48,893 bases of DNA from the NCBI GenBank assembly GCA_027485645.1, contig JAIXQR010000006.1:1-48893 (forward strand), written 5' to 3'. This DNA is from a bacterium (GTDB taxonomy: Bacteria > Armatimonadota > Fimbriimonadia > Fimbriimonadales > Fimbriimonadaceae). The notes under the pieces were generated by a model that saw only the letters and a list, made by a program, of their open reading frames with translations, was not told the origin of the DNA and made no database searches. Shown in pieces: positions 1-48,893 of the stretch; position 1 is the stretch's first letter, and each line of letters opens with the position of its first letter. Position numbers and translations under genes: made by a program.

Positions 1-191
1 AACAATCGCCGACTTTTTCTCCTGAGTACTAAAGTTCGCTTGCGAACTTCGGAGGCGTGGAATTCATGCCTGACTTCCGGATGATCACTAAAAGGTGATG
101 GGGAATCCGAGCATTGGCAAAATCAGAAAATGAGTACACATCCGCTTTTCGGTATGCATTTTCTAACCAAAATGTGCCGTGCAGTAGGCAT
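1..191. other. Window edge, no gene seen
   Basis: I find no convincing coding region or RNA in this stretch. It contains one perfect 8-bp inverted repeat with a 2-base loop at 32-49 (AAGTTCGC / GCGAACTT), which could be the tail of a terminator for a gene outside the window, but no clear T-tract follows on either strand. Confidence 0.4.
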
Positions 192-215
192 AAAAAAAGC
201 CGCCTCTAGGGCGAC
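192..215 (-). terminator. Rho-independent terminator of the initiator tRNA
   Basis: On the minus strand a 6-bp stem (GTCGCC / GGCGGC, one G-T pair) with a CTAGA loop is followed directly by seven T residues. It starts about 10 bases beyond the tRNA 3' end, so it is well placed to end that transcript. Confidence 0.85.
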
Positions 216-225
216 TTTGTAAATT

Positions 226-302
<77 letters not shown>

Positions 303-313
303 ATGGAACTAGC

Positions 314-343
314 ATTATTCCCATGTTTGGGGCGAAAAGTCAA
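314..343 (-). promoter_or_regulatory. Promoter of tRNA-fMet overlapping the araC-type stop codon
   Basis: On the minus strand TTGACT (338-343) and AATAAT (314-319) are separated by 18 bases, close to the sigma-70 consensus. The predicted start point lies just upstream of the tRNA 5' end. The -35 element overlaps the stop codon of the upstream regulator gene, so the tRNA has its own promoter nested in that gene's end. Confidence 0.6.
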
Positions 344-1263
344 GCCTCTTCGTTTGAACTGGTGCCGTCGTTGGTCGATCGAAGCTCGGACGGGACTAGG
401 CCGAGATACTCTTTGATGCTTTCGCGGAGGCCCTGAGTAGTACCAAATCCGGCGATCTGCGCGACTTTGTCGACGGGCTTGTCGGAACTGACCAAGATTC
501 GGACGGCCGCTTCGGTTCGGCATCGGTCCACATACTCGTGGAATCCGTACCCAACGAGGCCCTTGAAGACTCGGCTGAAGTGGAACGGGGAATAGCCCGC
601 TCGATCTGCGGCATCGCGCAACGGCCAAGGTCCGACTGGGTTCTCTCGGACAGCGGTCACCAGTTCGCTGACCGTTTCTGGGAGGTCTGGCGGGGTGGCG
701 GAGAGCTGAACCAGGTTTGGACTCAGCATCAAATGAGCGGAAATTTCGTATACAACGCTCAGCACGTGGAGTTCGCTGCTCTCCGAGGGTCGCGCAATGG
801 CGTCCTGCAAGCGATCGATTGACTTGAGAAAGAATGGCGAAAATGGTCGGCAAGAAATGCTGCGAGCCATGTTCGGGTCTGACTTGCCGGATCGCGCGAG
901 CCAGCTTTCGAGCACCGGAGTGGACTTCAGGTTCCAGGAAATCACCGTCGCTTGGTGGTCTCCCCGGGCGGCTTGGAGCAAAAGCTCGGAAGATCGAGCG
1001 AAAAGTACGCTACGGGGCGGAATCAGAACGAGCGGACCGTGGGCGGTGTGCCGGGCAATCAGCGTCCCGTAATAGTTCAGTGCAACCGCTGCCATCCCCT
1101 CCGGAATGGTTAGGTGTCCGTTGGCGGTGCGAAGATTCGTGCCGCTGTAGCTGTCACATCGAATGTGTCCGTGCCCCTGAAACTCGGGTTTTCGGTTAAA
1201 CGACGCGTGCGGACCGCAATCAAAGCTGATTTCTAAATGATTCTCAATATCCTCTGACCGCAC
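340..1263 (-). CDS. AraC/XylS-family transcriptional regulator
   Basis: The C-terminal ~100 residues of this 307-residue protein form a typical AraC double helix-turn-helix: first helix pair around LRDAADRAGYSPFHFSRVFK, then the family signature region VDKVAQIAGFGTTQGLRESIKEYLGLVPSELR-like, ending in the usual YLG.VPSELR. The N-terminal ~200 residues look like a cupin-type sensing domain with no residues that reveal a ligand. The reading frame stays open far upstream into asd. I choose the GTG at 1263 because GGGGGA lies 6 bases before it; GTG codons further upstream are alternatives. It is divergent from asd, and inverted repeats in the 73-base gap could be its binding sites. Product class is firm; the regulated genes are unknown. 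Confidence 0.85.
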   Translation of the reverse strand: MRSEDIENHLEISFDCGPHASFNRKPEFQGHGHIRCDSYSGTNLRTANGHLTIPEGMAAVALNYYGTLIARHTAHGPLVLIPPRSVLFARSSELLLQAARGDHQATVISWNLKSTPVLESWLARSGKSDPNMARSISCRPFSPFFLKSIDRLQDAIARPSESSELHVLSVVYEISAHLMLSPNLVQLSATPPDLPETVSELVTAVRENPVGPWPLRDAADRAGYSPFHFSRVFKGLVGYGFHEYVDRCRTEAAVRILVSSDKPVDKVAQIAGFGTTQGLRESIKEYLGLVPSELRSTNDGTSSNEEA

Positions 1264-1282
1264 CCCGTTCCCCCGATATGGA

Positions 1283-1330
1283 GTGTACAACGAATACACA
1301 TCATGTTGGTGACGAACCTCAGGTATCACC
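1283..1330. promoter_or_regulatory. Inverted repeats in the araC-asd divergent region
   Basis: Two spaced inverted repeats occupy the intergenic region: GTGTA-N7-TACAC (1283-1299) and GGTGA-N13-TCACC (1308-1330). Their position between divergent promoters fits operator sites, possibly for the AraC-type protein. This is inference from placement; AraC sites are usually direct repeats. Confidence 0.3.
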
Positions 1331-1336
1331 TTTGTC

Positions 1337-2368
1337 GTGTCAACAGGATTAAACGTTGCGGTTCTCGGCGCAACAGGTGCTGTCGGTGGTGAGTTCCTCC
1401 GACTGTTCGAACAAAGAAACTTCCCCGTTAGCGAACTAAAGCTGCTTGCCAGCGCTCGCTCGGCAGGCAAAACAGCAGATTTCCAGGGCGAATCGCTCCC
1501 CATCCATGCGGTTTCCGCAGAAGCTTTCGAAGGGGTCGATGTTGCCTTTTTCAGCGCCGGTGCAAGCCGTTCAAAGGAGTGGGCATCGATTGCCAACGCC
1601 GCTGGCGCGGTCGTGATTGATAACTCCAGCGCCTTCCGAATGGATGAAAACGTTCCGTTGGTCGTTCCGGAGATTAATGGAGACGTGATCACAGAATCGA
1701 CAAAGCTGGTCGCGGTGCCGAACTGTACGGCGATTATTCTCTGCATGGCGCTGGCTCCGCTAAGAGCGCTCGGTTCGATCCAGCGCGTTATCGTGAGCAC
1801 GTACCAAAGCGCGAGCGGCGGTGGGGCAGCGATGATGCAGTACCTGCTCGACGACACGAAGGCGTACTTGGATGGCGAAGAAGGGGTCGAAGTCCGTCCG
1901 GAAGGATTGCCACCGTATGCTTTCAACGTGTTCAGTCACAACACGCCGATCCTTGAATCGGGCGCGAATGAAGAGGAAGCGAAAGTCATGGTCGAGTCGC
2001 GAAAGATCCTTGGGGACGATTCGATTCGATTCAATGTCACTTGCGTTCGCGTTCCGGTGCTCCGAGCTCATTGCGAATCGGTGACCGTCGAGTTCGCGGA
2101 TGCCGCTCCATCCGTCGAGGCGGTGCGGGATGTTTTGACCGATGCCGCTGGAGTCCGGCTGGTGGACGTTCGCGAGGCGAATCGTTTCCCAATGCCGCGT
2201 TTAGCAGGTGAGCAGAACGACGTGCTCGTCGGTCGTATTCGCCCAGACGCAAGCAATCCGAACGGTTTGTGCATGTTCATCGCCGGTGATCAGCTCCTCA
2301 AAGGCGCGGCCCTCAATGCAGTACAAATTGCGGAACTGATGCAAGAACGCGGTTATCTCCCAAGCTAA
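1337..2368 (+). CDS. asd: Aspartate-semialdehyde dehydrogenase
   Basis: This enzyme reduces aspartyl phosphate to aspartate semialdehyde with NADPH, the branch point for lysine/diaminopimelate, threonine and methionine. The 343-residue length is typical. The N-terminal Rossmann motif VAVLGATGAVGGEF binds NADP; the catalytic cysteine is Cys130 in VPNCTAI; the SGGGAAMM stretch follows as expected. The start is the GTG at 1337, with no good Shine-Dalgarno, giving MSTGLNVAVLG. The gene is divergent from an AraC-type regulator and is followed by a clear terminator, so it is probably monocistronic. Confidence 0.96.
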   Translation: MSTGLNVAVLGATGAVGGEFLRLFEQRNFPVSELKLLASARSAGKTADFQGESLPIHAVSAEAFEGVDVAFFSAGASRSKEWASIANAAGAVVIDNSSAFRMDENVPLVVPEINGDVITESTKLVAVPNCTAIILCMALAPLRALGSIQRVIVSTYQSASGGGAAMMQYLLDDTKAYLDGEEGVEVRPEGLPPYAFNVFSHNTPILESGANEEEAKVMVESRKILGDDSIRFNVTCVRVPVLRAHCESVTVEFADAAPSVEAVRDVLTDAAGVRLVDVREANRFPMPRLAGEQNDVLVGRIRPDASNPNGLCMFIAGDQLLKGAALNAVQIAELMQERGYLPS

Positions 2369-2440
2369 GCCCTAGTAGAAGTTGCTAGGAATTGCAGGGG
2401 TGTCACACTTTTCTGCACCAAATCCTAAATTAGTGCCTAA

Positions 2441-2481
2441 AATGATCTGAGTCGCAAAGTCTGCGGCCAGATCATTTTTTT
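2441..2481 (+). terminator. Terminator after asd
   Basis: AATGATCTG and CAGATCATT form a 9-bp perfect stem around a longer loop that can fold further, and seven T residues follow. It separates asd from the next gene. Confidence 0.75.
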
Positions 2482-2499
2482 GGGAAGGGAGAGACGAAT

Positions 2500-4017
2500 A
2501 TGAGTCAAACAACTGCGGATGGCGCCTCAAGGCGCGCGTTTTTGCAAGCTGGAGCCGCGTCGATTGGTGCGCTTGCCCTGGCACAAACTTCAAGGGCCCA
2601 AGACTGGGCCGGTGGTCGAATCCAGCCAGGACCGGTCGGAACGGAGCGGGGCCTTGGAACCTACGGGCTCGTAAATCGAATCACCTACGGCCTAAATCGT
2701 GAGGAAGCGGACCGTTTCGACAACATGGGCTACGCTGCCTATCTCGAAGAGCAGCTGAATCCGACCGAGATTGACGATTCCGAATGCGCCTCTCGACTGC
2801 GACAGTTCCAGTCGTTGGAAATGACGCCTTACAACTGTCTGCGCGGATTGGATGAAAGTATCGATCCGAGTTGGGAGTGTGTGCAATCGCAGATTGTCCG
2901 TGCGATCTACTCCAAGCGGCAGCTTCAAGAAATCATGGTTGAGTTTTGGCTCGACCACTTCAACGTTTACATTCACAACTCCGCCAGCGAGTTGATGCCA
3001 ACCCACATCGCAACGATCCGCAAGTACTGCTTGGGTAGCTTCCACACGCTCCTCACGAACGTTGTGAAGCAGGTTCAGGTCATGTGGTACCTGGACAATT
3101 TGAACAACGTAAACGGCTTCACAAACCAAAACTTTGGCCGTGAGTTGCTGGAGCTCCACACGCTCGGCGTTGACGGAGGCTACACGCAGCGAGACGTCGA
3201 AACGGCAACTGCCGTCTTCACTGGATGGGGAATGGACGGCTACTACGAGTGGCCGTGGGACCAGACAACGAACCGAAACTGGGGCAAGTTCAAGTTCTAC
3301 GCGGACAAACACGACACCAGCCAGCGCTACTTTATGGGCGATTTGCCGGAGCATTTGATTCCGGCCGGTGGTCAATCGCAGGGTGACTTGCTTCTGCAAC
3401 GATTGGCGACCCACCCATCGACCGCTTGGAACATCGCACGTAAGTTGTGCCGAAAGTTCCTGACCTACGAGCCAAGCTACAACACCATCGAAGCGGCGGC
3501 GAATGCGTTCATTTCTTCGAACGGAAACATCCGAACGGTTCTCAACTACATTCTCCGGGACATTCGGTTGTCCAAGTGGTACAAGCCGAAGCTGAAGCGC
3601 CCATATCACTTCACGATCTCCGCACTCCGGGCCATGAAGGCGGAGATGACGGACTCCGAATCCATCATTTGGGAATTGCTGAACAACATGCGACAGGTGC
3701 CGTTGCACTGGGCGCCGCCCAACGGCTATCCAGACGCGATGAACGTTTGGGTGGAAAACCTTCGGCCGCGATGGTACATGGCCTTCCAAATGCCGATGAA
3801 CTGGCTCTGGAACGCTCGAGTCGATGTTTACGGCCTGTTCAAAGATCGATCTCGCGATGGCGTGATTCGCGCAATCGAGCGAAATCTGTACGGCGGTCAA
3901 ATGAGCTCGGTTCGCCGCGAGCAATTCCGAGGCGTGCTCAACAGCACCGCGACAAACACCCAGATCCGAGAAGCTTTTGGCTTGGCCCTTGCCTCGCCTG
4001 AGTTCCAGATGTATTGA
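2500..4017 (+). CDS. Tat-exported DUF1800 family protein
   Basis: A 505-residue protein of the DUF1800 family, which is almost always encoded beside a DUF1501 protein in Planctomycetes, Armatimonadota, Acidobacteria and related phyla; its biochemical role is not established. The N-terminus has a twin-arginine signal: SRRAFLQAGAASIGALALA, then a likely cleavage after SRAQ. The body starts with the family's LVNRITYGLNREEADRF segment and contains the conserved GRELLELHTLGVDGGYTQ and VFTGW regions. The ATG at 2500 follows the strong Shine-Dalgarno GGGAAGGGAGAG. The DUF1501 gene follows after 10 bases, its ribosome binding site overlapping this stop codon region, so the two are one operon. Confidence 0.93.
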   Translation: MSQTTADGASRRAFLQAGAASIGALALAQTSRAQDWAGGRIQPGPVGTERGLGTYGLVNRITYGLNREEADRFDNMGYAAYLEEQLNPTEIDDSECASRLRQFQSLEMTPYNCLRGLDESIDPSWECVQSQIVRAIYSKRQLQEIMVEFWLDHFNVYIHNSASELMPTHIATIRKYCLGSFHTLLTNVVKQVQVMWYLDNLNNVNGFTNQNFGRELLELHTLGVDGGYTQRDVETATAVFTGWGMDGYYEWPWDQTTNRNWGKFKFYADKHDTSQRYFMGDLPEHLIPAGGQSQGDLLLQRLATHPSTAWNIARKLCRKFLTYEPSYNTIEAAANAFISSNGNIRTVLNYILRDIRLSKWYKPKLKRPYHFTISALRAMKAEMTDSESIIWELLNNMRQVPLHWAPPNGYPDAMNVWVENLRPRWYMAFQMPMNWLWNARVDVYGLFKDRSRDGVIRAIERNLYGGQMSSVRREQFRGVLNSTATNTQIREAFGLALASPEFQMY

Positions 4018-4027
4018 GGAGAGCAAA

Positions 4028-5377
4028 ATGCAACGAAAAGTTGGTTGTCAAGAGTACGAATATCTTAGTCGTCGTGGCCTCATCGAAAAGATGGGTCACC
4101 AAGCTCTCCGGGGCATCGCCCCAGCGTGGATGCCGTCTGTAACGTTCGGAAGCGACTATCGAGGCAAGTTCGGCCCGGCAGATCGTGACGTGCTGATCTC
4201 GGTCTACCTCCGCGGTGGTTGTGACGGTCTCACAGTCTGCGTTCCCTACGGTGATGCGGCTTACTATCAGCACCGATCCTCCCTCGCAGTTCCGCGTCCA
4301 GATCAAACCACGAACGCGAATCGAGCCGTGGACCTGAACGGGTTCTTCGGCCTTCCGCCTGCCATGCAGCCGTTGAAAGAGCTGTATGACCTTGGTCATT
4401 TCCTTGTCGTACACGCGACCGGATTAACGAACAATACGCGCTCGCACTTCGACGCCCAGCAATTCATGGAAGCCGGAAAGGCGGACAAGAACCTTTGGAC
4501 CGGTTGGCTTGGTCGACACTTGGCCAGCATCGGTGAAATGAAGGAAGGTGCGCTTCTCCGGGCAGTTGGCCTGAGCGGTACGCTCGCGCTCACCCTAGAG
4601 GGCGGGCCGCGAACCACGACGCTTGCAAACATGGAAGACACCCGCTACGGCGGACGCTCTGAATCTGAGGCAGCGCGCGTGAACTGGCTCCGGCAAGCGT
4701 ATTCCACGGCTCAACCAGCCCTGGCCGAAGCCGCGGACAACACGTTCAAGACGATCGACCTGCTTCGCAGCTTGAACTTCTCGAACTACCAGCCTGCCGG
4801 CGGCGCTCAGTACAACCAACCGATGCCAAACGGGGGCGGGACCTACGGCTCCGCCAGCGACTTTGGTAATTCGATGCGAGCAGCGGCTTCGCTTATTCGT
4901 GCCGATGTCGGTGTTGAAGCCGTTCACGTCGACTTCGGCGGATGGGACACCCATGAGTACCAGGCTCCGTTTGAATACTACGGTCCGATGTACATGGGGA
5001 TGTACTCGCTCGCAACCAATTTGCGAGCGCTCTACACCGACTTGGAAGCGTCCGGGTTCATGGGCAACGTTACGGTTGCGATCGTTTCCGAGTTCGGCCG
5101 AACGGTTCAACAGAACGGAAACTACGGTACGGACCACGGTCACGGCAACGTAATGATGTTGCTCGGAAAGAACGTGAACGGTGGACAGGTGCTCGGAACC
5201 TGGCCAGGACTCGCTTCGGAGTTGCTACACGAGTACAACGCCTTGGCGATTACGACTGACTACCGCGACATCATCGCGGAAGTCGTTCAGAAGCGGCTCA
5301 AGAACACAAACTTGAGCGCGGTCTTCCCAGACTCCGGCTACACGCCGACATTCCACAACGCCGTTCGTGCGGCGTAA
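4028..5377 (+). CDS. DUF1501 family protein
   Basis: A 449-residue DUF1501 protein, a family with a sulfatase/alkaline-phosphatase-like fold that pairs with DUF1800. Visible family features are the early VLISVYLRGGCDGLTVCVPYGD, the central VHVDFGGWDTH and the C-terminal VAIVSEFGRTVQQNG followed by GTDHGHGNVMMLLG. An internal SRRGLIEKMG near residue 14 resembles a degenerate Tat motif (RR then a weakly hydrophobic run), so export by itself or by piggy-back on the DUF1800 partner is possible. The start ATG at 4028 sits behind GAGGAG, which overlaps the upstream TGA. An earlier in-frame start would extend into the DUF1800 gene and is unlikely. Confidence 0.93.
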   Translation: MQRKVGCQEYEYLSRRGLIEKMGHQALRGIAPAWMPSVTFGSDYRGKFGPADRDVLISVYLRGGCDGLTVCVPYGDAAYYQHRSSLAVPRPDQTTNANRAVDLNGFFGLPPAMQPLKELYDLGHFLVVHATGLTNNTRSHFDAQQFMEAGKADKNLWTGWLGRHLASIGEMKEGALLRAVGLSGTLALTLEGGPRTTTLANMEDTRYGGRSESEAARVNWLRQAYSTAQPALAEAADNTFKTIDLLRSLNFSNYQPAGGAQYNQPMPNGGGTYGSASDFGNSMRAAASLIRADVGVEAVHVDFGGWDTHEYQAPFEYYGPMYMGMYSLATNLRALYTDLEASGFMGNVTVAIVSEFGRTVQQNGNYGTDHGHGNVMMLLGKNVNGGQVLGTWPGLASELLHEYNALAITTDYRDIIAEVVQKRLKNTNLSAVFPDSGYTPTFHNAVRAA

Positions 5378-5380
5378 ACA

Positions 5381-5418
5381 AAAATTGCCCAGCCCCGAAG
5401 TCGGGGCTGGGCAATTTT
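5381..5418. terminator. Bidirectional terminator between DUF1501 and ahcY
   Basis: An 18-bp perfect inverted repeat with AAAA at one end and TTTT at the other (AAAATTGCCCAGCCCCGA and its complement, 2-base loop). It can terminate the plus-strand DUF1800-DUF1501 operon and the convergent minus-strand ahcY operon. Confidence 0.92.
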
Positions 5419-5428
5419 GCGTGTTGGA

Positions 5429-6694
5429 CTAGGTTCCTTCTTGCCAGCTGTTCAGGTACGCGGTCTGCTCGTTTGTGAGCGTGTCGATCTGAATGCCCAT
5501 CGAGGCGAGCTTGAGCCGAGCTACTTCCTTATCGATGTCCTTCGGCACGGAGTAGACGCTCTTCGTGAAGCCTTTCGCCTCGTTGACCAAGAGCTCAACG
5601 CAGAGGGCCTGGTTGGCGAAGCTCATGTCCATGACCGATGCTGGGTGACCTTCGGCAGCGGCGAGGTTGATGAGTCGTCCTTCGCCGAGCAAGTAGATTC
5701 GGCGGCCGTCGGCGAGTTTGAATTCGTCAACAAACGGGCGGGCAACCGACTTGGTTACGGCCAGCTTTTCAAGCGCCGGGATGTCGATTTCGGCATTGAA
5801 GTGACCGCTGTTGCAGATGATCGCGCCGTCCTTCATGTTTGCAAAGGCTGCGCCAGCGACGACGTTCTTGTTACCGGTCGTGGTGATGAACAGGTCACCG
5901 ACCTTTGCGGCTTGGGCGATTGGCATCACGGTGAAGCCGTCCATTACCGCTTCGAGAGCGCTAGTTGGATCGATCTCGGTGACGATGACGTGGGAGCCCA
6001 TGCCCTTTGCGCGGGAGGCGACGCCTCGTCCGCACCAGCCGTAGCCAGAAACGACCACGACTCGTCCGGCGAGGAGCATGTTGGTCGCACGGAGGATTCC
6101 GTCGAGCGTGCTCTGTCCGGTGCCGTAGCGGTTGTCAAAAAGGTGCTTCGTGTCTGCGTCGTTGATCGCGATGACGGGGTACTCAAGCACGCCATCTGCG
6201 GCCATTGCGCGCAAGCGGATAACGCCGGTGGTGGTTTCTTCCGTGCCACCGATGATGCCTTCGATCAGGTCTCGGCGATCGTTGTGAATCACGCCAACGG
6301 TATCGGCGCCATCGTCCATCGTAATGGTCGGCTTGATGTCAAGCGCCTGATGGATGTGGCGGTAATAGGTCTCGTTGTTTTCGCCCTTGATGCAGAAGGT
6401 GTGAACACCAAAGTCGGAGACCAATGATGCTGCAACGTCGTCTTGGGTGCTAAGCGGGTTGCTTGCGCAGATGGCTACTTCCGCGCCGCCCACCACGAGG
6501 GTGTGCATTAGATTTGCCGTTTCTGTCGTAACGTGCAGGCAGGCGGTGATGCGTTGGCCCTGGAGTGGCTTCTCTTTTGCGAATCGTTCTCGGATCGCTC
6601 GAAGGACCGGCATATCTCGCTCTGCCCAAGCAATTCGATCTCGTCCGAGCCGTGCTAGCTCCAGGTTAGCAACGTCGTGGGAAAGGGTGACCAT
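5429..6694 (-). CDS. ahcY: S-adenosylhomocysteine hydrolase
   Basis: Hydrolyses S-adenosylhomocysteine to adenosine and homocysteine, relieving product inhibition of methyltransferases. The 421-residue protein has the shorter form seen in archaea and many bacteria. Signatures: substrate-domain [26 protein letters not shown], the NAD-binding [10 protein letters not shown], and the C-terminal [19 protein letters not shown]. The start ATG at 6694 gives [10 protein letters not shown]; the open frame continues upstream without family-like sequence. A -10-like TACAAT lies 7 bases before the ATG and no good Shine-Dalgarno is present, so a leaderless message is possible. A GC-rich hairpin lies just upstream. 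It may also be co-transcribed with the LacI-prepilin genes. Confidence 0.96.
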
Positions 6695-6706
6695 CCTTGA
6701 GATTGT

Positions 6707-6735
6707 ACCGGGCGAGGGGTTAGGAAACGCCCGGT
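6707..6735 (-). other. Hairpin upstream of ahcY
   Basis: A perfect 8-bp inverted repeat (ACCGGGCG / CGCCCGGT, 13-base loop) lies 13 bases upstream of the ahcY start. There is no T-tract, so it is not an ordinary terminator. It could be a processing or regulatory structure, but the 52-base gap is too short for a full SAH riboswitch that I could recognise. Confidence 0.45.
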
Positions 6736-6746
6736 CTAGGTTCAAG

Positions 6747-7004
6747 TCAGTTTTTGGAAGGAGCACCAGGAGCGGAGGATGGTTGGTTCGCTGGTGTGAC
6801 GTCACCGACGGTGTAGCCGTCTTTCTCCATCTTGGATTTCGTACCTGGCGACATGGTGTCCCAGATGTATCGGGGAATGACCTTGTCAGTCTTGGGAGCG
6901 GCAAACTCGGAAGTGCTGTCTCCTCGCGTCAAGAAGAATCCGGCAACGGCCACCACTGCAACAATGGAAATGATGATTGCGGGGACTGGAATGGGCTTTT
7001 TCAT
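6747..7004 (-). CDS. Small single-pass membrane protein in prepilin operon
   Basis: An 85-residue protein of unknown function. Residues ~7-27 form one hydrophobic segment ([18 protein letters not shown]) after two lysines, so the rest is probably outside the cytoplasm. The tail is rich in Pro, Ser and Ala. The segment [20 protein letters not shown] suggests a small folded motif. It follows the prepilin gene after a 51-base gap containing a strong hairpin, so it belongs to the LacI-prepilin operon, perhaps with reduced expression. I do not recognise the family. Confidence 0.7.
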
Positions 7005-7014
7005 GATTCCGGAA

Positions 7015-7041
7015 CGCGGGCCGAGATTCCGTCGGCCCGCG
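7015..7041 (-). other. Intercistronic hairpin between prepilin and small membrane gene
   Basis: A 10-bp perfect stem (CGCGGGCCGA / TCGGCCCGCG) with a 7-base loop, without a T-tract. It starts 15 bases after the prepilin stop and ends 10 bases before the next start. A likely role is mRNA 3'-end protection or differential expression within the operon. Confidence 0.55.
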
Positions 7042-7055
7042 TAGTTGTAGTTGGG

Positions 7056-7922
7056 TTACTGAGGGAGCGTGCAGTCGTTCGCGTTTGGCCGGAACGGATC
7101 TGCATCCAGGCAAACACCATTTAGGGTGTTGTCCACCGGCGAGTTCATATCCCTTCTTCGCTGGTAGCCCGGGAAAATGAAGCCCCGTCCGCGAGAACCA
7201 ACATGAAGGTCGGTGAAGAGGTAGTTCGCTCGATCTGACCGCTGGAAGTCGATCCCTGACGTGTACCGGTGCGTCTCTCGAGTTTCCGTTCCGTACGCAA
7301 TCGGATCGGTGTTCGCGAGAGTATTGGCAGATCGGTTCCACCAAACGTTGCACTCGTAGATCCACGCACCAGCCCACCAAGTGCACTCATAGATCGCGGG
7401 GTTTCGCTGTTCGGTCACCAGGATGGTGTCTGCCGGCGATGGGATCGAGGTTGCGTTGGTCGGGCTGAAACCATAGTCCTGGCCGTCCCAAGTGTTCACT
7501 CCGGCCCATCCTCGCACGACGTTTCCAGCCACGCGGAAGCTCTTCTTAACCTGTCCGTAGGCCGAGAAACCGGTCGGGACTCGGTCGAAGTCCGAGCGGA
7601 ACAGTTCGAAGTTCTTCATGTAAGGGAACATGATGTTGTCCCAGCCTGGGCAACCGCCCTTGGCATCGGAACAAGCCCCGGTGCCCCAAGAGGCACCATT
7701 GCCGTTCATCGTTCCAGAAAACTGGAAGGTGTCGTCATAGTCACCTTGGTAAAGCGCAAATGCTGTACCGGTCTGCTTGATGTTGCTGATGGTTTTCGTG
7801 TTCTTTGCGGCGGCTTTAGCCTGGGCGAAGACAGGGAAGAGGATGGCAGCGAGGATCGCGATGATCGCGATCACGACGAGTAGTTCAATGAGGGTGAACG
7901 CACTTCGCGTTGATTTATTCAT
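7056..7922 (-). CDS. Type II secretion/type IV pilus-like prepilin (DUF1559-like)
   Basis: A 288-residue pseudopilin-like protein. The N-terminus KSTRSAFTLIELLVVIAIIA is a textbook class III signal cleaved by prepilin peptidase before Phe, leaving a hydrophobic helix for assembly or membrane anchoring. FPVFAQAKAAAKNTKTISNI continues into the globular domain. The LFTDLHVGSRG segment near residue 240 corresponds to the H-X9-DG-like tail of this large-paralogue family. Its ATG overlaps the end of the upstream LacI-type gene by 8 bases, so translation is probably coupled. Such proteins are very numerous in Armatimonadota and Planctomycetes; individual functions are unknown. Confidence 0.9.
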   Translation of the reverse strand: MNKSTRSAFTLIELLVVIAIIAILAAILFPVFAQAKAAAKNTKTISNIKQTGTAFALYQGDYDDTFQFSGTMNGNGASWGTGACSDAKGGCPGWDNIMFPYMKNFELFRSDFDRVPTGFSAYGQVKKSFRVAGNVVRGWAGVNTWDGQDYGFSPTNATSIPSPADTILVTEQRNPAIYECTWWAGAWIYECNVWWNRSANTLANTDPIAYGTETRETHRYTSGIDFQRSDRANYLFTDLHVGSRGRGFIFPGYQRRRDMNSPVDNTLNGVCLDADPFRPNANDCTLPQ

Positions 7923-8946
7923 GGATGTTTTTGTCCTCCGATGGACGGCTTGCTGAGGCTCGAACGATGAGCCGGGTTGAAAATGTTTGGTTGCGGACCG
8001 GGAGGCCCGAGATCAGGGCAGAGAGTGCAAGTACGGCTGCACGCCCCATCTCTTCTAGCGGTTGCCGCATTGTCGTGATCGTTGGATGGACCGAAGCGGC
8101 CATTGGCGAGTCATCAAACCCAACGACACTGATTTGGTCTGGGATGTTTATTTTCAGTTCGGCGGCGGCTCGAACGAAGCCCACTGCCATCTCGTCGTTG
8201 CAACACATCACCGCTGTAGGTAAATGATCCTGCGTCAGCAACTCATAGGCCGCGGAGTAGCCGCTGCCGGGAGTGAAGTCTCCGTCTTTGATCCATTCCT
8301 CGCGAATGGGCAACTGAGCGTCGGACATGAACTTCATGAACGCGGCATGGCGTTGAATTCCGTCGTCAAGGTCAAGCTTGCCGTACAGCATGCCGATGTC
8401 TCGGTGCCCTAACTCGACCAGATACGAAAGCGCATCCCGGATTCCAGAGTCGTTATCGCAGTTAATCGCTGGTACCGGACACTCAAGCCAACAGTTCGTC
8501 ATCACGTGAGGAACTTTCGTGAGCTCTGGATGCGCGAATATCTGAGTTCCCTTCGGCGGGGCGAGAAAGATCAAGCCGTCGACCCGGCCATCGAGAACGT
8601 TGTCGATGAATCGATCCTCGTTACCATCTCGAAAGCCGGTGAAAATGAGGACATCGTGGCCCACCTCATCGGCCGCGGAAAGAATTCCGTTTAGTACGAT
8701 TTGGAAGTAGGGACTCGCCGCGGCAAGAATAGACGTTCCTGGGGGCACGATTCCGAATGTGCTCGTTTTGCCCGTGACCATCGACTTGGCGAGACGATTC
8801 GGCCGATATCCCAATTCGGCGGCGGTCGCGAGAACCCGCTCCTTTACACCCTGAGGAACGCTTCGCGGTCCGCCGTTGAGTGCGTAACTCACGGTGCTTG
8901 TGCTGATGTTCAGCACCCTTGCTATGTCTTTGATCGTGGCCGCCAT
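7915..8946 (-). CDS. LacI-family transcriptional regulator
   Basis: A 343-residue LacI/GalR repressor. The N-terminal helix-turn-helix and hinge read ATIKDIARVLNISTSTVSYA and then LNGGPRSVPQGVKERVLATAAELGYRPN. The periplasmic-binding-like sensor domain follows, with the usual GFDDSPMAASVHPTITTM near the C-terminus. The ligand is probably a sugar but cannot be read from the sequence. The gene is first in a minus-strand operon and overlaps the prepilin start by 8 bases. A palindromic operator overlapping its own promoter region points to autoregulation. Confidence 0.93.
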   Translation of the reverse strand: MAATIKDIARVLNISTSTVSYALNGGPRSVPQGVKERVLATAAELGYRPNRLAKSMVTGKTSTFGIVPPGTSILAAASPYFQIVLNGILSAADEVGHDVLIFTGFRDGNEDRFIDNVLDGRVDGLIFLAPPKGTQIFAHPELTKVPHVMTNCWLECPVPAINCDNDSGIRDALSYLVELGHRDIGMLYGKLDLDDGIQRHAAFMKFMSDAQLPIREEWIKDGDFTPGSGYSAAYELLTQDHLPTAVMCCNDEMAVGFVRAAAELKINIPDQISVVGFDDSPMAASVHPTITTMRQPLEEMGRAAVLALSALISGLPVRNQTFSTRLIVRASASRPSEDKNIHE

Positions 8947-8968
8947 TGGTCAGAAAGAAACGATTCGC

Positions 8969-8991
8969 GAAACGTTTCTCAAGTCATAATA
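8969..8991 (-). promoter_or_regulatory. LacI-type operator and promoter of the lacI-prepilin operon
   Basis: GAAACGTTTC (8969-8978) is a perfect 10-bp palindrome with a central CG, the classic LacI/GalR/CcpA-type operator form. An outer repeat AGAAACG...CGTTTCT spans it too. On the minus strand a -10 TATTAT (8986-8991) lies just upstream, placing the operator at the start of transcription, where binding would block initiation. I see only a weak -35. Confidence 0.7.
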
Positions 8992-9158
8992 CGCGAGAGA
9001 TTGGTGATAAATGGCACGAGAATGAAAATTTGTTTGGATTTTTTCTCGACCTTGGGAATGGTTGCCAGTTACTCCTCAAGTGCTCGATCTTCACACGTTA
9101 TCGTTAAGAAATACCAATAAGAGCGGCGATCTCATATGAACCCGGCGGCGGTCTCGGT

Positions 9159-9164
9159 CATAAT
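9159..9164 (+). promoter_or_regulatory. Candidate -10 element of guaB
   Basis: CATAAT ends 5 bases before the guaB ATG and no Shine-Dalgarno is present. This placement implies that transcription starts at or next to the start codon (leaderless). The -35 is poor, so confidence is limited. Confidence 0.4.
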
Positions 9165-9169
9165 TTCCT

Positions 9170-10648
9170 ATGCCCACGTTTAGAGAAGGCCTCAGCTTTG
9201 ATGACATTCTGCTCATCCCAAAAAAGACCGAGGTGCTTCCTAGCGACGTAGACCTTTCCACCGAGTTTCTTCCATCCATTAGACTCCGAGTGCCCATCGT
9301 ATCGGCACCGATGGATACGGTCACCGACGCCCGGCTCGCGATTGCGATCGCACGAGAAGGTGGCGTTGGCGTGATCCACCGCAACATGACCATCGACCAG
9401 CAAACGGAGCAGGTTGACCGGGTTAAGCGGTCGGAAAGTGGCGTTATCACGAAGCCGTTTAAGCTCGGCCCAGATGCCTCGATTCAGGATGCGGTGAACC
9501 TGATGGAGCGATTCCACATCTCGGGCGTTCCGATCATCGATGAAGACGGCACCCTTGTTGGCATCCTGACTAACCGAGATATTCGCTTCGAAACGGATTA
9601 CACAGCCTCTATTCGGTCTCGAATGACAAGCAAGGATCTCATCACGGCCCCGGTCGGGACTGACCTTGCCAAGGCGCAAGAGATGCTTGCCAAGCATCGG
9701 ATTGAAAAGCTCCCGCTTGTCGATGACAATTTCAAACTTCGCGGCCTCATTACGATCAAGGACATTCTCAAAGTCCAGCGGCACCCGCTAGCGACCAAAG
9801 ACCAGAAAGGTCGACTCGTGGTTGGCGCCGCGATCGGCGCGCTTCGCGAGCCGTATGAGCGAGCAAAGGCGCTTCACGATGCCGGGGCCGACTTCATCGT
9901 GATCGATGCGGCGCACGGTCACTCGAAGGGAGTCATGGACTGCCTTAAAATGTTGAAGGACAAGCTTCCCGACCTGAAAGTTGTGGCTGGAAACGTCGCG
10001 ACCAAGGAGTCGGTTCGAGACCTGGTCGCCATCGGCGCGGACGCGCTTCGGGTGGGCATCGGAGCAGGTTCGATCTGCACGACTCGAGTCGTTGCCGGCG
10101 TTGGCGTTCCGCAGTTCTCGGCGGTGCTGGATTGCTGCGAGGTCGCAAACGAACTTGGAATCCCAACGATCGCGGACGGCGGAATCCGCTCCTCGGGTGA
10201 TGTCGTCAAGAGCATGGCGGCTGGTGCCAGCTGCGTGATGATGGGGAACATGTTCGCCGGAACCGAAGAGAGTCCAGGCGAGATCGAGATCTACCGAAAT
10301 CGAGCCTACAAGGTGTACCGAGGCATGGGCTCGGTTGGCGCCATGCGGCAGGGAAGCAGCGACCGCTATATGCAAGTCAAGGAGAAAGGCGGCGTGCTCG
10401 TTCCGGAAGGCGTTGAAGGCCGAGTTCCGTTCAAGGGCTCCCTCGCAGACACGATGAATCAGCTTATCGGAGGTCTGCGGTCCGGCATGGGTTACGTCGG
10501 CGCGAGCACTTTGAGCGAACTTCGAGAGAATGCCGAATTCCTGAAAATTACGAATGCTGGCCTGCGCGAGAGCCATCCGCACGACGTGATGATCACGAAA
10601 GAGCCACCCAACTACAGCTCACCGTACGCGGACAGCGACACCGACTGA
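9170..10648 (+). CDS. guaB: Inosine-5'-monophosphate dehydrogenase
   Basis: Oxidises IMP to XMP with NAD, the committed step of GMP synthesis. The 492-residue protein has the standard layout: N-terminal part of the TIM barrel ([19 protein letters not shown]), two CBS domains at about residues 95-210, then the rest of the barrel. The catalytic loop [20 protein letters not shown] carries Cys303, and the flap region around [15 protein letters not shown] is present. The ATG at 9170 gives [10 protein letters not shown]; a -10-like CATAAT 5 bases upstream suggests a leaderless message. Confidence 0.97.
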
Positions 10649-10699
10649 TATTTTTCTCGTCTTCCGGCCAAACTAAGGGCTCGTTCAGGAGCAACAACG

Positions 10700-11860
10700 A
10701 TGTCGGGAAAGAAAACAGTCAACGTCGGTCTAATCGGTTATCAGTTCATGGGTAAGGCGCACTCAAACGCCTACCGACAGGTCAATCACTTCTTCCCAGA
10801 TTTGCCGGTGGAGGTCCACATGCACACGATCTGCGGTCGAAATGAGGCCAAGGTCAAGGAAGCCGCCGCCCAGTACGGATGGAAGCACGTCGAAACTGAT
10901 TGGCGAAAGGTCATCGAGAATCCAGATATTGATGTCATCGATATCTCCACGCCGGGCAACCTGCACGCGGAAATCGCCATCGCAGCCGCTGCTGCCGGCA
11001 AGGCCGTCTTCTGCGAGAAGCCGATCGGGAATACGCTTCCCGAAGCTAAAGCAATGCTCGAAGCGGTCATGGAGCACACCGTGCCTCACGCCGTATTTCA
11101 CAACTACCGCAAGGCTCCTGCCGTCGGCCTTGCCAAGCAGATGATCGAAGCTGGCGAGCTCGGCACGATCTACCACTGGCGCGCAACCTACCTTCAGGAC
11201 TGGATCGCAGATCCAAACTTCCCGCTGGTTTGGCGATTGCAGAAGGAGATCGCCGGTAGCGGAACGCACGGCGACATTAACGCGCACATCATCGACATGG
11301 CGCGACACTTGGTCGGAGAAATCGACGAAGTCTGCGGCTTGCTGCACACGTTTGTGAAGCAGCGACCCATCGCCGGTGAAATCGATGCCTCCCTCGGCGC
11401 GAAGGCAACGGCCGAAATGGGCGACGTTACGGTTGACGATGCAGCAATGTTCTTGGCCAAGTTCAAGAACGGTGCCCTCGGAACGTTCGAGGCAAGCCGA
11501 TTTGCTGTGGGTCGAAAGAACTATCACCGATGGGAAATCAACGGCTCGAAGGGCTCGATCGTGTTCAACCTTGAGCGAATGAACGAGCTCGAGTACTACA
11601 ACGAAGGCGCCGCGGATGGTCGAAAGGGCTTCACCGTGATTCAGGCAACCGAGAGCGTTCACCCATGGGCTGGTCAGTACTGGCCGGTAGCGCACATTCT
11701 TGGCTACGAGCACACGTTTGTGAACCTGTTGGCCGATGCGTTTGCGGCTATGGCCGATGGAAAACCCATCAGTCCAAACTTCATTGACGGGTACGAGAAC
11801 CAGCGGGTTTTGGATGCGGTTGAGCGATCGAGCGAGACCCGCGCTTGGGTTCAACTCTAA
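10700..11860 (+). CDS. Gfo/Idh/MocA family oxidoreductase
   Basis: A 386-residue NAD(P)-dependent oxidoreductase of the family that acts on sugars and inositols. The N-terminal Rossmann fold starts VNVGLIGYQFMGKAHSNAYR, and the family motif for the nucleotide/lysine region is VFCEKPIGNTLPEA (EKP with the conserved Lys). GTHGDINAHIIDMARHLVGE in the C-terminal domain carries the usual catalytic Asp/His region. The ATG follows CAGGAG at good spacing. Substrate cannot be deduced; related proteins act as dehydrogenases of myo-inositol, scyllo-inositol or glucose derivatives. A terminator follows. Confidence 0.92.
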   Translation: MSGKKTVNVGLIGYQFMGKAHSNAYRQVNHFFPDLPVEVHMHTICGRNEAKVKEAAAQYGWKHVETDWRKVIENPDIDVIDISTPGNLHAEIAIAAAAAGKAVFCEKPIGNTLPEAKAMLEAVMEHTVPHAVFHNYRKAPAVGLAKQMIEAGELGTIYHWRATYLQDWIADPNFPLVWRLQKEIAGSGTHGDINAHIIDMARHLVGEIDEVCGLLHTFVKQRPIAGEIDASLGAKATAEMGDVTVDDAAMFLAKFKNGALGTFEASRFAVGRKNYHRWEINGSKGSIVFNLERMNELEYYNEGAADGRKGFTVIQATESVHPWAGQYWPVAHILGYEHTFVNLLADAFAAMADGKPISPNFIDGYENQRVLDAVERSSETRAWVQL

Positions 11861-11879
11861 GAAAAAACGAGAAAACATC

Positions 11880-11930
11880 ACATCCCCGGGCCAACTTTCG
11901 AAACTTGGACCGGGGATGTTCGTCTTTTCT
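11880..11930 (+). terminator. Terminator after the Gfo/Idh/MocA gene
   Basis: ACATCCCCGG / CCGGGGATGT close a long hairpin whose interior (CCAACTTTCGAAACTTGG) is itself nearly palindromic, followed by a T-rich stretch (TCTTTTCT). Confidence 0.8.
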
Positions 11931-12005
11931 AACGGGGAAATGCTCTTTTAAGGAATTAATGGCTCAGGAAGAGCCATACTTAGAGTGGGCAGATTGCATC
12001 TAAAA

Positions 12006-15000
12006 ATGAGAGGAGCACGGCGAAAGCAGACATGGACGAGTTTGCTTGCCTTCGCGACCGTATCGGTTGCGCTTGGGCAGGCTCCCCAAGTCGTGCCTGA
12101 TGCTCCTAAAGTTGCGATCGGCGGCACGCCTACCGTGGACTACGTTTCGGTCCGAGCGTCTACCCCTGGTTGCCCGCTGCGGTACGGCAACATCATCGCC
12201 GGTTCGGAGCGAATTGAACTCAATGGTCGCAGCCTGAAGGCAAGCGAGGACTACGCCATCGACTATGAGTCGGGTGTTGTGTACCTAAAGGTTCCAGCGA
12301 AGGCAGGCAACGTTCTTACCGTTGCGTATCGCTACAACGAAAAAGCTGACCCTAACGCGCCGAAGGCAGTTAAGGGGCTGGCCGGATTCAAATTTGATCT
12401 TGTACCGGGCGGATTGAGCTTCATGACCGGTCTCGGTGTTGCCGAGCGGTCCGGAGACGGAAGCGTCCTCATGGGCAACACGTTTGGCCTGAACAACGCC
12501 TTCAAACTTAATGGAGGCGGCAAGCTCAGCGGCGTCTTCATGATGGGCGAGCGCACGCAATCGGGCAACCGAGCCGGCATGAACATGCGCGGCGATACCG
12601 GTGGCAATGCTCTCGGCGACACCGGGAAGTCTCAGCTCATTCTTCAGAACCTAACGACGAAGGCGCTGGGCGGCGATGTTTCGATTGACTACCAGGACGT
12701 AAGCAAGAACTTCGCTTCGTTCTCTGCCTTGGGAGATTCTGGTCTCGACGACGCGACGATCAATAGGTTGCGCTCCGAACGTGGCTTGAACCGATTGGGC
12801 TTTAGCGCAAACGGCCTCAAGATGGGCTCGGCTTCCGTAAGCTCTTCCTTCCGAAAGGTTTCTGACGAAGCCGGAACGATCGACTGGCGAAGCTACGGCG
12901 TCGCCCAGGGCGGCTTCAAGGCGAACTTCAGTAGCCAATACGTTGAGTCCGGGTTTGCAAGGTTTAAGGACATTGCCGAGCAAGATCGCGAGCAGCTGAT
13001 GCGAGAGCGCGGCATTCGGCGCGAGAACTGGGCCAGTGAGTTCGCGAGCAAGACGAACAAGATCAGCTACGTTTCTTCACGCATCGAAGACGTGGCGCAG
13101 AACAAGGCGATTGCTCGAAATGAGCTGACGCTGTCGTCGGCGCTTGGAAAGCTGAGCTTTGGCAGCCAGAACGTTTCTAACGCGTTCGGAAGAATGGACA
13201 GCTTGCTCGGACAAGAGAAGGCCACCTTCGGACTTGAAGCTGGCTTGAGCCGTCAATGGACCAGCCTTAATACTTCGCTCTTCGGTAAGGCAACGGAGTT
13301 TTCGTTTGATTCGAAATCTCTGTCTTCCAATGCGGGCGACTTCAACGCAAAGAACATTGCTCTCAAGGCAAAGACCTGGAGCATTGAATCCGTTGGACGG
13401 ACCGCGGATAAAGGCTTTGCTGGCTTCCATGGAATGAACGATGCGGAGAAGGACCAGAACATCGTCCAGATTGCTCGGATGTATGGCCCTGGGTCGGCGC
13501 CGCGGCCGGAAGATCGACACTACTTCGGACAAAGCGCCGGAGTTGATCGAAACTTCACCTCTCTCACGGCTCAGCCGTTCAAGGGTTGGAACCTCAACTT
13601 CTCGGAGCTGAAGCTCACGGGACAGACCGATGGTGGCTCGGTACAGTCAATGAGCATCAATCGGGACAAGTTTGAGGCGACCTACCGCCGACAGGAGCTG
13701 GGCGACCGATTTAGCGAACTGAACTCCTTGATGAGCTTCGAAAAGATGAAGCTCGGAAATGTTGCCGGACTTGACCGAAGCGACTTCGGACTCAAGATGT
13801 CGCTTGGCGGACAGAAGAACTTTGCCTTCTCTCGAACCACGGCCGGCGTCGCACAGAACGGCTTCGACCGCACTTCCGGCGAGTTTAAGGACAAGAAGAT
13901 TGAGGTCAAGTTCAACGCCCGAGAGGTGGACTCCAGTCTTCAGTCGTTCAACGGCTTGGTCGATTCCGAAAAGGACCTGCTGATGTCTCTGCAGGGCTAC
14001 CGCCAGCGTGATGCCTCGTTGAAGTGGCAGATCATGCCGAATTTCAACATCAACGCTTTTGGTTACGATGCCGCGAGCGAAGCACTGAACGTTGACGAGC
14101 GAATTCGGAACTACAACCTTGCCTGGTCGCCGCTCAGCAAGACGCAGGTGAACTACTCGCGCAACGAACGATCGCGTGGCACCTCCGCCTCTACGCTTTT
14201 TGCAGAAGTCGTGGAGCGCATTTCGCTGAGTCGAGACTTTGGCAAACTTGGCCAGATCGCTTTCCTCGACGAAAAGATCGATTTTGATGGTTCCGAAGCC
14301 AAGTCGCTCGATTCTCGAAAGCAGTACATCGCTTACCAGACCAAGCTGAACCAGAAGACGGACTTGCGCACCGCGCAAACGAACACCGACTTCCAGGACG
14401 GAACGTCAGAAAAGGTCAGCGAGAACACAGTTTCGACTAGCGTTTCGAAGACGTTGAGCCTGAGCGTGACGGACGTGAACGTAGACCGAGAAGGCGACGA
14501 GCGCGACGAGCGCCGCCGCAACTACGGCTTCTGGTGGGACCTTGGAAAGGGTCTCCGCATCAGCTATGGTTACGCACGACAACTTGTCGGCGAGAACGTA
14601 GGACAGCTTTCCTCGACCGTCGCGATAGGCAATACGAACGGTAACGTCAACCCAGACCAGGTTGGTCAGGTTCAGGGAAGCGAGCTACAAGGTCTCCGCG
14701 TTGGTGGTGGCTATGGCGTTAACCAGTGGGACCAAAACGCGCGCACCCAGGCCTTCTCGAACTTTAGCGTTGCGACGGCCAAGCCCATTCAAATAGGGAT
14801 GTTCAAGGAAGTTTCATTCCGATTTGGAATGGATCAAGCTTCGGACTACTCAACCTTCCTCCGAGAAAACCGATTGGTCAACTTGGAAGGCAAGTTGGGC
14901 TCGAATAAGCTCGGTTACCAGTACGTGAGCCAAATGCACACGTCTGGAACGCGCGGCATTGACCGGATTTTCCGACTTGATACCGACATGTCGGACAAGC

Positions 15001-15536
15001 GAATGTTCACCGCTTCGGTCTTCTACAAGGTGCGAACTTTGCCTTGGGACGACCAGATCATGGTGCGCAACTTCAACTTCGCGGTCCGCCCGGCAAAGGC
15101 TCTCGAGCTGGTCCATCGAATTGAGACCAACCCGGAAATTGCGCGAGCAGACGTTTTCTTGGGATCGTTGCCACAGGCTTCTCGAAGCAACAAGTGGGAG
15201 CTGAACTGGAAGCGCTCTTCGGCAATGACCGTCGGTGCCAACTGGCAGGAACTCGTGAACGATCAGAACGGCGCAACCGCCCGAACGGCGGGTGTTTCGA
15301 TGCTGATGTTTGAGAACTCTGGCAGCCCGCTTCGGCTGTTCTACGGACTGGAACAAGCTGACGGCAACGTGCTGCGAAGCACGAAGCACCGCTATAGCGT
15401 TCAGTTCGACCAGAAAGCCGGTCCAAACCAGTCGCTGAGTTTGTTCCTCGGAAACCTGAGCTACCAGCACCGAATTGATAACGGATTCGACCGGAACAAC
15501 TGGTCGATGCGCATGAACTACCAGTTGCGATTCTAG
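12006..15536 (+). CDS. Giant outer-membrane beta-barrel-like protein
   Basis: A 1176-residue exported protein. After the Arg/Lys-rich start there is a hydrophobic signal segment ending near ALGQA. Residues ~40-110 form a domain with NIIAGSERIELNGR and DYAIDYESGVVYLKVP, a beta-sandwich pattern seen at the N-terminus of some large outer-membrane proteins of Bacteroidota and related phyla. The remainder is made of alternating polar/hydrophobic beta-strand stretches and ends in MNYQLRF, with the C-terminal Phe that BAM substrates carry. No enzymatic motif is visible. I take the ATG at 12006 because it gives a clean signal peptide; a GTG at 11985 is the longer alternative. Function unknown; a translocon- or receptor-like role is only a guess. 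Confidence 0.7.
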   Translation: MRGARRKQTWTSLLAFATVSVALGQAPQVVPDAPKVAIGGTPTVDYVSVRASTPGCPLRYGNIIAGSERIELNGRSLKASEDYAIDYESGVVYLKVPAKAGNVLTVAYRYNEKADPNAPKAVKGLAGFKFDLVPGGLSFMTGLGVAERSGDGSVLMGNTFGLNNAFKLNGGGKLSGVFMMGERTQSGNRAGMNMRGDTGGNALGDTGKSQLILQNLTTKALGGDVSIDYQDVSKNFASFSALGDSGLDDATINRLRSERGLNRLGFSANGLKMGSASVSSSFRKVSDEAGTIDWRSYGVAQGGFKANFSSQYVESGFARFKDIAEQDREQLMRERGIRRENWASEFASKTNKISYVSSRIEDVAQNKAIARNELTLSSALGKLSFGSQNVSNAFGRMDSLLGQEKATFGLEAGLSRQWTSLNTSLFGKATEFSFDSKSLSSNAGDFNAKNIALKAKTWSIESVGRTADKGFAGFHGMNDAEKDQNIVQIARMYGPGSAPRPEDRHYFGQSAGVDRNFTSLTAQPFKGWNLNFSELKLTGQTDGGSVQSMSINRDKFEATYRRQELGDRFSELNSLMSFEKMKLGNVAGLDRSDFGLKMSLGGQKNFAFSRTTAGVAQNGFDRTSGEFKDKKIEVKFNAREVDSSLQSFNGLVDSEKDLLMSLQGYRQRDASLKWQIMPNFNINAFGYDAASEALNVDERIRNYNLAWSPLSKTQVNYSRNERSRGTSASTLFAEVVERISLSRDFGKLGQIAFLDEKIDFDGSEAKSLDSRKQYIAYQTKLNQKTDLRTAQTNTDFQDGTSEKVSENTVSTSVSKTLSLSVTDVNVDREGDERDERRRNYGFWWDLGKGLRISYGYARQLVGENVGQLSSTVAIGNTNGNVNPDQVGQVQGSELQGLRVGGGYGVNQWDQNARTQAFSNFSVATAKPIQIGMFKEVSFRFGMDQASDYSTFLRENRLVNLEGKLGSNKLGYQYVSQMHTSGTRGIDRIFRLDTDMSDKRMFTASVFYKVRTLPWDDQIMVRNFNFAVRPAKALELVHRIETNPEIARADVFLGSLPQASRSNKWELNWKRSSAMTVGANWQELVNDQNGATARTAGVSMLMFENSGSPLRLFYGLEQADGNVLRSTKHRYSVQFDQKAGPNQSLSLFLGNLSYQHRIDNGFDRNNWSMRMNYQLRF

Positions 15537-15562
15537 TCGCTCCAATTGGGTAGAACGCGTTG

Positions 15563-16456
15563 ATGCCCAACACTTCCTTTCCCGGACAAGACACCGCCAT
15601 TTGGATTCCGAGCGGACGAGCAACCCTTGCGGTGCCCCAGGCTTTTGGGCCGAGAATTCTCTGGTTTGGCGTGGCCGAAGGGACCAACCTGCTGTATCTA
15701 GCCGACGAATCCAAGCTTCAGCTTGGTGGCGAGGGGTACCGGTTCTACGGCGGTCACCGACTCTGGATCGCTCCTGAGAGCCCGGCGCGAAGCATGCAGC
15801 CGGACAACGATCCAGTCACCGTTGTGGAAGCGAACGGAGCATTTTCGTTCTCTAGCGCGGCGGACAAGTTTGGAGTGCAGAAAACGCTCTCAATTCGGCC
15901 ACTCGGCGAAGAGACTTACCAAGTGGTTCACACCGTGACGAACCACTCCGCCTATGAGCTAGAGCTGGCCGCTTGGTCGCTTAGCATGATGAAAGCGGGG
16001 ACGACCGTTCATTTCCCGCAGCCGCCGTTTGAGCGCCATGTCGATCGATTGACGCCAAATCGTCCGCTCGTTACTTGGGGCTACACAAAGCTGGGCGATC
16101 CTCGATGGACTTGGGGCGATCAACTCGCTTCCTTGCGACAGGATGAGGCCATGGGGCCGGTTAAGATCGGTACCTTCTTGATTCAGGGGTACGCCGCCGC
16201 GGAGAGCGAAGGGCACCTCTTGGTTAAGAAGTTTGGTGTCTCACCTAGCGCCGTGCATGCCGATATGGGCTGCAATTTCGAGACCTTCACGAACGAAGAC
16301 ATGATCGAGATCGAAACATTGAGTCCGCTGGTCCGACTGGGGACCGGTGAGTCGGTGACCCATTCCGAAACCTGGCGGCTGTTTGTCGACACCACTCTCA
16401 CCGGCACGGACGCCGAGCGGGCAGCGCTCCTCGCCGAACTCGCCGCGACTATTTAA
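15563..16456 (+). CDS. DUF4380-like / galactose-mutarotase-fold protein
   Basis: A 297-residue protein, probably cytoplasmic (no signal peptide). The beta-rich pattern, with GGEGYRFYGGHRLWIAPE near residue 60, YQVVHTVTNHSAYELELAAW near 125 and SVTHSETWRLFVD near the C-terminus, matches the mutarotase-like fold of DUF4380 proteins that handle sugars. No catalytic assignment is possible. The start is ATG at 15563 (a TTG sits directly before it). It follows the barrel gene by 26 bases and overlaps the convergent pseudopilin-like gene by 8 bases at the 3' end. Confidence 0.65.
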   Translation: MPNTSFPGQDTAIWIPSGRATLAVPQAFGPRILWFGVAEGTNLLYLADESKLQLGGEGYRFYGGHRLWIAPESPARSMQPDNDPVTVVEANGAFSFSSAADKFGVQKTLSIRPLGEETYQVVHTVTNHSAYELELAAWSLSMMKAGTTVHFPQPPFERHVDRLTPNRPLVTWGYTKLGDPRWTWGDQLASLRQDEAMGPVKIGTFLIQGYAAAESEGHLLVKKFGVSPSAVHADMGCNFETFTNEDMIEIETLSPLVRLGTGESVTHSETWRLFVDTTLTGTDAERAALLAELAATI

Positions 16457-17285
16457 TCAGCGTACGTGCGGGCACGGTCCATCGGCCAAGGGGAGTCCCA
16501 TCGCGATTCAAGCGAAGAACGGCTTCCTTTGGCTTGAGGATTACGAGCTCTCCCGTGGCGGTGAGGGCGTGAACGCCTTCGTTGTGCCGTCCGACCGCGC
16601 CGTCAAACACTCCGGTGCTCGACTTTCGGAAGGCGAGTCGGGTGACCGACTTGGACTTCTTGTTCGGGAAGAAGTTGTCGTTGTCGAATCCAATCGCGAC
16701 ACCGTCTGGGATCGCCTCGCCAGATTCATTCTTGAACGGCAGCGGATCGTACGAGTCGCCGGCTCCGGCCGAGGACGTCTCGGCAATGATGATCGTTGTG
16801 TCGGGCGACTCGATGTTGAAAATCTTCTCGGCCGAGTAGGGAAGGTACATCCCGTACGAGGCTTTCAGAGTCTTTCGTGAGTCGAGCGGGTCTTCAACCG
16901 TGATGATCTCGTCTGGCTGGGCAGAAGGGCATACAAAGCTCGCACGGGTATTCATGTACGGCGCCAAGTCGGAGTGCCAACTATAAATCAGGCCAGTTTC
17001 GCCCAAGCTGGGAGTACCGTCGCCGTTCGCGCGAAATGCGGGCGGAAGGCCATCGTCGTGGTCCTTGGCGTATAGGCCAAGCGCGGTGAACATCGCCTTA
17101 AAGTTTCCAACGCACTGAGCCTTTTCACTCTTTTCTTTACCGATCTGATAGATCGGATAAAGCGCTACAGAAAGGACAGCGAGGCCGATGAGGATGATTC
17201 GCCAGTCCTTAATGGACATGTACTGACTACGGGCGGCAGCATCATCTTCTGTCGCTTGTGGATCAAATGCGGAGTTCTCGCTCAT
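16449..17285 (-). CDS. Pseudopilin-like membrane protein without canonical prepilin signal
   Basis: A 278-residue protein with a single N-terminal membrane segment at about residues 29-48 (IILIGLAVLSVALYPIYQI) after a 28-residue hydrophilic lead. The following KAQCVGNFKAMFTALGLYAKDHDDGLPPAF mirrors the post-helix region of DUF1559-type prepilins, as do CPSAQPDE and VGRHNEGVHALTATGELV near the C-terminus (the H-X9-DG-like element). The FTLIE cleavage motif is missing, so it is probably a permanently anchored relative. Its ATG overlaps the stop of the LCP gene (ATGA), indicating coupled translation. Confidence 0.75.
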   Translation of the reverse strand: MSENSAFDPQATEDDAAARSQYMSIKDWRIILIGLAVLSVALYPIYQIGKEKSEKAQCVGNFKAMFTALGLYAKDHDDGLPPAFRANGDGTPSLGETGLIYSWHSDLAPYMNTRASFVCPSAQPDEIITVEDPLDSRKTLKASYGMYLPYSAEKIFNIESPDTTIIIAETSSAGAGDSYDPLPFKNESGEAIPDGVAIGFDNDNFFPNKKSKSVTRLAFRKSSTGVFDGAVGRHNEGVHALTATGELVILKPKEAVLRLNRDGTPLGRWTVPARTLIK

Positions 17286-18331
17286 TGTCGGCTGACCTTT
17301 GGTGGTGGTAGTAAGTTGAACTCCACGAGCTTCGCAGAAAGTTCCCGTTCGTTAACCAATAAATTCGTTCCCCTACCTGGGCGTACCGGTACTTGCCCCA
17401 TTTTAATTGTTTCTGGCTTTACGCCTCGGGCAAAGTACGCCACGCTTGCAATCTGATCTTCGGAAAGGGAATTGCCCAAGACCTCAACCGCTTTGTCCAT
17501 CACCTGAGGTAAGCGTAGGGGATCTCGCATGATGGAGTTTTTGAATGAGACGAGGAACTGCTTTTGGCGATTCTGCCGTTCGAAGTCGCTGTCCCCTCCG
17601 CCCTCGTTTCCTTTGCGGAACCGAACGTACATGAGACTATCGTAGCCGTTCAAAACATGACGGCCAGGTTGAAGATGGATGTGGACGTTGCCAGCGTTGT
17701 CGTCGTAGTCCATTTTTTTATCGACGGTGATTGGAACTCCGCCGACGATGTCCACCATTTCTTGAAAGGCTTGGTAGTTCAGCACGATCGTCTTGTCGAT
17801 CTTGACGCCCTTCAGAACGTGCTCGACCGCATTTCGCATATGCTTCGGTCCATCTTGCGCTCCGTTTACTCGGTAGTAGGCGTTAATCTTTCTTGCACGG
17901 TAGCCGGGCACTTGCGTATAGACATCACGAGGGATGCTGATGCCGGTGATGCTGTTATCGCGAAAGTTTAGGCGCGCCACTAGAATCATGTCGGCGCGTG
18001 CCGATCCCTTGATAATGGTTCCAGGTTTGCTTACGAAGCCATCTTCGGTAAAGCGCTCAACGCCCCCCCACTTACGGTCTTCGTCGGTACCCAGAACAAG
18101 CATCGTGATGCCGTCTTGATTGTTAAAGACTTCCTTTGCGGGTTTAGGTTGAAAGGCTTGTGCCGCAAGCGCGCGAAACATTCGGCTCTTCATTGCCCAA
18201 CCGGCAATGGATCCTACACTGAGCACTATCGCAAGAAAAAGAACGTAACCAAATACGCCAAGGGCCTTCTTCCAAGCCGGCCCTGCATTGCCCGATTTCC
18301 GGTTGACGGTTTTTGGTGGACGCTTCTTCAA
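17282..18331 (-). CDS. LytR-CpsA-Psr (LCP) family cell-wall ligase
   Basis: LCP enzymes transfer glycopolymers from undecaprenyl phosphate carriers to peptidoglycan. The 349-residue protein has a basic N-terminus, one membrane helix (~residues 26-46) and an extracytoplasmic LCP domain: TMLVLGTDED, ARADMILVARLNF, GISIPRDVYTQVPGY and KINAYYRVNG, with the conserved Arg/Asp set for pyrophosphate and metal binding, followed by VDIVGGVPITVDKKMDY and LNGYDSLMYVRFRKG. The start is TTG at 18331 (MKKRPPKT). A CATAAT -10-like box lies 14 bases upstream. It heads a two-gene operon with the pseudopilin-like gene. Carrier-lipid genes wecA-like/wecB/uppP nearby fit the same pathway. Confidence 0.92.
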   Translation of the reverse strand: MKKRPPKTVNRKSGNAGPAWKKALGVFGYVLFLAIVLSVGSIAGWAMKSRMFRALAAQAFQPKPAKEVFNNQDGITMLVLGTDEDRKWGGVERFTEDGFVSKPGTIIKGSARADMILVARLNFRDNSITGISIPRDVYTQVPGYRARKINAYYRVNGAQDGPKHMRNAVEHVLKGVKIDKTIVLNYQAFQEMVDIVGGVPITVDKKMDYDDNAGNVHIHLQPGRHVLNGYDSLMYVRFRKGNEGGGDSDFERQNRQKQFLVSFKNSIMRDPLRLPQVMDKAVEVLGNSLSEDQIASVAYFARGVKPETIKMGQVPVRPGRGTNLLVNERELSAKLVEFNLLPPPKVSRQ

Positions 18332-18378
18332 AATTGGCTCTATATTATGACTAACCGCGTTCTGAGGCTAAAAGTGCC

Positions 18379-19752
18379 TCATGATCCCAAGCGCTCAAGC
18401 CAGTCCTGAAGCCCTGCCTTTGCGGCATGCAGCTTCTGTTCGCGCCGAAGACTCTTGTCTTTCAACTCGATTTCTGGGAACAAGCCCCAGTTGATGTTCA
18501 TTGGGGCGAACTCGCGGGGAGTGTCGTCTGCAAGGTGCGCCATAAGGGACCCGTAAGCCGTCGAGCGAGGTGGTTGCTCGATGCTTTGGCCATTCAGAAG
18601 CCGAGCAACGTGCAATCCAGTCAGGATGCCCATCGCCGCGCTCTCAACGTAACCTTCCACGCCCGTTAACTGGCCAGTGATAAAGAGATTCGGGACATCG
18701 GTCATCTGCAGAATCGGGTCTAGAACCTTGGGGGCTTCGACGTAAGTGTTTCGGTGGATCACGCCGTACCGAACGAACTCGGCCTTTTCCATCCCTGGGA
18801 CCATCTGGAAAACTCGCTTTTGCTCGCCCCATTTCAGGCGGTTTTGGCAGGCAACGAGAGAGTAGAGCGTCTTCTCCTTGTTTTCAGGGCGAAGCTGCAG
18901 TGCGGCGTAAGGTCGTCGACCAGAGCGCGGATCGGTTAGCCCCATCGGCTTGAAATTGCCGAAGGCGAGGGATCGCGGGCCCTTTTCTGCGATCGCCTCG
19001 ATGGGGGTGCAGCCGCTGAAGTACTTGATCTTTTCAAGGAACGGTCCTTCGAGTTCGTCTTGCGTGGCGTCTCGCTTGCCACCGGCTTCGAAGGCTCGGA
19101 TTGGGACGCGCTCGGCTGACACCAGGGCTTCGACGAAGGCAAAGTACTCCTCCTTGTCGAACGGGCAGTTCAGGTAATCGTCGCCCTCTCCCTTGTCATA
19201 GCGGCTCTGGGCAAAGACCACGTCGCGGTTTAGCGACGCGGCGTCGACGGTCGGGCTGACGGCGTCGTAAAAGTACAGATTTGCTCGACCGGTGATTTGG
19301 GCCAGCCAAGCGGCAAGGTCTGGACTGGTGAGCGGGCCGGTGGCCAGGATAACCTTCTGCCCGGAGTTCAGGAATGCGGTGCAGGCATCCGGGGTGAACT
19401 CGGCGCGTTCAATCGTGATGAGAGGATGAGAAGACAAGGCGTGGGTAATCGCCTGACCGAAAGCCTCACGATCGACGCACAGCGCTTCGCCGCCCGGAAC
19501 GCGGTGCTGCGCTGCAATGTCCAGCACAACCGAGCCAAGCGCCCGCATTTCGTTCTTCAGTTGCCCGGCTGGCGACGTGTCAGCGTTGGACTTGAGGGAG
19601 TTGGAACAAACGAGTTCCGCAAAATAGTCCGTAGTGTGCGCCGGTGTCGGCACGTTTGGACGCATTTCGAACAAGCGCACCGGCACTCCGCGCGATGCAA
19701 GCGCCCAGGCCGCCTCTACTCCGGCGAACCCCGCGCCGACAACTACTACCAT
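18379..19752 (-). CDS. trmFO: Folate-dependent tRNA (uracil-5-)-methyltransferase TrmFO
   Basis: Methylates U54 of the tRNA T-loop using methylenetetrahydrofolate and FAD. The 457-residue protein starts with the FAD-binding motif VVVVGAGFAGVEAAWALA. It contains YFAELVCSNSLKSNADTSPA, including the conserved cysteine and SNS of TrmFO, and NFKPMGLTDPRSGRRPYAAL, then LTGVEGYVESAAMGILTG. It is divergent from the LarA-like gene across only ~30 bases. The minus-strand leader shows CACAAT 8 bases from the ATG, and no Shine-Dalgarno. Confidence 0.96.
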   Translation of the reverse strand: MVVVVGAGFAGVEAAWALASRGVPVRLFEMRPNVPTPAHTTDYFAELVCSNSLKSNADTSPAGQLKNEMRALGSVVLDIAAQHRVPGGEALCVDREAFGQAITHALSSHPLITIERAEFTPDACTAFLNSGQKVILATGPLTSPDLAAWLAQITGRANLYFYDAVSPTVDAASLNRDVVFAQSRYDKGEGDDYLNCPFDKEEYFAFVEALVSAERVPIRAFEAGGKRDATQDELEGPFLEKIKYFSGCTPIEAIAEKGPRSLAFGNFKPMGLTDPRSGRRPYAALQLRPENKEKTLYSLVACQNRLKWGEQKRVFQMVPGMEKAEFVRYGVIHRNTYVEAPKVLDPILQMTDVPNLFITGQLTGVEGYVESAAMGILTGLHVARLLNGQSIEQPPRSTAYGSLMAHLADDTPREFAPMNINWGLFPEIELKDKSLRREQKLHAAKAGLQDWLERLGS

Positions 19753-19784
19753 CTCTGTTCATTGTGTCGCGTAACATGGCAACG

Positions 19785-21080
19785 ATGAAGGTTCGGCTGG
19801 AATACGGCAGACATGGCCTAGAGGTTGAGTTGCCCGACGAGAACGTCGTTGGGGTTCTGCGACTGCGAGAAGCAGTTCAAGCAGCTGATCCCGCCGAAGC
19901 GGTCCGGGAAGCCATTCAAAGCCCCACCGGAACGAGCCCACTGGCCGAGCTTGCAAAAGGCAAGCAGGATGCCTGCATCGTTGTTTGTGATGTCACCCGA
20001 CCTGTGCCGAACCCAATCGTTCTCGGTGAGGTGCTGGATGCACTCGCTACCGCTGGATTAGATTCCCGCCGAGTCAAGGTCTTGATCGCGACCGGAACCC
20101 ATCGCCCAAACGACGAAGCGGAACTTCGAAACATGCTCGGTGACCGGGTGATGGCGGAGTGCGAGATCATCAACCACTTCTGCACGGAGACTGAAGACAT
20201 GGTGCATTTGGGCGAATCCCCTAACGGCGTGCCCATCTGGTTGAACCGGCACTACGTCCAGGCCGATCTGAAGATCACCGCCGGAATGATTGAGCCGCAC
20301 TTCATGGCGGGCTTCGCCGGGGGAAGAAAGATGGTCATGCCGGGCGTTGCCGCCCTAGAAACGATTCAGGCCTGGCACTCTCCGCAGTTTCTCGAGGATC
20401 CGCTGGCAACGAACGGCGTGATCGAAGGAAACCCGGTTCACCTTGAGGCCACCTGGATTGCGAACCAGTGCCGACCAGATTTCATTGTGGATGTCGCGCT
20501 GGACAACGAAAAGAAGATCGCAAAGGTGTTCGCGGGGGATATGGAGAAAGCCTGGGAAACCGGCGTTCGGTACGTCCAGAGCCTCACCCAAGCCGAAATT
20601 GAGGGGCCTATCGATATCTGCGTGACCACTTGCGGCGGGCATCCGCTGGATTTGACCTATTACCAAACCGTGAAGGGCATGGTCGGTCCGTTGCCGATCG
20701 TGCGGCCGGGGGGCGCAATCATCGTCGCGTCGGAGTGCTCCGAAGGCATTGGGAACCACCATTTTAGGGATGCTTTGTTCCGGGTTGGGGATATCCAGAC
20801 TTGGCTCGAACGGGCGATCAGCGGGGAATGGGAAAGAGTCGCTGACCAGTGGCAGATCGAGGAACTCGCCAAAGCGGTTCGAAACCACCGCGTGTACGTC
20901 GTGGCATCGGGAATTCCGCCGGACGTCTTAGCCCAACTTCACGTTCGCCCGGCGGCGACGGTGGAAGCGGCGGTAGCGGAATGTATGCGAGACTTTGGAC
21001 CGGAGAGCCGAATCTGCGTGATTCCGAAAGGACCGTACGTCTTACCGGTCCTGAAGTCCGTCTCTTCCTCTGATTCATAA
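19785..21080 (+). CDS. LarA-like nickel-pincer racemase/epimerase (DUF2088)
   Basis: A 431-residue member of the lactate racemase LarA superfamily. The residues that hold the nickel-pincer nucleotide are all present: His in IATGTHRPN (LarA His108), His and Lys in HFMAGFAGGRK (His174 and Lys184), and His in ETIQAWHSP (His200). The substrate could be lactate or another 2-hydroxy acid, as LarA homologues are diverse. The cofactor genes larB, larC and larE are not in this window. I take ATG 19785 (MKVRLEYG); ATG 19776 is also possible. The stop codon TAA shares a base with the next ATG, so this is the first gene of a coupled chain. The genes that follow it do not explain its role. Confidence 0.82.
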   Translation: MKVRLEYGRHGLEVELPDENVVGVLRLREAVQAADPAEAVREAIQSPTGTSPLAELAKGKQDACIVVCDVTRPVPNPIVLGEVLDALATAGLDSRRVKVLIATGTHRPNDEAELRNMLGDRVMAECEIINHFCTETEDMVHLGESPNGVPIWLNRHYVQADLKITAGMIEPHFMAGFAGGRKMVMPGVAALETIQAWHSPQFLEDPLATNGVIEGNPVHLEATWIANQCRPDFIVDVALDNEKKIAKVFAGDMEKAWETGVRYVQSLTQAEIEGPIDICVTTCGGHPLDLTYYQTVKGMVGPLPIVRPGGAIIVASECSEGIGNHHFRDALFRVGDIQTWLERAISGEWERVADQWQIEELAKAVRNHRVYVVASGIPPDVLAQLHVRPAATVEAAVAECMRDFGPESRICVIPKGPYVLPVLKSVSSSDS

Positions 21081-21565
21081 TGACCGCAATGCTGGAGCGC
21101 CCGAGTTGGGACGCCTATTTCATGCAGATCGCCCACCTCGTGGCTACGCGGGCCACGTGTCCACGGCGATCGGTAGGCGCGCTGATCGTCAAAGATCGAC
21201 ATATTTTGGCGACTGGCTATAACGGTGCGCCATCGGGCTTGCCTCACTGCCCAGAAGACGGCGGGATCAACGACTGGCCGAAGGGTTGCCTTCGCGCGGG
21301 ACACTGTATTCGCTCGCTCCATGCCGAACAAAATGCCCTGCTGCAAGCGGCTAAGTTTGGAATCTCCTGTGACGGTGCGACAATGTACGTGACCTGCCAG
21401 CCTTGCAACGCTTGCGCGAAGATGGTCATCAACGGCGGCATCAGCCGAGTGATTTATGAAGGCGACTATCCAGATGAGTTCAGCAAGGAGCTTTTTCGCG
21501 AGTCGAACATGGAAGTTTTGCGATTTAGGGATGGCGAACTGGAACCGGTGGATTTGAATGTTTGA
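21080..21565 (+). CDS. dCMP/cytidine deaminase family protein
   Basis: A 161-residue zinc-dependent deaminase. The catalytic motif is SLHAEQNALLQAA (zinc His and general-acid Glu) with CQPCNACAKM providing the two zinc cysteines. The architecture (ATCPRRSVGALIV, GYNGAPSGLPHC, long insert before HAE) matches deoxycytidylate deaminase, which makes dUMP for thymidylate synthesis, or the related ComE-type proteins. It starts in a TAATG overlap with the LarA-like stop and overlaps the next gene by 8 bases. Confidence 0.92.
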   Translation: MTAMLERPSWDAYFMQIAHLVATRATCPRRSVGALIVKDRHILATGYNGAPSGLPHCPEDGGINDWPKGCLRAGHCIRSLHAEQNALLQAAKFGISCDGATMYVTCQPCNACAKMVINGGISRVIYEGDYPDEFSKELFRESNMEVLRFRDGELEPVDLNV

Positions 21566-22595
21566 ATTTGCCGACCTGATGGCGCAGGCGAAAAGCGGCA
21601 TTCTCCAGGGTTATCGCGCGCCGTTGCTCACCGGATTCGTTGCGCTTATGGTCAGTTGGTTTGCGACGCCGTGGATGCGGACCCTTGCCTTCAAGTACGG
21701 GGCGGTCGATGATCCTAAGCAGGACGATCGCCGAATTCACAAGGAGCCGCTCGCGCGGTGGGGTGGAATTGCCATATATCTCGGCATCCTGTTCTCACTG
21801 CTCATCGTGCTTCCGTTCGCGTTTCCGACAACGGAGCCTTTTCCTCGGTATCTCATCGGGATTCTGCTGGTCGGAGGAGGGCTTGTTGCCTTTGGGGCGA
21901 TGGATGACCTCAAGCAGTTCTCGGCCCGGAAGCAGCTGATTGCCCTGCTCGGGGCGGGCTTGGTAGTTCAGCTCTTCACGGGAAGCATCGGTCGAGTCCA
22001 GATTGGCTCGCTGGTGATTCCGCTCTCGTCGCCACCGAGCTACCTGATTCTCGGCTGGGCGGCTTTCCCGATTACCGCCATTTACATCTTCATCGTGACC
22101 AAAACGATGGACACGATTGACGGAGTCGACGGTCTCGCTTCGGGAATCGCCACGATCACGGCGGCAACATTAACGGTTGTCGCAGCTTATGGCGAGCAGC
22201 CTCGGGTTGCAATCATCGCCGCCAGCATTGCTGGCGCTTCGCTCGGTTTTTTGCGGCACAACTACAATCCGGCAAAGATCATCATGGGTACCGGCGGTGC
22301 GTACATTCTCGGTTTCACCCTGGCGTGCCTTAGTATCGTCGGTGCGTTAAAGACGGCGGCGGCGGTTTCGATTCTGATTCCCGTGCTCGCCTTTGGTGTG
22401 CCGATCTTTGATGCATTCTTTGTCATCTTCCGTCGATGGCGAAACGGAGTTCCGATCACTACCGCAGACAAGCGGCATGTCCACCACACCTTGCTCGGGC
22501 ACGGACTTTCGCAGCGACAGACGGTCTGGGTGCTCTACACGGTGACCGCGCTGCTATGCGCCGCACTGCTGATTATCGTGAAGTTTTATGCCTAA
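21558..22595 (+). CDS. WecA/TagO-type undecaprenyl-phosphate glycosyl-1-phosphate transferase
   Basis: A polytopic membrane enzyme of the MraY/WecA superfamily (345 residues, about 10 membrane segments) that loads a sugar-1-phosphate onto undecaprenyl phosphate. Visible motifs: DDPKQDDRRIHKEPLARWGG after the first helix, DDLKQFSARKQL (the DD and Lys of the active site), MDTIDGVDGLASG, FLRHNYNPAKIIMGTGGAY, and the WecA-type His motif DKRHVHHTLLGHGLS. One oddity is that the usual MGDxGS reads MGTGGA, so an acidic residue is replaced by Thr. Overlaps of 8 bases on both sides couple it to the deaminase and to wecB, which supplies ManNAc-type substrates. Confidence 0.9.
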   Translation: MFEFADLMAQAKSGILQGYRAPLLTGFVALMVSWFATPWMRTLAFKYGAVDDPKQDDRRIHKEPLARWGGIAIYLGILFSLLIVLPFAFPTTEPFPRYLIGILLVGGGLVAFGAMDDLKQFSARKQLIALLGAGLVVQLFTGSIGRVQIGSLVIPLSSPPSYLILGWAAFPITAIYIFIVTKTMDTIDGVDGLASGIATITAATLTVVAAYGEQPRVAIIAASIAGASLGFLRHNYNPAKIIMGTGGAYILGFTLACLSIVGALKTAAAVSILIPVLAFGVPIFDAFFVIFRRWRNGVPITTADKRHVHHTLLGHGLSQRQTVWVLYTVTALLCAALLIIVKFYA

Positions 22596-23718
22596 GCCGA
22601 AGGTCGTTCTCGTTGTTGGTACTCGCCCAGAAGCGATCAAGGTGGCGCCGGTGGTCCTTGCCTTGCGAAAGCGCGAGGAGATCGAGACGATTCTTGTTTC
22701 CACTGGGCAGCACCGAGAAATTTTGCACAGCGCGCTCGCGGCTTTCGGAGTGTCGCCAGATCACGATCTGGACATCATGCAGCATGGCCAGACGCTTTCC
22801 CAAGTGACTTGCCGTGCATTGGCAGGTTTAGATTCTCTGATGGCCGAGCTGGAGCCAGCTATGATCGTTGCGCAGGGTGACACGACCACGACCTTTGTGG
22901 CTGCGCTCAACGCCTTCTACCGCCGCATTCCTTTCGCGCACGTCGAGGCCGGGCTTCGGACAGAGTCGGTGCAGAATCCGTTTCCAGAGGAGTTCAATCG
23001 ACGCGCGGCGGGGCTGATTGCGGACTTGCATTTCCCACCCACCGATTGGTCGGCCGACAATCTGCGAAAAGAAGGGAAGGACCCGGAGACGATTTTTGTC
23101 TGCGGAAATACCGGCATTGATGCGGTGCAACAGACGGCCGCGCAGACCCAGGCGGAATGGTTCCCCGAGCACGCCGGACGCGTCGTGCTGCTTACCACTC
23201 ACCGGCGCGAGAACTGGGGAGAGCCTCAGGCCCAAATTGCGCGGGCCGCGCTCAAGCTTGTTAACGAGTTCGAGGACGTTTTACTCGTGGTCGCGCTGCA
23301 TCCAAACCCGGTTGTGCGCGAGACGCTCGTCCCCATTCTTGGCAACCACCCGAGAATCCGTTGCATCGAGCCGCCGGACTATGCACCTTTTGTTAAGCTC
23401 ATGCAGCGAAGCCACCTGATCTTGTCCGACAGCGGTGGAGTGCAAGAAGAGGCGCCAGCGTTTGGCATTCCCGTACTGGTGCTTCGTGACACCACGGAAC
23501 GGCCTGAGGGTGTAACGGCCGGAACGGCGAAGCTCGTCGGCACCGATGAGGCGGCCATATATGCGTCAGGCAAAGCGCTTCTACAGGATGAATCGGCTTA
23601 CAAAGCGATGGCTAATGCGGTGAGCCCTTACGGAGACGGTCGCGCCAGCGAGCGAATTCGGTACATCATCTTGCGGCGACTCGGAATTGAGTCGCCACCG
23701 GAGACGATGTGGATTTAA
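22588..23718 (+). CDS. wecB: UDP-N-acetylglucosamine 2-epimerase (non-hydrolysing)
   Basis: Interconverts UDP-GlcNAc and UDP-ManNAc for envelope polysaccharide. The 376-residue protein has the GT-B fold signatures VVLVVGTRPEAIKVAPV, VSTGQHREIL, VAQGDTTTTFVAALNAFY, PFAHVEAGLRT, FPEEFNRR, THRRENWG and DSGGVQEEAPAFGIPVLVLR, covering the catalytic Asp/Glu/His set of the family. It starts 8 bases inside the WecA-like gene and ends 10 bases inside uppP. Confidence 0.96.
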   Translation: MPKPKVVLVVGTRPEAIKVAPVVLALRKREEIETILVSTGQHREILHSALAAFGVSPDHDLDIMQHGQTLSQVTCRALAGLDSLMAELEPAMIVAQGDTTTTFVAALNAFYRRIPFAHVEAGLRTESVQNPFPEEFNRRAAGLIADLHFPPTDWSADNLRKEGKDPETIFVCGNTGIDAVQQTAAQTQAEWFPEHAGRVVLLTTHRRENWGEPQAQIARAALKLVNEFEDVLLVVALHPNPVVRETLVPILGNHPRIRCIEPPDYAPFVKLMQRSHLILSDSGGVQEEAPAFGIPVLVLRDTTERPEGVTAGTAKLVGTDEAAIYASGKALLQDESAYKAMANAVSPYGDGRASERIRYIILRRLGIESPPETMWI

Positions 23719-24584
23719 TCGAAGCGATTTTGTACGGGATTGTTCAAGGACTGACGGAATGGCTTCCAATTTCCAGTACGGCGCATTTGCGAATTCTGCC
23801 CGCGCTCTTGGGAAAGCCTGACCCAGGTGCTGGCTTTACCGCGGTTATTCAGCTCGGCACCGTTTTAGCGGTCCTGATCTTCTTCCGAACTGATATCGCC
23901 CAAGCGCTCTCCGCGTTCTTCAAGAGCTTGCGCGGAGAAGGTCGGGACACACCGGAAGCGAAGCTGGCTTGGGGAGCGTTTTATGGCACGTTGCCCATCC
24001 TTATCATCGGATTCGCGCTGAAAGACCTGATCAAGAGCAACCAGGCTCGATCCCTGTACGTGATCGCTGGAACGCTGATTTTCATGGGTGTCGTAATGCT
24101 GATCGCGGAGAAGGTCGGCAAACAGAATCGAGACAAGGGAGACCTTGAGGTCAAGGATGGCATCATCGTGGGCTGCTGGCAGGCGCTTGCTTTGTTGCCA
24201 GGAATGTCTCGAAGCGGAAGCACGATCTCCGGCGCGCTGTTCCAAGGTCTCGACCGAACGACGGCTGCCCGTTTCTCGTTCTTGCTGAGTATTCCGAGCA
24301 TTACGGCGGCCGGCGTGTACGAGCTTTACTCCGAGCGAAAGGAGATCCTGGGACCGCTGCTGATGCCCGCATTGGTCGCAACCGCGGTTTCGTTCGTGGT
24401 CGGCTACGCCAGCATCGCATTGCTGCTGAAGGTCATTCAGAAACAGGGAATCGGAATTTTTGTTGGGTACCGAATCTTGCTCGGAATCGTGTTGTTGGTC
24501 CTGCTGAGTCAGGGCAAGCTGGTTGCAACCCAGCCGGAAGCCGAATCCGGCCAAAAAGTGGTGGCTGCGCGTGTTTCGCCGTAA
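23709..24584 (+). CDS. uppP: Undecaprenyl-diphosphatase
   Basis: Recycles undecaprenyl diphosphate to the monophosphate carrier used in peptidoglycan and polysaccharide export. The 291-residue polytopic membrane protein shows the family motifs GIVQGLTEWLPISSTAHLRI near the N-terminus (acidic residue and PISS) and PGMSRSGSTISGAL around residue 160. GTG start at 23709, inside the wecB 3' end. Its own 3' end contains the GTG of pth. The genomic setting beside wecB and the WecA-like transferase is consistent with a shared lipid-carrier role. Confidence 0.95.
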   Translation: MDLIEAILYGIVQGLTEWLPISSTAHLRILPALLGKPDPGAGFTAVIQLGTVLAVLIFFRTDIAQALSAFFKSLRGEGRDTPEAKLAWGAFYGTLPILIIGFALKDLIKSNQARSLYVIAGTLIFMGVVMLIAEKVGKQNRDKGDLEVKDGIIVGCWQALALLPGMSRSGSTISGALFQGLDRTTAARFSFLLSIPSITAAGVYELYSERKEILGPLLMPALVATAVSFVVGYASIALLLKVIQKQGIGIFVGYRILLGIVLLVLLSQGKLVATQPEAESGQKVVAARVSP

Positions 24585-25170
24585 AGTAGTCCCCGTTGGG
24601 CCGCCAACGTGGCTCATCGTTGGGCTAGGAAACCCTGGCCCGGAGTACCGTGGCACTCGGCACAATGTCGGGTTCGAAGTCATTGATCACCTGGCCGATG
24701 AACACCGGATCAAGCTCGATCAGAGCAAGCACAAGTCCCGTTTCGGCATCGGCGTGATTGAGGATACGACGGTGGTTTTGGTCAAGCCGTTGACGTTTAT
24801 GAACCTCAGCGGTCAGGCCGTCGCACCGCTCGCAAAGCAGTTCGACATCAAGCCAGCGCAAATTCTTGTGATCGCCGATGATCTCGACCTGCCGGTTGGA
24901 AAGAACCGGCTCCGGCCTAAGGGAAGCGCCGGCGGGCATAACGGACACAAGAGCCTTATCCAGCATTTGGGGACTGAGGAGTATCCGCGCCTGAAGATCG
25001 GCATCGGAAACGTGGGCAAGACGCAGACGATCGACCACGTGCTCGGGACGTTTCCACCGGATGAGCGAGACATCATCAACAGCGCGATTGATCATGCTGT
25101 TACCAGCATCAAAGTCGTACTGGATCGCGGTCTAGAAGCCGGGATCAGTTGGGCTAACGAATCGAAATAG
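24571..25170 (+). CDS. pth: Peptidyl-tRNA hydrolase
   Basis: Releases tRNA from prematurely dropped peptidyl-tRNA. Conserved elements: WLIVGLGNPGPEYRGTRHNV with the catalytic His of RHN, KPLTFMNLSG, IADDLDLPVGKNRLRPKGSAGGHNG, and LKIGIGN. I choose GTG at 24571 (199 residues, MFRRKVVPVG), overlapping uppP by 14 bases; the longer frame lies wholly inside uppP. It overlaps the convergent lamin-tail-like gene by 17 bases at its end. Confidence 0.96.
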   Translation: MFRRKVVPVGPPTWLIVGLGNPGPEYRGTRHNVGFEVIDHLADEHRIKLDQSKHKSRFGIGVIEDTTVVLVKPLTFMNLSGQAVAPLAKQFDIKPAQILVIADDLDLPVGKNRLRPKGSAGGHNGHKSLIQHLGTEEYPRLKIGIGNVGKTQTIDHVLGTFPPDERDIINSAIDHAVTSIKVVLDRGLEAGISWANESK

Positions 25171-25525
25171 GGGTCGGCCGCTCGACGTAGGAGTGCTGAA
25201 TCGAGAGCACGTGGATCGGACCGCAGCCTTCACCCCACACTGATTGATCGCGGTTCATGAAGGCGTGATAAACCAGTGCGCCTTCCTTAGTTCGTCCCCA
25301 TCTGGGCTCGCCAAAACCGGTGCGAAGAAGTACGTACATTCCGGGAGGAACTCCGATGTCGTCATGGAAAACGTGACCATTGGCTAGGCCGGCGATCGAA
25401 TCGATCGATAGGTCCGAAACGATGGCATGGCCCCGGATGTTGATTCGCATCGAACCCTGATTCTGAAGAAGAATGAATTCAGAATTGGGTGTTTGATTAC
25501 GTTGAATCCCGATTATCCGTATCAC
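25154..25525 (-). CDS. Small lamin-tail-domain-like protein
   Basis: A 123-residue protein whose strand order resembles a lamin-tail (LTD) Ig-fold domain: NSEFILLQNQGSMRINIRGH, then DDIGVPPGMYVLLRTG, a WGRTKEG-type loop, and a terminal FMNRDQSVWGEGCGPIHVLS. There is no signal peptide, which is unusual for an LTD protein. The GTG start at 25525 is preceded by a G-rich stretch (GGGGGG). It converges on pth with a 17-base overlap. The family call is from pattern only. Confidence 0.55.
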   Translation of the reverse strand: MIRIIGIQRNQTPNSEFILLQNQGSMRINIRGHAIVSDLSIDSIAGLANGHVFHDDIGVPPGMYVLLRTGFGEPRWGRTKEGALVYHAFMNRDQSVWGEGCGPIHVLSIQHSYVERPTPISIR

Positions 25526-25589
25526 TGGCCGCCCCCCGCGAACGCTCTTTCAGTGTATGACGGCTGAGGCCGCTTGTAAGCATCTAGCG

Positions 25590-26042
25590 CTACGAGTTTT
25601 GAGATTTTTTAGCGATGATTTCCGCAAGGGATCGATTTAGGGTTCGAAGCGTTCGTAACGCGTTCTCCCAGTCTTCGGCGGGAATTCGCTCCACGGCTTC
25701 TCGCTCGGCGGCTTTGATGCTCTGAAAGGTCGTCCGGATGACCGCCCGGCCCTGCGCGGTGAGGCTGACGCGCTTCAGGCGAGCGTCGGCGGGGTCGGGA
25801 CTTCGCTCAATCAGGCCGGCCTGAATGGTCTTCTGGATGGCCTCGCTCATGGTGGCGGGAGCGACTCCTAGGCGTCTCGCAAGCTCGGCTTGCGAGGCGT
25901 CTCCGGCTCCTGCGACGGCCGAAATCAGGTCGAAGGTCGCGCGGGAGATACCGAGTTCCTTAAGGATGGGGTTGGCCACCTCGGCCAAAAGCTCCGTCAA
26001 TAGGCCCGCTTGCCCCGAAAGCGTATCGCCGACACCATCCAT
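25590..26042 (-). CDS. MarR-family transcriptional regulator
   Basis: A 150-residue winged-helix regulator. The central DNA-binding region reads SQAELARRLGVAPATMSEAI, then QAGLIERSPDPADARLKRVS, which is the recognition helix and the MarR wing with its DxRxxxVxLT element; helices at both ends form the dimer. The ligand is unknown. It is divergent from the membrane-anchored/caspase-like pair with only ~20 bases between the starts and a shared -10 region, so it very likely controls both directions. Confidence 0.92.
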   Translation of the reverse strand: MDGVGDTLSGQAGLLTELLAEVANPILKELGISRATFDLISAVAGAGDASQAELARRLGVAPATMSEAIQKTIQAGLIERSPDPADARLKRVSLTAQGRAVIRTTFQSIKAAEREAVERIPAEDWENALRTLRTLNRSLAEIIAKKSQNS

Positions 26043-26047
26043 GCGTT

Positions 26048-26054
26048 TATTATG
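26048..26054. promoter_or_regulatory. Shared -10 of a bidirectional promoter
   Basis: The AT-rich TATTATG reads TATTAT on the plus strand (10 bases before ATG 26064) and CATAAT on the minus strand (6 bases before the marR-type ATG). One hexamer region can thus serve both divergent genes, with very short or absent leaders. This also argues for ATG 26064 rather than 26052, which would overlap the -10. Confidence 0.5.
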
Positions 26055-26063
26055 CGGTTCGGG

Positions 26064-26933
26064 ATGAATAGTAATAACCGCTGGTTTCTGATTGCGATCG
26101 TTGGGTTGGTCGGTGCAGGTGCCGGCTACGCGTTCTTCCTCCGGCCGAACGCGGGTAAGTCGGTTTCATCCGAGATTGGCGCCAAGACCGCACCGGTAAA
26201 TGTGGCCCCGGGGACGAAAATCCCACTGACTCTGATGCAAGAGCTGGAATCGGGCGGAACGCCGACGGGCACCAAAGTCTCGTTCATGGTAAACCAGGAC
26301 GTTCAGGCAGACCGCACGGTCGCGATTCCGAAGGGGTCCGTAGTGATCGGCGAAGTCAGCTGGAGCCGCCGGGAGGGCTCGCTGGATGGCCTGATGCAGC
26401 GACCAGCGCGGCTAAATCTGAGGTTCAAGGAAGCAATCTTGGCCGACGGGAAGACCGTGCCCATTGGTCGCAGCCCAGATTCGGACGAGTTTGAGTTCAA
26501 TCGCGATAACACGACACCGGATCGGGAACCTGAGGCCGCCGCCGAGAATCCCGCTGTGGAAGAGGCGCTGACAAAGCTCCGAACCAAGCTGTTGGAATCC
26601 GATCCGGACTTGCGGGAAGAAGACTTAAGCCCCCTATTAGAAGGGCTGGCCGGCAACCTGAAGCTGCAATCAACCGAGCGCATCTTGAAGCAAAACGAGT
26701 TGAGTGAGGTGAACCAACTGCTCAAGCAGCTGAAGGGAACGGGAGGAGTGGCAAGCCTTGCGACCGGGCAAGCGGAGCTTGCGATTGCCGCCGTTCAGGA
26801 ACTCGCTCAAGTGGCAAACGGCGTCGGGCGGCGGATGGACCGAATGCTGAGAGGTCGGAACATTAAGGCTTACATGGGCACCGAAATTGAACTTGTAGTC
26901 CGCGATGCCGCGAGCCTCAACAAGAAGAAGTGA
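26064..26933 (+). CDS. Membrane-anchored protein with TrbI/VirB10-like beta domain
   Basis: A 289-residue protein with an N-terminal membrane anchor (FLIAIVGLVGAGAGYAFFL, residues ~7-25). The following region (PGTKIPLTLMQELESGG, then TVAIPKGSVVIGEVSW, then LRFKEAILADGKTVPI) follows the pattern of the C-terminal VirB10/TrbI fold (G-T-x-I-P ... IPKG-S-x-x-G ... L.DG..VP), also found in stand-alone exported proteins. The rest is charged and probably helical. The stop overlaps the GTG of the next gene (GTGA), so the two are coupled. Role unknown. Confidence 0.6.
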   Translation: MNSNNRWFLIAIVGLVGAGAGYAFFLRPNAGKSVSSEIGAKTAPVNVAPGTKIPLTLMQELESGGTPTGTKVSFMVNQDVQADRTVAIPKGSVVIGEVSWSRREGSLDGLMQRPARLNLRFKEAILADGKTVPIGRSPDSDEFEFNRDNTTPDREPEAAAENPAVEEALTKLRTKLLESDPDLREEDLSPLLEGLAGNLKLQSTERILKQNELSEVNQLLKQLKGTGGVASLATGQAELAIAAVQELAQVANGVGRRMDRMLRGRNIKAYMGTEIELVVRDAASLNKKK

Positions 26934-27418
26934 AGCGAACGCTTCTGCTCATTCGCGGGGATTGCACCGGAAGTTTCGGTGTGATCTTGGCCTACTGGCA
27001 ATGGTTTCGATTTGAGCAGCGCCTTCGGCACGGTAACCGCTACGTTATTCAAGAGCTAGTCGAGCCGTCGGTGGAGGAGGTCCTTTCCGCGATGTCAGAC
27101 GCGGACGCGGTGATGATCTATGGGCACGGCTCATCCGATGGACGGGGCGCACTTTTGCAGCCTGGGTCCGGCTTTCAACATGCGGAGGTTGCCAAACGCG
27201 GCATCGCACTATTGGATGCGACACTGTTGAACGAACTTGAGAAGCTTCGAAAAGTGCCGCTGGATTTTGTCTTCAGCGCAACCTGCTTTGGGGCGAGTAA
27301 TCCCGATTTGGTTGCGGCCTGGCTGCAAGTCAGCCGTGAGTACACGAGTTACCCGGGAACGACCTTTGACCTTAATCCCCGAAGAATTACGTTTCCGGTT
27401 AGATTTGTTCAGAAGTAG
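26930..27418 (+). CDS. Minimal caspase/CHAT-like protein
   Basis: A 162-residue protein that I do not match to a named family. The layout suggests a single caspase-fold domain: a first strand TLLLIRGDCTG, a strand plus His in ADAVMIYGHGSSDGRG, and a strand plus Cys in LDFVFSATCFGASNP. A His after a strand and a Cys after the next one, each followed by small residues, is the catalytic arrangement of caspases and CHAT proteases. There is no signal peptide or other domain. It starts in a GTGA overlap with the membrane-anchored gene. Alternative: a non-catalytic alpha/beta protein. Confidence 0.5.
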   Translation: MKRTLLLIRGDCTGSFGVILAYWQWFRFEQRLRHGNRYVIQELVEPSVEEVLSAMSDADAVMIYGHGSSDGRGALLQPGSGFQHAEVAKRGIALLDATLLNELEKLRKVPLDFVFSATCFGASNPDLVAAWLQVSREYTSYPGTTFDLNPRRITFPVRFVQK

Positions 27419-27464
27419 GCCGTTGCTCTCCACCGCAAGGCGAAGAGCAACGTAACAGGTGATC

Positions 27465-28733
27465 TTAGTCGATCGCTTGCGTGTAGACGGCCTTGATGAC
27501 TTCTTCGGGCGTTGTCCAGCCTTGCATGACCTTGTACTTTCCGTCTTGCATCATGCTGCGGAAGTCTTGGCGAGCGGCGATTTCGGCCATTTCTGGGAAG
27601 GTCGCGTTGCGGGCAATTCCGGCGCGAACTTCTGGAGTTCCGAGCAGGAGTTCGAAGACACCAAGTCGGCCTCGGTAGCCGGTTCCTCGGCAATCGGCAC
27701 AGCCGACGCCCTTCGCGAACTTACCGTCTTCGAGTTCCTGCGCCGTGAGCTTGAGCGTCTCGATTTCGTCGGCACTCGGCGTGTAGCGCTGGCGGCACTT
27801 GGCACAGTTGAGGCGCACAAGTCGCTGGGCGAGGATGGCGACGGCAACGCCGGCGACAAGGTACGGCTCAGCGTTCATATCGACCATTCGGCCAACCGTT
27901 TCGATGGCGTTGTTGGTGTGAAGGGTGCTGAGGACCAAGTGACCGGTGAGACCCGCTTGGATGCCGATCGCAAGGCTTTCGGCATCTCGCATTTCACCGA
28001 CCATCATGACGTCAGGGTCTTGTCGAAGGAAGGTTCGCATGACCTTCGGGAAGGTCAGCTTCTCCGAAACTTGAACTTGGGCGATGTTGTGGTCGAACTC
28101 GTATTCAATCGGGTCTTCGACGGTTACGATGTTTCGGTTGCGGGCATCGAGCTGTTGGAGCGACGCGTAGAGGGTCGAGGTTTTTCCGGAACCGGTTGGT
28201 CCCGTAACAAGGATGAGGCCGTAGGGAACCTTGATGACTCGGCTCCACTTTCGGAGCACGTCTTCTGGCATTCCGAGCTTGGCGAGGTCCACCTTCATCG
28301 CGTTCGGGTCGAGAAGTCGCATAACGAACTTCTCACCGTTCAGACAAGGGATACAAGAAGCACGAGCGGAGAGACGGCGTCCGCCGTACTCCATGTCAAT
28401 ACGGCCGTCTTGCGGTTCGCGGTTCTCGTCGATGCGCATTCCGGCGGCCAGCTTCAATCGAGCCAAGGCGTTTTGCGCTTGCTCTGGCGGGAGCTGTCCG
28501 GTTTCGTGGAGCACACCATCTTGGCGGAACCGAATTTTCAGCTGCTCGCGCTCTGGCTGCAAGTGAATATCGGAGGTTCCGGTATCAAGCGCGTTCATGA
28601 AGATGCTGTCAACGATTTGCACCGCAATGGACATGTCCTCGCCGCCGAGTTCCCGAACCATCCCTGATTCGCGGAGAATGAGCCGAAACTTTTTCCCGGC
28701 TCCGAAATTACCAATGGCTTGATCCGAAATCAT
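27465..28733 (-). CDS. PilB/GspE-type assembly ATPase
   Basis: A 422-residue traffic ATPase that powers type IV pilus or type II secretion assembly. Domains: short N-terminal part, then the N2 domain (SDIHLQPEREQLKIRFRQDG), Walker A ILVTGPTGSGKTSTLYASL, Asp box (VTVEDPIEYEF), Walker B (QDPDVMMVGEMRD), His box (GLTGHLVLSTLHTNNA), and the tetracysteine zinc motif CAKC...CADC. The N1 domain that binds the membrane platform is absent or very short compared with PilB (~570 residues). The ATG at 28733 follows AGGAAAGG; a GTG at 28763 is an alternative. No pilC, pilT or prepilin peptidase is adjacent. The prepilins in this window are plausible clients. Confidence 0.93.
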   Translation of the reverse strand: MISDQAIGNFGAGKKFRLILRESGMVRELGGEDMSIAVQIVDSIFMNALDTGTSDIHLQPEREQLKIRFRQDGVLHETGQLPPEQAQNALARLKLAAGMRIDENREPQDGRIDMEYGGRRLSARASCIPCLNGEKFVMRLLDPNAMKVDLAKLGMPEDVLRKWSRVIKVPYGLILVTGPTGSGKTSTLYASLQQLDARNRNIVTVEDPIEYEFDHNIAQVQVSEKLTFPKVMRTFLRQDPDVMMVGEMRDAESLAIGIQAGLTGHLVLSTLHTNNAIETVGRMVDMNAEPYLVAGVAVAILAQRLVRLNCAKCRQRYTPSADEIETLKLTAQELEDGKFAKGVGCADCRGTGYRGRLGVFELLLGTPEVRAGIARNATFPEMAEIAARQDFRSMMQDGKYKVMQGWTTPEEVIKAVYTQAID

Positions 28734-28790
28734 TTCCGTTTGAATCCTTTCCTGCGCACTCACAATACAACAACCGGCATACTTGCTCAA

Positions 28791-29717
28791 GTGTCCCCGT
28801 CTCGTGAAAGCGACCCTCGGCCCTCCGTTTGGAGTGGGCCACTGGTGGTCACGGTACTTTTTTGGGGTTACAACTTCGTTTCCGTCAAGTTGGTGTACCA
28901 ACAATTGACGCCGTCGGCCCTCGCGCTGGTTCGCTATTTGGCGATGTGGGCGCTATTGCACCTGGTTTGTGCCGTACTGAAGCGGCCGGTGCGGGTTGAT
29001 CGGGCAGATCGGTTGAAAGTTTGGGTTGCCGGACTGGTTTCGATGGGCATCTACATGATCTTCTTTCTGGAAGGCATGCGAAGAACCACGGCGGCGGAGG
29101 GAGCGATTCTTCTTTCCACGACCCCTTTGCTCACCTACATCTTCTCCTTGATCATGAAGATCGAGGAGTCAAAGCCGTTGGCCATGCTCGGTACGGTGGT
29201 CGCCTTTGGTGGCGTCAGCGCGGTCATCCTTGGGGGAGTGAAGGCGAGCGGCAATGGATCGTTGTTGGGCAACGTTTTGGTGTTCACCGGAGCGGTCGTG
29301 TGGGCTCTGAGCACGATGCAGATGCGACCGTTGCTGGCCAAGTACGAGGCGCTCCCGCTTTTCACCGCCTCAATGCCGGGACCACTCATCGTATTGCTGC
29401 CGTACGGGCTCAAGGATTCACTCGCGGTTCCTTGGGGCCAGTTGAGTGCTCAAACCTGGGTCAACTTGAGCCAGATCACGATTGGATCGGGCACGATCGC
29501 GTTTGTTTGCTTTTACTTGGGCGTAAAGCAAGTCGGGCCAGCGATGGCAACGCGGTACCAGTTCTTCGTCCCGATCATCGCAGCGTTCGTCGCCTGGGTT
29601 GTTTTGCGGCAGTCTCTGAACATCGTGCAGTGGGTCGGAATCGCGGTCGTCATTTCCGGCGTGTTTCTCACTTCATACGCTCGATTTGCTGCACCGAAAG
29701 AAAAGGTCGCGGCGTAA
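28791..29717 (+). CDS. EamA/DMT-family transporter
   Basis: A 308-residue drug/metabolite-type exporter or permease with ten membrane segments as two EamA repeats: LVVTVLFWGYNFVSVKLVYQ begins the first and LLGNVLVFTGAVVWALSTMQ the second, each with the typical Trp and Gly pattern. The GTG at 28791 gives MSPSRESDPRPSVWSG before the first helix; an earlier TTG start would overlap the pilB gene more. Substrate unknown. Divergent from pilB and followed after 9 bases by msrB. Confidence 0.88.
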   Translation: MSPSRESDPRPSVWSGPLVVTVLFWGYNFVSVKLVYQQLTPSALALVRYLAMWALLHLVCAVLKRPVRVDRADRLKVWVAGLVSMGIYMIFFLEGMRRTTAAEGAILLSTTPLLTYIFSLIMKIEESKPLAMLGTVVAFGGVSAVILGGVKASGNGSLLGNVLVFTGAVVWALSTMQMRPLLAKYEALPLFTASMPGPLIVLLPYGLKDSLAVPWGQLSAQTWVNLSQITIGSGTIAFVCFYLGVKQVGPAMATRYQFFVPIIAAFVAWVVLRQSLNIVQWVGIAVVISGVFLTSYARFAAPKEKVAA

Positions 29718-29726
29718 ACTGAGGTT

Positions 29727-30134
29727 GTGAGCGAGTATCGAATCCAGAAAACGGAAGAAGAGTGGCGGGAGCAGTTAGATCCGGTGCAGTACCGCGTGCT
29801 GCGAGAGAAGGGCACCGAGCGACCGTTTACCCATGAATTCTGGAAAGAGTCTCCGAAAGGGACTTACCTTTGCGCGGCTTGCGAAACTCCGCTTTTCAAA
29901 GACACGGCGAAGTTCTTCAGCGCGTGTGGTTGGCCCGCATTTTATGAGGCGGCAGAAGCAGGAACGGTGAAGGAGATTGAGGACTACTCCCACGGCATGC
30001 ACCGGGTCGAAGTCGTTTGTGCGGCCTGCGGAGGTCATCTTGGTCACGTCTTCGAAGATGCGCCACACACGCCAACAGGCTTACGCTATTGCATCAACGG
30101 CGTAAGCCTGAAGTTCGTCCCGCCGGCCGAATAA
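29727..30134 (+). CDS. msrB: Peptide-methionine (R)-S-oxide reductase
   Basis: Repairs methionine-R-sulfoxide in proteins. The 135-residue protein has all MsrB signatures: zinc cysteines in CAAC and VCAACGGHLGHVFED, FSACGWPAFYEA, and the catalytic Cys122 in GLRYCINGVSLKF. No signal peptide, so cytoplasmic. GTG start with GAGG upstream. It is 9 bases from the EamA transporter gene (likely operon) and converges with the anti-sigma gene at a 4-base gap. A perfect 11-bp inverted repeat spans the catalytic codon. Confidence 0.96.
   Translation: MSEYRIQKTEEEWREQLDPVQYRVLREKGTERPFTHEFWKESPKGTYLCAACETPLFKDTAKFFSACGWPAFYEAAEAGTVKEIEDYSHGMHRVEVVCAACGGHLGHVFEDAPHTPTGLRYCINGVSLKFVPPAE
30076..30110 (+). 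other. Inverted repeat inside msrB around the catalytic Cys codon
   Basis: CAGGCTTACGC (30076-30086) and GCGTAAGCCTG (30100-30110) are perfect 11-bp complements. The 13-base loop holds exactly the codons for Tyr-Cys-Ile-Asn. No T-tract follows. Such a stable hairpin in a coding region is unusual; it may attenuate or protect the 3' end of the convergent transcripts. Confidence 0.6.
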
Positions 30135-30138
30135 TCGG

Positions 30139-30375
30139 TCAGGCGGATTTTAGGAGCGACGCGAGTCGGTCGTTGAGATCGACGGGGACGGGCACTTCGG
30201 CAAGGTTGTCTGCCACGTACCGAAGCACATTGGCTTCGAACTTGTACTCGGTCGAGCACATTTTGCAGTCTTCGAGGTGCGCGTCTACGGCGGCGATTTC
30301 TTCCGGCGACAGTTCGCGGTCTAAGTAGTCCTGAAGTCGATCGAAGACTTCCTTGCAGCTGAATGGTTGGGTCAT
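30139..30375 (-). CDS. Zinc-finger anti-sigma factor
   Basis: A 78-residue protein with the ZAS signature: CKEVFDRLQDYLDRELSPEE, then HLEDCKMC, giving the conserved H-x3-C-x2-C zinc site. Length is that of a soluble anti-sigma such as RsrA or ChrR N-domain, with no membrane helix. It starts in an ATGA overlap with the sigma gene, behind GGAGGAAAT, as expected for a co-expressed antagonist. The zinc-bound cysteines would suit redox sensing, which fits the adjacent msrB. Confidence 0.88.
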   Translation of the reverse strand: MTQPFSCKEVFDRLQDYLDRELSPEEIAAVDAHLEDCKMCSTEYKFEANVLRYVADNLAEVPVPVDLNDRLASLLKSA

Positions 30376-30944
30376 GAGTTGATTTCCTCCGGGATGAGTC
30401 CTCGGTCTACAGCTAGTTGCCAAAGTGAAACTTGAAGTTGCTTACGCGCGCGGTGCAGTCTTGATCTTACAGTTCCGATCGGAATGTCTAACGATTCTGC
30501 AATGTCCTCGTAGGGCATCGCGGTGAGATAGTGCATGATGGCGACGGTGCGATAGTCATCGGACAGTCGATCAATGGCATCGCGGACGGTTTCTTGATCA
30601 ATCTTTTCGAGAATTGCGGCGGCGGGATTGTCCCCGTCCATCGAATGCCCGAGTCGAGCGGCCTGGTCGTACAAGTACAAATCAGGCGCATCATCTAGCG
30701 ACTCCGTTTGGTGCCGCTTGTTCTGCTGAGAAACTCGGTAGAAGCGGTTCGTCAAGATTCGCAGAAACCACGCTCTGAAGTTCGAATCTGGCTGGAACGA
30801 ATCGATTGCCTTGTAGGCAAGGAGGACGGCGTCCTGGAGCAAGTCCATCGCCGCATCTGCATTGCCGGTCAAGCGAAAAGCGTACCGATAGGCCACCTCT
30901 TGGTGTGGCTTTAGCAAGGATTCAAAGTTAGCTTGCGGGTTCAT
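30372..30944 (-). CDS. ECF (extracytoplasmic function) sigma-70 factor
   Basis: A 190-residue sigma factor with region 2 (ANFESLLKPHQEVAYRYAFR then LTGNADAAMDLLQDAVLLAYKAID, FRAWFLRILTNRFYR) and region 4 (LSDDYRTVAIMHYLTAMPYE, DIAESLDIPIGTVRSRLHRA). It precedes the anti-sigma gene with a 4-base overlap. The group is close to SigW/RpoE-like ECFs. A candidate ECF -35 (GGAAC) lies before the upstream DM13 gene, so autoregulation is possible. Confidence 0.94.
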   Translation of the reverse strand: MNPQANFESLLKPHQEVAYRYAFRLTGNADAAMDLLQDAVLLAYKAIDSFQPDSNFRAWFLRILTNRFYRVSQQNKRHQTESLDDAPDLYLYDQAARLGHSMDGDNPAAAILEKIDQETVRDAIDRLSDDYRTVAIMHYLTAMPYEDIAESLDIPIGTVRSRLHRARKQLQVSLWQLAVDRGLIPEEINS

Positions 30945-30949
30945 TGGCT

Positions 30950-30990
30950 TTGTAAAAAGGACATGCGCGGTGGCCGTTGAGCCACCGCGC
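30950..30990 (-). terminator. Hairpin terminator between DM13-like gene and sigma gene
   Basis: GCGCGGTGGC and GCCACCGCGC form a perfect 10-bp stem with a 6-base loop at 30965-30990; on the minus strand a CCTTTTT stretch follows a few bases later. It would end or dampen transcription from the exported-protein gene before the sigma operon. Confidence 0.6.
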
Positions 30991-31004
30991 GTGAGGCTAC
31001 CGAA

Positions 31005-31442
31005 TTATCGGCTGATCGCCTTCGAGAAAGTCGCTTCTCCGAGGTTGACTTCGGCGAACGAGCACCAGATTTGCACGGACTTGACGTCGGCGACATAGCT
31101 TGGAACGGTGACCATTCGGTTCATCTTGTTCCCGGCAATCTTGAGCTGCTTGAGGAGGTAGGTGTTGCCCTTGGAGTCAACGATCTGCCAGTGTGGCGCC
31201 GGGGTCTTTGGCAGGGTGAAATCCTTGCTGAGCATCAGAACGATGCCCTTGTCGGTGACCTTAGCGGAAACGGTGCCCTTGTTGACTTCGATGCCCTTGA
31301 ACTTGCTCGAGTTCATCATCATCGAGTCGTTCATCATGTCTTGGCTCTTGAGAGCAGGTGCGACTGGGGCTGCCGAAGCGACCGCGAAGGCGGAGAAAGC
31401 GACGGATGCGATGACGAATTTGGAGAGGTTGTTGAGGTTCAT
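31005..31442 (-). CDS. Exported DM13-related protein
   Basis: A 145-residue protein with a signal peptide (KFVIASVAFSAFAVASAAPV). The mature part lacks known catalytic motifs. The C-terminal stretch VKSQVIWCSFAEVNLGEATF-like (residues ~120-140, with SVQIWCSFAEVNLGEA) matches the end of DM13 domains, where WC..F..V..G is conserved. The neighbouring larger gene carries a full DM13 with AIWCKRFSVNFGGSNL, so this is probably a degenerate paralogue. DM13 domains have been proposed to carry redox-active Cys. A Met-rich segment (MMNDSMMMNSS) near the N-terminus could bind metal or be oxidation-sensitive. Confidence 0.65.
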   Translation of the reverse strand: MNLNNLSKFVIASVAFSAFAVASAAPVAPALKSQDMMNDSMMMNSSKFKGIEVNKGTVSAKVTDKGIVLMLSKDFTLPKTPAPHWQIVDSKGNTYLLKQLKIAGNKMNRMVTVPSYVADVKSVQIWCSFAEVNLGEATFSKAISR

Positions 31443-31496
31443 GGTTTTTTCCTTGGAACAGTTTTTTGGAACAGGGTTTGAGAGTTTGAAAACGGG

Positions 31497-32381
31497 TTAG
31501 GCGAAGAGGAAAGACTCTTCTTTACGGGTTCGCTCTTGAGCGGATCGAAGCTCGGCGGTGCCGAGGATCTTCTTGCCGGATGCGTCCGTGATGACGATGG
31601 TTCGGTAGAGCCAGATGTCTAAGTCTTTAGAGGTCGAGAACTTTGCGTTCTTCGTTCCGGACTTGATGTCTCCGAGCTTTACCTTTTTGCTTTTCAAGAA
31701 CTGTGAATACGTCGGAGCGTTTTCGAGTTCCACAATAAAAGCAGTTCCTGCTGATTTAAGCTTTAGGCCCGTGAGTTCGGTGGCTCGCTTTCCGCCATCT
31801 TCGACGAGCGCAGCTTTGCCTCCGCTGGTGAGGGCTCCGTCGGTCACAACGATGCGATCGTAGGAGGCCAAAGTGAAGCCAGAATCTGACCGGAACGAGG
31901 TCGTTTTGACTTCTTTCAGGTTCGATCCGCCGAAGTTGACGGAGAACCGCTTACACCAGATAGCCACGGCACCGTATGCATCAAGATCGGTTCCTGCCGG
32001 CAGTTCGTAGTTCTGATCTCCTTGGTTACCTTTGATGGTTCCGAGGTCCAAGAAGCCGTTCTTGTCGACTCCGGCTTGGCTGCCATCGTTGCCCTTTACG
32101 AGATAAACATGGACGTCTGGTCCGTTGGAAGTATGGAATTGACTCAGTCGTAGGTAGGTCTTTTCGCCGACCTTAACTACTTCCGCTTTTCCTTTCGTTT
32201 CGTGACCGTAAGAAGTGAACTCTCCGGATTTCAGAGTTTGTTTAGTTTCGTTCGAATTTGAAACAGGTAACGACTCATTGACCGTAGAGTTAATAAAGAG
32301 TAGTTCGGGTCGGAAGAGGAACCAACCGACAGCTACGACGGGGACCGCTACTAAGGCGATGGTCTTTTTGTTCAGGGCCAT
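31497..32381 (-). CDS. Membrane-anchored DM13-domain protein
   Basis: A 294-residue protein with an N-terminal anchor (TIALVAVPVVAVGWFLF). Residues ~50-160 are a DM13 domain: SGEFTSYGHETKGKAEV, YLRLSQFHTSNGPDVHVYLV, FLDLGTIKGNQGDQNYELPA and VAIWCKRFSVNFGGSNL. The C-terminal ~130 residues form two further beta-rich segments, one probably a second, diverged copy. DM13 is a beta-sandwich domain with one near-invariant cysteine, thought to act in electron transfer or adhesion. First gene of a minus-strand cluster ending in the ECF sigma/anti-sigma pair. Confidence 0.85.
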   Translation of the reverse strand: MALNKKTIALVAVPVVAVGWFLFRPELLFINSTVNESLPVSNSNETKQTLKSGEFTSYGHETKGKAEVVKVGEKTYLRLSQFHTSNGPDVHVYLVKGNDGSQAGVDKNGFLDLGTIKGNQGDQNYELPAGTDLDAYGAVAIWCKRFSVNFGGSNLKEVKTTSFRSDSGFTLASYDRIVVTDGALTSGGKAALVEDGGKRATELTGLKLKSAGTAFIVELENAPTYSQFLKSKKVKLGDIKSGTKNAKFSTSKDLDIWLYRTIVITDASGKKILGTAELRSAQERTRKEESFLFA

Positions 32382-32411
32382 GTCACGTCTAAGTCAGGCC
32401 CGTTCTGACGG

Positions 32412-32416
32412 GTTCC
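32412..32416 (-). promoter_or_regulatory. Candidate ECF sigma -35 element (GGAAC)
   Basis: GGAAC on the minus strand lies 30 bases before the DM13 start codon. GGAAC is the core -35 of RpoE/SigW-type ECF promoters. The -10 region at 16-17 bases (GACTTA) is not a good GTC match, so this is tentative. Confidence 0.3.
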
Positions 32417-32488
32417 AACAATTTCGGAGCCCCGTATTTCGGGGCTTCCGCCCCATGCTTTGTTCTGCTTCCGCTAGACTAGCCGCAC

Positions 32489-33220
32489 ATGGTCATTGCA
32501 AAGGAACTCACGAAAGAGTTCAGCGGCGGCAAGTTGGCGGTGAGCAACGTTTCGTTCACTGCTCGTCCGGGGGAGATCTTTGGACTGCTAGGTGTCAACG
32601 GCGCCGGAAAAACGACAACCCTTCGAATGCTATCTACCGTCCTCACGCCAACCGCCGGCAGCGCCACGGTTCAGGGCTTCGACGTCGTGAAGGAACCCAC
32701 GAAGGTTCGCGAGAGCATCGGCTTTCTCTCCACCAGTACCGCCCTCTACGGCCGCCTGAGCGGGAAAGAGGTTCTTCAGTACTTTGGTCGGCTTTATGGA
32801 CTGTCGAACGAAAAGATTAAAGAGCGAATCGAGGTGGTGGAATCACTCCTGAAGCTCGGCGAGTTTTGGAACCGGAACTGTGACTCGTATTCCACCGGCC
32901 AGAAGCAGCGCGTGAGCATTGCGCGCACGATCTTGCACGATCCACCTGTGCTGTTCTTTGATGAGCCGACGGCAGGGCTGGACATCGTTTCGGCTCAAAC
33001 CGTAATGGAGTTCATCGAATCTTGCCGAGCCGCGGGGAAGACGGTGATCTTTAGCACGCACATCATGAGCGAGGTTGAGCGGCTTTGCGACCACATCGCG
33101 GTGATTCACGACGGGAAGCTCGTGGCCGACGGTCGAACGGACGACATTCGAGCCGGACGACGATTGGAAGAGGCGTTCCTCGACCTGGTCGGATACCAGA
33201 AGGAGTTGACCCATGCGTGA
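32489..33220 (+). CDS. ABC exporter ATPase (NatA-like)
   Basis: A 243-residue ATP-binding subunit. Walker A is GVNGAGKTTTLR, the signature is YSTGQKQRVSIAR, Walker B is VLFFDEPTAGLD and the switch His is in IFSTHIMSE. The closest named group is NatA of the sodium-exporting NatAB system. It overlaps the permease start by 8 bases. A -10-like TAGACT lies 8 bases before its ATG. Confidence 0.95.
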   Translation: MVIAKELTKEFSGGKLAVSNVSFTARPGEIFGLLGVNGAGKTTTLRMLSTVLTPTAGSATVQGFDVVKEPTKVRESIGFLSTSTALYGRLSGKEVLQYFGRLYGLSNEKIKERIEVVESLLKLGEFWNRNCDSYSTGQKQRVSIARTILHDPPVLFFDEPTAGLDIVSAQTVMEFIESCRAAGKTVIFSTHIMSEVERLCDHIAVIHDGKLVADGRTDDIRAGRRLEEAFLDLVGYQKELTHA

Positions 33221-34379
33221 GGTCTTCCTAAAAGAGCTTCGCGAAATGTTTCGGGACAAGCGCGTCCGATCGACCGCATTCCTGGGGCCGATCATCCTGA
33301 TCTTCGGCCTGCTGTTTCTCCTGAGCTCGGTGATTGGCAACTTGGCCAAGCCCCAGAGCGTGAAGGTTCATTTGCTGGAGAACACTCCGGCGGCTTGGGT
33401 GAAGCGGTTTGAAGCCGAGAAGTACCAGGTCCAGTTTGTAAAGTCTGAAGCCGAGGGCCGAAAGCTGATCACGGACGGCAAGGCACGTACGCTCGTGGTC
33501 TTTGACGGGCCGACCGAGGCGAAAGTCCAGAAAGTCCGTGTTCTCTTTGACGAGTCGGAGCAGCTGGGGCAAATCGGCAAAGAGCGCATTCTCGGCGTAT
33601 TTCGTGTGCTCAACGAAAAGAAGCTCGCGGGATATTTGAAGGGGCAAAACGTGACTCCCGAAATGGTCTCCGAGATCGCGCCGGAAGCCGTCAACATTGG
33701 CGTTACCAAAGACAAAGGGGCCGGCGAATTCCTTGTCGGATTCTTGCCTTATCTGATCGTGATTTGGGCGTTCTACGGCGGTATGAGTAGCGCAAGCGAT
33801 CTCGTGGCGGGCGAGAAAGAGCGATCGACCCTGGAGACTTTGCTGATCTCCCCCGTTTCCAGGACTCATATTGTCCTCGGGAAGATCTTTGCCCTTGGCG
33901 TCATCTGCTTCCTATCCTCTCTTTCTAGCCTTGTTGGCTTAGGCATCTTTGTAGGAGTGCGCCCGCCGGGGAGCGAGATGATGCTGAACAAGGGGCTTGG
34001 GATCAACGGTAGCACCGTGGTTCTGGCCATCGCGCTTCTGATTCCGCTGGTGCTGATGATGGCAAGCTTGCTCATCCTCATCTCGAGCTACGCGAAGAAT
34101 GCCCGAGAGGCTCAGACCTACTTGAGCCTTGGAAGCTTCGTGGTCATCATGCCGGCGATGTTCAGTCAGTTCATCGGACTGACGGAGTTCGGAAAGGCCG
34201 CTTGGGTGGACTACGTTCCGGTCTTGAACGTGGCGAATCACCTTCGGCTCGCCCTCTTGAGCAAGCCCGACTTTGCGGGTGCGGGAGTCGCCATCGTGGT
34301 GAACCTTATCCTCGCGCTGCTGGCGGGTTGGATCGCGGTCCGTATGTTCCATAAAGAAACGATCATTACCCGGGCCTGA
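33213..34379 (+). CDS. ABC-2 type permease (NatB-like)
   Basis: A 388-residue membrane subunit. One helix near residue 20-40 (AFLGPIILIFGLLFLLSSVI) is followed by a ~130-residue extracytoplasmic domain and then five helices (LVGFLPYLIVIWAFYGGM onward), the ABC2_membrane_3 architecture of NatB. The conserved SDLVAGEKERSTLETLLISP loop couples to the ATPase. Probably exports Na+ or small lipophilic compounds with its partner. Confidence 0.92.
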   Translation: MREVFLKELREMFRDKRVRSTAFLGPIILIFGLLFLLSSVIGNLAKPQSVKVHLLENTPAAWVKRFEAEKYQVQFVKSEAEGRKLITDGKARTLVVFDGPTEAKVQKVRVLFDESEQLGQIGKERILGVFRVLNEKKLAGYLKGQNVTPEMVSEIAPEAVNIGVTKDKGAGEFLVGFLPYLIVIWAFYGGMSSASDLVAGEKERSTLETLLISPVSRTHIVLGKIFALGVICFLSSLSSLVGLGIFVGVRPPGSEMMLNKGLGINGSTVVLAIALLIPLVLMMASLLILISSYAKNAREAQTYLSLGSFVVIMPAMFSQFIGLTEFGKAAWVDYVPVLNVANHLRLALLSKPDFAGAGVAIVVNLILALLAGWIAVRMFHKETIITRA

Positions 34380-34395
34380 TTCGAACGCCCGGGTA
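34367..34395 (+). terminator. Terminator overlapping the permease stop codon
   Basis: TACCCGGGC and GCCCGGGTA form a perfect 9-bp stem (11-base loop containing the TGA). A short CCTTT follows. Likely ends the ABC operon; weak U-tract. Confidence 0.5.
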
Positions 34396-34408
34396 CCTTT
34401 CCCGTGGC

Positions 34409-35209
34409 ATGAGCATCAAACTTGTCGCGATCGACTTGGACGGAACTCTTCTCAATCATCGAAAAGAGATTCCGTCCGAAGTGGCGAGAGCGGTTCGAGA
34501 ATCGATCGCCAAAGGGATCCGAGTGATGCTGGCGAGCGGGCGGCTTTCGGTCAGCGTGCGGCACTATGCGGCCCAGCTTGAGCTTGCCGGGCCCCATATC
34601 TGCTGTAACGGTGCGGACATCGTGATGGGAACGGGCGAGATTCTGCACCACATCGAATTGCCGCTTTCTGAGGCACGAGTCTGTGCGGAGTTTGCGCTTG
34701 AAAACGGGCTTCAGATCAACATTTACACCGCGACAGAAGTCCTGTTCTTTGATCGATCGGAATGGACCGAGCGGTACTTGCAGCGCGTGCCGCACTTGAA
34801 TCCTCGGTTTATCGACTTGCCGGAACTGGACGATGTCAGCGTTTCGAAGGTCTTGCTGATGGACCATGCTGATCGCATTCCTTTGCACCGGGCACAGCTC
34901 ACGGGGCGCCTCAATCACGACCTTTGCCGAATCACCGAATCGGAGCCGGAGTACCTGGAAGTCTTGCCCGTTGGAGTCAGCAAAGGCGCAGCGCTCGCGC
35001 GGGTTGCCGAGTCGCTTGGAGTTCAGCAAAGTGAGACGGCAGCGATTGGCGACTACATGAACGATTTTGAAATGGTGGAGTGGGCTGGTTTTGGCGGAGC
35101 GATGGAAAACGCGACCCCTGCCCTAAAATCTATTGCAAACCTGATCGTTTCGACCAATGATAACCATGGGGTAGCAGAGTTTCTGGCTGCCGTCAGCGAA
35201 GTTCGCTGA
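34409..35209 (+). CDS. HAD-superfamily (Cof-type) hydrolase
   Basis: A 266-residue Cof/IIB subfamily HAD phosphatase. Motif I is LVAIDLDGTLL (nucleophile Asp and general acid Asp), motif II MLASGR, motif III KGAALARVAESL, and motif IV IGDYMNDFEM. The cap domain is of the alpha/beta C2B type. The substrate is probably a sugar phosphate or nucleotide. No operon partner is evident. Confidence 0.95.
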   Translation: MSIKLVAIDLDGTLLNHRKEIPSEVARAVRESIAKGIRVMLASGRLSVSVRHYAAQLELAGPHICCNGADIVMGTGEILHHIELPLSEARVCAEFALENGLQINIYTATEVLFFDRSEWTERYLQRVPHLNPRFIDLPELDDVSVSKVLLMDHADRIPLHRAQLTGRLNHDLCRITESEPEYLEVLPVGVSKGAALARVAESLGVQQSETAAIGDYMNDFEMVEWAGFGGAMENATPALKSIANLIVSTNDNHGVAEFLAAVSEVR

Positions 35210-35240
35210 TTCACACCACACAGAGCCAGGAGGGCACTAC

Positions 35241-36212
35241 ATGAAAGGAATCGGGAAAAAGCTTATTGCTGCGGGCGTTTTGTGCCTGTTCAGCGCCTTC
35301 GCGAATGCCGGGACTCTAACCGTGCAGTCCCCAACTGCCAACGCCTTCCTTGGGCAAACCAACACGCTGCGATTTATCATTACCGGGGCTAAGCTGGAAG
35401 TCACGGTGAAGGCTGAAATTACGGGGCCAACCGGAACAACGACCATCGAGCGCAAGTTCACGCCGGATGGCGACGGCGAGATTTCGAACAGCCTTTCGCT
35501 GAACTTTAGCGAGACGACCTTGGAAGGTGACTATTCGATCAAGGTTTCGGCGACCGAGCCTGCCAATACGTACGAACCAACCACGATTCCGGTCAAGGTC
35601 GACGTGAAGGCACCGAAGGTGCTCGAGTTCTATCCGGCCACGGGACAGCACAAGCGAGGCACAGTGAAAATTCGGGCCCGACTCCAGGAGCCGAACTTGA
35701 AGAGTTGGGAAGTCCTGGTCAACGATCAACCGATCGCGAACAACACGGGAAGCACTACCGACGTTTCGGTCGATTGGAATACGGCAGGTATCGCTCGAGA
35801 CGGGAATCAGTCGATCAGTTTGAAAGTTACGGATGAGGCAGGGAACGAAACTAGCCGGTCCGTAAACATCACGCTCGACCGAGTTCAGCCAACCGTGACC
35901 ATCGTATATCCGCAGGCTGGAAACCGCATTACACCGCAGACGACGATTCCGGTGATCGTCGATATTGCCGACGCCTCCACCAGTTCCGTGGACGTAACGG
36001 GGGTTGAAGTCGTGCTGCGAAGGATGGACGGGACCTACCTGGCAACAGTGGCCCGCGTTTCGATTACCAACCAGGGAAGTACGACCCTGCGATGGACCGG
36101 CCGAATTCGCAGTAGCATTCCGCTACCCAGTAAGTTTAAAGTTGTGGTGGACTGCATTGACAAGGCAGGAAACCGGGCGACGAAACAAGAAGTTTCAGTC
36201 ACCATCGGTTAG
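35241..36212 (+). CDS. Secreted Ig-like-domain protein
   Basis: A 323-residue exported protein with a signal peptide (KKLIAAGVLCLFSAFANAGT). Three beta-sandwich repeats are visible: residues ~25-125, ~130-215 and ~220-320, each of Ig-like/cadherin-like type (e.g. ISLKVTDEAGNETSRSVNIT and FKVVVDCIDKAGNRATKQEV). No catalytic motif. Excellent Shine-Dalgarno (CAGGAGGG). It is followed by a porin-like gene after ~47 bases and probably belongs to the same secreted-protein unit. Confidence 0.8.
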   Translation: MKGIGKKLIAAGVLCLFSAFANAGTLTVQSPTANAFLGQTNTLRFIITGAKLEVTVKAEITGPTGTTTIERKFTPDGDGEISNSLSLNFSETTLEGDYSIKVSATEPANTYEPTTIPVKVDVKAPKVLEFYPATGQHKRGTVKIRARLQEPNLKSWEVLVNDQPIANNTGSTTDVSVDWNTAGIARDGNQSISLKVTDEAGNETSRSVNITLDRVQPTVTIVYPQAGNRITPQTTIPVIVDIADASTSSVDVTGVEVVLRRMDGTYLATVARVSITNQGSTTLRWTGRIRSSIPLPSKFKVVVDCIDKAGNRATKQEVSVTIG

Positions 36213-36259
36213 TCGCGCCGTTCGACGTTCGCACGTCGTCCGGAATCAAGGAGAGATTG

Positions 36260-37426
36260 TTGACGAACAGGAAGTTCATCGCGTTCTATGGAACGTTTAT
36301 ATTGGTTGGATCGGCTTCGGCACAAGTGCCGGACCTTTTGAACGCGTTTGACTCGGGTGCCCGATCGCAAGGTGCTGGCGGTGCGCTCAATGGTGCGGCG
36401 GCCGACACTTACTCCACCGTTTACAATCCTGCCGGTCTTGGGTACGTCAATCGCCCGACGTTGCAGCTTGGACAGCGCAATCTTCCCTCGACCCGAACCG
36501 CGGTGACCGGAACATTTAACGATCAAAACCGTACAGCAACCCGGCGAAACGGAAGTACCAGCTTTGTCCATTTTGGCTACGCCATTCCTGGGAGTGCGAT
36601 TCGGAAGGGTGAGAAGGGAAGCTTCGGAGTCAGTTACAGCATTACCGGCCTAGTGGATGACCTCGCGACGGCCACCGGCGACCTGACTTTTGCCCCCGGT
36701 GTGCGGGTTCGCGACTTTACGGAGACCAAACGAGTCCGAACGGACTTCCTGTCCCTCGGCTATGGACGAACGAACGCTGCGGGCAATCTGGCCGTGGGTT
36801 ACGGCATCGTCTTCGCAAATCAATCTTTGACCTTCCGGCAGACGGGGGCTCTGGTCGATGGGAACGGCGATCCTATTTCGGGTGGTCCGTCGGTCATCAG
36901 CTTCCCGAATGTGAAATCTCAAACTTCGGGAGTCGGAGTCATGGCGGGTGTGCAGTATTCGCCGCCGAAAAACCCGAATGCCAGTTTCAACGCGAGCGTT
37001 CGCAGCCCGATTCGGGTTGGCGGCGGTGGATCAGGGGTTAACTTCAGCACGATTCCGGGCCGTTTGATGCTGGGCGCGGCACTTCGGTATGAGGGATACC
37101 GCAAGGGCAAAGATGACTATATGGTCATCGGCGCTAACACGCAGTTCTTCTTTGGTGGTCAAGGCAGCTCTGACTTTGAACGCGGGAGCCAGGCAGGGTT
37201 TGGGCTTGGTTTGGAATACAACTTCGACTTCGGGCGAACTCGGGTCCCGGTTCGGTTGGGCTACCAGACGATTGGATCGACGGGAACCGGCTACGACAGC
37301 TACCAGACCTTGACCTACGGAATCGGATATCAGCCGGGTGACGGTCGGTACACGATAGACTTCAGCTACGCGCGGCCCCGGTCTGGCGGGCAAGACACTT
37401 ACATTACGGCGACGTACCGATTTTAA
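36260..37426 (+). CDS. Outer-membrane porin-like beta-barrel (FadL/PorV-like)
   Basis: A 388-residue protein with a signal peptide ending near GSASAQ. The segment DSGARSQGAGGALNGAAADT, then YSTVYNPAGLGYV, is the N-terminal hatch seen in FadL/TodX and PorV-type barrels. Alternating strands follow, and the protein ends in ITATYRF with a terminal Phe. The start is TTG at 36260, spaced 6 bases from AAGGAG; the adjacent TTG at 36257 is too close to it. It is 2 bases upstream of the pseudo-caspase gene, so one transcript is likely. Confidence 0.78.
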   Translation: MTNRKFIAFYGTFILVGSASAQVPDLLNAFDSGARSQGAGGALNGAAADTYSTVYNPAGLGYVNRPTLQLGQRNLPSTRTAVTGTFNDQNRTATRRNGSTSFVHFGYAIPGSAIRKGEKGSFGVSYSITGLVDDLATATGDLTFAPGVRVRDFTETKRVRTDFLSLGYGRTNAAGNLAVGYGIVFANQSLTFRQTGALVDGNGDPISGGPSVISFPNVKSQTSGVGVMAGVQYSPPKNPNASFNASVRSPIRVGGGGSGVNFSTIPGRLMLGAALRYEGYRKGKDDYMVIGANTQFFFGGQGSSDFERGSQAGFGLGLEYNFDFGRTRVPVRLGYQTIGSTGTGYDSYQTLTYGIGYQPGDGRYTIDFSYARPRSGGQDTYITATYRF

Positions 37427-37428
37427 CC

Positions 37429-38793
37429 ATGCGAATTCTTCCTGTTCTTTGCGTTTTGATTCTGGCTTCGGTTGGGCACGCGCAGGCGTGGAAGGATAAC
37501 TATGAGCGCGGTCTGACGCTGGCAAAGGCGAACGACTGGTCTGCGGCGCGGATGGCCTTCAAGGACGCGCTTAAGACGCGTCCGAACGATGAGTCGATTG
37601 CGACCCCGTTTCCTGGACCGATTACCGAGCGCCGGGTCTGGCGCGGTGGATCCCCATATTCGGCGAACCTGTTGGCTGCGTATAGTGCCATTCGACAAGC
37701 CGCTCGCCTCGAAGAGAAGGCCGCTCAAGATGCACTGCTGAAGGAAGCGCAAACCGAACTTGAAAACTCGCTGACCAAGCGTCAGGCAGGAAGCAATGCC
37801 GTGTTCTTGCTGGGTGAGGTCTACACGATGCTCGGCTTGGCCGATAAGCGGGTTGAGCTTCAGCAGAAGGGGATCAACCGGAACTGGCGAGAAGATACCG
37901 AGATCATTGCGCCGGAGCAGATTGCGATTGTGAACCCGACCGGGAACTCTGCGACGACGCCTACGAATCCGCCCACCAACCCACCGACTAACCCTCCCAC
38001 GAACCCGCCAACGAATCCTCCGACGACTCCCGTGACCAATCCTAACGCGGGGACTACGGGGCAGGCACCGGTGGTGGGTGGAGTTCAGACGCTTTCGAAC
38101 AAGTTCGCCTTGATCATCGGTAACTCTGAATCGGGCCTGGGTGAGTTGAACTTGCCGTTTGCGGTGAACGACGCTCAGTTGGTCGCGCAGGAGATCAACA
38201 TGTATGGCGGCTACCCGAAGGAGAACATCGTGGTGGTCGAGAACGCCACCGCCGATGTCATGCGGCAGAAGATGACGGAGCTGGCGGCGCGAGTGCCGGC
38301 CAAAGCTACCGTGATGATTTACTTTAGCGGCGTTGGATCGAACGTGAACGATCGGGACTACTTGGCGGGTACGGATGCCACTGGTTTGTTGGATACGGCC
38401 CATATGCTCTCGAAGGCAGAGCTGTACCAAGCCTTTGCCGCGCGGGAAGCCGTTGTGTTTGGCTTCTTCCAGGCGAACCGGCCAGAGCGAACTCCGACCC
38501 GCGTGTTTGGCTACGAGCTGCCGACGGCCGGGGCGTATTCGCAGTGCCAGGCGACTTTTGCGGGTGGATCGGTTTATAGCTTGGTGCGGAACGGGAAGCC
38601 GGTCGGCGTTTACACCGATGCGTTTGTCGCGGTTCTTCGTGAGTTCCGGACCAACCAGATTCCGATTATCGAGTTCGGCTGGAAGGTTTTCTACAGGGCT
38701 CGACGTGGCGAGAACGGCACGACCGGCGGCAGCGCGGTCCAAGCTCCGACTTTGCCTGAGTTGAACCTGTTGGGTTCAGACGCGCGCTTTTAG
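37429..38793 (+). CDS. Secreted caspase-fold protein with lost catalytic residues
   Basis: A 454-residue exported protein. After a signal peptide (PVLCVLILASVGHAQA) come a TPR-like repeat region (YERGLTLAKANDWSAARMAF and onward), a proline-rich linker of five NPPT units (~residues 179-198), then a peptidase C14 (metacaspase-like) domain starting FALIIGNSESGLGELNLPFA. In active members the strand after the linker reads YFSGHG; here it reads YFSGVG, so the His is replaced by Val. The expected D-A-C-x-S-G reads VFGFFQANRPE, with no Cys. The domain therefore looks catalytically dead and may be a binding module. It overlaps coaX by 18 bases in the opposite direction. Confidence 0.8.
   Translation: MRILPVLCVLILASVGHAQAWKDNYERGLTLAKANDWSAARMAFKDALKTRPNDESIATPFPGPITERRVWRGGSPYSANLLAAYSAIRQAARLEEKAAQDALLKEAQTELENSLTKRQAGSNAVFLLGEVYTMLGLADKRVELQQKGINRNWREDTEIIAPEQIAIVNPTGNSATTPTNPPTNPPTNPPTNPPTNPPTTPVTNPNAGTTGQAPVVGGVQTLSNKFALIIGNSESGLGELNLPFAVNDAQLVAQEINMYGGYPKENIVVVENATADVMRQKMTELAARVPAKATVMIYFSGVGSNVNDRDYLAGTDATGLLDTAHMLSKAELYQAFAAREAVVFGFFQANRPERTPTRVFGYELPTAGAYSQCQATFAGGSVYSLVRNGKPVGVYTDAFVAVLREFRTNQIPIIEFGWKVFYRARRGENGTTGGSAVQAPTLPELNLLGSDARF
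37963..38022 (+). repeat. Five 12-base repeats encoding (Thr-Asn-Pro-Pro)5
   Basis: Five tandem 12-base units encode the linker of the pseudo-caspase. The units differ at third codon positions while the peptide is identical, so selection appears to hold the TNPP sequence rather than recent slippage having made it. Confidence 0.8.
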
Positions 38794-39549
38794 TCGCTCG
38801 TAGGCGAGCACCAGGCCGTCGAGGGTTAGGCTTGGCTCATACGAGTTGATGCAGTCGCAGAGATCGAGGAACAATCCGCCGAGTCCACCGGTGGAGATGA
38901 CCTTGGCGTTGCATCCCAGCTCCTTTTGAATCTCGTGCGCAAGGCGGTCGATGGATCCGGCGTAGCCGAGCATGATTCCGCTTTGGAGGGCGGACACGGT
39001 GTTTCTTCCGATGGCGGTTGCGGGCGGGCGGAATTCGACGCTCGGGAGCTTCGCGGCCCTTTGGAAGAGGGCGTTGGCCGAGAGTTGGACTCCGGGCAGG
39101 ATCGCGCCGCCGACATAGTCACCTTTGGCATCGATGGTGTCGAAGGTCGTTGCGGTGCCGAGGTCGACGACAATGATCGGCGGCTCGAAGCGGGCCAGGG
39201 CGGCGATGGCATTCGCAATGCGGTCGGACCCGACGGCGTGCGGCGGGTCGTAGGTGACGGTTAGGCCGACATCGGCGCCGGTGGTTAGGAACTGAAGCTT
39301 CGTGTCGAGATGCTTCTGGGTGAGCTTCGAGAGCGAGTCGTTGATTCCGGGCACGACGGAGGCGCAGATGGCGCCGTCGATGCTCCAGGGGATGCCTTTG
39401 AGCAGGAACAGGCCGCTGAGCCAGGAGGCGAGTTCGTCCTCCGTGGTTTGGATGTTGGTGGTCCTCCGCCAGGTTGCGAGCCAAGTGGATTCGTCCCAGA
39501 GTCCGAAGACGGTGTGGGTGTTTCCGACGTCGATGGCAAGAAGGTTCAC
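38776..39549 (-). CDS. coaX: Type III pantothenate kinase
   Basis: Phosphorylates pantothenate in the first step of CoA synthesis. The 257-residue protein has the ASKHA-fold motifs: LLAIDVGNTHTVFGLW at the N-terminus (phosphate 1), the dimer/substrate GSDRIANAIAAL, VVDLGTATTFDTI, GGAILPGVQLSANAL and STGGLGGLF. The ATG gives MNLLAIDVGN. It converges with the pseudo-caspase gene, overlapping its 3' end by 18 bases. Confidence 0.96.
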   Translation of the reverse strand: MNLLAIDVGNTHTVFGLWDESTWLATWRRTTNIQTTEDELASWLSGLFLLKGIPWSIDGAICASVVPGINDSLSKLTQKHLDTKLQFLTTGADVGLTVTYDPPHAVGSDRIANAIAALARFEPPIIVVDLGTATTFDTIDAKGDYVGGAILPGVQLSANALFQRAAKLPSVEFRPPATAIGRNTVSALQSGIMLGYAGSIDRLAHEIQKELGCNAKVISTGGLGGLFLDLCDCINSYEPSLTLDGLVLAYERLKARV

Positions 39550-39650
39550 CCCTTATTTTGGCTCGGGGGACTTTGGGGGCGCTTTGTGCTTCGCGCTTTG
39601 GGTGGCTTTGCATGGCTTTGAGTAGCTGGGGAGGGCGGTTGGGGCATAGT

Positions 39651-39684
39651 GTAATTAACGTTCCCCCCCAGACGGATTAATTAC
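39651..39684. repeat. AT-rich inverted repeat at the 3' end of the RepA-like gene
   Basis: GTAATTAA and TTAATTAC are perfect 8-bp arms separated by about 17 bases (C-rich centre); the right arm overlaps the stop codon of the ATPase gene. Coordinates may be off by one base. AT-rich arms rule out a strong terminator; a protein-binding or recombination site at the border of the accessory region is possible. Confidence 0.4.
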
Positions 39685-40685
39685 TTACAGCCCATGCTAG
39701 GTTCAATTTCCTCTTCGACCAAGGCGTAGGGGCGGGACTGGGAGGTGGAGGTTAGGGGCATGGTTCTGCCTTTTCGGCTGAGGACGCTTAGGGTTACGCG
39801 GACGGATTCGTATTTCAGCCCAAGGGCTTCGGAGATTTCGGCGGCGGTGGCGGGGCCTTCTTTCAGGAAATTCATGATTTGCTCGGTGTTGGTTTGCGGG
39901 CGTTCGGCGGTGGTTTCGTCGGCGAGACGCCAATCGAAGAAGCCGTGGCTTTCGACCTCGACTCGGGACGGTGGGGCAGGGTGGCGGCCCTGGCCGTGGA
40001 TGGCGTAGCGGCGCGGGTTTTCACCGGTCCCGATTCTTTCAAAGAAGAGATGGGTGCTGCTGGTGGCGAGGATTTGGGCGGAATCGGCGAAGCGTTCGGG
40101 GTAGTAGCCCCGGTGGGCGCTTTTGGTGAGGTGGTGCAGGACGAGGGTGGCGCAGCCGAAGTAGTAGCTCCACTGGCTGATTTTTGCCATGATGTGTCGA
40201 GCGGACTGGTTGTCGGCGAGGTTGGTACGTTCGACGGCGGCCTGTAGGCAGTCGATGACGACAAGCTTCGCACCGAGCTTCATTGCTTCGACATAGACGT
40301 AGTGGGTTCGGTCTTTGTCGGGTTCGTATTTGGGCTGGTTTAGGAAGCAATCGGGGTCGTCGAGGCGGGGGATTCCGCGGCGGTAGCCGATGTAGAACGG
40401 GTCTTCAGGGGTGAGTCCAGCGTGAAGAGGAATTCGCTCGCGCGGCGTTTCTTCGTGGGCGCACCATACGACAGGAGCGGCTTCTAGCTTGTGGCCAAGG
40501 AAGGATTCGCCTCGGCACAGGGCGCGGGCAAGGGCGGTGGCGAAGACGGTCTTTCCGACCTTGGGGGCGCTGGCGAGGACGACCATGCCGAGGGTGGGGA
40601 TGAGGTTGGGGACGAGCCAGTCGGGCTCGGCGGTGTGGGCGTGGTTGGACGGTTCTCCGGCACGCTCAAGGAAAATGGGTCGCAT
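39681..40685 (-). CDS. RepA/AAA_25-type RecA-fold ATPase with C-terminal winged helix
   Basis: A 334-residue P-loop protein. Walker A is ASAPKVGKTVFATALA; VVWCAHEETPRERI resembles the second motif of RepA-like hexameric helicases; Walker B is KLVVIDCLQ; LVLHHLTKS carries the His-rich sensor of this group. The fold matches plasmid/phage RepA (RSF1010 type) and KaiC/DnaB-like proteins. Residues ~265-325 form a winged-helix (QIMNFLKEGPATAAEISEAL, then GLKYESVRVTLSVLSRKG), so it may bind DNA. This makes a mobile-element or replication/defence role plausible. It is divergent from the GRIFG-family array. No primase or replicon partner is next to it. Confidence 0.82.
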   Translation of the reverse strand: MRPIFLERAGEPSNHAHTAEPDWLVPNLIPTLGMVVLASAPKVGKTVFATALARALCRGESFLGHKLEAAPVVWCAHEETPRERIPLHAGLTPEDPFYIGYRRGIPRLDDPDCFLNQPKYEPDKDRTHYVYVEAMKLGAKLVVIDCLQAAVERTNLADNQSARHIMAKISQWSYYFGCATLVLHHLTKSAHRGYYPERFADSAQILATSSTHLFFERIGTGENPRRYAIHGQGRHPAPPSRVEVESHGFFDWRLADETTAERPQTNTEQIMNFLKEGPATAAEISEALGLKYESVRVTLSVLSRKGRTMPLTSTSQSRPYALVEEEIEPSMGCK

Positions 40686-40742
40686 ACCTTATGGGGGCGT
40701 TGAGAGGGGAAAAGTCAACTAGAGATTTTCGGCGTTCGCGGC

Positions 40743-40771
40743 TTGACAATCAAGCCTGTGTCTGATACCGT
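40743..40771 (+). promoter_or_regulatory. Sigma-70 promoter of the small-protein array
   Basis: A perfect TTGACA (40743-40748) is followed after 17 bases by TACCGT (40766-40771). The expected start point is about 40778, leaving a leader of only a few bases before the ATG at 40784, with no Shine-Dalgarno, so the first gene is nearly leaderless. Confidence 0.7.
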
Positions 40772-40783
40772 TAGTTGGGCACT

Positions 40784-41044
40784 ATGGCAAAGAAACGCTC
40801 ATATCGTGCGGAGCTTCGTGCCATCCGGCGTGAACGAGAGTTTGCTCGTATAGACGCGAAGCTCGATCGGAAATACGAAGATCTTCTGAAGGCGGAACTA
40901 GAAAGTATTGAGCGCGAAAAGCGGGTTCGCAATTGTGCGTCCGACATCAGGTCTGGACGTATCTTCGGCTTCTGGGCTGGTAAAGCCGACCTCGGACGCA
41001 TGGCAACGCCGGCAGGCGAACTGAGAAAGCTACCTAAGCCTTGA
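40784..41044 (+). CDS. GRIFG-family small protein, copy A
   Basis: An 86-residue, strongly charged protein that I do not recognise. Residues 1-55 are mostly Arg/Lys/Glu, probably one long helix (RREREFARIDAKLDRKYEDL, KAELESIEREKRVRN). The C-terminus carries SGRIFGFWAGKADLGRMATP, then AGELRKL. The two genes downstream share the same tail and part of the helix, so this is a real gene family. No signal or membrane segment. The ATG is 13 bases after a good -10 box. Confidence 0.8.
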   Translation: MAKKRSYRAELRAIRREREFARIDAKLDRKYEDLLKAELESIEREKRVRNCASDIRSGRIFGFWAGKADLGRMATPAGELRKLPKP

Positions 41045-41092
41045 ACTGGTACGACGATGATGTGATCATGATGAGCAACTCTAAGCCCACAT

Positions 41093-41250
41093 GAGCGCAT
41101 TGAGCAGGATTATTGCAATCGCTGTAGCAAGCTTATCTATTCGGAAATTGAGAGCGTAGAGCGACGGATGGTATAGCGCAATACTTGGACCGGCAGCAAG
41201 GCCAGGCGTAAAATCGGTTTATCGGCTCGGAAGTCCGAGTAATGGGGTGG
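41093..41250 (+). pseudogene. Degenerate GRIFG-family copy B
   Basis: In frame this reads ERIEQDYCNRCSKLIYSEIE SVERRMV and then a stop, closely matching ERIEQDNDNRYRKLIKAELE SVERLKR of copy D. Further down, CGGAAGTCCGAGTAATGGG still resembles the DNA for the WAGKSDLG tail in copy D, but it is out of frame and damaged. No start codon is in the right place. I read this as a decayed fourth copy between A and C. Confidence 0.65.
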
Positions 41251-41330
41251 AGTGGAGTGCAGGAATAACTAAGGGAACTGATATACGGACAGGTATCAAG
41301 CGAGGATGGGGGGCGAACAAGGAGGAACGC

Positions 41331-41564
41331 ATGAAGAAAGAAGAGCGCAGAGAACTAAACAGATTGCTTCGGCAGCGGAAGCTTGAAAGAGCCGAAATTG
41401 AAAGAGTTGTCCGAGAGAAAATGCACCGGGCTGCTAATGGAGCAATTTCGGACGGACGCATTTTTGGTTTTTGGGCTGGAAAATCTGACCTCGGACGAAT
41501 GGCCACGCCTGCCTTTGAGTTGCGCAAGTCGTTTAAATCTGGCACGGACGCGACAAAGGAGTGA
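41331..41564 (+). CDS. GRIFG-family small protein, copy C
   Basis: A 77-residue protein. Start ATG at 41331 is fixed by the excellent Shine-Dalgarno AAGGAGG 5 bases upstream; an earlier GTG has none. The N-terminal ~35 residues are a basic helix (KKEERRELNRLLRQRKLERA), and the tail reads DGRIFGFWAGKSDLGRMATP, then AFELRKSFKS. Its helix differs from copies A and D, but the tail is almost identical although codons differ, so the tail is under selection. Its stop overlaps the GTG of copy D (GTGA). Confidence 0.85.
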   Translation: MKKEERRELNRLLRQRKLERAEIERVVREKMHRAANGAISDGRIFGFWAGKSDLGRMATPAFELRKSFKSGTDATKE

Positions 41565-41779
41565 TCGGGGGGAAGAAACGGTTAACCCGCCCAGAGCGCA
41601 TCGAACAGGATAACGACAATCGCTACCGCAAGCTTATCAAGGCGGAGCTTGAAAGCGTAGAGCGCCTGAAGCGATTTCGGAATTCTGGGGCCAAGAGTAA
41701 GTCGGGGCGCATCTTTGGCTTGTGGGCGGGGAAGTCCGATCTCGGGCGGATGGCCACGCCTACTAGGGAGTTGGGTTAG
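41561..41779 (+). CDS. GRIFG-family small protein, copy D
   Basis: A 72-residue protein starting with GTG in a 4-base overlap with copy C; AAAGGA precedes it. Helix part RPERIEQDNDNRYRKLIKAE, then LESVERLKRFRNS, matches copy A (KAELES.ER.KR.RN). The tail is SGRIFGLWAGKSDLGRMATP, then TRELG, ending shortly afterwards. Function unknown. The restriction enzyme gene starts 234 bases downstream. Confidence 0.85.
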   Translation: MIGGKKRLTRPERIEQDNDNRYRKLIKAELESVERLKRFRNSGAKSKSGRIFGLWAGKSDLGRMATPTRELG

Positions 41780-42012
41780 CGGATCGAACCCTGATCAAAC
41801 ACCTTTCGGCGCTGTCAAGGCCGACAAGCGGACTGGGCCCGCTCGGAACAGGCAACATGATCACGGAAAAGCAACGATGCACGAAAATGCAGGGCACTCG
41901 CGACGGCTCTAGTAAAGGCACGTGCTCAAGATGACCGAGAAGTGAACGGAGATTGTTCATACTCGAAGACCTTCACTTGGAAGAGTTTGCCCAAAGTCAC
42001 GAAACAGGAAAC
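41780..42012. other. Gap between the GRIFG array and the restriction gene, no gene seen
   Basis: No convincing coding region or terminator is visible. The restriction gene's reading frame is open for 60 bases upstream of the chosen start, but has no good start site. Whether the array and the restriction gene share a transcript cannot be settled from sequence. Confidence 0.4.
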
Positions 42013-45000
42013 ATGAACGACAATACTCCCATCATTACGCTTCAGATCATCCTTGATCAGCTTCGCGAGGATGCGCGCAATAATCGGGACTTAGGGGATC
42101 GGTTTGAACGACTGATTCAACAGTACTTGCGGGTAGATCCACTGTATTCGGCGCTCTATTCGCAGGTTTGGATGTGGAATGAATGGCCACTGAAAGGGCA
42201 GGTCGGCGACGTCGGTATAGACTTAGTAGCGCAGGAGCGGGCCACTGGCGAGTACTGCGCAATTCAATGCAAGTTCTACTTGCCCGAGCACACAGTCAGT
42301 AAGGCGGACTTAGACTCGTTTTTCACTGCTCTAGGCAAGCCACTTATCAGCAAAGGGCTCATTGTTAGCACGACCGACAAGTGGGGAAAGAATGCGGATG
42401 ACGCGCTTGACCAGACGAAGCCCGTTAATCGGATCGGAATAGCTGACCTTGAGCAGAGCCCAATTGACTGGACGCAATTCGACATCAGCAAACCGGGGCA
42501 ACTCAAGCGCAAGGCAAAGAATACGATACGCCCGCACCAGGCGGAAGCGCTCAAGGATGTGATGGATGGGCTGGCGGACGCAGACCGAGGCAAGTTGATC
42601 ATGGCCTGCGGGACAGGAAAGACGTTTACGGCCCTGAAGATCGCCGAAACGCTGGCGACGAAGCTTGCCGGGGAAGATCGACCCGGACACGTGCTGTTCC
42701 TCGTACCTTCGCTATCGTTGATGTCACAGACGCTCAAGGAATGGGCAGCGCATAGTGAAGTACCTCTTCGTAGCCTGGCGGTGTGTTCCGACGTGTCTAT
42801 TGGCAAGCGCAGGGTGAAGGACAGCGAGGATTCCGCTGAGATCACGGTTTACGATCTGCCGTATCCAGCGACGACGAGTAGCAAGCAACTGTTGCATTAC
42901 TACAATTTGTTGACTCAGGCCCCTCAACAAGGGAAGAGCAACAGTGGTTTGCTCGTGGTCTTTTCCACCTATCAGTCTTTGGAGGCGGTTTCCAAGGCGC
43001 AGATAGCTGGGCTTCCTGAGTTCGACCTTATCATTTGTGACGAAGCTCACCGAACGACTGGAGTAACGCTGAGCGGGGAAGATGAGAGCAGCTTTGTCAA
43101 GGTCCATGATTCGAATTTTCTAAAGGCGACCAAGCGGCTGTACATGACGGCAACGCCACGCATCTATGGAGACGATGCGAAGACGAAAGCGAAGCAAGCC
43201 ACGGCGGAGTTGGCATCGATGGACGATGTGTCCCTGTTTGGGCACGAACTTCACCGACTTGGATTTGGCGAGGCAGTCGGGAAATCACTCTTGGCTGATT
43301 ACAAGGTTTTGGTCCTTGCGGTTGATGAGGCGTACGTCAGCAGGACTTTTCAAGCACAGCTTGCCAGTAAGGACAACGAGTTAGCACTCGAGGATGCGAC
43401 AAAAATTACTGGCTGTTGGAATGGGTTGGAGAAGCGTTTCCAGGCTTCGAAAAGTGACGTCGATCTGCAAGGGGACCTTGATGCCATGCGGCGTGCGGTG
43501 GCGTTTTCACGATCGATCAAGGATTCCAAAAGATTTGTCGATCAGTTCACTCAACTCGTAGCGGCCTATAAATCGGACCACCCGGATACGAACGTACTGG
43601 AGGTTGAGGCGGATCACGTCGACGGAACTTTTGATGCCCTAAAACGAGGAGCATTGCTTGAGTGGCTGAAAGCCGAATCTCCTACAAATACTTGCCGAAT
43701 ACTCTCTAATGCCCGATGTCTTTCTGAAGGCGTTGACGTACCGGCGCTTGATGCGGTGCTCTTCCTTAACCCACGCAATAGCGTTATTGATGTCGTACAG
43801 TCGGTCGGTCGCGTCATGCGAAGGGCGGAAGGCAAGAGATACGGATACATCATCCTCCCTATCGGGATTCCAGCGGACAAGACACCAGAAGAAGCACTTA
43901 AGGACAATGAAAAATACAAAGTCGTGTGGCAAGTGTTGCAAGCCCTTCGCGCGCACGATGACCGCTTTAACGCCACGATAAACCAGATTGAGCTAAACAA
44001 GAGCCGTCCCGATAACATTGAGGTGATTGGGGTAACTGGCCCTCCAGATGATGATGGAGGCAAACCGGACAACGGCAAGCCAGAAGATGGGAAGCCACAA
44101 GTGCGGCCAGTGCAGGGAGCGTTTGCGTTTCCGAATCTTGACGAATGGAAAGACGCCATCTATGCGAAGATGGTCATGAAAGTTGGTGACCGGGCTTATT
44201 GGGAAACTTGGGCTCGGGACATTGCTAGGATCGCGGACGCACATATCACACGAATCAAGACGTTGCTCGATGATCCAAAGACGGAGCACTCGAAGGCCTT
44301 CGATGTCTTTCTGAAAGGATTACAGCAAAATTTAAATCCAGCCGTATCGAAGCAGGACGCGATAGAAATGCTCGCGCAGCATCTGATAACGAAGCCAGTC
44401 TTTGATGCACTTTTTGCCAACTATTCGTTTACGCAACATAACCCGGTCAGCCAATCGATGCAGCAGATGCTTGATTTGTTGAACGAGCAGTCGATTGACA
44501 AAGAAGCGGAGAAACTTGAGAAGTTTTACGCATCGGTGCGCGACAGAGCAAAGGGGTTGGACAATGCAGAGGCGCGACAGAAAGTCGTAATCGAACTGTA
44601 CGACGAATTTTTTAGGAATGCCTTTCCACGCATGGCCGAACGATTGGGCATCGTGTACACGCCTGTCGAGGTTGTCGATTTTATCATTCATTCAGTGGAA
44701 GAAATTTTGCGGCATGAATTTCACAGCGGGCTGGGCGAAGACCAGGTGCACATTATTGATCCGTTTACGGGCACTGGCACCTTCATGGTACGCCTGCTAC
44801 AGTCCGGACTAATACCGACAGATAAGCTATTTTCGAAGTATAAGAACGAGATGCACGCTAACGAAATCGTGCTTCTTGCTTACTACATTGCGGCGATCAA
44901 CATCGAAGAAGCATTTCACGGTTTACTCATGCCTGATGAAATGGAACAGTACGTGCCATTTGAAGGGATTGTACTTACGGATACGTTCCAACTTAATGAA

Positions 45001-46938
45001 ATGGAGCAGTATGCTTTCGAAGGTACGTTCCCCGAAAACAGCGCTCGCGTTCAGCGACAAAAAGACAGTCCCATCCGGGTCGTGATCGCGAATCCACCGT
45101 ACTCAGTTAACGATAATCCCGTACCTTATCCTGCACTAGACTCGCGCATAACAAAAACTTATGTGCAGCAATCAACGGCGACTCTGAAGAACAGTCTTTA
45201 TGATAGTTATATTCGGGCCTTCCGATGGGCCAGTGATCGCATCGAGGACAAGGGAGTCGTTGGATTCGTCACGAACGGATCGTATATTGATGGTAGTGCT
45301 GCGGATGGACTGAGAGCTGCGCTCTCTGCGGAATTCACGAGCATATATGTTTTCAATTTGCGTGGAAATCAACGAACGAGCGGCGAACTTTCTCGCCAAG
45401 AAGGTGGAAAAATCTTTGGCTCAGGTAGTCGAGCACCGATCGCCATCACTTTGCTTGTCAAGAACCCGTCTAAGACCCGGCCAGCTATTATTATGTACTA
45501 TGACATAGGGGATTATCTTAAGCGAGACGAAAAGTTGAAAATAATCAGAGACCTGAAAAGTATCGGAGGCATCTATGCTAGGGATGCTTGGACGATTCTT
45601 CAGCCTAATGACGCTAACGACTGGATTAATCAACGTGATCCAGCATTTGACCGATTTATTCCGCTAGGTGCTAAGTCCGGGGACCGTAGCCTAGTCATGT
45701 TCGCAACATACTCCAGTGGCGTTAAGTCGAATAGGGATGCGTGGGTTTACGGGTTCTCGCGCGAGACGGTCGGAACGGTCATGGATCAAATGATAAAATC
45801 TTACAATGATCAAACCGAACGATTGGAAAAGGCGAGGCAGGATTTAGGTGACCACACACAAATCTCTGTCAGTAACGTTATTGACGTAAATGCCAAGGAG
45901 ATCAGCTGGACTGCAGAGTTAATACGAGACGCTGATCGCGGAAAACTGCATAGCTATCGGCCGCATTTGCTGCGTAAAGCAATGTATCGGCCATTTTGTA
46001 AGCAATGGCATTACTTTGATACTAATTTCAACAACCGCCTCTATCTCATGCCCCGTCTGTTTCCTCAGCCAGACTCAAGCAATTTAGTGATCACAGTTAA
46101 TGGAGTTGGAGCATCTACCCCGTTCTCCGCATTAATCGTTTCGGAGGGACCAAATCTTCACATGCTGGACACGGGGCAGTGTTTTCCACTATACGTGTTT
46201 GAGAAAGCGGAAGAAAACTTAGGTTTGGATTTGGGACAAAGTGACGGCGTCACCTTAGGTAATTTTCGGCGGATCGAAGGTATTTCAGACTCGACATTAC
46301 TGACTTTTAATAGCGCTTATGGGACAGAGATCGAGAAGGAAGATATCTTCTACTATGTCTACGGAATACTACACTCTTTGCAATACCGATATCGCTTTGC
46401 CGCGGACCTTAAGAAGATGTTGCCAAGGATTCCCTTGACCAAAGAGTCGAAAGACTTTTGGCATTTTAGTCAGGCGGGTCGTGAATTGGCTCAGTGGCAC
46501 CTTAACTATGAGACAGTGGATCCATGGCCGATTGTTGAACACCGGGCAACGCTGGACTACGATCAGTGGGATCTCTTTAAAGTGCAGAAGATGACGTTTG
46601 CCCGCCCCACAGCCGTGCAAAAAGCTGCGGGCGAGAAGTGGGACAAGACTCAAATCATCTATAACAGCCAAGTTACGCTGAAGATGATTCCTTTGGAGGC
46701 CTACGAGTATGTTGTGAACGGGAAGCCCGCGATTGAGTGGGTAATGGAGCGGTACCAAGTGAGCCGGGACAAGGACAGCGGAATCTTGAACGACCCTAAC
46801 GACTGGTGCAGAGAGCACGATCAGCCTCGATACATCGTGGATCTGATTGGGCGGATTGTTCGGGTCAGCATCGAGACGATGAAGATTGTGAAGGGACTGC
46901 CGCCACTCAACGAGATCGTCGACGGCTCGCCAGAGTGA
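42013..46938 (+). CDS. Type ISP restriction-modification enzyme (LlaGI/LlaBIII-like)
   Basis: A single polypeptide of 1641 residues that combines nuclease, translocase, methylase and target recognition. An Mrr-like PD-(D/E)XK nuclease lies at the N-terminus (GDVGIDLVA with Asp70, then AIQCK with Gln85 and Lys87). The SF2 helicase has Walker A MACGTGKTFTAL (~197), DEAHR (~343), MTATPR, RCLSEGVDVPALD, and motif VI QSVGRVMRRAEG (~596). A helical coupler follows, then an N6-adenine methylase with motif I DPFTGTGTF (Asp916) and NPPY (1027). The C-terminal ~450 residues are the target-recognition region. In this family one chain methylates one strand and cuts after translocation and collision. ATG 42013 has AGGA upstream. 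Lower GC than the flanking genes suggests horizontal transfer. Confidence 0.93.
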   Translation: MNDNTPIITLQIILDQLREDARNNRDLGDRFERLIQQYLRVDPLYSALYSQVWMWNEWPLKGQVGDVGIDLVAQERATGEYCAIQCKFYLPEHTVSKADLDSFFTALGKPLISKGLIVSTTDKWGKNADDALDQTKPVNRIGIADLEQSPIDWTQFDISKPGQLKRKAKNTIRPHQAEALKDVMDGLADADRGKLIMACGTGKTFTALKIAETLATKLAGEDRPGHVLFLVPSLSLMSQTLKEWAAHSEVPLRSLAVCSDVSIGKRRVKDSEDSAEITVYDLPYPATTSSKQLLHYYNLLTQAPQQGKSNSGLLVVFSTYQSLEAVSKAQIAGLPEFDLIICDEAHRTTGVTLSGEDESSFVKVHDSNFLKATKRLYMTATPRIYGDDAKTKAKQATAELASMDDVSLFGHELHRLGFGEAVGKSLLADYKVLVLAVDEAYVSRTFQAQLASKDNELALEDATKITGCWNGLEKRFQASKSDVDLQGDLDAMRRAVAFSRSIKDSKRFVDQFTQLVAAYKSDHPDTNVLEVEADHVDGTFDALKRGALLEWLKAESPTNTCRILSNARCLSEGVDVPALDAVLFLNPRNSVIDVVQSVGRVMRRAEGKRYGYIILPIGIPADKTPEEALKDNEKYKVVWQVLQALRAHDDRFNATINQIELNKSRPDNIEVIGVTGPPDDDGGKPDNGKPEDGKPQVRPVQGAFAFPNLDEWKDAIYAKMVMKVGDRAYWETWARDIARIADAHITRIKTLLDDPKTEHSKAFDVFLKGLQQNLNPAVSKQDAIEMLAQHLITKPVFDALFANYSFTQHNPVSQSMQQMLDLLNEQSIDKEAEKLEKFYASVRDRAKGLDNAEARQKVVIELYDEFFRNAFPRMAERLGIVYTPVEVVDFIIHSVEEILRHEFHSGLGEDQVHIIDPFTGTGTFMVRLLQSGLIPTDKLFSKYKNEMHANEIVLLAYYIAAINIEEAFHGLLMPDEMEQYVPFEGIVLTDTFQLNEMEQYAFEGTFPENSARVQRQKDSPIRVVIANPPYSVNDNPVPYPALDSRITKTYVQQSTATLKNSLYDSYIRAFRWASDRIEDKGVVGFVTNGSYIDGSAADGLRAALSAEFTSIYVFNLRGNQRTSGELSRQEGGKIFGSGSRAPIAITLLVKNPSKTRPAIIMYYDIGDYLKRDEKLKIIRDLKSIGGIYARDAWTILQPNDANDWINQRDPAFDRFIPLGAKSGDRSLVMFATYSSGVKSNRDAWVYGFSRETVGTVMDQMIKSYNDQTERLEKARQDLGDHTQISVSNVIDVNAKEISWTAELIRDADRGKLHSYRPHLLRKAMYRPFCKQWHYFDTNFNNRLYLMPRLFPQPDSSNLVITVNGVGASTPFSALIVSEGPNLHMLDTGQCFPLYVFEKAEENLGLDLGQSDGVTLGNFRRIEGISDSTLLTFNSAYGTEIEKEDIFYYVYGILHSLQYRYRFAADLKKMLPRIPLTKESKDFWHFSQAGRELAQWHLNYETVDPWPIVEHRATLDYDQWDLFKVQKMTFARPTAVQKAAGEKWDKTQIIYNSQVTLKMIPLEAYEYVVNGKPAIEWVMERYQVSRDKDSGILNDPNDWCREHDQPRYIVDLIGRIVRVSIETMKIVKGLPPLNEIVDGSPE

Positions 46939-46973
46939 GTCGGGCAATCGTGAGAAGTTGATAAACAACGGAT

Positions 46974-47237
46974 ATGGCCGCTCGTGTCTCCTTTAGCAAT
47001 TCCACTGTCTCGTTTGGGGGCAATCCAAGGAAACTTTATATGGAAAGAGATCAACCATTCCGGACTGTAGGTCCTCGCGACAATCGAATCACGGTTTTGC
47101 CGGTGAAGGAAGAAGACAAGCCGGCTTATGAAGCTGCGCGTAAAGAGATTGAGAGAAGGACAGAAGAACTGCGCCAAATGTACGCCAAGCAGTCTCAAGA
47201 GCTGGTCAATCGCGAATCTGACGCGAAAAAAGGCTGA
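46974..47237 (+). CDS. Unknown 87-residue protein downstream of the restriction gene
   Basis: Not recognised. The first ~45 residues are beta-like (RVSFSNSTVSFGGNPRKLYM, RDNRITVLPVKEEDK); the second half is a charged helix (YEAARKEIERRTEELRQMYA). No signal or membrane segment. It begins 35 bases after the restriction gene and could be in its operon. The charged helix recalls the GRIFG-family helices but there is no shared tail. A shorter start at the internal Met (MERDQPFR) is possible. Confidence 0.55.
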   Translation: MAARVSFSNSTVSFGGNPRKLYMERDQPFRTVGPRDNRITVLPVKEEDKPAYEAARKEIERRTEELRQMYAKQSQELVNRESDAKKG

Positions 47238-47302
47238 TTGGCCCCGTTACAGATATCGACGAATTGCTAGTCCGGGCTCATGTGCGACTGGTCCGGTATG
47301 GG

Positions 47303-47452
47303 TCAGCTCGGGTCCGGCTTGATTCCGCGCTCGGCGTTTGACTTCGCAGCGGCCTCCCGTAGCAGCCTGATCTCCTCCGGGTCGACAGGAATCGGAAGAG
47401 AGTTTTCATCTAAGACTTCGTCGCGCTGAATTGGAGGGTTGAGTTTTTTCAT
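47303..47452 (-). CDS. Small 49-residue hypothetical protein
   Basis: A short minus-strand frame: MKKLNPPIQRDEVLDENSLP, then IPVDPEEIRLLREAAAKSNA and ERGIKPDPS. Charged, possibly helical in the second half. Its ATG overlaps the stop of an upstream frame (ATGA), which supports a real coupled gene, and GAGAG is upstream. Family unknown. The pair resembles toxin-antitoxin organisation only in size and overlap. Confidence 0.4.
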   Translation of the reverse strand: MKKLNPPIQRDEVLDENSLPIPVDPEEIRLLREAAAKSNAERGIKPDPS

Positions 47453-47556
47453 AGTAGCTCTCTGAAAGCCTTGAGGCTGTCGAGATCGGCGTCTTTGATT
47501 GGCGCGAAATCAGAGGTGTCCCACTGTTCTCGGCTATTAGCGGCCGGGCGCCGAAT
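47449..47556 (-). pseudogene. C-terminal fragment of an upstream gene
   Basis: This frame reads NSREQWDTSDFAPIKDADLD SLKAFRELL and ends in the ATGA overlap with the 49-residue gene. It has no start codon and is blocked by an in-frame TGA on its 5' side, so it looks like the tail of a larger, truncated or frameshifted gene. Confidence 0.4.
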
Positions 47557-47732
47557 TCAACGGAAGCCATCGGCCATTAACGAACCAAAACACTACCCGT
47601 TGCCTTTGAGCATGTTTGAGAGCTTTTTGCCCGAAGTGGTGGGACGTGCGCTACGGAAGGTGCGTGGTTGGTAGTTTCCGTTCGCGCGGGGGTCGCTGCG
47701 CTCCTCGGCCTTTTGTGGGGTGGGTTGGCTGA

Positions 47733-47753
47733 CCAGGCATTTTCAATGCCTGG
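47733..47753. repeat. REP-like hairpin 1
   Basis: CCAGGCATT and AATGCCTGG form a perfect 9-bp stem with a 3-base loop, followed by CTACCTTC. Similar in form to the other two hairpins in this region. Confidence 0.6.
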
Positions 47754-47821
47754 CTACCTTCTTTAACCTCTACCGGGGTATCTCGAGTTGTGGCTCGGTT
47801 GCTTAATTGCGGCTATTCGAA

Positions 47822-47840
47822 CTCACCCGAGACGGGTGAG
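47822..47840. repeat. REP-like hairpin 2
   Basis: CTCACCCG and CGGGTGAG form a perfect 8-bp stem with a 3-base loop (AGA), followed by CTACTTTC, which matches the CTACCTTC after hairpin 1. Confidence 0.6.
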
Positions 47841-48003
47841 CTACTTTCCGCTGCGTTCGGGTTGGTTCGGATTCGTTCGGGGGTTCGGGTTTGAGGCTTT
47901 GGGATCAGATGGAAGGGTTTGGTGGTTCTGTTCGGTCAGAATATTTGTGGCAGTTGTTCTTGTGAAGCCCGGTTAGGATGGGTGTCGGACAGCGCTTTTA
48001 ACA

Positions 48004-48381
48004 ATGAGATTGAGGGAGCAGGTTGCGGGGATAACGTTGAGCAAGTTGCCGGTGGGGGTTCCGATTTTTGTGGCAGTTGTCGGCGCTGTCTTTTCCAAGT
48101 TGGACCACTATTTGGCGGGAAGTTTTTTGGCGGCCGGGATGTTGGTGCTTGCGATTTGGTGTGAGAACTCTTTGCGACCAGAGGATCAGTTAGGGTTCAA
48201 AATCTCCCTGTTGTGTTGCGCGACGAGCGCGGTGGTTTTCGGTTTTCAGGCAACGAACGGCATGTTTGGCCTTGTTCCGGTGTACTTCACGTTCATTAGT
48301 TATTTTTTCTGGCACAAAAGTGGCGGTTTGTTATTGGCTTGGGTGAACATTGTCCTGATCTGTTCAATTCCAAAAAATTGA
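48004..48381 (+). CDS. Small polytopic membrane protein
   Basis: A 125-residue protein with about four hydrophobic segments (VPIFVAVVGAVFSKL, YLAGSFLAAGMLVLAIWC, ISLLCCATSAVVFGF, LVPVYFTFISYFFWH). No recognised motif. The start ATG at 48004 (MRLREQVAGI) lacks a clear Shine-Dalgarno. Moderately AT-rich codons. Function unknown. Confidence 0.55.
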   Translation: MRLREQVAGITLSKLPVGVPIFVAVVGAVFSKLDHYLAGSFLAAGMLVLAIWCENSLRPEDQLGFKISLLCCATSAVVFGFQATNGMFGLVPVYFTFISYFFWHKSGGLLLAWVNIVLICSIPKN

Positions 48382-48447
48382 GTATTGATCCCTGGGCTGT
48401 GGATCTGGCTTGTTCGGGGCTGAAATGGAACCCAGGATTTGGGCGTT

Positions 48448-48759
48448 ATGATTGCTTCTCTTAAAGACCGGCTTCCCGCAGGAAAGGTGTCCGTATTTAG
48501 CGGCATCGGTGGGCTGTTGATCTTTTCCCGGTTGTTGTGCGTGCTATTCGTGTTTGTGGATCTGCCTCGGACCGACCCGTCGGTAGAGTTTGCGGTTGCG
48601 GGCATTTACTTGTTGCTTGCGGTCCTCTTGTTTTTCACATTGCGGAGCACGTTTTTGGAGGGAGATCGGAAGGTTTGGATCATCACGTGTGGACTGCTGA
48701 TGGTGGTGCATCCGTTGCTGGTGTTTAAGTGGTTTGGGAGGCGGTTGTTTCCTGGGTGA
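48448..48759 (+). CDS. Small polytopic membrane protein
   Basis: A 103-residue protein with three hydrophobic segments (GGLLIFSRLLCVLFVFV, EFAVAGIYLLLAVLLFFTL, VWIITCGLLMVVHPLLVF). No recognised motif. It follows the similar-sized membrane gene by 66 bases on the same strand. The ATG 48448 is preferred over an upstream TTG. Confidence 0.5.
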   Translation: MIASLKDRLPAGKVSVFSGIGGLLIFSRLLCVLFVFVDLPRTDPSVEFAVAGIYLLLAVLLFFTLRSTFLEGDRKVWIITCGLLMVVHPLLVFKWFGRRLFPG

Positions 48760-48806
48760 GGGAGTTTTGGCTAGGCGATTTCCTCACCCCCTGCCCCCTT
48801 GTATGT

Positions 48807-48832
48807 GCCAAGTGAATCGGGATTTACTTGGC
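48807..48832. repeat. REP-like hairpin 3 near the window end
   Basis: GCCAAGT and ACTTGGC form a perfect 7-bp stem that continues with AAT/ATT after one mismatch. The flanks contain C-rich low-complexity DNA (CACCCCCTGCCCCC). No gene seen from 48760 to the end. Confidence 0.55.
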
Positions 48833-48893
48833 TGAGGCATCCGGCTCTCACGAATCACGCCCCTGCCCCTAGGCTTTGAGCCTGCTGGAGAGA

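Follow-up and report, generated by a model that had tools for sequence, protein, structure and literature searches.

A catalytically dead, apparently exported caspase-fold protein encoded beside a FadL-superfamily barrel in Fimbriimonadales

The window analysed here, a whole stretch of 48,893 nucleotides from a Fimbriimonadaceae contig, carries a three-gene set on the plus strand, the third gene of which (37,429-38,793) encodes a 454-aa protein with a C-terminal caspase fold that lacks both residues of the catalytic His-Cys dyad. The fold has been kept, the dyad has been lost throughout the family, and the gene is mostly linked to those of an outer-membrane barrel and an immunoglobulin (Ig)-like protein; the product is therefore probably a binding part and not an enzyme. 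The reading favoured here, with moderate confidence, is that of an exported pseudoprotease retained as a binding adaptor or gate that works with the barrel in the envelope.

Domain organization and predicted export

The first 19 residues of the pseudocaspase (37,429-37,485, plus strand, as are all features of the set) resemble a signal peptide, both in the sequence and in a heuristic scan, and Q19 is kept in 51 of the 53 rows of the conservation table, which was derived from 60 rows by removing fragments and near-duplicates (the family alignment, A1, has 52 rows). Across the family, the N-terminus is hydrophobic in 47/52 members and has an AxA/AxG-type site as well in 38/52, as scored with our own heuristic and not with SignalP. 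The signal-like N-terminus of most members agrees with the export proposed in the first-pass annotation, and the protein is apparently exported; that annotation had placed it outside the cell, and a periplasmic or outer-membrane-associated site is at least as likely. Residues 20-168 (37,486-37,932) form a helical, TPR-like domain in the AlphaFold model, with W21, Y25, W71, G74, Y77, A84, Y85, and D156 invariant in the 52-row alignment. The TPR-like repeats reported at first thus find a counterpart in these helices, although the TPR_9 profile reaches 20 bits against a Pfam cut-off of 35. The following linker (residues 169-222; 37,933-38,094), recognized by its low pLDDT and its dN/dS, contains the previously noted NPPT repeats at about residues 177-203 and is modelled as disordered, with pLDDT below 50 at residues 171-196 and 198-216.

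The catalytically dead caspase-fold domain comprises residues 223-454 (38,095-38,790), as indicated by Pfam, the model, and dN/dS. Peptidase_C14 (PF00656) matches residues 225-407 with E=3.1e-10 and a score of 40.6 bits (cut-off 21.4), and a phmmer search of PDB sequences returned nothing below E 0.09. The AlphaFold model, built from the 52-row family alignment, has a mean pLDDT of 86.4, and residues 222-454 superpose on caspases, best on the paracaspase MALT1 (Z 23.6, rmsd 2.8, 208 aligned; Foldseek, VIA-align), indicating that the C-terminal domain is a caspase fold. Sequence and fold both assign the protein to C14, and the C14-like domain described in the first-pass annotation is clear from the Pfam score and from the structural model.

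Loss of the catalytic dyad

In place of YFSGHG the protein has YFSGVG, with V302 (38,332-38,334) at the position of the catalytic His, and in the Cys strand, VFGFFQANRPE, the sequence D-A-C-R has become Q-A-N-R, with Q348 at the Asp, A349 at the Ala, and N350 (38,476-38,478) at the Cys, followed by the invariant R351. N350 is assigned to the Cys position because alignment to active domains converts D-A-C-R into Q-A-N-R, and the same register was obtained with MAFFT (together with 21 active domains), HMMER, and hhalign, the last as a moderate match (probability 67%, E 5e-5). A first register, which placed the Cys at 349, was dropped after these alignments. Both motif readings and the boundaries of the open reading frame stand as originally given, as does the claim that both catalytic residues are replaced, except that the Cys position is taken by N350 and not by the Q or A first proposed.

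The loss extends over the family. Both sites are spanned by 58 members, a count that takes in the window protein and near-duplicates but not L057 and L058, which fall short of one or both sites. In these 58, position 302 is never His and shows 11 residue types (V 22, A 15, T 4, P 4, S 4, Q 3, N 2, and four others once each), and position 350 is never Cys (N 24, S 11, D 9, P 5, H 4, A 3, R 2), so that the His-Cys dyad is kept in 0/58 family members. Position 348 is Q in 43 and E in 15, and R351 is invariant (58/58). A Cys occurs at 349, the Ala of DAC, in two rows (L003 and L039) and in the fragment L057, and L051 has a His two residues past the conserved Gly, off the catalytic place. With V302 and N350, the window protein itself lacks the catalytic dyad of peptidase family C14.

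Retention of the dyad elsewhere was tested on 18 fetched and scanned C14-bearing loci outside the dead family, 17 of which have both GH and D-x-C motifs; the remaining one (L165) has GHG and no D-x-C within 90 residues. The 21 active domains used with MAFFT provide no such test, since they were chosen by these very motifs. The sole further C14 gene found by search in the window genome (L072) reads FYFCGHG and VDACRN.

Selective constraint, phylogeny, and distribution

The nearest relative is 96% identical, and comparison with it gives dN/dS values of 0.037 over the gene as a whole, 0.018 in residues 217-454, and 0.20 in the linker (residues 171-216). Across 52 rows, 23 columns are invariant, including K225, D310, R351, W418, and the last residue, F454. 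This C-terminal Phe (38,788-38,790; 52/52) is a puzzling feature for a soluble domain. In a tree of 41 C14 domains, the 20 dead ones form a single clade with support of 100/98; the tree took 20 of the 51 prepared dead rows, has long branches, and does not single out a nearest active group.

Pseudocaspase matches were found in 61 of 101 genomes, the window genome counted, and a profile search of the phylum matched at least 119 of 291 genomes. Among the matches listed, all near-full-length ones fall within the window's order, Fimbriimonadales, and the weaker ones outside it cover chiefly the caspase part. Of the 48 matching named records, 46 bear Armatimonadota names (Fimbriimonadaceae, Fimbriimonas, Chthonomonas, etc.), one is labelled "archaeon", and one "bacterium". 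A match to the N-terminal domain in G246 was rejected as an ordinary TPR protein by sequence. Five larger genomes (4.9-6.5 Mb) of the window's own genus (G004, G005, G008, G013, and G019) have none of the three genes of the set at E<=1e-25.

Linkage to an outer-membrane barrel and an Ig-like protein

The first gene of the set (35,241-36,212) encodes a 323-aa Ig-like protein with a signal-like N-terminus and with Big_13 and Big_7 matches above the Pfam cut-off. The second (36,257-37,426), whose stop codon lies 2 bp before the pseudocaspase gene, encodes a 389-aa outer-membrane barrel of the FadL superfamily, as judged from its model (pLDDT 83.5; 14 strands of at least 8 residues) and from structural matches to E. 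coli FadL (Z 32), chains of Bacteroidota BAM complexes (Z 27-28), and chain F of the T9SS translocon entries 8gl6 and 6h3i (Z 25-26). Toluene_X scores 21.1 bits on this barrel, below the Pfam cut-off of 29.7, and 38.3 bits, above it, in L055. Within the N57-P58-A59 motif, which can be compared with the NPA motif named in the titles of FadL structure entries, the first two residues never vary and A59 hardly does. The barrel thus displays the features by which the FadL superfamily is recognized, namely a 14-strand barrel, an N-terminal hatch region, and the NPA motif, which it shares with FadL and with the FadL-type barrel of Bacteroidota BAM complexes, whereas its operon context with an Ig-like protein and a pseudocaspase sets it apart from both.

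A barrel gene on the same strand accompanies 54 of 60 pseudocaspase loci (in one case on the far side of an assembly gap), with a spacing between -85 and +35 bases in 51 of the 54, and at 50/60 loci the Ig gene is also present, on the same strand upstream of the barrel. The six barrel-less loci consist of four contig-end pieces (L024, L057, L059, and L060) and of two in G038 and G049, and a barrel search of these two whole genomes found none. At E<=1e-25, the 101 genomes, which are related by kinship and are not phylogenetically independent, divide into 55 with pseudocaspase and barrel, 40 with neither, three with the pseudocaspase and no barrel (G009, G038, and G049), and three with the barrel and no pseudocaspase (G094, and G007 and G063, whose contigs end inside the set); all three genes occur together in 53/101. 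In G169, a genome 77% complete, the pseudocaspase is present and the barrel was not detected. Together with G038 and G049, this indicates that pairing with the barrel is not obligatory, and such genomes suggest either some role of its own for the pseudocaspase or pairing with a different barrel.

Two further candidates were set aside. An apparent barrel-pseudocaspase fusion in G025 (an 842-aa open reading frame) crosses a 19-base N gap in the assembly and is an artefact. A fourth gene of about 280 aa, often located downstream of the pseudocaspase in relatives, was not counted in the system because it occurs in 53/101 genomes, including those of the pseudocaspase-less family f2, and had no match in the window genome. 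The genes of this conserved protein family of about 280 aa (L036:5103-5942 and homologues) often adjoin coaX in relatives, and the four members scanned have no Pfam match above the cut-off.

Counterpart sets elsewhere in Armatimonadota

A search of the phylum with the barrel profile led to three genomes of family f22 (G129, G132, and G133). G129 and G133 have the same gene order, with a protein of Ig repeats followed by a barrel homologous to that of the window and by a big third protein (1377 aa and 1519 aa, respectively), while G132 is in pieces, its contig beginning inside an upstream open reading frame that has no Ig profile match and its third gene lying seemingly over two contigs. In 3/3, the third protein has a C-terminal C14 domain with GHG and DACR intact; a search of 31 genomes of f22's order matched it in three. 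The f22 sets therefore resemble the Fimbriimonadales set in gene order, in the homologous barrel (3/3), in Ig repeats detected by profile (2/3), and in a C-terminal C14 domain, but differ from it in a far longer third protein with an intact dyad. Comparison of their N-terminal domain with that of the pseudocaspase is marginal (hhalign probability 3%, E 0.013), and the C14 tree does not unite the f22 caspases with the pseudocaspases; the two are linked by gene position and by the homology of their barrels and Ig repeats.

G063 has a second Ig-barrel set (contig C151; L177 and L194), the third protein of which bears an N-terminal domain related to that of the pseudocaspase (hhalign 92%, E 5.8e-7). 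This protein runs off the contig after 1077 aa; no Pfam match and no caspase were detected in that part, and it does not significantly resemble the third proteins of f22. G094 has two Ig-barrel pairs, and the genes after each pair have no detected caspase: a 339-aa and then a 924-aa protein in L170, and a sulfatase and then a TPR protein in L169. The sets of G063 and G094 indicate that a caspase is no fixed companion of this barrel type across the phylum.

Comparison with known systems

Klemencic et al. 2019 (PMC6426788) class 8.6% of the caspase homologues of bacteria as pseudo-orthocaspases. Alphaproteobacteria and Cyanobacteria account for 90% of these, and the dyads include YS, YA, FS, QC, and HA; the FS type of Rhizobiales carries TPRs, and a TAT-like N-terminus is mentioned for one modelled variant. 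An earlier survey (PMC3501461) gives an intact dyad for 84% of putative bacterial metacaspases and possible signal peptides for some. The Armatimonadota family shares the prokaryotic p20 caspase fold with a substituted dyad, as described in PMC6426788, but differs from the proteins described there in the free variation of positions 302 (V, A, T, and others) and 350 (N, S, D, and others), as well as in its signal-like N-terminus, its N-terminal TPR-like part, and its barrel and Ig partners. The Tyr-Ser-type replacement given there for the common clades does not apply, Tyr302 being found in none and Ser350 in 11/58. The string "Armatimonad" has 0 occurrences in the main text of PMC6426788, and our literature searches listed nothing on Armatimonadota caspases, pseudocaspases, or PorV. 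Pseudo-orthocaspases as such are already known; what is new here is a barrel-linked pseudocaspase family that is apparently exported.

The type IX secretion system offers a working analogy. Chain F of entries 8gl6 and 6h3i is presumably PorV, and PorU is a C25 gingipain-type protein. PorU-PorV and the present set would both combine a protein of caspase-like fold with a FadL-superfamily barrel and Ig-like modules, but the window protein belongs to C14 and not C25, and its catalytic residues are absent. The PorV_fam profile (NF033709) scores 27.5 bits on the barrel, against a cut-off of 90, and has no match at E<=0.001 in the window genome, with control Bacteroides likewise below the cut-off. 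A search for SprA matched 0/31 genomes and gave no match in the control genomes either. The T9SS C-terminal tail was not found in the window genome, and it matches in nine of the 31 genomes, five of them above the cut-off. Membership in the type IX system is not supported by these tests.

Proposed function and alternatives

In the proposed scheme, both catalytic residues would have disappeared from the C14 fold, in the simplest case a single time, ahead of the divergence of the sampled families f1, f3, and f5 of the order, and strong purifying selection would then have preserved the dead fold for binding. The helical N-terminal domain may dock on the barrel from the periplasmic side, and the dead cleft may grip, uncut, an extended segment of an exported partner, such as the Ig-like protein, a segment of the barrel, or cargo, whereby the pseudocaspase would serve the barrel as adaptor or gate. 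The putative binding or scaffold module of the first-pass annotation, which made no mention of the neighbouring barrel and Ig genes, fits a domain that lacks catalytic residues and is yet under strong purifying selection. Neither of the two outcomes given there as refuting it, a model that is no caspase fold or orthologues that retain the dyad, was observed.

The pseudocaspase could instead be a stand-alone binding or scaffold domain in the periplasm or at the surface, with the barrel and the Ig-like protein merely co-expressed neighbours, as G038 and G049, which have a pseudocaspase and neither a detected barrel nor a strong Ig match, would suggest. However, the three-gene linkage spans the order, and the barrel is also absent from 10 of the 11 pseudocaspase-less f1 genomes, which makes this reading rather unlikely. 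That the protein is a decaying pseudogene or carries a recent mutation has in its favour that both catalytic residues are gone, but the dyad is absent in all 58 of 58 members, no internal stops occur in the genome matches, and the dN/dS of 0.018 indicates a domain that is not decaying, so that the pseudogene reading is refuted by constraint and its residual probability is negligible.

An enzyme of another chemistry, with K225, D310, R351, W418, and E/D363 as a new active site, would account for the conservation of these residues, which are invariant apart from the E (47) or D (6) at 363 (n=53). However, the domain has no invariant Ser, Cys, or His, and R351 and the FG motif are present in active paralogues too, which suggests that they are probably structural; we regard such an enzyme as improbable. 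The regulator cFLIP, paired with an active caspase, provides the model for a further alternative, in which the pseudocaspase would switch an active exported caspase on or off. Several relatives do have C14 paralogues of about 1000 aa that bear a signal, keep the dyad intact, and could serve as such partners, but in the window genome the only other C14 gene found by search, L072, is very divergent and has no obvious signal by eye, and a pairing of this kind is quite improbable. The preferred reading is that of an adaptor or gate acting with the barrel.

Implications and further observations

Little is known of what dead caspase homologues do in bacteria. The present family is order-wide, strongly constrained, and has named neighbours; it would provide for prokaryotic pseudocaspases a function at the outer membrane that can be put to the test. 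The intact f22 set and the dead Fimbriimonadales set offer a natural comparison of protease and pseudoprotease, maybe within one envelope module. More speculatively, and by analogy with PorV-PorU, an outer-membrane module outside Bacteroidota might pair a FadL-superfamily barrel with a caspase-fold and an Ig-like protein, in which the f22 caspase would still be a protease processing exported proteins and the Fimbriimonadales slot would hold a non-cutting receptor or gate; we consider this extension doubtful.

Several C14 proteins of about 1000 aa (L149-L159, from G059, G025, G031, and others) have an intact N-terminal C14 domain and mostly a signal-like N-terminus by eye, and are possibly exported active caspases of Fimbriimonadales; two scanned members have weak TPR matches. 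The PADLOC "caspase" model gave weak matches to both C14 genes of the window genome, which were not counted as evidence of defence. Downstream of the set, positions 41,953-46,938 (plus strand) encode a 1661-aa protein to which the PADLOC model for type IIG restriction-modification gives 2221 bits and which lies in the lowest-G+C stretch of the window (0.48-0.53), perhaps an island.
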